From a virus, in IMG/VR virus record IMGVR_UViG_3300044988_000050, positions 1 to 30,134 of that record: a stretch of 30,134 bases of DNA. One strand, given 5' to 3'. Below, piece after piece: positions 1-30,134 of this stretch; the stretch's first letter is position 1; every line of letters starts with the position of its first letter. The translations under genes were made by a program, and so were the position numbers. The notes under the pieces are model-generated. The model saw only the letters and a program-made list of their open reading frames with translations. It was not told the DNA's origin and searched no databases.

Positions 1-39
1 GATTTAGCAGAATTAAGTAAAGAACATTTTAAAAAATAA
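1..39 (+). CDS. 3' end of a small coiled-coil protein (split by the contig end)
   Basis: These 12 codons plus stop are the C-terminal end of the gene whose complete copy lies at 29867-30046. They are in the window only because the circular genome was opened inside this gene. Do not count this as a separate gene. Confidence 0.85.
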   Translation, partial: DLAELSKEHFKK

Positions 40-127
40 ACAATGGCAAAAAGAAAAGCAAAAGGTTTAGGTGACACAATCGAACAAATCACGGAAGCCA
101 CAGGAATCAAAAAGTTAGTAGAGTTTG
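1..127. repeat. Left copy of 127-bp terminal direct repeat
   Basis: Bases 1-127 recur exactly at 30008-30134. The repeat cuts through the 3' end of one gene and the 5' end of the next, with no regulatory content of its own. Its length equals the largest k-mer used by common short-read assemblers, so it most likely marks an assembled circle and not a packaged terminal repeat. Confidence 0.9.
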
Positions 128-402
128 TAGCAGGTGAGGACTGCGGATGCGAAGAGCGTAAGAAGAAGCTCAACGAGTTATTCCCTTACAGAAACACGAA
201 CTGCTTAACTGAGGAAGAATACCAATGGCTAAATGAAACCAACGTACTTACCCAAGACACATTCAAACCAAGTGAGCAAACGAAACTCATCGCAATTTAC
301 AACCGAGTGTTTAATCTACGTCAAGAGCCTACAAGCTGCGCATCTTGCTTTAGAGAACTGGTATTTAAAATGCAGAAAGTTTACGCTGAGTACGAGAAAT
401 GA
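43..402 (+). CDS. Conserved small cysteine-bearing phage protein
   Basis: This 119-residue protein has a basic N-terminus (MAKRKAKG). It continues with a GDTIEQITEATGIKKLVEF segment and a DCGC motif near residues 33-36, then a further Cys near 54 and a CASC motif near 99-102. The N-terminal GDTIE...TGIKK...DCGCEERKKKLN pattern is one I recognise as recurrent in Bacteroidota phages beside the terminase genes. The paired cysteines could bind a metal, but no standard zinc-finger spacing is obvious. It starts three bases after the preceding coiled-coil gene and overlaps the next gene by four bases, so it belongs to the packaging operon. The function is unknown; a DNA-packaging or virion role is inferred from position only. 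Confidence 0.8.
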   Translation: MAKRKAKGLGDTIEQITEATGIKKLVEFVAGEDCGCEERKKKLNELFPYRNTNCLTEEEYQWLNETNVLTQDTFKPSEQTKLIAIYNRVFNLRQEPTSCASCFRELVFKMQKVYAEYEK

Positions 403-614
403 GATACTACATCTTAGACTACGGCAAAGACTTGATTGAGTACGCTCACGGAATCTCTGAGAGGATACGAAAAGACGGACACCACTTAATCGAATACTTT
501 ACAGATGCCGATGGTTTAATGTGCTTAGAAGAACTAACAGAAGACGAATTTTTAGACCACTTTAAAAAAATAAAAGATGCCTATACCGACTCCACTACCA
601 AAGGAGCAGAATAA
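399..614 (+). CDS. Hypothetical acidic protein
   Basis: This 71-residue protein starts inside the stop of the preceding gene (ATGA overlap), which indicates translational coupling. The sequence is charged, with alternating acidic and basic helix-forming stretches (YGKDLIEYAHGISERIRKDG, then LEELTEDEFLDHFKKIKDAY). It has no cysteines beyond one, no signal peptide and no membrane segment. I do not recognise the family. The neighbours are terminase-associated small genes. Confidence 0.7.
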   Translation: MRYYILDYGKDLIEYAHGISERIRKDGHHLIEYFTDADGLMCLEELTEDEFLDHFKKIKDAYTDSTTKGAE

Positions 615-759
615 CGAGTTTATTCAAAGATGTATGATGGATGACACAATGTCAAGAGAGTACAGAGACATTGACCAACGCTACGCAATATGCAGAGAAC
701 AACTAACAAAACACGAACTAACAAATGGCAAAAATAGGAAGACCAAGAATACTAAATAG
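577..759 (+). CDS. Small phage protein with RCM-D-x-EY-DxxQRYAIC motif
   Basis: This 60-residue protein begins MPIPTPLPKEQNNEFIQRCM and continues with a D-x-x-M-x-x-EY-x-D-x-x-QRYAIC block (residues about 19-39). I recognise this N-terminal pattern from many phages. There it occurs as a short stand-alone protein or appended to head maturation protease or portal proteins. Its biochemical role is not established to my knowledge. Here it stands alone between packaging genes, overlapping the previous gene by 38 bases and the terminase small subunit by 35. The last 15 residues are Lys/Asn-rich and lie in the overlap, so they may be unconstrained. Confidence 0.7.
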   Translation: MPIPTPLPKEQNNEFIQRCMMDDTMSREYRDIDQRYAICREQLTKHELTNGKNRKTKNTK

Positions 760-1168
760 TCCTGATGAACTATACGAACTATTCGAAAGATATAAGAGAG
801 AAGTAAAAGCCAACCCAAGAATCAAAAGCGTATTCGGTGGTAAAGAATTTGAAGAACGTGCAGAGCCACTTGAGAGACCTCTAACGCTCGAAGGATTTGA
901 ACTTTTTTGCTACGAAGAAATTGGAGTTGTAGAACAATATTTTAAGAATGCGGATAAAAGATATGACGAATATATTCCTATCTGCTTACGTATAAGAAAA
1001 GCCATACGTCAAGACCAAATCGAAGGTGGTATGTGCGGTCAGTACAATCCGTCAATTACACAACGATTAAACGGACTAACTGAGCGAGTAGAAAACACAG
1101 TAGTAACTGAGCAACCACTATTTAACTTTAATGTTTCAGGTAACAACGGCAATACGGAAAATCTATAG
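725..1168 (+). CDS. terS: Terminase small subunit (gp3-like DNA packaging protein)
   Basis: This 147-residue protein opens with MAKIGRPRILNSPDELYELF, the usual start of this small terminase family (GP3_package type). A helix-turn-helix-like N-terminal half reads PLTLEGFELFCYEEIG. The characteristic C-terminal core reads YDEYIPICLRIRKAIRQDQ followed by GGMCGQYNPSITQRLNGLTE. Family members bind the phage packaging site as an oligomer and hand DNA to the large subunit. It overlaps the large-subunit gene by 38 bases, consistent with a terS-terL pair. The tail after residue 125 is low-complexity and lies in the overlap. Confidence 0.85.
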   Translation: MAKIGRPRILNSPDELYELFERYKREVKANPRIKSVFGGKEFEERAEPLERPLTLEGFELFCYEEIGVVEQYFKNADKRYDEYIPICLRIRKAIRQDQIEGGMCGQYNPSITQRLNGLTERVENTVVTEQPLFNFNVSGNNGNTENL

Positions 1169-2291
1169 TCTCGAAAAGAGAGTTAAGATTATTCAAGGAG
1201 GTACATCAGCAGGTAAGACATTTGGAATCCTGCCCGTACTTATAGACAAGTGCGCCCGTGAAAAAGGCTTAGAGGTTTCGGTAGTTGCTGAGACCATTCC
1301 GCATTTGCGAAGAGGCGCGCTAAAAGACTTCCTGAAGATTATGCGTTGGACTGGTAGGTTCGTTGAGGATAGATTCAATGCTACTCTACTTAGATACGAA
1401 TTTGCTAACGGCAGCACTATGGAGTTCTTCTCTGCTGATAACGCATCTAAACTTCGAGGAGCAAGGAGAGACATCTTGTACATAAACGAGTGTAACAACG
1501 TAACCTTTGACGCTTACCTTGAGCTTTCCATCCGTACCAAGAAAGAGATTTACCTTGACTTCAACCCTGCCAATGAGTTTTGGGTTCATACCGAACTAAA
1601 AGACGAACCTGACGCAGATTTCATCATCCTTACCTACAAAGACAACGAGGCGTTAGATAAATCCATAGTACGTCAGATAGAAAAGAACCGAGACAAGGCG
1701 GCTACGTCTAACTATTGGGCAAACTGGTGGCGAGTTTACGGACTTGGAGAAGTTGGTATGCTTGAAGGAGTGATATTCGATAATTGGAAGGAGATAGACA
1801 AAGTTCCTGATGATGCAAGATTGGTAGGTATAGGACTTGACTTCGGATACACGAATGACCCTACTGCTGCGATTGAGGTTTATAATTGGAACGGAAAACG
1901 AATAGTAAACGAAATTGTTTACCGCACAGGAATGCTAAACTCAGACATCGCTAAGATACTGCCGTCAAGCGTTACTATCTATGCTGATTCCTCAGAGCCT
2001 AAATCCATCGAAGAGATACGCAGGTTCGGAAAGACGATTAAAGGCGTTACAAAGGGCAAGGATTCGATTAAATACGGGATTGACGTGATGCAACGTCAGG
2101 AGTATTTGGTTACCAAGCAAAGCACAAACCTAATCAAGGAGCTGAGAAGCTATTGTTGGGACGTAGATAAACACGGAGTAAGGCTAAATAACCCTGCAGG
2201 AGGCAACGACCACGCTATTGATGCACTTAGATACCACGAAATGGAAGCACTCGGACTAAATTCAAATTATGGACAATACGCAATCCGATGA
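1131..2291 (+). CDS. terL: Terminase large subunit
   Basis: This 386-residue ATPase-nuclease motor protein translocates DNA into the prohead and cuts it. The Walker A motif is GGTSAGKT (residues 23-30). A Walker-B-like strand, ILYINE, lies at 115-120, and the FNP coupling segment near 144-146. The C-terminal RNase H-like nuclease domain shows the expected acidic residues: D237 in GIGLDFGYTNDPTAAI, D286 in IYADSSEP and D364 in NDHAIDALRY. The length is normal for the PBSX/Terminase_3 type. The chosen ATG lies inside terS and gives about 20 residues before Walker A. The Walker B strand ends N-E rather than D-E, a variant I know in Bacteroidota phages. Confidence 0.95.
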   Translation: MFQVTTAIRKIYSLEKRVKIIQGGTSAGKTFGILPVLIDKCAREKGLEVSVVAETIPHLRRGALKDFLKIMRWTGRFVEDRFNATLLRYEFANGSTMEFFSADNASKLRGARRDILYINECNNVTFDAYLELSIRTKKEIYLDFNPANEFWVHTELKDEPDADFIILTYKDNEALDKSIVRQIEKNRDKAATSNYWANWWRVYGLGEVGMLEGVIFDNWKEIDKVPDDARLVGIGLDFGYTNDPTAAIEVYNWNGKRIVNEIVYRTGMLNSDIAKILPSSVTIYADSSEPKSIEEIRRFGKTIKGVTKGKDSIKYGIDVMQRQEYLVTKQSTNLIKELRSYCWDVDKHGVRLNNPAGGNDHAIDALRYHEMEALGLNSNYGQYAIR

Positions 2292-2451
2292 GTTGCCTCG
2301 TATGAAAGCAATAGTAGAGGAATATATCTACAAACGAACTGGCAAAAAGGTACATATTGTCTTTAATGATGTGTTTAGTATGCGTAAACATTCTCAAATG
2401 TTAGCACAAGCATACTCTTATGTCCTTGCTCAAGAATACAAAAACGATTAA
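2269..2451 (+). CDS. Hypothetical protein
   Basis: This 60-residue protein overlaps the end of terL by 23 bases. The sequence is mixed alpha/beta (ELPRMKAIVEEYIYKRTGKK, then VHIVFNDVFSMRKHSQMLAQ) with no membrane segment or metal motif. It sits between terL and the tail assembly chaperone. I do not recognise the family. The dense packing and intact frame support a real gene. Confidence 0.65.
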   Translation: MDNTQSDELPRMKAIVEEYIYKRTGKKVHIVFNDVFSMRKHSQMLAQAYSYVLAQEYKND

Positions 2452-2466
2452 TTGACTTATAACAAT

Positions 2467-3222
2467 ATGGAAATCCAAGTAAAAGTACCTACCTCACTAA
2501 ATGAAATCCCACTTAAACACTATGTGGACTTTCTAAACGTGCAGAAAGGTTCTAACGATGAGGAGTTTATTGCTCAAAAAATGATTGAGATTTTCTGTGG
2601 TATCCGTTTAGCTGATGTTGCTAAGATTAAACTTACTTCGCTCAACGAAATGGTGCTACATTTTACAAATCTATTCTCTGCAAAGCCTGAGTTTAAGCAG
2701 ACGTTTAAGATTGGAGATATTGAGTTTGGATTCATACCTAATCTTGAGGAGATTTCTTTCGGTGAATATGTTGACTTGGAGAATCACTTGCAGAGTTGGG
2801 AAACGTATAACAAAGCTATGGCGGTTATGTACCGTCCTATCAAAACACGAAGCAAAGACAAATACGAACTCCACGAGTACACACCAAGCAAAGACCATCA
2901 AGAGTTAATGCAGTTTGCTCCATTGGATGTTTGTATAGCAGCATCGGTTTTTTTTTACAATTTAGGAAGCGAGTTACTGACGGCTACCCTGAATTATTTG
3001 GAGAAGAACCTGAAGAAGGACAAGAGCCTGTCAACGACTTTAGCGAAACAACTCAATTTGCCAAAAGATGGGGATGGTATCAAAGCATATATGGACTCGC
3101 TAAGGGAGACGTTACTAAGTTCGATGAGATTACCAAACTTAGACTTACTAAATGTCTTACCTATCTCACCTTCGAGAAGCAAAAAAACGAAATCGAAAGA
3201 CGGCAACTTGAAAGACAATTAA
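2467..3222 (+). CDS. Tail assembly chaperone candidate, zero-frame product
   Basis: The 251-residue product starts at the ATG at 2467; an upstream TTG at 2452 in the same frame is less likely. Residues 1-160 form a soluble helical domain (e.g. IPLKHYVDFL, FIAQKMIEIFCGIRL) of a type I know from Bacteroidota phages upstream of tail genes. The nine-T run at 2948-2956 lies at codons 161-164. Past it this frame continues for 88 codons (FFYNLGSELLTATLNYLEKN, later GDGIKAYMDSLRE), while the -1 frame also encodes a plausible domain. The arrangement matches the G/GT-type chaperones that bind the tape measure during tail assembly. The assignment rests on position, the slippery run and pattern memory. 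Confidence 0.65.
   Translation: MEIQVKVPTSLNEIPLKHYVDFLNVQKGSNDEEFIAQKMIEIFCGIRLADVAKIKLTSLNEMVLHFTNLFSAKPEFKQTFKIGDIEFGFIPNLEEISFGEYVDLENHLQSWETYNKAMAVMYRPIKTRSKDKYELHEYTPSKDHQELMQFAPLDVCIAASVFFYNLGSELLTATLNYLEKNLKKDKSLSTTLAKQLNLPKDGDGIKAYMDSLRETLLSSMRLPNLDLLNVLPISPSRSKKTKSKDGNLKDN
2948..2956 (+). promoter_or_regulatory. Slippery T9 run, probable -1 frameshift site
   Basis: Nine consecutive T residues follow GG, read in the zero frame as GTT TTT TTT TAC. A one-base backward slip keeps Phe-Phe pairing in both sites and then reads TTA CAA TTT AGG AAG, entering an open frame that runs to 3230. The site lies in the gene directly after the terminase block, where tail assembly chaperone frameshifts occur in many phages. 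A homopolymer sequencing error is the alternative. Confidence 0.6.
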
Positions 3223-3230
3223 GAAGATGA
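2955..3230 (+). CDS. -1 frame extension of the tail assembly chaperone
   Basis: From codon TTA at 2955 this frame is open for 91 residues and ends in an ATGA overlap with the next gene at 3227. That overlap is the usual junction in this operon. The sequence contains FAKRWGWYQSIYGLAKGD, then VTKFDEITKLRLTKCLTYL, and a charged C-terminal helix. I recognise this WGWYxSIYxLAxGD...FDEVT pattern from Bacteroidota tail gene clusters. Fused to the first 163 residues of the zero-frame product it would give about 254 residues. A stand-alone start at the ATG at 2931 is possible but would begin in the slippery region with an unlikely N-terminus. This is the T-like partner in a G/GT arrangement. Confidence 0.6.
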   Translation, partial: LQFRKRVTDGYPELFGEEPEEGQEPVNDFSETTQFAKRWGWYQSIYGLAKGDVTKFDEITKLRLTKCLTYLTFEKQKNEIERRQLERQLRR

Positions 3231-3877
3231 CAGGATTTTACAAAGTATTAGAATTAATTAAGTGGCATTTCGACAATGACCCTATCGTAAACACAACTAC
3301 GGAAGGAGACATTTTTGAAGTAGACTTAAACAAGCAAACAATTTTTCCGCTTGTACACTTAATGACCAACAACGTATCTTTTGAGACTAACGTAGTACGC
3401 TACAATTTATCGTTGATTGCGATGGATGTAGTCAACATATCAAAAGAAGCTACTACTGATTTATTCAGAGGAAACAACAACGAGCAGGACGTATTGAATA
3501 CGCAACTGGCAGTATTAAACCGCTGCTACGATATGATGCTTCACGGCAACTTGTGGGATTTAGAGTTTGTTGTAGATGGTAATCCTACTTGTGAACCATT
3601 CACGGAGAGATTCGAAAACTATATGGCAGGATGGACAATGACATTCGATGTCTTGATTCCTAACGAGATGACCGTCTGCGATACGAGCGGTTACTCACCA
3701 TTTTGTCAACCTGCAACTGTAACGAACTCAAACCAAAGCTATACGGCAACCGTAGCAAGCGGAGCGGTATTGACTTTGCCTAACGAAACTTTGAATCTAC
3801 AAATAGACGGAATCCAAGTAGCGTCTTCTACTTACCCACCATTAAGCAATCAAACATTAAATTTAGTATGGCAGTAA
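3227..3877 (+). CDS. Tail terminator/completion protein candidate
   Basis: The 216-residue protein has an N-terminal 150-residue domain: FYKVLELIKWHFDNDPIVNT, DIFEVDLNKQTIFPLVHLM, NNEQDVLNTQLAVLNRCYDM, and EPFTERFENYMAGWTMTFDV ending in a Cys. This is a conserved family in Bacteroidota siphoviruses. Its size, and the 'FxxGWTxTFDVxIP' ending, suggest the small tail terminator/completion class, but that is inference. Residues about 155-216 form an extra Thr/Ser/Asn-rich beta-like segment (YTATVASGAVLTLPNETLNL). That segment resembles adhesion modules and may be a phage-specific addition exposed on the virion. The gene overlaps the fibre gene by 10 bases. Confidence 0.5.
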   Translation: MTGFYKVLELIKWHFDNDPIVNTTTEGDIFEVDLNKQTIFPLVHLMTNNVSFETNVVRYNLSLIAMDVVNISKEATTDLFRGNNNEQDVLNTQLAVLNRCYDMMLHGNLWDLEFVVDGNPTCEPFTERFENYMAGWTMTFDVLIPNEMTVCDTSGYSPFCQPATVTNSNQSYTATVASGAVLTLPNETLNLQIDGIQVASSTYPPLSNQTLNLVWQ

Positions 3878-5307
3878 CTATTAACATACCATCACAAGTA
3901 AAAACCTACGCTAATTTAGCTGCATTCCCTGCCTCAGGGAGCTTAAAAACTATTTTTATAGCTGAGGACACGAACAAAACTTATCGTTGGACAGGCAGCG
4001 TTTACGTTGAGATTTCAGGCGCTGACTTTTCAGGCTATGTACCTACGTCAAGAACCCTAACAATAAACGGAACTACTCAGGATTTATCTGCTAATAGAAC
4101 GTTTACTATACCTACTGATTTAACAGTAGGCACTACACCGATAGCTTCGGGTACAATAGGAAGAGTATTGTTTCAAGGTACGGGGAATGTGTTACAGCAG
4201 AGTTCGTCTTTATTTTTTGATTCAGTCAAAGAAAGTTTAGGATTAGGAACAAGCGATGTTGCAACGCCATTAGGAGCAAATAGAGGACTTGTAATAAATG
4301 GAGGTACTGCTGATGTACATTTACGGCTTCAAAACAATAATTCAGGTACTACTGCAAATGATGGTGCTTTATTAGGTTATTCATTTGGTGAAATATATTT
4401 GTATAATTTAGAAGTAGGTCCTTTAATCTTTGGAACAAGCAACACGCAGAGAATGCGGATTCAAGGAAACGGCAACGTCCTAATAAACACAACAACCGAT
4501 GCTGGCTTCCGTTTAGACGTCAATGGAACTGCGAGGGTGCAGGGAAATGCAACGGTTGCCCTTAATCAAAACGCACCGACAAGAATAAGTATTACAAATA
4601 CAACTTCGGGTAATGCGGCAGGTAGTGAATTATTATTAACATCAAACTCTTCGGCTTTATTTGCATTAGGAAAAGTAAGCTCATCTTATACACTTTATAA
4701 AATAATTGCCGCAGGTGATGGCTATGCCTTAAATACAACCAATGGCGATATTGCAATACTTAATGACTTTGCAACGGGTCGCATCAAATTTGCAACGGGT
4801 GGAGTTAGCACGGCTCAAATGACTCTATTCAGTACGGGCAACTTTGCCATCAACACCACCACAGACGCAGGCTTTAGACTTGACGTTAACGGGACTGCTA
4901 GGGTGAGTGGAATTCTTACTGCTGGCTCAACCATAAATCAAGGATTTACAAGTAGTACAACAAATGTCCTTTTATCTACACATACAAACTCAGCAATAAC
5001 AAACACGGGTATTTATGCTCCAGGTGGTGCATCATTTGGAGTTTGTGTTATAGGAAATAGAATGGCTAACGCTGTTCTTGATTGGCAAATGTGGGGTGGT
5101 ATAATAGTTCAAGCTATTGGTGTTAATGCAAGTTTAAATAGTTCAGCAATGTTACAAGCTGACTCAACAACCAAAGGCTTCCTACCCCCACGAATGACCA
5201 CAACACAAAAGAACGCCATTGCTTCACCTGCCGCAGGATTGGTAGTCTATGACACTACGCTAAATCAAATCAGTTATTACAATGGAACAACTTGGACAAA
5301 TATCTAA
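3868..5307 (+). CDS. Tail fibre / virion fibre protein
   Basis: This 479-residue protein is rich in Thr, Asn, Gly and Ser and predicted to be beta-rich throughout. The segment INTTTDAGFRLDVNGTARV occurs twice, at about residues 206-224 and 328-346, with diverged codons, so the repeat is old and selected at protein level. The C-terminus (about 436-479) has a motif common at the ends of Bacteroidota fibre and adhesin proteins: KGFLPPRMTTTQKNAI, GLVVYDTTLNQ and SYYNGTTW. The N-terminal 60 residues (SGSLKTIFIAEDTNKTYRWT) likely attach it to the virion. It probably contributes to host-surface contact. Its position among the first tail genes, far from the second appendage gene at 18284, means the phage may carry two adhesive structures. 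Confidence 0.75.
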   Translation: MAVTINIPSQVKTYANLAAFPASGSLKTIFIAEDTNKTYRWTGSVYVEISGADFSGYVPTSRTLTINGTTQDLSANRTFTIPTDLTVGTTPIASGTIGRVLFQGTGNVLQQSSSLFFDSVKESLGLGTSDVATPLGANRGLVINGGTADVHLRLQNNNSGTTANDGALLGYSFGEIYLYNLEVGPLIFGTSNTQRMRIQGNGNVLINTTTDAGFRLDVNGTARVQGNATVALNQNAPTRISITNTTSGNAAGSELLLTSNSSALFALGKVSSSYTLYKIIAAGDGYALNTTNGDIAILNDFATGRIKFATGGVSTAQMTLFSTGNFAINTTTDAGFRLDVNGTARVSGILTAGSTINQGFTSSTTNVLLSTHTNSAITNTGIYAPGGASFGVCVIGNRMANAVLDWQMWGGIIVQAIGVNASLNSSAMLQADSTTKGFLPPRMTTTQKNAIASPAAGLVVYDTTLNQISYYNGTTWTNI

Positions 5308-5317
5308 TAATAAAAAT

Positions 5318-5587
5318 ATGAAAACACAACCAACACAAGGCGTAGCAATCGAGCCGATTGTATACCCACTAAACGCAGGAACGGCAACGCAAATGTCCGT
5401 CTTAATTCTTAACTTTACTACCGAAGCAACCACTTGCACAACGTACTGGCAGTTGCTATCCGAAGACGGACTCCAACTTTCGCAAGGTAACTACACTTTG
5501 ACTGAGGAAGAGTTTGCAGCTTGGGGTACTGACAACAACGTCGTGAACGAGTATGTTGCACAAGCAATCGGAGTAGTAATCCTTTAA
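5318..5587 (+). CDS. Hypothetical structural-cluster protein
   Basis: The 89-residue protein reads from the ATG at 5318, which lies 10 bases after the fibre stop. An in-frame ATG at 5282 would overlap the fibre gene and add an unlikely N-terminus. The sequence is beta-rich (GTATQMSVLILNFTTEATTC, then TYWQLLSEDGLQLSQGNYTL) and ends in a hydrophobic IGVVIL. I recognise this pattern in Bacteroidota phage tail clusters but know no function. It could be a small virion component associated with the fibre. Confidence 0.65.
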   Translation: MKTQPTQGVAIEPIVYPLNAGTATQMSVLILNFTTEATTCTTYWQLLSEDGLQLSQGNYTLTEEEFAAWGTDNNVVNEYVAQAIGVVIL

Positions 5588-5597
5588 AAACACGAAT

Positions 5598-5747
5598 ATG
5601 TTAACGCTAACGGAAAAACAAGTAAAGCAATTGGAAACGGTAATCAGTCAGATGCCTACAATGTGGGGTATTCAGATTATCAACATCCTAAACGCAAAGG
5701 ACGAGGAAAACACGGATGCAGAAAGCGGAAGTACAGAAGGCGCTTGA
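5598..5747 (+). CDS. Small hypothetical protein
   Basis: This 49-residue frame begins 10 bases after the previous stop, behind an A-rich leader, and overlaps the next gene by 32 bases. It starts MLTLTEKQVKQLETVISQMP, an amphipathic helix, followed by GIQIINILNAKDEENTDAES with a disordered acidic tail. It is the only frame filling this gap. No family is recognised. Confidence 0.55.
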   Translation: MLTLTEKQVKQLETVISQMPTMWGIQIINILNAKDEENTDAESGSTEGA

Positions 5748-6240
5748 GAGGTTTAGAGACCACGTTGTAAGCGTATCTAAACGCAACCTAACGAACTCTA
5801 AAAAGAACTCGTCTAAGAAGTTGTATAACTCTATAAAGGGAAACATCAAGGCAATGCCTAATTCGTTCTCTATGGAGTTTACGATGGAAGACTACGGAGT
5901 GTTTCAAGATGCAGGGGTGTCAGGTACTAAAAAAAAGTACAACACCCCTTATTCTTACAAATCTAAGATGCCACCTGTTAAGGCTTTTGATAAGTGGATA
6001 GTTCGTAAAGGACTTGCACCAAGAAAGTCGGGTGGTCAATTTACCTCACGTAAGTCGCTTGCATTTCTGATTGCCCGAAGCGTATTTAGAAACGGAATAA
6101 AACCGAGCTTGTTTTTCACTAAACCTTTTGAAGCTGCCTACAAGAACTTACCGCAAGAACTGGTAGAGGCTTACGGACTTGACGCTATCGAATTATTCAA
6201 CGAACAAATAGACCAAATTATAAAGAATGGCAACAATTAA
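5716..6240 (+). CDS. Tail completion / HK97 gp10-like neck protein candidate
   Basis: The 174-residue basic protein contains LYNSIKGNIKAMPNSFSMEF, MEDYGVFQDAGVSGTKKKYN, and FTSRKSLAFLIARSVFRNGI followed by KPSLFFTKPFEAA. The order is an N-terminal helix, a central 'YGxFxDxGVxGTxxKY' strand region and a C-terminal 'RGxxPSxFFxxP' segment. It matches the HK97 gp10-like family of head-tail joining or tail completion proteins as I know it. It precedes two large tail genes. The call is from motif order; an alignment would settle it. Confidence 0.55.
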   Translation: MQKAEVQKALERFRDHVVSVSKRNLTNSKKNSSKKLYNSIKGNIKAMPNSFSMEFTMEDYGVFQDAGVSGTKKKYNTPYSYKSKMPPVKAFDKWIVRKGLAPRKSGGQFTSRKSLAFLIARSVFRNGIKPSLFFTKPFEAAYKNLPQELVEAYGLDAIELFNEQIDQIIKNGNN

Positions 6241-7276
6241 TGCAAGGAGTCCATACATCGTAACAATAAACGAAACAGGACAGATTGAGACCAAGTTAGA
6301 AATCTATCTTTGGAACGGCACAGGTTCAATGCCTGCTTCTCCTGCTTATACTTTAAGTAAGAAGATACCTTCGTCTAACAATCCTGCGACTTACTACGAT
6401 GTTGCGCCTTATATCCGTGAGTATATTGACCACGACACCTTACAAACCATTACAAACATTTTCACGGCTACTCCTACATCGCAATGGTGCAACGTAGGTT
6501 TAAAACTCTTCAAAAAGGTTACTACGTCTTTTATTCAAGTGGGTTCTACGCAAACGCATTTTGGTGTTGACGGATACGGATACTATGACGAAGGATACAA
6601 TCCTGCTTTAGGTAATTACTTGCTTACTCAAGGAACTTACACTTATAACTATGATTTAGGCGGTGAGTACGGATGGTTAACTGTGTACACAGGCAGCGGA
6701 AACTCGGTCAAATACACGAACCTATCAACGGGCGTAAGCTATACTACAGGTTTAACAAATAACAGATGGGAAGATGTGCCGAGGGTGTACCCTACTTATG
6801 CTGCGGTTGGAAACAAATTAGAAATCATTGACGGAAGCGCAAACGTATTGTTCAGAGCAACTTTTGTGCCTAAAGAGGAATGTAAGTACACCCCTGTAAT
6901 GGTTGACTTTGTAAATAAGTATGGTGCTTGGCAACGTGAGTGGTTTTTCAAAGCCAGCTACGATACATTGAACGTTGAAAACACGGAGTATAATTTAATG
7001 CAAGACACCTACCCTAACTACAACATCAAGGAAGGGCAAAGAGAGGTATTTAACGCCAATGGGAAAAAGACTATCCGTGTTAATACAGATTGGGTAAGCG
7101 AAAGTTTCAAAGAGGTTATTCAGCAGTTGATGTTATCGGAAAGAATCTTGATAAACAAACTACCTGCAAAACTAAACACCAAAAACACGGAGTTATTCAA
7201 AAGCATAAACACTCATATGATTAACTACCAATTAGAATTTGAGTACGCATTTGACGTTATTAATTCCGTAGTCTAA
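6227..7276 (+). CDS. Conserved tail/baseplate-type protein
   Basis: This 349-residue protein starts MATINARSPYIVTINETGQI, an opening I recognise from Bacteroidota phage structural clusters. The body is beta-rich with many aromatic residues (e.g. GYGYYDEGYNPALGNYLLTQ, YGAWQREWFFKASYDTLNVE) and lacks signal peptide or membrane segments. It precedes and abuts the 754-residue tail protein (TAATG overlap), and the tape measure follows two genes later. This suggests a distal-tail or baseplate component. No catalytic motif is visible. Confidence 0.55.
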   Translation: MATINARSPYIVTINETGQIETKLEIYLWNGTGSMPASPAYTLSKKIPSSNNPATYYDVAPYIREYIDHDTLQTITNIFTATPTSQWCNVGLKLFKKVTTSFIQVGSTQTHFGVDGYGYYDEGYNPALGNYLLTQGTYTYNYDLGGEYGWLTVYTGSGNSVKYTNLSTGVSYTTGLTNNRWEDVPRVYPTYAAVGNKLEIIDGSANVLFRATFVPKEECKYTPVMVDFVNKYGAWQREWFFKASYDTLNVENTEYNLMQDTYPNYNIKEGQREVFNANGKKTIRVNTDWVSESFKEVIQQLMLSERILINKLPAKLNTKNTELFKSINTHMINYQLEFEYAFDVINSVV

Positions 7277-9540
7277 TGAGAAAGGTACAACTCTACATCG
7301 AAGGTAACCGCATTGAGTTATTCAATGACGAGCAGATTCAAGTTACAAGCTCTATTCAAAACGTTCAGGACATTTCTAAAACGTTTACGGATTTCTCACA
7401 AGGATTTACCGTGCCTGCATCCGACACAAACAACGCATTCTTTGAGCATTGGTATAATTCGGACATTAACTTTACAACGGATAACAACCTACGAAAAGAC
7501 GCATACATAGAAATCAACCTAACCACTTTTCGCAAGGGCAAAGTACAATTAGACGGAGCAACGTTAACCAACGGCAAACCGAGTTCTTACAAACTAACTT
7601 TCTATGGAGAAGGCGTAACGCTTAAAGATACATTTGGTGAGGATTTACTTGCTGATTTAGATTATTCTGATTATGCGCATTCTTTTACATCTGCGGAGGT
7701 TTTAACACGCATAACTAACACTACTAACACTTACGATGTAAAGTATCCTCTAATCACGTCTAATCGCATTTGGGAGTATCAATCCATACCACCAAACGCT
7801 CCATTACCGAACTGGTTAGTAAATACGCTAACGCAAAACGACATTCATACAAATTCTGGGGCGATATATAAAAACGAATTATTCCCTGCATTTAGAGTAA
7901 GCAAGATATTTGAGCTTATTGAAGCGAAGTACGGAATAACTTTTAATGGCGCCTTCTTGCAAGATGAGCGATTTACAAAGTTGTTTTTATGGTACAAAGG
8001 CAAAGAAGTTTTGGTGCAGTATTCAACTGCGTACAACCTTACTGCTAATACAATTACTCCCACTTTCACAAACTACGATTTAACCAACACTTATACATCA
8101 GCTACAAACTCAGTACAAATACAAGAACTCGCAGGTGTAATTACGCACCGTTTAATTTACGAGGTAACCGCAACTACGACTTCGGCAAATTATAGCATTG
8201 ACATATATCAAAACGGAAACTTGTACAATACAATCACAGGTTTCGGCACAGGAATTTACACCTTAGATACAATAACTCAAGTTACGGGCTTGGATGTTAC
8301 ATATACTTTCAATATCCGTACTGAGGGTGCTAACGTAATTGACTCGGAGTTAAAATATGAAGTAGATTACATTACGGCAGGTTCGGTAAACACGGACTAC
8401 TTGACGGTAGTTTATACTGCACTTACTGTTAGCTTATCAATTGACCTTGCAGCAAACGCACCTGTAATGAAGATAGCAGATTTCTTTTCAGGAATCCTAA
8501 AGACGTTTAATATGACTACCTACTCAATCACGGACGGTGAGTATTGGGTAGAACCATTAGATGACTGGTATAGTAAGGGTGCAGTTATAGACGTTAGCAA
8601 ATACGTTGACGTAAACACGATTGAACACACTCGAATGCCTTTGTACAAAAAGATTAGTTTCAAGTACCAAGATTCCGAGTGCTTTCTCAATAAAAACTTT
8701 TCTCAGACCTTCAGCAGAAGCTACGGAGATACGACATATCAGTATAATTATGACGGTGGTGAATTTACGGTTGAAGTTCCTTTCGAGAATTTATTGCAGC
8801 AGAAATTCACAGGCACTGATTTGCAGGTAGGTTATTCACTCAATGCAGAGTTTGCGCCATACATACCTAAGCCAGTTCTGCTCTATCAATACACGAACAA
8901 AACGTGCAATTTTAAATACCATAACGATGGCGGAGGTCATTCAACGGTTACAAGTTATACTCCATTTGGGCAGGATTTGATTTACAACGCTACGGACTTT
9001 ACTTTAAACTTTGCACCTGAGACAAGCTCACTATTATCAACACCTATACAAAATACACTTTTCGCTAATTACTATTTCAGCTACTTATACAATCTTTATA
9101 ATTTAAAGCAGCGTTTGGTTAACGTCAAAGCAAAGTTACCTGTGAGCTTATTAACGGGATTGCAGTTAAACGATAGGCTTGTGATTAGAGACAGGCGGTA
9201 TATCATCAACGAAATGAAAACGAACCTAACGACAGGAGACGCAGACTTACAACTTATCTTAGATTTTAGACCAATTGTAAACTCTACAAACCCTTCTCCT
9301 AAGGTATCAACGGAAGGCGGAACTATAAAATATATCATTAACTTACCAAACAACGCAGTACAGGCTACGTTTACTTGCGCAACGGCTGGTGTATCATTCA
9401 GTCCAAATCCGATGACTGCAAGTGGCATCTTAACTATCACTCTGCCAAGTGGCGCAGCAGGTACGGTATACACAATCACGGTTACATACTTATATTTAGA
9501 CGGAAGCACAACAACGGAAACTTTTTACATCATCCAATGA
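7276..9540 (+). CDS. Large tail/baseplate protein with C-terminal Ig-like segment
   Basis: This 754-residue protein begins MRKVQLYIEGNRIELFNDEQ and then SKTFTDFSQGFTVPASDTNN. That is the conserved N-terminus of the largest tail protein in many Bacteroidota siphoviruses. The central part is beta-rich with Thr/Asn/Tyr repeats. Residues about 600-670 carry the conserved stretch NLKQRLVNVKAKLPVSLLTG, then NDRLVIRDRRYIINEMKTNL. The last 75 residues look like a small Ig/BIG-type domain (TFTCATAGVSFSPNPMTASG). It probably forms the tail tip or baseplate hub, given its size and its position just before the tape measure in a siphovirus cluster. The exact role is inference. Confidence 0.6.
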   Translation: MRKVQLYIEGNRIELFNDEQIQVTSSIQNVQDISKTFTDFSQGFTVPASDTNNAFFEHWYNSDINFTTDNNLRKDAYIEINLTTFRKGKVQLDGATLTNGKPSSYKLTFYGEGVTLKDTFGEDLLADLDYSDYAHSFTSAEVLTRITNTTNTYDVKYPLITSNRIWEYQSIPPNAPLPNWLVNTLTQNDIHTNSGAIYKNELFPAFRVSKIFELIEAKYGITFNGAFLQDERFTKLFLWYKGKEVLVQYSTAYNLTANTITPTFTNYDLTNTYTSATNSVQIQELAGVITHRLIYEVTATTTSANYSIDIYQNGNLYNTITGFGTGIYTLDTITQVTGLDVTYTFNIRTEGANVIDSELKYEVDYITAGSVNTDYLTVVYTALTVSLSIDLAANAPVMKIADFFSGILKTFNMTTYSITDGEYWVEPLDDWYSKGAVIDVSKYVDVNTIEHTRMPLYKKISFKYQDSECFLNKNFSQTFSRSYGDTTYQYNYDGGEFTVEVPFENLLQQKFTGTDLQVGYSLNAEFAPYIPKPVLLYQYTNKTCNFKYHNDGGGHSTVTSYTPFGQDLIYNATDFTLNFAPETSSLLSTPIQNTLFANYYFSYLYNLYNLKQRLVNVKAKLPVSLLTGLQLNDRLVIRDRRYIINEMKTNLTTGDADLQLILDFRPIVNSTNPSPKVSTEGGTIKYIINLPNNAVQATFTCATAGVSFSPNPMTASGILTITLPSGAAGTVYTITVTYLYLDGSTTTETFYIIQ

Positions 9541-9698
9541 TAAAACAGATAATTGCAATGTTACAACTTGATGACTTCTACGGAGAGTCTGAGTTAATTG
9601 ATATAGCCAAAGGTAAACACGAACTCACCACGTCTATGAAAAAAATGTGGAAACAAGGAAAACGTGAAATAATCTATAAGAGAAATGGCAGAGGTTAA
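9537..9698 (+). CDS. Small conserved protein before the tape measure
   Basis: The 53-residue protein starts at the ATG overlapping the previous stop (ATGA) and runs 14 bases into the tape measure gene. It is lysine-rich with MIKQIIAMLQLDDFYGESEL, an 'IDIAKGKHELTTSMKKMWKQ' helix and a basic end. The in-frame sequence upstream of this start is only an overlap with the large tail gene. No function is assigned. Coupling at both ends favours a tail-assembly role. Confidence 0.6.
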   Translation: MIKQIIAMLQLDDFYGESELIDIAKGKHELTTSMKKMWKQGKREIIYKRNGRG

Positions 9699-11607
9699 AA
9701 CAATAAAAATAGACGTAGATACTAAACAGGCAGTTAATGCAATGGAGAACCTCTCCAAAGCTACTAACGATGTTAACAAAAGTTTTGAGGAAGTCTATGG
9801 AGAATTACAACCGCTTACCACTCGTATGGGTGAGGCAGAGGATAGGTTGTATGAGTTAGCTAACGCAGGACAAACGGCAACACAAGAGTATCAGGACTTA
9901 TTAGAAACCGTAGGTAACTATCGCAAAGTCCAAATCCAAACGGATATGGCGGTGGATGCTGCTGCCACTACTATGACTCAAAAACTTGGCGGTGCGCTTG
10001 GTGGTGCTACGGCAGGTTTTGAATTGATGCAGGGAGTTATGGGTACTTTTGGTGCTGAATCTCAAGAAGTAGAGAAAGCGTTGCTTAAGGTACAATCAGC
10101 AATGGCAATCTCTCAAGGTATTCAAGGGGTAAGAGAGGCTATTCCTGCTATTACTGCTTTTGGCACTGCTATAAAAACACAAGCTATCGCAGCTCTAACA
10201 ACTTTAAAAGGGGCATTGATTACAACTGGTATTGGTGCGCTTGTAGTTGCGTTGGGATTTGCAGCAAATGCTATGGGATTGTTTTCTGATTCAAGTGAAG
10301 ATGCTGAAAAACAACAAGCTAAATTAGACAAGCAACTTGAAAAGACAAACGCAGAATTAGAACGACAACAAAAACTTACCGAAACAGTATCACAGACTAT
10401 TGATAATCGTGTCCGTAGAGAGTTAATTGATGCTAAAAAACGTGGTGCGAGTGAAAAAGAATTACAACAAATAGAAAAAGAAGGCGCTGAATCACGATTA
10501 GAAAGTTTAAAACAACAAGAGGCTGCTGCTAAGAAATTATATTTACAAAAATCTAAAGATACAAAAGCAAGTACAAAAGAATTTGAAGCGGCAGAAAAGG
10601 CTTATTTAGACGTATCTCAAAAGGTAATTGATGCAAGATTAGCGTTAGACGAAAAAGAAGCTGAAATTACTTATCAAAGATTGCAAGAAAGAAAAGACTC
10701 TAAAAAAGAATCGGCAAAAGAAGATAAAGCAGAAAGAAATGCTGCTCAAAAAGAAGCCTTAAGAAATGCCATAGAATTTGAAAATGAATTAAATTTAAGG
10801 TTAGAGCAAATAGCAGAACAAAACTATTTAAATTCTTTGTCAGAACAGGATAAAGAAATTCGTTTAGTACAAGATAAATACTTTGAGTTAGAAACGCTTG
10901 CGGCAGGTAACGCAGATGCGTTAAGAGAAATTGAAATAGCCAAGTTAAACGAAATCAATGACATCAATCTAAAATATCAACAGGAAGCATATGATTTAGA
11001 TAAGGAAGCTGCTGAAAAGAAAAAGGAATTAGATAAAAAGTCTAAGGAAGAACGAATCGAAGCAGAAAAAGCAGTTACCGAAACTTTAGCTACAATTAGA
11101 GAACAGGACTTTGATAATATTCAAGCAGGATTAAATTTAATTTCATCTTTATTTGAGAATAATAAAAAGGTACAGGCGGCAGTTTTAGTTGCTGAGAATG
11201 CAGTTGGTATTGCTAAAACAATTATGAATACACAGGCTGCTAATCAACTAGCACGAGCGCAAGGTACTGCTTTAGCAATTGCATCAGGAGGCGCATCGGT
11301 AGCAGCGGCAGAAGCACTTGTAGTTAGAAATAATATAGGGGCAGGTATTAGTATTGCATCACAAATTGCAGCAACTGCTAAAGGTTTATCCGCATTAAAG
11401 GCAGGAGGCGCACCTGCAAGCGGAAGTATATCAGATGGGGGCGGAGGAGGCGGAGTAATGTCTCCAAACTTTAACATCGTAGGTAACTCAGGATTCAATC
11501 AGTTAGCACAAATCCAACAACAACCAATCCAAGCGTATGTAGTTAGTGGCGAGGTAACATCTGCACAGGCACTTGACCGTAACCGAATTAAAAACGCAAC
11601 ATTGTAA
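9685..11607 (+). CDS. Tape measure protein
   Basis: The 640-residue protein starts MAEVKTIKIDVDTKQAVNAM, the typical beta-strand plus helix opening of Bacteroidota tape measures. Residues about 95-200 are Ala/Gly-rich and hydrophobic (GGALGGATAGFELMQGVMGT, ALITTGIGALVVALGF), matching the membrane-active part of tape measures. Residues about 205-465 are a long charged coiled coil. A further hydrophobic Ala-rich stretch spans about 490-570. The C-terminus has a GGGGGG run, then SPNFNIVGNSGFNQLAQIQQ, and a conserved VSGEVTSAQALDRNRI ending. Tape measures set tail length; by the usual length-per-residue rule this size implies a tail of the order of 100 nm. It identifies a long non-contractile tail, since no sheath gene is seen. 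Confidence 0.85.
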   Translation: MAEVKTIKIDVDTKQAVNAMENLSKATNDVNKSFEEVYGELQPLTTRMGEAEDRLYELANAGQTATQEYQDLLETVGNYRKVQIQTDMAVDAAATTMTQKLGGALGGATAGFELMQGVMGTFGAESQEVEKALLKVQSAMAISQGIQGVREAIPAITAFGTAIKTQAIAALTTLKGALITTGIGALVVALGFAANAMGLFSDSSEDAEKQQAKLDKQLEKTNAELERQQKLTETVSQTIDNRVRRELIDAKKRGASEKELQQIEKEGAESRLESLKQQEAAAKKLYLQKSKDTKASTKEFEAAEKAYLDVSQKVIDARLALDEKEAEITYQRLQERKDSKKESAKEDKAERNAAQKEALRNAIEFENELNLRLEQIAEQNYLNSLSEQDKEIRLVQDKYFELETLAAGNADALREIEIAKLNEINDINLKYQQEAYDLDKEAAEKKKELDKKSKEERIEAEKAVTETLATIREQDFDNIQAGLNLISSLFENNKKVQAAVLVAENAVGIAKTIMNTQAANQLARAQGTALAIASGGASVAAAEALVVRNNIGAGISIASQIAATAKGLSALKAGGAPASGSISDGGGGGGVMSPNFNIVGNSGFNQLAQIQQQPIQAYVVSGEVTSAQALDRNRIKNATL

Positions 11608-11627
11608 CACATTTTACTTGAGAAATT

Positions 11628-12203
11628 ATGAATGTATTAGAATTAATCATTGACGAAAAAGACTTCCAAAGCGGAATAAATGCCGTTTCAGTAGTGGAAA
11701 GTCCTGCCATAGAAGAAAACTTTGTAGCGTTAGCAAAACACGAAGTAGAACTTAAAGAAATTGACACTGAGAAACGTATCCTTATGGGTGCTGCTCTTAT
11801 TCCTAACAAGAAAATTTACCGCAGAAACAAAGAGGAGGAGTTCTATATCTACTTTTCAGAGGACACCGTGCGTAAAGCTATGGAGTTATTCTTCAAGAAA
11901 GGCAATCAAAACAACGCTACCTACGAACACAAAGATGCAATCAAAGGAATGAGCGTAGTAGAATCGTGGCTAATCGAAGACGAAAAGATGGACAAGAGCA
12001 AGCTCTACGGATTCAACCTACCAAAAGGAACGTGGATGATTTCTATGAAGGTAGACAACGATGAGGTTTGGAACGATGTTAAGGAGGGCAAGGTAAAAGG
12101 ATTCTCTATTGAGGGATACTTTGCTGACAAGATGCCTGAATCACCTCGTGAGGAGCAAGAAAAACACGCAATTATCGAACAACTTAAAAACTTACTAAAA
12201 TGA
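11628..12203 (+). CDS. Prohead protease, XkdF-like (S78-type)
   Basis: The 191-residue protein has VVESPAIEENFVALAK at residues 22-37. The protease core follows: RILMGAALIPNKKIYR, then FYIYFSEDTVRKAMELFF, ATYEHKD with H101, and VKEGKVKGFSIEGYF with S160. The ordered His and Ser match the catalytic pair of the XkdF-like putative serine proteases that mature HK97-fold capsids. The gene opens the head block after the tape measure and precedes scaffold and capsid, which supports a role in prohead maturation. The short length, about 190 residues, suggests only the protease domain without a fused scaffold; the scaffold lies separately at 12832. Confidence 0.75.
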   Translation: MNVLELIIDEKDFQSGINAVSVVESPAIEENFVALAKHEVELKEIDTEKRILMGAALIPNKKIYRRNKEEEFYIYFSEDTVRKAMELFFKKGNQNNATYEHKDAIKGMSVVESWLIEDEKMDKSKLYGFNLPKGTWMISMKVDNDEVWNDVKEGKVKGFSIEGYFADKMPESPREEQEKHAIIEQLKNLLK

Positions 12204-12403
12204 CAAAATTCAAAACACCAAGTAAGGCAAGTCCTCGTGAGGGTTCAAGAAGAGGCTGCCTATGCGCAGACGGAACTTACTCAACCAAGTGTTGTGACGG
12301 AAGTTTAGAGGCACAAGGCATTGGTAAGACGGAGGGAACAGGAGATTCTGTTACTACAACCATAGTAAACGGAGTTAGAACTACGGTACGTCAAAACGGA
12401 TAA
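12200..12403 (+). CDS. Small cysteine-rich head-cluster protein
   Basis: The 67-residue protein overlaps the protease stop by four bases. It contains RRGCLCADGTYSTKCCDGSL with Cys at 20, 22, 31 and 32, followed by GIGKTEGTG and a polar beta-like C-terminus. This CxC...CC pattern is one I recognise next to XkdF-like proteases in Bacteroidota phages. The four cysteines could coordinate a metal or form disulfides in the virion. The function is unknown. Confidence 0.7.
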   Translation: MTKFKTPSKASPREGSRRGCLCADGTYSTKCCDGSLEAQGIGKTEGTGDSVTTTIVNGVRTTVRQNG

Positions 12404-12439
12404 AAAGGAAACAAATCAAATCTAAACACTTGAAACATT

Positions 12440-12829
12440 ATGAACACTACAAAATCAATTTACAACAAATTATTCAAAGAGGAGGCTACAGAGCTTGCTT
12501 CTCACGAAATTAATTTGGCATTAGCTGACGATATTAAAGCGGCAATTGATGCTACACTTGCATTTAAAGACAAAAAGAAAGCTGCTTGGAATAAAGCAAG
12601 TACACCTCTTATTGCAGTTTACGATATGTTGCGTGCAGAATATGCAGCCGCAAATAAAGCGTTGACTGGTATTAATGATTTAAAAACAAAAGCTAAAGAA
12701 TTAGGAACTGAAGTTCCACCAAAAATTCTTAATAGTGAAAAACAAATTGTAGAGCTTGTTAAAACGTCAAAATCAAAGTTTGACCAAATGAACAAAATCA
12801 TCAATTCTATTCCAAATTTAGTATTGTAA
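12440..12829 (+). CDS. Hypothetical helical head-cluster protein
   Basis: This 129-residue protein is preceded by a short A-rich leader without SD. It is predicted to be almost entirely helical (LADDIKAAIDATLAFKDKKK, AEYAAANKALTGINDLKTKA) with one proline break (EVPPKI). It has no cysteine, signal peptide or membrane segment. It lies three bases before the scaffold gene. A coiled-coil assembly factor is plausible, but I cannot name a family. Confidence 0.65.
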   Translation: MNTTKSIYNKLFKEEATELASHEINLALADDIKAAIDATLAFKDKKKAAWNKASTPLIAVYDMLRAEYAAANKALTGINDLKTKAKELGTEVPPKILNSEKQIVELVKTSKSKFDQMNKIINSIPNLVL

Positions 12830-12831
12830 TT

Positions 12832-13437
12832 ATGAACGAAAAATCAATCTTAAACAAAGTCCGCACACTTTTAGGTTTAGAAGTGAAGTTGGAAACTATG
12901 CGCCTTTCTGATGGTGTATCTATGCTTGAAGCAGATGCTTTTGAAGCAGGTCAACCTGTATTTATCCTAACGGAAGACGAACAACGCATCGCACTTCCTG
13001 TAGGTGAGTATGAACTTGAGGATGGTCGTATTTTGGTAGTTATCGAAGAAGGCGTTATCGCTGACGTTCGTGAGGCTGCTGAGCCTGAAGTAGAGGTAGA
13101 AGTAGAAGACGAAGTTGAAACAGGTAAAATGCCTGAAGAAGAAATGGCACAAGAGCCTGCTGCACCTACTGCAAAGAAAATCATCGAATCAGTAACTAAA
13201 GAATCTTTCTTTAGCGAAATCGAAGCCTTGAAAAAAGAAAACGAAGAGTTAAAGGCACAACTCGAATTGTCAAAAACTGAAGTTGCAGAAGAAGTTGCAC
13301 CAGTTGAATTGAGCGAAGAGCCTAAACCTATTTCATTCAACCCTGAAAACGAAACTAAAGTAGAAGCGTTCAAAGTATCTAAGAACCGTCAACGTTCTAC
13401 AATGGATTCAATCCTTGAAAAATTCAACAATATTTAA
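12832..13437 (+). CDS. Capsid scaffold protein candidate
   Basis: The 201-residue protein is strongly acidic. The N-terminal third contains LSDGVSMLEADAFEAGQPVF and DEQRIALPVGEYELEDGRIL, a small beta domain I know from Bacteroidota head clusters. The middle is an acidic repeat-like linker (EPEVEVEVEDEVET). Residues about 120-150 form a coiled coil (SEIEALKKENEELKAQLELS), and the basic C-terminus (SKNRQRSTMDSILEKFN) resembles the capsid-binding end of scaffolds. The position between prohead protease and major capsid protein, and the composition, support a scaffold. Its codon choice shifts to CGT, GCT and GAA, as in the adjacent capsid gene. Confidence 0.7.
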   Translation: MNEKSILNKVRTLLGLEVKLETMRLSDGVSMLEADAFEAGQPVFILTEDEQRIALPVGEYELEDGRILVVIEEGVIADVREAAEPEVEVEVEDEVETGKMPEEEMAQEPAAPTAKKIIESVTKESFFSEIEALKKENEELKAQLELSKTEVAEEVAPVELSEEPKPISFNPENETKVEAFKVSKNRQRSTMDSILEKFNNI

Positions 13438-13455
13438 TAACTAAAAAACAAAAAA

Positions 13456-13878
13456 ATGAGTACAACATTCACATCCGTGTCTAACGATGTTTTACGTCAA
13501 GTAGGCGTAATTGAAACATTGACAGGTGCAACAACTTTAACTGCTGAGGATAGCGGTAAAGTATTTATTCTTAACGCTGCTGCAGGTGCGCAAGTTACAC
13601 TTCCTGCCGTTGCTGACGCTTCAGGACATCAATACCGTTTTGTTGTAGGTGCTTTATTTGCAACTACTGCTTGGACTATCAAAGCTGCTTCTAACAAAAT
13701 CCAAGGTGGTGTTATCGTAAATAGCGTTAACGTACCTGCTGCTGACGAAAACACGATTACTTTCTCTGCTTCTGCTGATACAATCGGTGACTTCGTAGAA
13801 TTAAACTGCGACGGTACAAACTGGTATGTTTTCGGTCTTGGAACTTCTGCAGGCGCAATCACATTAACTGTAGTATAA
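13456..13878 (+). CDS. Capsid decoration protein candidate
   Basis: The 140-residue protein is beta-rich and Ala/Thr/Val-rich. It contains DSGKVFILNAAAGAQVTLPA, HQYRFVVGALFATTAWTIKA, ENTITFSASADTIGDFVELN, and DGTNWYVFGLGTSAGAITLT. This order matches a small structural family I know directly upstream of major capsid genes in Bacteroidota and marine phages. A head decoration or fibre-like surface protein is the usual reading. The codon usage is of the highly expressed type, and an A-rich leader precedes the start. Confidence 0.6.
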   Translation: MSTTFTSVSNDVLRQVGVIETLTGATTLTAEDSGKVFILNAAAGAQVTLPAVADASGHQYRFVVGALFATTAWTIKAASNKIQGGVIVNSVNVPAADENTITFSASADTIGDFVELNCDGTNWYVFGLGTSAGAITLTVV

Positions 13879-13901
13879 ACAAACTTAAATAATTAAATAA
13901 A

Positions 13902-14867
13902 ATGGAAAAAATTAATCTTTCGACTACTCAAAGCATCAGCACAACATATGCTGGCGAGTTTGCAGGTAAGTACATCGCAGCAGCTTTATTGTCTGCTCCA
14001 ACCCTTGACAAAGGCGGTATCACTATTATGCCTAACGTCAAATATAAGCAGGTAATTAAGCGTGTGGCTACAGATGACATCATCCGTAACGCATCTTGCG
14101 ATTTCGACCCTACGTCTACAATCACTTTGACTGAGCGTATTCTTCAACCTGAATCTTTCCAAGTTAACTTACAACTTTGTAAAACTGACTTCCGTGCAGA
14201 TTGGGATGCTATCCAAATGGGTTACTCTGCATTTGACACTCTTCCTAAATCTTTTGCTGACTTCCTTATCGCACACGCTGCTGAGAAAGTTGCTGCAGGT
14301 ATGGAGACTTCAATTTGGAGAGGTGTTAACGCAACTGCAGGTCAGTTCGCAGGTATTATGACACAATTGACTACTGATGCTTCTTTGCCAGCTGCACAAG
14401 AAATTGCAGGTACTACAGTAGATGCTACAAACGTTATTGCTCAATTAGGTTCTATCGTTGATGCTTGTCCTGCTGCTATCTACGGAAAAGAAGACCTTAC
14501 TTTGTATGTATCTAACAACATCTATCGTGCTTATGTACGTGCATTGGGTGGCTTTGCTGCTGCAGGTGTAGGTGCTAATGGTTACGAGAACAAAGGTACA
14601 AACCAAGTTCTTGGTGACTTGTTCTTTGATGGTGTTCGTATCTTTATGGCTAACGGTCTTGCTAACAACACTGCACTTCTTGCTCAAAAATCTAACCTTT
14701 ACTTCGCAACAGGTCTTTTGAACGATATGAACGAAGTTAAAGTTTTGGATATGGGTGACATTGATGGTTCACAAAACGTACGAGTAGTTATGCGCTTTAC
14801 TGCTGACGCTAAATACGGTTTTGCTTCTGACGTTGTTACTTACGGTATCACAAACTCTGCTAACTAA
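13902..14867 (+). CDS. Major capsid protein
   Basis: The 321-residue protein begins MEKINLSTTQSISTTYAGEF and continues AGKYIAAALLSAPTLDKGGI, ILQPESFQVNLQLCKTDFRA and SFADFLIAHAAEKVAAGMET. This is the pattern of the HK97-fold-type major capsid family in Bacteroidota siphoviruses. It forms the icosahedral shell after protease maturation. The codon use is strongly biased to CGT, GCT, CTT and AAC, unlike flanking tail genes, consistent with very high expression. A strong hairpin terminator follows 24 bases after the stop. The leader is A/T-rich without SD. There is no long N-terminal delta domain, which agrees with a separate scaffold. Confidence 0.85.
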   Translation: MEKINLSTTQSISTTYAGEFAGKYIAAALLSAPTLDKGGITIMPNVKYKQVIKRVATDDIIRNASCDFDPTSTITLTERILQPESFQVNLQLCKTDFRADWDAIQMGYSAFDTLPKSFADFLIAHAAEKVAAGMETSIWRGVNATAGQFAGIMTQLTTDASLPAAQEIAGTTVDATNVIAQLGSIVDACPAAIYGKEDLTLYVSNNIYRAYVRALGGFAAAGVGANGYENKGTNQVLGDLFFDGVRIFMANGLANNTALLAQKSNLYFATGLLNDMNEVKVLDMGDIDGSQNVRVVMRFTADAKYGFASDVVTYGITNSAN

Positions 14868-14890
14868 TCTTAGCTTAACTTAAACTAACG

Positions 14891-14919
14891 AGGGAGGGGT
14901 ATACGCTCCTCCCTTTTTT
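14891..14919 (+). terminator. Intrinsic terminator after the capsid gene
   Basis: A stem AGGGAGG (14891-14897) pairs with CCTCCCT, with a short loop around TATACG, and is followed by six T residues. It lies between the capsid and tail tube genes. It may end most capsid transcripts or protect their 3' end. Confidence 0.85.
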
Positions 14920-14934
14920 ATAACATTTAAAAAC
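14919..14934 (+). promoter_or_regulatory. 16-base leader element shared with the first early gene
   Basis: TATAACATTTAAAAAC occurs here, 7 bases before the tail tube start, and again at 22027-22042, 6 bases before the first early gene. The same sequence at the same distance suggests a 5' leader or translation-initiation element, since SD sites are absent. Confidence 0.5.
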
Positions 14935-14941
14935 TAAAAAT

Positions 14942-15499
14942 ATGTCTTGTGAAGTTGCAAATGGTCGCTTAGAAGTATGTAAAGACGCAGTAGGTGGTAT
15001 TGACGCTATCTACTTCATCAATTACGGAGACTTCTCTTCCGCTGACGTTGCTTATGTAGCTGGTACTGATACCATCGATACAATTGCTAACGTTGCTAAT
15101 CTATACAAATACGAACTCAAAGGAACTAACTCTTTTGACCAAGTATATAACTCAAGCCGTGAGAACGGTACTACATTCGCTGAGCAAACGCTTACCGTTA
15201 CCCTTAAAAAACAAGATGCTACAACGCATAAAAGTGTTAAGTTAATGGCTTACGGACGTCCTCACATCGTTGTTAAAAACCGCAACAACCAATTCTTCCT
15301 TGCAGGTTTAGAACACGGAATGGAAATCACTACTGCAAACGTATCGAATGGTACTGCAATGGGCGACCTTAATGGTTACACATTGACTTTCGTAGGAACT
15401 GAGAAACTTTATGCTAACCTACTTGACTGCTCAAACGAGGCAGGTCTTGCAGGTGGTGCAGGTGATGTTTTCGGTGTTGCGAATATCGTTACTGTCTAA
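14942..15499 (+). CDS. Major tail tube protein candidate
   Basis: The 185-residue protein begins MSCEVANGRLEVCKDAVGGI and contains YFINYGDFSSADV, FDQVYNSSRENGTTFAEQTL, KLMAYGRPHIVVKNRNNQFF, LAGLEHGMEITTANVSNGTA and GDLNGYTLTFVGTEK. I recognise this order as a conserved family in Bacteroidota siphoviruses. Its size, high-expression codon use and flanking by two strong terminators fit the most abundant tail protein, the tube subunit. It is isolated from the other tail genes, lying between the capsid and portal genes. Confidence 0.65.
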   Translation: MSCEVANGRLEVCKDAVGGIDAIYFINYGDFSSADVAYVAGTDTIDTIANVANLYKYELKGTNSFDQVYNSSRENGTTFAEQTLTVTLKKQDATTHKSVKLMAYGRPHIVVKNRNNQFFLAGLEHGMEITTANVSNGTAMGDLNGYTLTFVGTEKLYANLLDCSNEAGLAGGAGDVFGVANIVTV

Positions 15500-15521
15500 T
15501 TCGTTTTTTCATAGCGTGGAA

Positions 15522-15546
15522 GGGGAGGCTTAGGTCTCCCTTTTTT
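15522..15546 (+). terminator. Intrinsic terminator after the tail tube gene
   Basis: GGGAGGC pairs with GTCTCCC (one G-T pair) around a TTAG loop, followed by six T residues. Together with the terminator at 14891 it brackets the tail tube gene, although the portal operon continues on the same strand. Confidence 0.8.
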
Positions 15547-15583
15547 ATTTGGCAACAAATCGCCTCATTTGACTTGTAGTAGT

Positions 15584-15913
15584 ATGATAGTCCTAACTAC
15601 ATCTACATCAGCTCAGACGTTTTCATTCATTCCTCGTGATGGGTTTAATACAATGATTCTTACGGATGACCAAACAAATACACCAGTTACAGTATCCATC
15701 ACCAGTTCAACGCAAGGAGACTACATAAACACGATAACTGCATCCTTCGCATTAAAAGAAGGACACTTCTACGACTTAGTTCTAAAACAAGGAACTGACA
15801 TCGTCTATAAAGACAGAATTTTTTGTACTGACCAAAACATAGTAAACTTCTCGGTTAACTCAGGTGAGTACGTTTCAAATACAACCGCAAATACATACAT
15901 CGTATATGAGTAA
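15584..15913 (+). CDS. Conserved small structural protein upstream of portal
   Basis: The 109-residue protein reads from the ATG at 15584; a TTG at 15569 in frame would add five residues and is less likely. It is beta-rich: IVLTTSTSAQTFSFIPRDGF, FALKEGHFYDLVLKQGTDIV and YKDRIFCTDQN. The 'LKEGxFYxLxVxxGxxIxYxxxIFCTxQ' pattern is one I know from Bacteroidota phages next to the portal. A virion or head-tail interface role is inferred. It overlaps the portal start by eight bases. Confidence 0.6.
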   Translation: MIVLTTSTSAQTFSFIPRDGFNTMILTDDQTNTPVTVSITSSTQGDYINTITASFALKEGHFYDLVLKQGTDIVYKDRIFCTDQNIVNFSVNSGEYVSNTTANTYIVYE

Positions 15914-17699
15914 CATACACGTTTTAAATCTATCTGCCTACACAGCTCCTACCATCGAAGAGAGTAAGAGAGATGCTTGGGTAAATTATGATGGTGCAGA
16001 CGGAGGCAGTTACTATCAGTTTTTGATTGATAGATACACTAATTCGACCACGAACAACGCTATTATAAACAACATTTCACGCCTTATCTACGGAAAAGGG
16101 TTATCAGCTACGGATGCTAACCGCAAGCCTAACGAGTATGCTCAAATGATGACCTTAATCTCTAAGGATTGTTTGCGTAAGATTGCTTTAGACCGCAAGT
16201 TGTTTGGTCAATTCTCTATTCAAGTACATTACAACGACAAGCACGACAAAATCCTAAAGGCTTATCATATTCCTGTTAATTTGATTCGTGCTGAAAAATG
16301 CAATAAAGACGGAGAGATAGAAGGTTACTATTACTCGGACGATTGGTCAGACGTAAAGAAATACGTTCCTAAGCGCTTCCCTGCGTTTGGATTCGGTAAA
16401 GAGAAGGTAGAAATCCTATTCTCTAAGCCTTATTCAGTCGGAATGAAGTATTATGCCTACGTTGACTATCAAGGCGCAGTTCCCTATGCACTTTTGGAAG
16501 AGGAAATTTCCGACTACCTAATCAACGAGGTTCAAAACGGATTCTCAGGAACGAAAGTTGTAAACTTCAACAACGGAGTGCCTACATTAGAGCAGCAAGA
16601 AATCATCTCTGCGAAAGTTCTCGGCAAGTTAACTGGTTCTAAAGGTCAGAAAGTGATTGTAGCGTTCAACGACAATATGGATACTCGCACAACGGTTGAG
16701 GATATTCCATTGAATGACGCACCTGAACACTACACATATTTAAGCGAAGAGTGCTTGCGTAAGATTATGCTTGGACACAACGTTACTTCACCGCTATTAT
16801 TTGGTGTTGCATCGTCTAACGGATTCTCGTCTAACGCTGATGAGCTTGAGAACTCGTTTATCCTTTTCAATAATATGGTGATTAAGCCTTTCCAAGAGGA
16901 GATAATTGATGCCATTGACAAGATGTTAGCCTTTAACAATATCTCGCTTAATCTATTCTTCAAGACTCTCAAACCGCTTGAGTTTGTAGACTTGGAAAAT
17001 GCAGTTACTGAAGAGCAAGTTGCAGAGGAAACAGGAACTGAGCTATCCAAACACGAAGCCTTAGACAACGAGATTGCAGATGCACTTATTGACTTAGGAG
17101 AGATGCCTGATGAAAAGTGGGTATTGATTGATGAGTTCGAGGTTGACCTTGAGCAAGAAGATGCTATAGATGCAGAAATTGAAATGGCAAGCAATCGCAA
17201 ACCATCTCTTTTATCTAAAGTTTACAATTTTGTAAGCACAGGAACTGCTAACCCTAAAGCCAAGTCTGAACAAGATAAAGTTATTGACGGATTCAAATTC
17301 ATCACTCGCTACGTTTATTCAGGTGACACATCTGCTAAATCTCGTGAGTTCTGCAAGAAGATGACTACTGCAAATAAGATTTATCGCAAAGAGGATATTG
17401 TTAGAATGGGCAATCAACCTGTAAATGCAGGATGGGGTGCTAATGGAGCTTCTACATACGACATTTTTAAGTTTAAAGGTGGAGGTAACTGTCATCACAA
17501 ATGGTTGCGTAGAACTTATGTATCATTTGAGGAAGGTATGGGAATTGACCCTACCAGTCCAAACGCTAAAACTATCAGCACTAACAAAGCAGAAAAGGCA
17601 GGATATCGCGTTAGAAATCCGCAAGAAGTCTTTGTTCGTCCTGTTGATATGCCTTACAATGGCTTTTTACCTACTAACCCTATTTACGGCAAGAAATAA
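15906..17699 (+). CDS. Portal protein with C-terminal minor-head-like domain
   Basis: The 597-residue protein uses the ATG at 15906; an in-frame GTG at 15864 is less likely. The portal part begins SNIHVLNLSAYTAPTIEESK with GGSYYQFLIDRYTNSTTNNA, the conserved start in this host group. It continues through LGHNVTSPLLFGVASSNGFS and ELENSFILFNNMVIKPFQEE, the long helix region. Residues about 460-541 differ: FITRYVYSGDTSAKSREFCK, then IYRKEDIVRMGNQPVN and FKFKGGGNCHHKWLRRTY. The GGGNCHHxW pattern resembles the C-terminal motif of MuF-type minor head proteins. A fusion of portal and minor-head module is therefore likely. It is the DNA gateway at the capsid vertex. Confidence 0.8.
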   Translation: MSNIHVLNLSAYTAPTIEESKRDAWVNYDGADGGSYYQFLIDRYTNSTTNNAIINNISRLIYGKGLSATDANRKPNEYAQMMTLISKDCLRKIALDRKLFGQFSIQVHYNDKHDKILKAYHIPVNLIRAEKCNKDGEIEGYYYSDDWSDVKKYVPKRFPAFGFGKEKVEILFSKPYSVGMKYYAYVDYQGAVPYALLEEEISDYLINEVQNGFSGTKVVNFNNGVPTLEQQEIISAKVLGKLTGSKGQKVIVAFNDNMDTRTTVEDIPLNDAPEHYTYLSEECLRKIMLGHNVTSPLLFGVASSNGFSSNADELENSFILFNNMVIKPFQEEIIDAIDKMLAFNNISLNLFFKTLKPLEFVDLENAVTEEQVAEETGTELSKHEALDNEIADALIDLGEMPDEKWVLIDEFEVDLEQEDAIDAEIEMASNRKPSLLSKVYNFVSTGTANPKAKSEQDKVIDGFKFITRYVYSGDTSAKSREFCKKMTTANKIYRKEDIVRMGNQPVNAGWGANGASTYDIFKFKGGGNCHHKWLRRTYVSFEEGMGIDPTSPNAKTISTNKAEKAGYRVRNPQEVFVRPVDMPYNGFLPTNPIYGKK

Positions 17700-18199
17700 T
17701 GGCAACGGCACTACTAATTACAAGAGACGACATAGTTCGTTTTACGGCAGTCAACGGCAATGTGGATACTGACAAGTTCATTCAGTTTGTCAAAATCGCT
17801 CAAGACATCCACATACAAACATACTTAGGTACAAAGTTACTTGAGAAGCTACAAACCTTGATTATTGCAGGAACGCTGACAGGTAACTACGAGCTGCTTA
17901 CTGAGACGTATGTAAAGCCTATGCTGATACATTGGTCAATGGTTGAGTATCTTCCTTTCGCAGCTTACACAATCGCTAACAAGGGCGTCTACAAGCACTC
18001 TTCTGAGAACGCTGAAAACGTAGAGAAAAACGAAGTTGATTTCTTATTAGAGAAAGAGCGTCAAATTGCTCAACACTACACGGAGCGTTTCATTAGTTAT
18101 ATGTCTTTCAACCAAGATTTATTCCCTGAGTACAATCAGAACGTTGACCAAGATATGTACCCTGACACTACAAACAATTACACCAGTTGGTTTATATGA
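17699..18199 (+). CDS. Head-tail connector / adaptor protein candidate
   Basis: The 166-residue protein contains LLITRDDIVRFTAVNGNVDT, KFIQFVKIAQDIHIQTYLGT, KLLEKLQTLI and YVKPMLIHWSMVEYLPFAAY, ending with a Tyr/Asn/Asp-rich tail. The helical bundle ('FIxxAQDxxIQxxLGTxLYxxL') matches the gp6-like adaptor class (DUF6712-like) found straight after the portal in Bacteroidota phages. It would bridge portal and tail. The start shares a base with the portal stop. Confidence 0.65.
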   Translation: MATALLITRDDIVRFTAVNGNVDTDKFIQFVKIAQDIHIQTYLGTKLLEKLQTLIIAGTLTGNYELLTETYVKPMLIHWSMVEYLPFAAYTIANKGVYKHSSENAENVEKNEVDFLLEKERQIAQHYTERFISYMSFNQDLFPEYNQNVDQDMYPDTTNNYTSWFI

Positions 18200-18294
18200 A
18201 AAAGAACAGACCAAAGGGTTTGAAATATAGCCCTAAAAACACGAATGTAGAGAAATTACGAATCTATTTAAGCAAACAAGAAAATGGCAAATAG
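18196..18294 (+). CDS. Very small basic protein
   Basis: This 32-residue frame starts in the adaptor stop codon (ATGA) and ends inside the next gene. The sequence is MKKNRPKGLKYSPKNTNVEK followed by LRIYLSKQENGK, with 10 basic residues. Coupling on both sides and lack of any other frame in the gap argue that it is translated. No family is known to me. Confidence 0.5.
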   Translation: MKKNRPKGLKYSPKNTNVEKLRIYLSKQENGK

Positions 18295-19168
18295 CAACGG
18301 ATGGGGAGATGGCGCAGCGAACAACGCAATAGGTTGGGGTCAAGGCGCAAACAACGCAATTGCTTGGGGTGATTCTCACGCTAAATCTTGGGCAGGCGCT
18401 ACTGACATTGTAGGACTTACTACGGACCCCGATGCGCAGGCTTTTATTACTGCTGCTGCAATTACAAACCCTACTCAACAACTGGCAATTGACAATCTTG
18501 TTAAAGGATTGAAGTCGGATAACATTTGGACAAAGATGAAAGCAATTTATCCGTTTGTTGGTGGAACTGCATCAACTCACAAATGGAACTTAAAAGACCC
18601 GAGAGATTTAGACGCTGCTTTCCGATTAGTATTCAACGGAGGATGGACGCATTCAAGTAATGGGGCTACTCCTAATGGAACTAATGGATATGCTGATACG
18701 AAGTTCAATCCGTCTTTAAATGGGCAATTAAATTCTGCTCACCTTAGTTATTATTCAAGGACAAATAATTCCACAGATAACCAAATAGAAATAGGAGCAA
18801 ATGCACCTGCGCATTTCTTATGTTATAGATTTAGCTCTTTACTTGCTTATCACGGTATAAATTCACTTGATACTCCATCAACTCCGTTCACACCATCAAC
18901 AGGTTTATTTGTAGGAAGTAGAATTAATTCTACAACAGGTAAATTTTACACAAATGGCAGTCTTGCTTTAACAGATAATAAAGCGTCAACAAGTAGACCG
19001 AATCAAAATATTAGTTTAGGAGCATTAAACAATAATGGAACTCAAGCATATTTTACAACTAAACAAGTTGCATTCTCAACCATAGGAGATGGTCTAACCG
19101 ACACCGAAGCAGCTAACCTATACACACGAGTTCAAGCATTCCAAACAGCACTTTCAAGAAACGTATGA
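18284..19168 (+). CDS. Lectin-like virion appendage / receptor-binding candidate
   Basis: The 294-residue protein opens with two GWG-type repeats (residues about 6-30: NNAIGWGQGANNAIAWGDSH). A short helical segment follows (ITNPTQQLAIDNLVKGLKSD), and then a concanavalin-like beta domain (about 80-290). It contains MKAIYPFVGGTASTHKWNLK, DPRDLDAAFRLVFNGGWTHS, TNGYADTKFNPS and YFTTKQVAFSTIGDGLTDTE. I recognise this domain from Bacteroidota phage structural proteins, where a receptor-binding or decoration role is assumed. It sits between head-completion genes and the lysis cassette, far from the other fibre gene. Confidence 0.65.
   Translation: MANSNGWGDGAANNAIGWGQGANNAIAWGDSHAKSWAGATDIVGLTTDPDAQAFITAAAITNPTQQLAIDNLVKGLKSDNIWTKMKAIYPFVGGTASTHKWNLKDPRDLDAAFRLVFNGGWTHSSNGATPNGTNGYADTKFNPSLNGQLNSAHLSYYSRTNNSTDNQIEIGANAPAHFLCYRFSSLLAYHGINSLDTPSTPFTPSTGLFVGSRINSTTGKFYTNGSLALTDNKASTSRPNQNISLGALNNNGTQAYFTTKQVAFSTIGDGLTDTEAANLYTRVQAFQTALSRNV
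18311..18370 (+). repeat. Imperfect tandem repeat encoding GWG motif
   Basis: Two adjacent units (18311-18340 and 18344-18370) share GGCGCA, AACAACGCAAT and TTGGGGT blocks and encode the paired NNAIxWG motifs at the N-terminus of the appendage protein. The units differ in length by three bases, so they keep frame. Confidence 0.75.
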
Positions 19169-19413
19169 AATTAGCAGACATCACAACCGAAGATATCACC
19201 ACCTTAGTCGGACTATTAACTGAGGTGCAAAAAGACGAATTAGTCGGAGTTTACTACTCAGCAGATTCAATCTACAACCCTATTCAGGACATCGACAATA
19301 ATTGGGTCATCTCAACAGAGGAAATGATTTACACTACTAACGAAGATACGTTGTGGGTGAAAGACCTTGAGTTGATTCCGTATATTGCTAAACCAACACC
19401 ATCTCCATTCTAA
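19165..19413 (+). CDS. Hypothetical acidic protein downstream of appendage gene
   Basis: This 82-residue protein overlaps the previous gene by four bases and abuts the next. It is acidic and mixed alpha/beta: DITTEDITTLVGLLTEVQKD, then YNPIQDIDNNWVISTEEMIY. It has no signal peptide or membrane segment. It could be a chaperone or partner for the appendage protein just upstream, but this is based on position only. No family is recognised. Confidence 0.65.
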   Translation: MKLADITTEDITTLVGLLTEVQKDELVGVYYSADSIYNPIQDIDNNWVISTEEMIYTTNEDTLWVKDLELIPYIAKPTPSPF

Positions 19414-19640
19414 TGACTGAGTTTGTTACCATTGTAAAAAAATACGGAGTAACTGGTGTTCTTTGCTTATGGTTGTGGCACACGGACAACCGATTGAACA
19501 AAGTTGAGACTGCGCTTTACGACTGCTACAAAACTCAAAGCTTTAAACAAGCTACGAAAACACGAATAGACCTACCCGAAAAACTTTTAGCCGTATTGCC
19601 AAATGATAAAAGAACTAATAAACGAAACTCTAAAGCCTAA
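19413..19640 (+). CDS. Small membrane protein, holin-like
   Basis: The 75-residue protein has a short N-terminal membrane segment, IVKKYGVTGVLCLWLWHTDN (residues about 7-26), then a soluble basic tail with one Cys. The opening resembles small BhlA-like proteins found at the start of lysis cassettes. It overlaps the second membrane protein by 38 bases. Together with that protein it precedes the endolysin, so a holin or holin-partner role is likely; which of the two forms the hole cannot be decided from sequence. Confidence 0.6.
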   Translation: MTEFVTIVKKYGVTGVLCLWLWHTDNRLNKVETALYDCYKTQSFKQATKTRIDLPEKLLAVLPNDKRTNKRNSKA

Positions 19641-19818
19641 CGGCAAATGGTCTATAAAAAGACTATCCGCTTTTACGTCGTTTTGGATTGCGGTTCTTTA
19701 TGCTATTATACCACTATTCAAGCCGTTTAAAGTTCACGAATTTGTATTTGTCGGGCTACTTACTTACTCGGCAACTGCAATAGGTTTAACTGTATGGAGT
19801 AAAAAAATAGACAAATGA
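19603..19818 (+). CDS. Holin candidate (two membrane segments)
   Basis: The 71-residue protein has two hydrophobic helices, [16 protein letters not shown] (about 24-39) and [20 protein letters not shown] (about 46-65), with basic ends. The 'NGKWSxKRxSAF...EFVFxGLLxYSA' pattern is known to me from Bacteroidota phage lysis cassettes. It overlaps the endolysin start by four bases. This is the stronger holin candidate of the two membrane proteins here. Confidence 0.7.
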
Positions 19819-20279
19819 TAACAACCGCTCAAGCCTTAGCAAAATACGGACAACCCAACGAAAGAGGAACGTATTTAACTACTATTAATCTACCCTACCC
19901 TATGCGCATTGCTTGGGATTTAGACACCAAAGTAACAAAGATGCGTTGCCATAAACTTGTCGCTGATGCGTTTTTAAACGTGTTTAACGAACTTTTAGAG
20001 GTCTACGGGTACAATCGCCTTGTTGAACTCGGAATAGACCTTTACGGAGGTTGTTTTAACTTTCGTAAAATGCGAGGCGGTTCGTCTTGGTCTAAGCACG
20101 CTTGGGGTATTGCTATTGATTTAGACCCTGCGAGAAATACTTTGAAAGAAACTTCTAAGACTGCACGCTTTGCCCGTCCTGAGTATAAGCAAATGATTGA
20201 CATTTTCTACAAACACGGATTTATTTCACTCGGTAAAGAAAAGAACTATGATTGGATGCACTTCGAAATTGGCGGTTAG
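19815..20279 (+). CDS. Endolysin: M15-family peptidase
   Basis: The 154-residue zinc peptidase contains [20 protein letters not shown], then GIAIDLDP and YDWMHFE. The three zinc ligands of the M15 (VanY/M15C) fold are visible as H95, D102 and H149, with D146 nearby. Family members cleave peptide bonds in peptidoglycan stems. There is no signal peptide, so export would need the holin encoded just upstream. The final 32 bases also encode the start of the spanin candidate. The length is that of a bare catalytic domain without a wall-binding module, which is normal for Gram-negative hosts. Confidence 0.85.
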
Positions 20280-20700
20280 TTCCGTTATTTTGTCGCTTTT
20301 ATTGGCAATACTTGCGACATCTTGCTCGGTAAATTACCACGTCCGTAAAGCCTTTAAAAAAGGTTACAAATGCGACGAGGTTGCCGACACAATTCAAATA
20401 ACTTCGGTAGACTCAATTCCGTACGTTTTAAGGGACTCTATTATGTGGGAAAGGGTATTAGTCCAAAAAGATACAATAGTGCGTTACAAGCGTTCTTTCG
20501 TGCCTCAAACGCGATTTGAGAAGCGTATTGAGTACAAACTAAAACGAGATACCCTACGAATGATTGAAAAAGTAGAGGTCGTCAAATGGAAAACTGAAAA
20601 GCGCAAAAATCCTAAACCGAACATATTATTGTTAGTTTTGGGATTTGTAGTAGGAATGATAACAAACTGGCTACTGCGCAACTTTAAACCAACGCTATGA
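20248..20700 (+). CDS. Probable one-piece spanin (lipoprotein plus C-terminal membrane segment)
   Basis: From the ATG at 20248 the 150-residue protein starts with a lipoprotein signal, [20 protein letters not shown], ending at C26 (ATSC lipobox). The periplasmic part is charged and beta/coiled-coil prone: [40 protein letters not shown]. Residues about 126-143 are a membrane segment ([18 protein letters not shown]). A lipid anchor in the outer membrane plus a C-terminal inner-membrane helix in one chain is the topology of unimolecular spanins such as T1 gp11. The start inside the endolysin gene fits a lysis cassette. A longer in-frame start at 20197 would bury the signal peptide and is rejected. 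Confidence 0.65.
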
Positions 20701-21728
20701 GACAAACACGCTATCGCTTAAAATCAGATGAGGTAGAAATCATTGAACAATACAGAGCGATAAAAAAAGAATCTAACTCAATGGGGTTAGATGACAAGAA
20801 CGTAAAACACGGATGGTTAAAATCTAAGCAGGCATCATTATTCTTTAAGAATCCAAACTTTAACGGACAAGAAGACAAGTTCAACGAGTTCAAAGATGAG
20901 TTGTTAGGAGAAATGGCAAAGCATAGTCCGTCTTATCCTACGATAACACGAACCCAAAGCGAAGAAGGACACCTGTTAGTCATAGACCCTGCTGACATCC
21001 ACATAGGTAAACTATGCGATGCGTTTGAAACTGGAGAAGATTACAACTCTCAAATAGCCGTACAACGTGTTTTAGAAGGCGTACAAGGCATTTTAGACAA
21101 GTCCGCAGGCTTTCATATAGACAAAATTTTATTCGTTGGTGGAAACGATATTCTACACATAGATACTCCAAGACGAACTACAACCTCAGGCACTCCACAA
21201 GACACCGATGGGATGTGGTATCGCAATTTTTTAACCGCAAAACAATTATATGTTGACTTACTTGAAAAACTTATCGCTTTGGCTGATGTACATTTTGTGT
21301 TCAATCCTTCTAACCACGATTACACTCACGGATTCTTCCTTGCTGATTGTATCAAAACACATTTTCGCCAAGCTACAAACATTACTTTCGACTGCTCTCT
21401 TTCACATCGCAAGGCTTTTAGATACGGAGAGAACCTGATAGGAACCACTCACGGAGATGGAGCAAAGCAGCAGGACTTACCGCTTTTGTTAGCTACCGAG
21501 TTTCCGTTAGATTGGAGCTTAACTAAGCATCGTTATGTTTATATGCACCACGTTCACCATAAAATGTCGAAAGACTATCAAGGAGTAACTGTAGAATCGT
21601 TGCGCTCACCATCAGGAACGGATAGTTGGCATCATAGAAATGCTTATCAACACGCTCCGAAAGCTATCGAAGGATTCTTGCACCATAAAAAACACGGACA
21701 AGTTTGTAGAATTAGTCACATATTCTAA
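20697..21728 (+). CDS. Calcineurin-like metallophosphoesterase
   Basis: The 343-residue protein has the five metal-binding blocks in order: D100-x-H102 in DPADIHIGKL, N150-D151 in FVGGNDILHID, N206-H207-D208 in NPSNHDY, H252 in GTTHGDG, and the HHVHH cluster at 284-288. The first 90 residues are a basic and acidic helical region with no known domain (RYRLKSDEVEIIEQYRAIKK). Phage proteins of this type are common at the end of Bacteroidota late regions, but the substrate is unknown. Candidates are nucleic acid, nucleotides or signalling nucleotides. It overlaps the spanin gene by four bases and is the last late gene before a terminator. Confidence 0.75.
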   Translation: MRQTRYRLKSDEVEIIEQYRAIKKESNSMGLDDKNVKHGWLKSKQASLFFKNPNFNGQEDKFNEFKDELLGEMAKHSPSYPTITRTQSEEGHLLVIDPADIHIGKLCDAFETGEDYNSQIAVQRVLEGVQGILDKSAGFHIDKILFVGGNDILHIDTPRRTTTSGTPQDTDGMWYRNFLTAKQLYVDLLEKLIALADVHFVFNPSNHDYTHGFFLADCIKTHFRQATNITFDCSLSHRKAFRYGENLIGTTHGDGAKQQDLPLLLATEFPLDWSLTKHRYVYMHHVHHKMSKDYQGVTVESLRSPSGTDSWHHRNAYQHAPKAIEGFLHHKKHGQVCRISHIF

Positions 21729-21729
21729 G

Positions 21730-21737
21730 TATATTTG
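21730..21737 (+). promoter_or_regulatory. TATATTTG promoter-like element before the late terminator
   Basis: A TATATTTG -7 type box lies directly after the phosphoesterase stop. No clear TTG is seen at the expected distance, and the late terminator lies only about 28 bases downstream, so any transcript would be very short. It could be fortuitous. Confidence 0.35.
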
Positions 21738-21764
21738 TGACACCTGCCATTATTCATAGCGTAA

Positions 21765-21791
21765 GAGCCTCCTTAATTGGGGGCTTTTTTG
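21765..21791 (+). terminator. Late-operon terminator
   Basis: AGCCTCC (21766-21772) pairs with GGGGGCT (21779-21785), with one T-G pair, around a TTAATT loop, followed by a run of T residues. It ends the morphogenesis-lysis transcript before the control region. Confidence 0.85.
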
Positions 21792-21822
21792 TTGAATATA
21801 GTATACCTAATCGGGTATAATC

Positions 21823-21836
21823 CCACTTTAAAGTGG
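21823..21836. promoter_or_regulatory. 14-bp perfect palindrome, operator-like
   Basis: CCACTTTAAAGTGG is a perfect inverted repeat. Its length and symmetry are typical of sites for dimeric regulators. It lies about 180 bases upstream of the early promoter, so it is too far upstream to block it directly by simple overlap. Confidence 0.5.
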
Positions 21837-21860
21837 AAATTTGACACCTTTTCGGGTACG

Positions 21861-21887
21861 TTTTGTAACAAAGTAAGGGTAAAACCT
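21861..21887 (+). repeat. Direct repeat unit 1 (iteron-like)
   Basis: This 27-base unit begins TTTTGTAACAAA and ends AGGGTAAAACCT. It matches the unit at 21894-21920 with two mismatches. Its first 13 bases form an inverted repeat TTTTGT-A-ACAAA(G), so a protein could recognise it as a dimer. Confidence 0.8.
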
Positions 21888-21893
21888 GACGAA

Positions 21894-21920
21894 TTTTGTA
21901 ACAAAATCAGGGTAAAACCT
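21894..21920 (+). repeat. Direct repeat unit 2 (iteron-like)
   Basis: This is the second 27-base unit, 33 bases after the first, which is about three helical turns. The two units would therefore present the same face of DNA. Here the inner inverted repeat TTTTGT-A-ACAAAA is perfect. Confidence 0.8.
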
Positions 21921-21994
21921 TAAAACGTGAAAAAAAGTTTGCGTCTGAAAGCCTTGTAAAATAAGGAAATCTAAAAAAATGTTAAAAAAAGTTG

Positions 21995-22024
21995 TTGATA
22001 ATTGAAACCTTATATATATATTTG
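21995..22024 (+). promoter_or_regulatory. Strong early promoter (TTG-N19-TATATTTG)
   Basis: TTG at 21995-21997 and TATATTTG at 22017-22024 are separated by 19 bases, the spacing of the Bacteroidota housekeeping promoter. Transcription would start near 22031, giving a leader of under 20 bases. It is the best-matched promoter in the window and drives the early gene run. Confidence 0.8.
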
Positions 22025-22026
22025 CA

Positions 22027-22042
22027 TATAACATTTAAAAAC
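22027..22042 (+). promoter_or_regulatory. Shared 16-base leader element (second copy)
   Basis: This copy of TATAACATTTAAAAAC is identical to 14919-14934 and ends six bases before the first early start codon. Most of it would be in the transcript's 5' leader. Confidence 0.5.
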
Positions 22043-22048
22043 AACGCT

Positions 22049-22225
22049 ATGACAAAAGACGAAATTTTAGAACTAATATTCAACGAAGAACGAGAGCTTT
22101 ACGCAGAGCTTCAAGAACAACGTAAATACTTTGGCTATAACGACGAAGCCACGCTACACACCCAAGCGCAATGGGGAGCAATTAGTAATTTAAAAGATAA
22201 AATTGAAGAGAATGAAAACAATTAG
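22049..22225 (+). CDS. Small early protein
   Basis: The 58-residue acidic helical protein (TKDEILELIFNEERELYAEL) is the first gene behind the strong early promoter. An in-frame TTG upstream is inside the promoter and is rejected. There is no cysteine or membrane segment. First early genes of phages often encode host-takeover factors, but nothing in this sequence identifies a target. Confidence 0.7.
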   Translation: MTKDEILELIFNEERELYAELQEQRKYFGYNDEATLHTQAQWGAISNLKDKIEENENN

Positions 22226-22457
22226 AAAGTATTCGTTTTTGTTTAAGGACTTGAACCAAGACGAAAAGCAGATTTTAGGAGGAGCAGTAGTTGCCGTATT
22301 AGGTATGTTATTTCTTATGTGGCTTACCAGTACAAACACTTATCCTATGTTGGATGCAAAAACACGAGACCATCAAACGTATCAAAAACAAAGCTACGAA
22401 TTGAAACCGTCTTTTGACAAATATATGAACCACGTTTACAACGATAAATTCAAATAA
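22212..22457 (+). CDS. Small single-pass membrane protein
   Basis: The 81-residue protein reads from the ATG at 22212 and overlaps the previous gene by 14 bases. A hydrophobic helix, ILGGAVVAVLGMLFLMWLTS (about 22-41), follows a basic N-terminus (MKTIRKYSFLFKD). The C-terminal half is polar with many Tyr/Lys residues. By the positive-inside rule the N-terminus would be cytoplasmic and the C-terminus periplasmic. An early membrane protein could act in superinfection exclusion or host takeover; this is speculation from topology. Confidence 0.65.
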   Translation: MKTIRKYSFLFKDLNQDEKQILGGAVVAVLGMLFLMWLTSTNTYPMLDAKTRDHQTYQKQSYELKPSFDKYMNHVYNDKFK

Positions 22458-22458
22458 G

Positions 22459-22767
22459 ATGATTGTAACAGAACTTAAAGACTTTGAAGTCTACCGAGAT
22501 AGCGACAAGAATTTTGTGTACTTATTCGTCACGCTATGGGACGAAGGCGACACGGACACGAACGCCGAAATCTTAGCCGAATACGAAATAGAAATTTACG
22601 ACTCTTATTCTAATTACAAAATCACTAAAAAATACTACAATGAAATCCTTACCATCAAACAAACAAAAGACTGCGATGACTACCTCGAAAAAATCTACGA
22701 AGCAAACACTTTCGAAGATGCCTATGTTGAAGAATACAACGACGAGGGGACTTGGTGGTTCATTTAG
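22459..22767 (+). CDS. Hypothetical very acidic early protein
   Basis: The 102-residue protein is highly acidic and aromatic: FVYLFVTLWDEGDTDTNAEI, LAEYEIEIYDSYSNYKITKK, EANTFEDAYVEEYNDEGTWW. The composition recalls DNA-mimic proteins used by phages against nucleases or restriction, but no family match is evident and the charge alone is weak evidence. It starts one base after the previous gene ends. Confidence 0.65.
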   Translation: MIVTELKDFEVYRDSDKNFVYLFVTLWDEGDTDTNAEILAEYEIEIYDSYSNYKITKKYYNEILTIKQTKDCDDYLEKIYEANTFEDAYVEEYNDEGTWWFI

Positions 22768-22852
22768 AGACTACCAACTCAATAGGTACTGGGATAACTT
22801 TAACTTTGGTCTTTATAACCGAATTTGTGAAATCAAAATGCAAGAGATATGA
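22718..22852 (+). CDS. Possible small overlapping gene
   Basis: This 44-residue frame (start at 22718; earlier in-frame ATGs at 22640 and 22676) shares its first 50 bases with the acidic gene. It then fills an otherwise empty 80-base gap with RGLGGSFRDYQLNRYWDNFN and FGLYNRICEIKMQEI. Its stop forms an ATGA overlap with the next gene, which is the normal junction in this genome and the main argument for translation. The alternative is a frameshifted tail of the acidic gene. Confidence 0.35.
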   Translation: MPMLKNTTTRGLGGSFRDYQLNRYWDNFNFGLYNRICEIKMQEI

Positions 22853-23037
22853 GCCCTAAAGAAAAAGCAAAAGAGTTATATGAAAAAATGCTTAGGGTTG
22901 AATATCCTTTAGCTGCTAAACATTGCGCATTGATTGCAGTTGATGAAGTAATTGAGGCTTTACACGAGCATCATTGGCAAAATAGACTAACAATAGATTA
23001 TTGGGAAGAAGTAAAACACGAATTAGAAAAGCTATGA
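22849..23037 (+). CDS. Small conserved protein (CALIAVDE family)
   Basis: The 62-residue protein contains KEKAKELYEKMLRVEYPLAA, KHCALIAVDEVIEAL, and YWEEVKHELEKL. The 'A(K/N)xCALIAVDEII...YWxEVKxEIEKL' pattern is very common in Flavobacterium-type phages and supports both the call and the host group. It is predicted to be all-helical. The function is unknown. Confidence 0.75.
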   Translation: MSPKEKAKELYEKMLRVEYPLAAKHCALIAVDEVIEALHEHHWQNRLTIDYWEEVKHELEKL

Positions 23038-23285
23038 CCGCAATACAAGAATTAATAAAGTTTCTGAAAAACGACAGAATGCAAAATGTTTACACAGGCG
23101 AGCAGATTATTGAACTGCTTGAGTTTAAACTTGAAAAAGAAAAGCAGCAGATAATGAAAACATATTACGATGGTTTAAGAAACATAAATGGTTTCAATTT
23201 GATTCCTATATATGAAACAACTAAAAAAGAAATAGAAAGATTTGGAGTTTACTATTACAACAAAATTAGTAAAGATGAGATATAA
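23034..23285 (+). CDS. Hypothetical early protein
   Basis: The 83-residue protein uses the ATG at 23034, coupled to the previous stop. It contains YTGEQIIELLEFKLEKEKQQ and IMKTYYDGLRNINGFNLIPI. The 'LLxxEKQQIxxxYYxG' arrangement followed by an aromatic C-terminus is frequent in small phage proteins from this host group. No catalytic residues or membrane segment are seen. Confidence 0.65.
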   Translation: MTAIQELIKFLKNDRMQNVYTGEQIIELLEFKLEKEKQQIMKTYYDGLRNINGFNLIPIYETTKKEIERFGVYYYNKISKDEI

Positions 23286-23427
23286 ACTAACATACAAAAT
23301 AGGACAAAAGGTAGTTCAGGAATGGATACTTACCTCACAATCATTAGCTTATTGGAAAAAGCAGGATTTGCTAAAAACAGGACAATACCAGTTAGGAAAA
23401 TTTATAGTAACCCCAATAGAACCATAA
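23275..23427 (+). CDS. Small basic early protein
   Basis: This 50-residue protein starts at 23275 inside the end of the previous gene. It is basic and probably beta/alpha: MRYKLTYKIGQKVVQEWILT, LAYWKKQDLLKTGQYQLGKF. Its stop and the next ATG overlap (TAATG). No family is recognised. The tight coupling to the DnaA-like gene suggests it belongs to the replication set. Confidence 0.55.
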   Translation: MRYKLTYKIGQKVVQEWILTSQSLAYWKKQDLLKTGQYQLGKFIVTPIEP

Positions 23428-23819
23428 TGACGAAATTAGAACTAATAGAAGAGATTATAGAGCAGCACAAGCTATGGTCAAAGAATCGCAGCAGGGAGTA
23501 TATTTACAAGCGTTATTACCTTTATAATGAACTCCGTGTTTTAGGATTCTCATTAGACGAGATAGGCAAGAAGTTCGGAGGTAAACATCACGCTACAATC
23601 ATTCACGGACTACGTCAACACGAAGACTTACATCGGTTCGGATACGAAGACTACAAGATTGCTACAAAGCAAATAGATGATGTCTTACACGGTGCTACGC
23701 TTCCTTACTACGATGACGCACCTGATTTACAAAAAGACGTACTCAAGGCAAAGACTTACACCCAGTTCAAAAAGATTCAACGACATATAAAATTGGGCAA
23801 GTACGAAAATAGTTTATAG
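23427..23819 (+). CDS. DnaA domain IV-like DNA-binding protein
   Basis: The 130-residue protein reads from the ATG at 23427; the longer frame from 23322 overlaps two genes. Residues about 25-70 (YKRYYLYNELRVLGFSLDEI, then GKKFGGKHHATIIHGLRQHE) match the helix-turn-helix of DnaA domain IV. In DnaA the 'IGxxFGGRDHxTVxHAxxK' signature reads the DnaA box. No AAA+ domain is present, so it can bind but not melt DNA. It may mark the phage origin, recruit host factors, or compete with host DnaA. The C-terminal 50 residues are unrelated. Confidence 0.7.
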   Translation: MTKLELIEEIIEQHKLWSKNRSREYIYKRYYLYNELRVLGFSLDEIGKKFGGKHHATIIHGLRQHEDLHRFGYEDYKIATKQIDDVLHGATLPYYDDAPDLQKDVLKAKTYTQFKKIQRHIKLGKYENSL

Positions 23820-23847
23820 CTGACGAAACAAATTAAAGTATTTGACT

Positions 23848-23855
23848 TATATTTG
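23848..23855 (+). promoter_or_regulatory. Promoter -7 element (TATATTTG)
   Basis: A TATATTTG box lies in the 135-base gap after the DnaA-like gene; no good TTG is seen about 19 bases upstream. Transcription would begin near 23861, exactly where a strongly structured segment starts. Confidence 0.6.
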
Positions 23856-23860
23856 TAGAA

Positions 23861-23938
23861 GGGAGTGCAGACCCATTTAAAACATTTTAGCCTCATTGGG
23901 GAGTAGTGCTGCACCACGAAACCCGACGAGGCTTTTTT
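23861..23938 (+). ncRNA. Structured small RNA / attenuator ending in a terminator
   Basis: The segment ends in a long hairpin. GCCTC (23890-23894) pairs with GAGGC (23928-23932), and TTGGG with CCCGA inside it. An inner GTAGTG/CACCAC stem has a CTG loop, and six T residues follow. GTGCAG at 23865-23870 is complementary to CTGCAC at 23909-23914 within the hairpin and could compete with it. A second GTGCAG lies just past the terminator at 23945. It could be an sRNA of about 78 nt or a leader that attenuates the replication genes downstream. No known RNA family is recognised. Confidence 0.6.
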
Positions 23939-23954
23939 ATTTTAGTGCAGTAAG

Positions 23955-24572
23955 ATGAGCAAAGAATTACCATTTTTTAAATTTAATGCTACCGAGTGGA
24001 TAACTGGTAACATAAGCTACGAATCATTCGAGCTACAAGGCGCATTTATTAGCGTGTGCGCGGAATATTGGAATAGGAATAATAACCTAACAATAGACGA
24101 AGCAAAGCTACGCTTAAGGAACGCTACAATAGTTGATGTATTGATTGAAAAAAATTATTTAAAGACGAAAAAAAATAAAATTGTAATTACGTTTTTAGAT
24201 AAGGAGCGTGAAGAGATTGAATCTAAACGATTGAAACTCAGTGAATCAGGTCGCAAGGGTGGCTTAAGCAGGGCTAAAGCATCGCTAAAGCAAGGCTCAA
24301 GCATTAAAGAAGTAGATAAAGATAAAGAATATAATATAGCTGAACGCAAACAGGAGTTTGCTTTTAAGTTAACTTCTTTTGTGGATACTTACGGAAAATC
24401 TATGATTAGAGACTTCTACGACTATTGGACTGAACACGGAGAAAGAGATAAAAAAATGCGTTACGAAAAGGAAACAAGTTTTAACTTAGATGCCCGTTTG
24501 AATCGTTGGAATAAAAACGTTCAGGAACGTAACAAACCGAAGTTTAACGCACCTACAACAATTATCGACTAA
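23955..24572 (+). CDS. Replication initiation / helicase-loader-type protein candidate
   Basis: The 205-residue protein starts MSKELPFFKFNATEWITGNI and continues ELQGAFISVCAEYWNRNNNL, a winged-helix-like N-terminal domain I know from Bacteroidota phage replication proteins. A basic linker follows (SESGRKGGLSRAKASLKQ). The C-terminal part, FVDTYGKSMIRDFYDYWTEH then SFNLDARLNRWNKN, resembles the terminal domain of DnaT/DnaD-like or DUF7833-like replication proteins. It lies just before the helicase gene and shares one base with it. This supports a role in loading the helicase or recognising the origin. Confidence 0.6.
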   Translation: MSKELPFFKFNATEWITGNISYESFELQGAFISVCAEYWNRNNNLTIDEAKLRLRNATIVDVLIEKNYLKTKKNKIVITFLDKEREEIESKRLKLSESGRKGGLSRAKASLKQGSSIKEVDKDKEYNIAERKQEFAFKLTSFVDTYGKSMIRDFYDYWTEHGERDKKMRYEKETSFNLDARLNRWNKNVQERNKPKFNAPTTIID

Positions 24573-25606
24573 TGTACAAAAGACTTACACACCTTAATGC
24601 CGAAATGTTTGCCGTACGTCAACAGGTAGATGTTAAAGGTAAATCAATCGGATGGGATTGGGATATGCTTCCGTTTACAATCAAAGAAGGAGCTACAACT
24701 TACATAGGCGCTGCGCCTGCCTCAGGAAAGACGGAGTTATGGTTTGAGTTTCTTATAAACCTTTCGTGTTTGCACGGTTGGAATCACGTTGTATTTAGTC
24801 CTGAGACTGGAAGTAGTGCCGAGATATTTTCGGAGCTTTGCTACAAGTACATAGGAAAGCCATACGTTCAAGGTAAAAACTCAATGACCAATGGAGAGCA
24901 AGTAAGCGCAGAGATGTTTATAAACGAGCATTTCATTGTTATAGACCCAATTGACGAGGATTTGACTATAACTAAATTCTACCAACTTGTAGATGAGATT
25001 GAACTTAAGGAAGGTATTAAAATCCATACCACTACGATTGACCCGTGGAACGAGTTAACCGAGGAGTTTATAGCCTCAGATTTAGGACGTGAGGATAAAT
25101 ACTTGAGTAGGATTCTTGGTGTTGTGCGTAAGAACGCAAGAAAAACAGGTAGACATAACTGCGTTATCAATCACGTTAGAGACCAACCTATGGTAGCTGC
25201 TAAAACAATAGCAGGAACTGACATAAGTTATTTTCCTATGCCGAGCGCACGAGATTTTGCAGGTGGGCAGGTATGGTTTAGAAAGGGTTTAAGTGTGTTA
25301 ATTCCGTGGAGACCACCTTACGGACTTGGAGATGCAGACGGTGTAGGAGCAGAAAAAAACGAAGTTCATTTAAAGGTAGCCAAAAGCAAGCCAAAAGGTG
25401 TATCAAAAAACGGAGTGTACAAAATGTTCTTGGATGTTGAACGTTACCAGTATTATATGCTTGACTTCAAAGGAAATCGTGTTTATGCAAACCGAGGCAC
25501 TACTTACAAGAAGGAATCACAACGTAAAATTGAGATACCAAAAGACGGACAAATGGAAACTACATCAGAGAAACTTCGTAGACTTGCAAACAAAAACCCT
25601 TTTTAA
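24572..25606 (+). CDS. DnaB/RecA-type replicative helicase ATPase
   Basis: The 344-residue protein has Walker A GAAPASGKT (residues 46-54) after a DnaB-like lead-in (GWDWDMLPFTIKEGATTYIG). It has a Walker-B-like TTTIDPWNEL (D157) and a conserved CVINHVRDQP segment near 187-196. The 'ARDFAGGQVWFRKGLSVLI' region is typical of RecA-fold helicases of the DnaB group. There is no N-terminal primase-binding domain. It probably unwinds DNA at the phage fork with host primase and polymerase, which are not encoded here. An AAA_25/RepA-type hexameric ATPase is the alternative within the same superfamily. Confidence 0.8.
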   Translation: MYKRLTHLNAEMFAVRQQVDVKGKSIGWDWDMLPFTIKEGATTYIGAAPASGKTELWFEFLINLSCLHGWNHVVFSPETGSSAEIFSELCYKYIGKPYVQGKNSMTNGEQVSAEMFINEHFIVIDPIDEDLTITKFYQLVDEIELKEGIKIHTTTIDPWNELTEEFIASDLGREDKYLSRILGVVRKNARKTGRHNCVINHVRDQPMVAAKTIAGTDISYFPMPSARDFAGGQVWFRKGLSVLIPWRPPYGLGDADGVGAEKNEVHLKVAKSKPKGVSKNGVYKMFLDVERYQYYMLDFKGNRVYANRGTTYKKESQRKIEIPKDGQMETTSEKLRRLANKNPF

Positions 25607-25607
25607 T

Positions 25608-25904
25608 ATGGACTTATCACTTAAAATTTTATGGGCTAAAACAACCGTATGGACGGTTAAAGAACGAATCAAAAACGTTAGAGAGAAACTTGAAAAGGAA
25701 AAGCCTGAAGCTAAAGACTACATCAACGGAGGCAAAGAAAGCGAGCAGTATTTACTTGAGACTATTCAGGTTATAAACCTGCTTGAAGACGAAATAACAT
25801 CTCTAAACCGAGAGCTTAACCAACTTGCAAGACGAAACGCTCAACTGCGAGTAGCCTATCAGGAACTAAAAGACGAACTAAAATACAAAGATGCCACGTT
25901 GTAA
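25608..25904 (+). CDS. Coiled-coil protein in the replication operon
   Basis: The 98-residue protein begins one base after the helicase stop. It is almost all coiled coil: VKERIKNVREKLEKEKPEAK, then INLLEDEITSLNRELNQLAR and AYQELKDELKYKD. It overlaps the NinG gene by 14 bases. No enzymatic motif is seen. Oligomerisation or a partner function in replication or recombination is inferred from position only. Confidence 0.65.
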   Translation: MDLSLKILWAKTTVWTVKERIKNVREKLEKEKPEAKDYINGGKESEQYLLETIQVINLLEDEITSLNRELNQLARRNAQLRVAYQELKDELKYKDATL

Positions 25905-26412
25905 GAACTGCAAAGAGAAGTTTGAGCCTGTGCGCTTTAATCATAAATACTGCCTGAAAGACGAGTGTGTTAGGGCCTTTGTAGCTGAGGCAAGAGAGAA
26001 GCAATGGAAGCAGACTAAAACACGAATGAAAGAAAACCTAAAAACCACCTCAGATTGGTTAAAAGAAGCACAGGTAGTCTTCAATAAGTACATAAGGGAA
26101 CGTGATAAAGGATTGAACTGCATAAGCTGCGAAAAACCACCGCTCAAAAAAAACTGCGGACACTACTACTCTCAAGGAGGTCACTCAAACGTAAGGTTTG
26201 ACGAAGACAACTGCCACTTGCAATGTGAACACTGCAACACTTTTTTGTCTGGAAACCTACTAAACTATCAAATCGGTATAGAAAAACGAATAGGAGCAGA
26301 AAAATTGATTGAATTGCAAGGTAGAGCGCATTTAGAAAAGCGATGGTCAGTAGACGAACTAAAAGAAATAATCAAAACCTACAAAAACAAGATTAAAAAT
26401 GAAATACAATAG
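25891..26412 (+). CDS. ninG: NinG/Rap-like recombination nuclease
   Basis: The 173-residue protein has the NinG (lambda Rap) layout. An N-terminal zinc site reads CKNCKEKFEPVRF with more Cys at about 21 and 26. A helical linker follows, then FNKYIRERDKGLNCISCEKP. The HNH-like core is CGHYYSQGGHSNVRFDEDNC with HLQCEHCN, and then comes YQIGIEKRIGAEKLIEL. Lambda Rap is a structure-specific endonuclease that acts on Holliday junctions and D-loops. It is followed by another nuclease-like gene and the ERF/exonuclease pair, forming a recombination module. Confidence 0.85.
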   Translation: MPRCKNCKEKFEPVRFNHKYCLKDECVRAFVAEAREKQWKQTKTRMKENLKTTSDWLKEAQVVFNKYIRERDKGLNCISCEKPPLKKNCGHYYSQGGHSNVRFDEDNCHLQCEHCNTFLSGNLLNYQIGIEKRIGAEKLIELQGRAHLEKRWSVDELKEIIKTYKNKIKNEIQ

Positions 26413-26752
26413 CGACTTCCGTTACGACCTAGAAATCGGTCAGCAGTATGAAACCCTACTAAGCGAGGTGATAGCGTCTACAATCGAAGTTAAACGCGAT
26501 TTTAAGTGCTATGAGACTGGCAATCTATTCGTAGAATATGAAAGCAGAGGTAAGAAAAGTGGAATCAGCACAACTGAAGCTAAATGGTGGGTGTATTGGT
26601 TTAGTAAAACACGAAGTATATTGATTGAAACAAGCGAATTAAAGCAGATGTGCAGAAAATACATAGGTACAAACCGAGATATTTTAGGTGGGGATTCAAA
26701 CACTAGTAAAGGAATATTGCTTCCGATGGAAGATTTATTTAAAAATATTTAA
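26399..26752 (+). CDS. PD-(D/E)XK-like nuclease, junction-resolvase type candidate
   Basis: The 117-residue protein contains DLEIGQQYETLLSEVIASTI, E30-V-K32 in TIEVKRD, and TGNLFVEYESRGKKSGISTT then AKWWVYWF. The E-x-K pair after an E-containing helix, and the conserved 'TGNxFxEYESRGKxSGIxxTxAxYW' block, match small PD-(D/E)XK-fold phage proteins related to resolvases and restriction-like nucleases. It overlaps NinG by 14 bases. It may trim or resolve replication intermediates. The fold call is from motif recognition, so the substrate is open. Confidence 0.65.
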   Translation: MKYNSDFRYDLEIGQQYETLLSEVIASTIEVKRDFKCYETGNLFVEYESRGKKSGISTTEAKWWVYWFSKTRSILIETSELKQMCRKYIGTNRDILGGDSNTSKGILLPMEDLFKNI

Positions 26753-26782
26753 CTAAATGTATATTTATATCTAAATAATGTA

Positions 26783-26790
26783 TATATTTG
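26783..26790 (+). promoter_or_regulatory. Promoter for the recombination genes (TATATTTG)
   Basis: TATATTTG lies 17 bases before the ERF start codon, in a 55-base AT-rich gap. No clear TTG is seen at the standard distance. The predicted start near 26797 leaves a leader of about 11 bases ending ACACGCT before ATG. The first early gene has the similar ending AACGCT. Confidence 0.65.
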
Positions 26791-26807
26791 TATAAAAATA
26801 ACACGCT

Positions 26808-27332
26808 ATGAAAAATTTATTTAAAAGTTTGGCAGCATTTCAGCAGGAAGTGCCAGTAATTCACAAAGCCACACAAGGCTACGGGTATTCTTACGCAGAT
26901 TTACCTAAGATTTTTGAGGTAATCAATCCTATCCTAAAGAAACACGGACTCGGATTTACCCAACAACTTACAAACCAAGAAGGGCAAAACTGCCTCAAGA
27001 CGGTTATCTTCCACGAAAGCGGTGAGTTTATGGAATCGGTTTGTATGATTCCTTACGTTCAGCTCAAGGGTATGAATGACTATCAAGGCTTTGGTTCAGG
27101 TGTAACGTACTACCGTCGTTATGCTTTAAGCTCTGCACTTGGGTTAGTAACCGACAAAGACACGGACGCATCAGGTGAGCAAGTAAAGACGGAGAAGAAA
27201 CTTCCTGTAATTGACCAAAAGCGTTTCAGTGCAGCAGTACAAGCCATTGCCAAAGGTGAGTATACTCGTGAAAAACTCGAAGCATCATTCTTATTAACTG
27301 AAGGTCAAATTGATATTCTCAACGCACTATGA
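26808..27332 (+). CDS. erf: ERF-family single-strand annealing protein
   Basis: The 174-residue protein shows the ERF core: SLAAFQQEVPVIHKATQGYG, then SYADLPKIFEVINPILKKHG and LGFTQQL. The conserved GFGSGVTYYRRYALSSALGL then VTDKDTDA block follows (about 98-123). ERF proteins form rings that anneal complementary single strands. The C-terminal 40 residues (FSAAVQAIAKGEYTREKLEA) are a helical hairpin typical of these proteins in this host group. It is paired with the exonuclease directly downstream, so the two likely form a RecET-like pair. Confidence 0.85.
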   Translation: MKNLFKSLAAFQQEVPVIHKATQGYGYSYADLPKIFEVINPILKKHGLGFTQQLTNQEGQNCLKTVIFHESGEFMESVCMIPYVQLKGMNDYQGFGSGVTYYRRYALSSALGLVTDKDTDASGEQVKTEKKLPVIDQKRFSAAVQAIAKGEYTREKLEASFLLTEGQIDILNAL

Positions 27333-28009
27333 AAGCTCTCAAGATTCGATGTTCTGCCATAGGTAAAATAATGGCAACACCACGCTCTAAAGGCGAACTA
27401 CTAAGCCAAACGGCTAAAACTTACATACACGAACTTGTATTAGAAGAGAAATACGGCATCCGCAAGGACTTTTCAAGCCGTTACACGGACAAAGGGAACG
27501 CAGTTGAGGATTTATCTATCTCACTTGTCAATGATGTCTTAGACGTGAAATTTATTTACAAGAACGAAGAGTATTTCGAGAACGATTGGGTTAAGGGAAC
27601 ACCTGACGTAAACACGGAAGATGTATTGCTTGACGTAAAATCAAGTTGGGATGCTACTACCTTTCCGTTTTTTGATACCGAAATCCCTAACAAAGACTAC
27701 TTCTATCAGCTTCAAGGTTATATGTGGCTAACTGGTAAGCAGCAGTCAATGCTTTGCTACTGCCTTGTAGACACTCCTATCGAAATGGTAGAGGATGAAA
27801 TTCGCAGAGCGCATTGGAAACTGCACAAGATTGATGAGGACTACGATTTAAGAGAAGAGATTTTACGTAAACACGAGTTCAGTCAAGTACCTAAGAACCG
27901 CAGAGTAAAAGTATTCTATGTACAAAAAGACGAACAGGTAATCGACCAAATCAAAGAGAAGATAGGGTATTGCCGTGAGTATTACAACGCCCTAATGAAA
28001 TTCCTATGA
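27329..28009 (+). CDS. YqaJ-like (lambda Exo type) exonuclease
   Basis: The 226-residue protein carries the PD-(D/E)XK motifs of the YqaJ/lambda exonuclease family. RCSAIGKIM lies at the N-terminus, E60 in DKGNAVED, D93 in WVKGTPDV, D102-x-K104 in LLDVKSSWD, and DYFYQLQGYMWLTG (Q127, Q129) further on. The enzyme would resect double-strand ends to feed the annealing protein encoded just upstream, with which it shares four bases. The length is normal for the family. The pair supports recombination-dependent concatemer formation. Confidence 0.8.
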   Translation: MKALKIRCSAIGKIMATPRSKGELLSQTAKTYIHELVLEEKYGIRKDFSSRYTDKGNAVEDLSISLVNDVLDVKFIYKNEEYFENDWVKGTPDVNTEDVLLDVKSSWDATTFPFFDTEIPNKDYFYQLQGYMWLTGKQQSMLCYCLVDTPIEMVEDEIRRAHWKLHKIDEDYDLREEILRKHEFSQVPKNRRVKVFYVQKDEQVIDQIKEKIGYCREYYNALMKFL

Positions 28010-28230
28010 ACCAGAAAGTAGAAGACCCAATTGTACTCAAAGTGATGAGCAAGTTTTATGACCGCTCACAACGAGGAATAGAGAAGTACGGCACTATGTT
28101 AACACGAACTGATTTAGACCTCACCGATTGGTTAAATCACTTGCAGGAAGAATTGATGGATGCCACGCTGTACATAGAAAAGCTAAAGGCAGATGTCAAG
28201 TTTATTGCACAAAAAACTGGACAAGGATAA
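28006..28230 (+). CDS. MazG-like / dATP-dGTP diphosphohydrolase-like small protein
   Basis: The 74-residue protein contains KFYDRSQRGIEKYGTMLTRT, DLTDWLNHLQEELMDATLYI. The 'RxxxGxxKYGTxLxRxDLxxxDWLxHLQEELMDAxLYIE' pattern is widespread in phages and corresponds to a small all-alpha nucleotide-pyrophosphohydrolase-like family with metal-binding E-E-x-x-D residues. Such proteins may adjust the nucleotide pool. Only about half a MazG domain is present, so activity is uncertain. It overlaps the exonuclease gene by four bases. Confidence 0.6.
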   Translation: MNQKVEDPIVLKVMSKFYDRSQRGIEKYGTMLTRTDLDLTDWLNHLQEELMDATLYIEKLKADVKFIAQKTGQG

Positions 28231-28370
28231 GGGGTAAAAATTGCCACATATCTAAACACGAAATGTAAAAGAAATGCCGTAGACGTGCGGAACGTAGCCT
28301 GCCGAGTAAGTGTCGGTTCTCATCGTAGGGAGATAGAGTTATTGCCTTCTTGAGCGAAAAAGGCTTTTTT
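28231..28370 (+). ncRNA. Structured intergenic RNA with terminator, riboswitch-like layout
   Basis: This 158-base gap holds a series of hairpins. GGTAA/TTGCC (28233-28245) comes first. An ACGT/ACGT stem lies at about 28282-28296, GCCGA/TCGGT at 28301-28317 and TCTC/GAGA at 28318-28333. The last is a terminator hairpin, GCCTT/AAGGC (28344-28364), followed by six T residues. The CGTAG pentamer occurs three times. GGTAA at the 5' end can also pair with TTGCC at 28342-28346, which would break the terminator stem, an on/off arrangement. I see no promoter, so it is probably read through from the recombination operon. It matches no RNA family I can name. Confidence 0.55.
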
Positions 28371-28388
28371 AACTAAACAACAAGAACA

Positions 28389-28547
28389 ATGAAAATAGAA
28401 ATAACCCACTACGGACATAAAGCCAGCTATGAGTTTGACCACGAGGATGTGGAGCTTGAGGACTTGATTTATCACATTGAGCAGTTGATTCGATTGACTG
28501 GCTATTCAATCAATGGAACATTAGAAATAGTAAACGAAGAACAATGA
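28389..28547 (+). CDS. Small acidic protein downstream of the structured RNA
   Basis: The 52-residue protein starts 19 bases after the terminator T-run, behind an A-rich leader. It reads MKIEITHYGHKASYEFDHED, then VELEDLIYHIEQLIRLTGYS. It is a compact alpha/beta sequence of a kind I have seen as small proteins in Bacteroidota phages. Its stop overlaps the next start codon (ATGA). It is the first gene that the RNA upstream could control. Confidence 0.6.
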   Translation: MKIEITHYGHKASYEFDHEDVELEDLIYHIEQLIRLTGYSINGTLEIVNEEQ

Positions 28548-28621
28548 ATTACGAAAACTACTACCGACTATTACACCTGTTAGCAGGGATAACAATTGGA
28601 TATTTAATTTTTATATTATGA
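28544..28621 (+). CDS. 25-residue membrane micro-protein
   Basis: ATGA overlaps at both ends couple this frame to its neighbours. The whole product is MNYENYYRLLHLLAGITIGY then LIFIL, essentially one hydrophobic helix after a polar aromatic start. The coupling and the lack of other coding sense in the gap argue for translation. It could be a regulatory membrane peptide, or simply serve to couple translation of the next membrane protein. Confidence 0.45.
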   Translation: MNYENYYRLLHLLAGITIGYLIFIL

Positions 28622-28809
28622 AAATAAACGAAAAAGAATACAAGCGCAAGGCGCAGCATATTGTTGAAACCGTAGTAAAGCCACAAGTTAAGAACTACGA
28701 AAACAAGAAGCGAAACGAAGAAAGAGAATTTTACGCTGCATTAGGTACAATGATACTCATTACCGTAATCAGCATTACATTAATTATCGCATTTATCAGT
28801 AACATATAA
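28618..28809 (+). CDS. Small tail-anchored-like membrane protein
   Basis: The 63-residue protein has a basic, charged N-terminal 40 residues (KEYKRKAQHIVETVVKPQVK) and a single C-terminal membrane helix (MILITVISITLIIAFISNI). The charge pattern places the N-terminus in the cytoplasm. It follows the 25-residue membrane peptide. Expression as an early or middle gene makes a lysis role unlikely, but the function is unknown. Confidence 0.6.
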   Translation: MKINEKEYKRKAQHIVETVVKPQVKNYENKKRNEEREFYAALGTMILITVISITLIIAFISNI

Positions 28810-28819
28810 ACCCAACATA

Positions 28820-29053
28820 ATGGAAAACAAAACAAACACAGGAGCAATCTTTAAGAACGACAAAAAGACGAATGATAAACAACCTGACTACAAAGGAAAG
28901 GTAAACGTAAACGGCAAGGAAATGGAAGTAGCTTTGTGGGTTAAGCAAGGTAAGAACGGTAGTTTCTTCTCAGCATCATTTAGCGAGCCTTACGTAGCAC
29001 CAGTTGAACGATTCCCTATTGGAGATAGTATTGACGATTCACTACCTTTCTGA
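28820..29053 (+). CDS. DUF736-like protein with SSB-type C-terminal tip
   Basis: The 77-residue protein begins NTGAIFKNDKKTNDKQPDYK, then GKVNVNGKEMEVALWVKQGK and SFFSASFSEPY. The 'GxLFKNDKKxxDxQPDYxGxxxVxGxExxxAxW' pattern is a small beta domain common in Bacteroidota phages and akin to DUF736. It ends DDSLPF, the acidic-hydrophobic tip found at the end of bacterial SSB proteins, where it recruits replication and repair partners. A single-strand-binding or partner-recruiting role is therefore suggested. The domain itself does not show a recognisable OB-fold pattern, so this remains inference. Confidence 0.65.
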   Translation: MENKTNTGAIFKNDKKTNDKQPDYKGKVNVNGKEMEVALWVKQGKNGSFFSASFSEPYVAPVERFPIGDSIDDSLPF

Positions 29054-29054
29054 T

Positions 29055-29276
29055 ATGTACATAAACGATGAAGACCTACGGAAGCAGATACATAAACTCC
29101 TACTTACCCGAACACGAAACCAAATCGTAGAGGACATAAAGTTATTAGGATACAAGATGCATCACTTCCAAGTAAACAACTTTCTCAACGGTAAAGACGT
29201 AACCTTATCAACACTACACAAGTTAGATAAGTATGTAAGCCGAGAGATTTATTTAAACGGATTAGAGCCACTGTAA
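29055..29276 (+). CDS. HTH-like small DNA-binding candidate
   Basis: The 73-residue protein uses the ATG at 29055, one base after the previous stop. It is helical and basic: LRKQIHKLLLTRTRNQIVED, FQVNNFLNGKDVTLSTLHKL and DKYVSREIYL. The 'FxxxNFLNGKDVTLxTLxKLxxYV' stretch resembles helices 3-5 of XRE/Cro-type helix-turn-helix proteins. Its last codons are inside the terminator hairpin. If it binds DNA it is the only Cro-like candidate in the genome, and possible targets are the palindrome and repeats at 21823-21920. Confidence 0.5.
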   Translation: MYINDEDLRKQIHKLLLTRTRNQIVEDIKLLGYKMHHFQVNNFLNGKDVTLSTLHKLDKYVSREIYLNGLEPL

Positions 29277-29291
29277 CAGGTGGCTTTTTTT
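29266..29291 (+). terminator. Intrinsic terminator closing the early/middle operon
   Basis: AGCCAC (29266-29271) pairs with GTGGCT (29280-29285) around TGTAACAG and is followed by seven T residues. The 5' arm lies in the last codons of the HTH-like gene, so translation of its end could affect hairpin formation. Confidence 0.85.
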
Positions 29292-29300
29292 GTAGGCAAC

Positions 29301-29330
29301 TTGTTAGATTAAAATATAGTCATATATTTG
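29301..29330 (+). promoter_or_regulatory. Promoter of the sigma-factor gene (TTG-N19-TATATTTG)
   Basis: TTG at 29301-29303 and TATATTTG at 29323-29330 have the ideal 19-base spacing. The site lies between the early terminator and the sigma-like gene, and it is the only such promoter found upstream of the packaging operon. Confidence 0.75.
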
Positions 29331-29345
29331 TTTAGAAATTAACCA

Positions 29346-29870
29346 ATGAACGCACTAAGTATCTTATCGAAATATCACAAGGAATGGCTTAACATAGTCC
29401 GTTTATTTGGTGACAACGAGTTCGCTGAGGACATCGTACAAGATGTGTACCTGAAAGTACATCAGTACAATTACTACGAAAAAATACTAATAGACGGAGA
29501 ACCCAACAGAGCTTTGATGTGGATACTACTAAGAAACACAACCTACAAAGCCAACAAAACTGCATCTAATGACTTATCTATTGAGGTGGTAAGGGATTTA
29601 GCACAGGAGGAGTTAGAGCTACTTAAACACGAATCATTGGAGAACATTTACGACAGAGTAGAGAATGAGATTAGTAGTTGGGATTGGTACGACCAAAAGC
29701 TATTCAGGATATATAAAGACGAAAGAAAGCCAATGCGCCAAATATCAGATGAGACTGGCATCAGTTTAAAGTCTATCTTCCTAACTATAAAATCCTGCAA
29801 GGAAAGAATACGTCAAGCGGTAGGCGATGATTATACCGACTTTTTAAACGAAGAATTTGAATTGATATGA
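29346..29870 (+). CDS. ECF-type sigma factor-like protein
   Basis: The 174-residue protein has a sigma region 2-like segment (NEFAEDIVQDVYLKVHQYNY, about 24-43). A variable acidic linker follows, then a region 4-like helix-turn-helix at the C-terminus (PMRQISDETGISLKSIFLTI, then KSCKERIRQAV). It lacks regions 1 and 3, as ECF factors do. Such proteins redirect host RNA polymerase. It starts 16 bases after its promoter element. It overlaps the coiled-coil gene by four bases, and through the circular junction leads straight into terminase and structural genes. A role in late transcription is the natural inference. Its own promoter is of the host type. Confidence 0.7.
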   Translation: MNALSILSKYHKEWLNIVRLFGDNEFAEDIVQDVYLKVHQYNYYEKILIDGEPNRALMWILLRNTTYKANKTASNDLSIEVVRDLAQEELELLKHESLENIYDRVENEISSWDWYDQKLFRIYKDERKPMRQISDETGISLKSIFLTIKSCKERIRQAVGDDYTDFLNEEFELI

Positions 29871-30046
29871 CTTTCAAAAATATACTTGAAGTATTAGAGC
29901 GAGAGCTTGAAACACGAACTGAAAGAGCTAAAGAGTTTTACGGAATGTATTGCAAAATGGAAAAGGAATACAATAAGCTCAAGAAAGAAAACCAAATGCT
30001 TAGAAACGATTTAGCAGAATTAAGTAAAGAACATTTTAAAAAATAA
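29867..30046 (+). CDS. Small coiled-coil protein spanning the circular junction
   Basis: This is the complete copy of the 59-residue protein whose last codons recur at 1-39. It is highly charged and helical (LEVLERELETRTERAKEFYG, KEYNKLKKENQMLRNDLAEL) with a leucine-zipper-like heptad pattern. Its start overlaps the sigma-like gene stop (ATGA), and the Cys-bearing gene follows three bases after its stop. It might assist the sigma factor or the terminase, but only its position supports this. Confidence 0.7.
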   Translation: MTFKNILEVLERELETRTERAKEFYGMYCKMEKEYNKLKKENQMLRNDLAELSKEHFKK

Positions 30047-30134
30047 ACAATGGCAAAAAGAAAAGCAAAAGGTTTAGGTGACACAATCGAACAAATCACG
30101 GAAGCCACAGGAATCAAAAAGTTAGTAGAGTTTG
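30008..30134. repeat. Right copy of 127-bp terminal direct repeat
   Basis: Identical to 1-127. Removing one copy and joining the ends restores two intact genes without a frame break, which confirms that the sequence is circular or circularly permuted. Confidence 0.9.
30050..30134 (+). CDS. 5' fragment of the Cys-bearing protein (duplicate of 43-127)
   Basis: These are the first 28 codons of the gene annotated in full at 43-402, present again because of the terminal overlap. They should not be counted as a second gene. Confidence 0.9.
   Translation, partial: MAKRKAKGLGDTIEQITEATGIKKLVEF

What the first reader, a model, noticed from the sequence alone, without database searches (positions are those of the whole stretch)
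28231..28388. Unassigned structured RNA with riboswitch-like switching potential
A 158-base gap holds four consecutive small hairpins, three CGTAG repeats and a final GCCTT/AAGGC terminator with six T residues. The first GGTAA can pair locally with TTGCC (28241-28245) or with a second TTGCC at 28342-28346. The latter overlaps the terminator 5' arm, so the two states exclude each other. It lies upstream of a chain of coupled micro-genes. No known riboswitch or phage RNA family is recognised. It could sense a signal, act as a decoy or inhibit a host system.
Basis: partly seen in the sequence, partly recalled or inferred. Interest (0 to 1): 0.7.

Follow-up and report, generated by a model that had tools for sequence, protein, structure and literature searches.

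The report
Phage structured RNA beside tRNA mimics
The gap holds a real, previously undescribed small folded RNA that many uncultivated (probably Bacteroidetes-infecting) phages carry once per genome, sometimes just before a tRNA or tRNA-like RNA; it does not behave like a riboswitch, and what it does is still unknown.

Summary
The gap 28231-28388 holds two separable conserved modules. Module B1 (28275-28364, then U6) is a genuine structured RNA: hairpin H1, a three-way junction and a 3' hairpin. In 31 distinct homologues 98% of cells pair, 7 of 18 pairs show double changes, and the covariation score is 0.303 against 0.117 shuffled. It has no Rfam match, occurs once in each viral record that has it, and was not found in 395 sampled Bacteroidota genomes. 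Its neighbours vary: 11 upstream and 32 downstream protein clusters, counted over B1 and a second module, B2.

The 3' hairpin is followed by a U-run (40 distinct contexts) or directly by a tRNA or tRNA-like RNA without U-run (15). B2 shows the same alternation. Many of the tRNA-like RNAs have the anticodon arm replaced by a long variable domain.

Module A (28223-28268) is a nearly invariant element ending in AUGUAA, without covariation.

The proposed GGTAA/TTGCC switch is not supported: both halves occur together in 14 of 53 contexts, and the distal fold is weaker.

Best reading: a discrete phage small RNA whose 3' end is made by a terminator here and, in relatives, perhaps by tRNA processing. 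Existence and fold are well supported; biogenesis and trans function are inferred.

The parts
28223..28268 (+). Module A: nearly invariant element AAGGATAAGGGGTAAAAATTGCCACATATCTAAACACGAAATGTAA; overlaps the stop codon of the upstream gene
   Evidence: gapless 48-column alignment of 48 distinct copies (its core was part of the search pattern); one copy in each of 22 records with a match; no covariation
28233..28245 (+).
   Evidence: 98.8% of cells paired but no double change
28263..28268 (+). AUGUAA, a start codon followed at once by a stop, at fixed distance from the palindrome
   Evidence: ATG in all 48 rows (an ATG within a 7-nt range was required by the selection), followed by TAA in 38; in L130 and L370 the AUG opens a longer reading frame (read)
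28275..28364 (+). Module B1: structured RNA, covariance model R1
   Evidence: 86.1 bits, E 2.5e-23 (this sequence was in the model); covariation
28277..28290 (+). B1 hairpin H1, 5 pairs, invariant GACG loop
   Evidence: 4 of 5 pairs with compensatory changes, 100% of cells paired
28296..28340 (+). B1 three-way junction closed by P2 (28296-28300 with 28335-28340, one bulged base)
   Evidence: 97.4% of cells paired, one-sided changes only
28302..28316 (+). B1 hairpin H2, variable in length
   Evidence: 2 of 4 pairs with compensatory changes
28318..28333 (+). B1 hairpin H3 with loop AUCGUAGG (third CGTAG)
   Evidence: one compensatory change C-G to A-U (L050); otherwise invariant
28344..28370 (+). 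B1 3' hairpin GCCUU/AAGGC plus U6: terminator-like 3' end
   Evidence: sequence; U-run replaced by tRNA or tRNA-like RNA in relatives
28006..28230 (+). upstream gene, 74 aa, PHROG 23240-like, unknown function
   Evidence: used to fetch 80 relatives
28389..28547 (+). downstream 52-aa gene, no family
21995..22024 (+). candidate promoter (TTG...TATATTTG) of the gene block that contains the RNA
   Evidence: pattern scan against the Bacteroidetes -33/-7 consensus TTTG/TANNTTTG (PMC6847099)
29264..29291 (+). terminator-like end of that gene block

Best explanation
B1 is a discrete small structured RNA of about 90-100 nt encoded by phages. Here it is transcribed within a one-directional gene block, and its own 3' hairpin plus U6 ends part of the transcripts and so releases the RNA. 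In relatives that lack the U-run, a tRNA or tRNA-like RNA starts 2-5 bases after the same hairpin, so RNase P cleavage there would make an equivalent 3' end. The RNA most likely acts in trans through its conserved unpaired parts (GACG, GAACGUA, AUCGUAGG) by binding a protein or RNA. Shown: the fold, the conservation, one copy per record, the U-run/tRNA alternation. Inferred: termination, RNase P processing, existence of the free RNA, trans action.
For: Covariation: 98% of cells paired, 7 of 18 pairs with double changes, score 0.303 against 0.117 in shuffles and at most 0.043 with slid partners. Every one of 17 viral records with a match has exactly one copy. Neighbours vary: 11 upstream and 32 downstream protein clusters over B1 and B2, which argues against cis-regulation of a particular gene. 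U-run and tRNA(-like) are mutually exclusive: B1 40 against 15 (12 called by the script, 3 tRNA-Trp cases added by reading), one weak case L025; B2 17 against 7, one unassigned. H1 shows six different paired stems in the U-run class alone, so its constraint does not depend on a downstream tRNA. In L152 a TATATTTG promoter-like box lies just upstream of B1.
Against: No transcript data. Single-sequence folding is no better than chance. The terminator scan did not report the 3' hairpin. Only one locus shows a promoter-like site at the 5' end. The Fisher p-values treat related phages as independent, and the sorting rule was written after seeing the loci. Part of the sample was fetched with an exact pattern over H3, which inflates invariance there.
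Confidence: 0.5

Rival explanations
1. B1 and B2 are leader or spacer modules of phage tRNA(-like) arrays that insulate the tRNA from translated mRNA and help processing; in the window the tRNA has been lost and the module remains.
For: In 15 B1 and 7 B2 contexts a tRNA(-like) follows directly; a similar hairpin TGACGGCTCGGAAAGACGAGC recurs between units.
Against: Most copies have no tRNA yet keep the fold and several different paired H1 stems; a pure spacer needs no invariant loops.
Confidence: 0.25
2. B1 is a cis attenuator: its terminator sets the level of the downstream genes, without a ligand.
For: A terminator-like hairpin with U6 lies inside a gene block that continues downstream.
Against: Downstream genes are unrelated between phages; the U-run is missing in the tRNA class.
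Confidence: 0.12
3. Riboswitch-like switch between local and distal GGTAA:TTGCC pairing.
For: Both pairings are possible in the window.
Against: Both halves are together in only 14 of 53 distinct contexts; 19 have module A without the second TTGCC, 3 the reverse, 17 neither; the distal fold is less stable; no covariation in module A; no fixed regulated gene.
Confidence: 0.04
4. About module A only, compatible with any of the above: it is a translation-initiation element (start-stop AUGUAA or a real start codon), or a DNA site such as a promoter or operator.
For: Fixed spacing to an AUG, purine at -3 in 46 of 48; the AUG opens longer reading frames in L130 and L370; one per record.
Against: Position -3 is G in 31 of 48, where Flavobacterium favours A (PMC6847099); nothing tells an RNA hairpin from a palindromic DNA site.
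Confidence: 0.5

Closest known systems
GOLLD and ROOL RNAs
   Same: structured phage RNAs of unknown function, often near tRNA islands; GOLLD sometimes holds tRNAs (PMC12286853)
   Different: several hundred nt; no Rfam match here; B1 is about 90 nt with its own fold
MALAT1/mascRNA and NEAT1/menRNA
   Same: RNase P cuts at a tRNA mimic with a longer anticodon-equivalent stem and so makes the 3' end of the upstream RNA (PMC11693755); the layout of B1 plus tRNA-like RNA is similar
   Different: human nuclear lncRNAs; no homology; cleavage not shown here; in the window the tRNA mimic is absent
Phage T4 small stable RNAs of the tRNA cluster (from memory, a lead only)
   Same: small stable RNAs next to phage tRNAs, function unclear
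   Different: no sequence comparison made
Rfam L10_leader (RF00557)
   Same: weak model match over 28259-28379
   Different: 21.4 bits against cut-off 44; no ribosomal protein gene nearby; other subtypes gave no such match

Membership tests
riboswitch | aptamer in the leader of a consistent set of genes | tested here: not met
   32 unrelated downstream protein clusters over B1 and B2
riboswitch | conserved mutually exclusive pairings | tested here: not met
   both halves in 14 of 53 contexts; no covariation in module A
riboswitch | binds a ligand | not testable with these tools
   needs probing
GOLLD / ROOL | match to the Rfam model | tested here: not met
   no match in the window, the gap or two other subtypes
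GOLLD / ROOL | located near phage tRNAs | tested here: met
   in a subset of relatives; not in the window itself
intrinsic terminator (3' hairpin of B1) | G+C-rich hairpin followed by U-run | tested here: inconclusive
   hairpin plus U6 by reading, U-run in 40 contexts; the tool's scan did not list it
independent structured RNA family | compensatory base changes beyond controls | tested here: met
independent structured RNA family | detected transcript | not testable with these tools
   no RNA data
RNase P-processed precursor (mascRNA-like) | tRNA mimic directly 3' of the RNA | tested here: met
   in relatives only; absent in the window
RNase P-processed precursor (mascRNA-like) | cleavage by RNase P | not testable with these tools
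   needs an in vitro assay

The most novel reading that the evidence does not exclude
Phages of this group use tRNA mimics with a swapped anticodon arm as RNase P-dependent 3'-end makers for a small structured RNA, interchangeable with a terminator: a phage counterpart of MALAT1/mascRNA. The variable arms would carry functions of their own, for example against host defences.
Probability: 0.2. Interest if true: 0.8.

Novelty: new variant of a known kind. Interest (0 to 1): 0.52.

Why it matters
It adds a well-supported RNA family to uncultivated phages, and a natural alternation (terminator or tRNA mimic after the same RNA) that makes RNase P-based 3'-end formation in a phage directly testable. 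The tRNA-like RNAs with replaced anticodon arms are a separate puzzle worth following.

Tried and rejected
Rfam at gathering and relaxed thresholds: no family. Minimum free energy against shuffles: uninformative. Four cultured or named phages found by protein (P12024L, ctnlZ23, Arctus_1, GDF21): no B1 in the stretches searched. Bacteroidota genomes: 1 of 395 with a 23.6-bit match, judged chance because several pairs are broken and it appears to lie in coding sequence. A relaxed pattern scan added no new true B1: L383 is the L050 contig again, the other new loci are chance. Antisense matches of B1 in the window: a few of 10-12 nt, slightly above shuffled controls, not confined to conserved parts, not pursued. 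Module A as a longer hairpin: the G/T and A/C at the outer position do not co-vary (read).

Full report
No Rfam family matches. Folding the single sequence gives no signal (z +0.66), so the question was taken to relatives.

Eighty relatives of the upstream protein showed that the gap is modular. Module A (28223-28268) is almost invariant and is followed by B1, by a different module B2, or directly by a gene. Module B1 (28275-28364) also occurs without A, in other phages and after other genes. In several larger phages the order is B1, then one or more tRNA(-like) units, then A; L084 has B1 then A with no tRNA between.

B1 was aligned from 31 distinct sequences (A1). The structure was drawn by hand on that alignment and then counted: 98.0% of cells pair; 7 of 18 pairs have changes on both sides; covariation score 0.303 against 0.117 +/- 0.011 shuffled and at most 0.043 with slid partners. 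H1 carries most of it (4 of 5 pairs). RNAalifold found H1 and H2 unaided but proposed other pairs in place of P2 and H3, so P2 rests on one-sided changes and H3 on a single double change. The shuffle control does not correct for relatedness.

A covariance model finds one copy in each of 17 of 30 viral records, and none in 395 Bacteroidota genomes apart from one 23.6-bit match judged chance.

What follows the 3' hairpin was tallied over distinct contexts. B1: 40 with U-run and no tRNA; 12 with a tRNA-like RNA and no U-run; 4 unassigned by the script. Of these four, L103, L145 and L152 begin a tRNA-Trp (ARAGORN calls it in L103 and L152; L145 runs into its contig end) and L025 has a weak TTTATT. 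B2: 17 with U-run, 7 with tRNA(-like), 1 unassigned (L371). The sorting rule was written after seeing the loci, and related phages are not independent.

The tRNA-like RNAs keep acceptor and T arm, usually a D arm, but most are 83-157 nt long, with the anticodon region replaced. ARAGORN, which does call Trp and Gln tRNAs beside B1 or B2, calls none of these; the Rfam tRNA model accepts several at 31-44 bits. They lie in relatives, not in the window.

Neighbouring proteins of B1/B2 fall into 11 upstream and 32 downstream clusters. That, and the presence of both switch halves in only 14 of 53 contexts, argues against a riboswitch. Tested on the window sequence, the distal pairing is 2 kcal/mol less stable than the local one.

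Module A was aligned from 48 copies without a gap (A2); its core, and an ATG within a few possible positions, were required by the search. Its hairpins show no covariation. It may be a translation start element or a DNA site; this was not resolved.

The window carries ERF, exonuclease, SSB-like and sigma-like genes, Bacteroidetes-type promoter matches and its exonuclease is closest to that of a marine flavobacterial phage (40% identity), so a Bacteroidetes host is likely but not proven.

Noticed in passing
L031, L050, L064, L078, L089, L108, L123, L130, L157, L166, L178, L190, L197, L330: tRNA-like RNAs, mostly 83-157 nt, with canonical acceptor and T arm but the anticodon arm replaced by long, mostly unrelated domains; one type (AGUGAGG...) is nearly identical in L050, L090, L123, L139 and L149.
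   Followed up: partly
L005, L031, L047, L078, L190 and others: Module B2 (ATAGGCG...ATAGAACGCTGACGGCTCGGAAAGACGAGC), a second conserved module in the same slot, also ending in U-run or tRNA(-like).
   Followed up: partly
window 28223-28268 and the 48 loci of A2: Gapless conserved module A with a palindrome at fixed distance from AUG, usually AUGUAA.
   Followed up: partly
L205:9289-9363: Phage tRNA with a possible four-base anticodon (ttga) as called by ARAGORN.
   Followed up: no
window 29301-29870: Sigma-factor-like gene (29346-29870) with a Bacteroidetes-type promoter match at 29301; could direct phage promoters.
   Followed up: no
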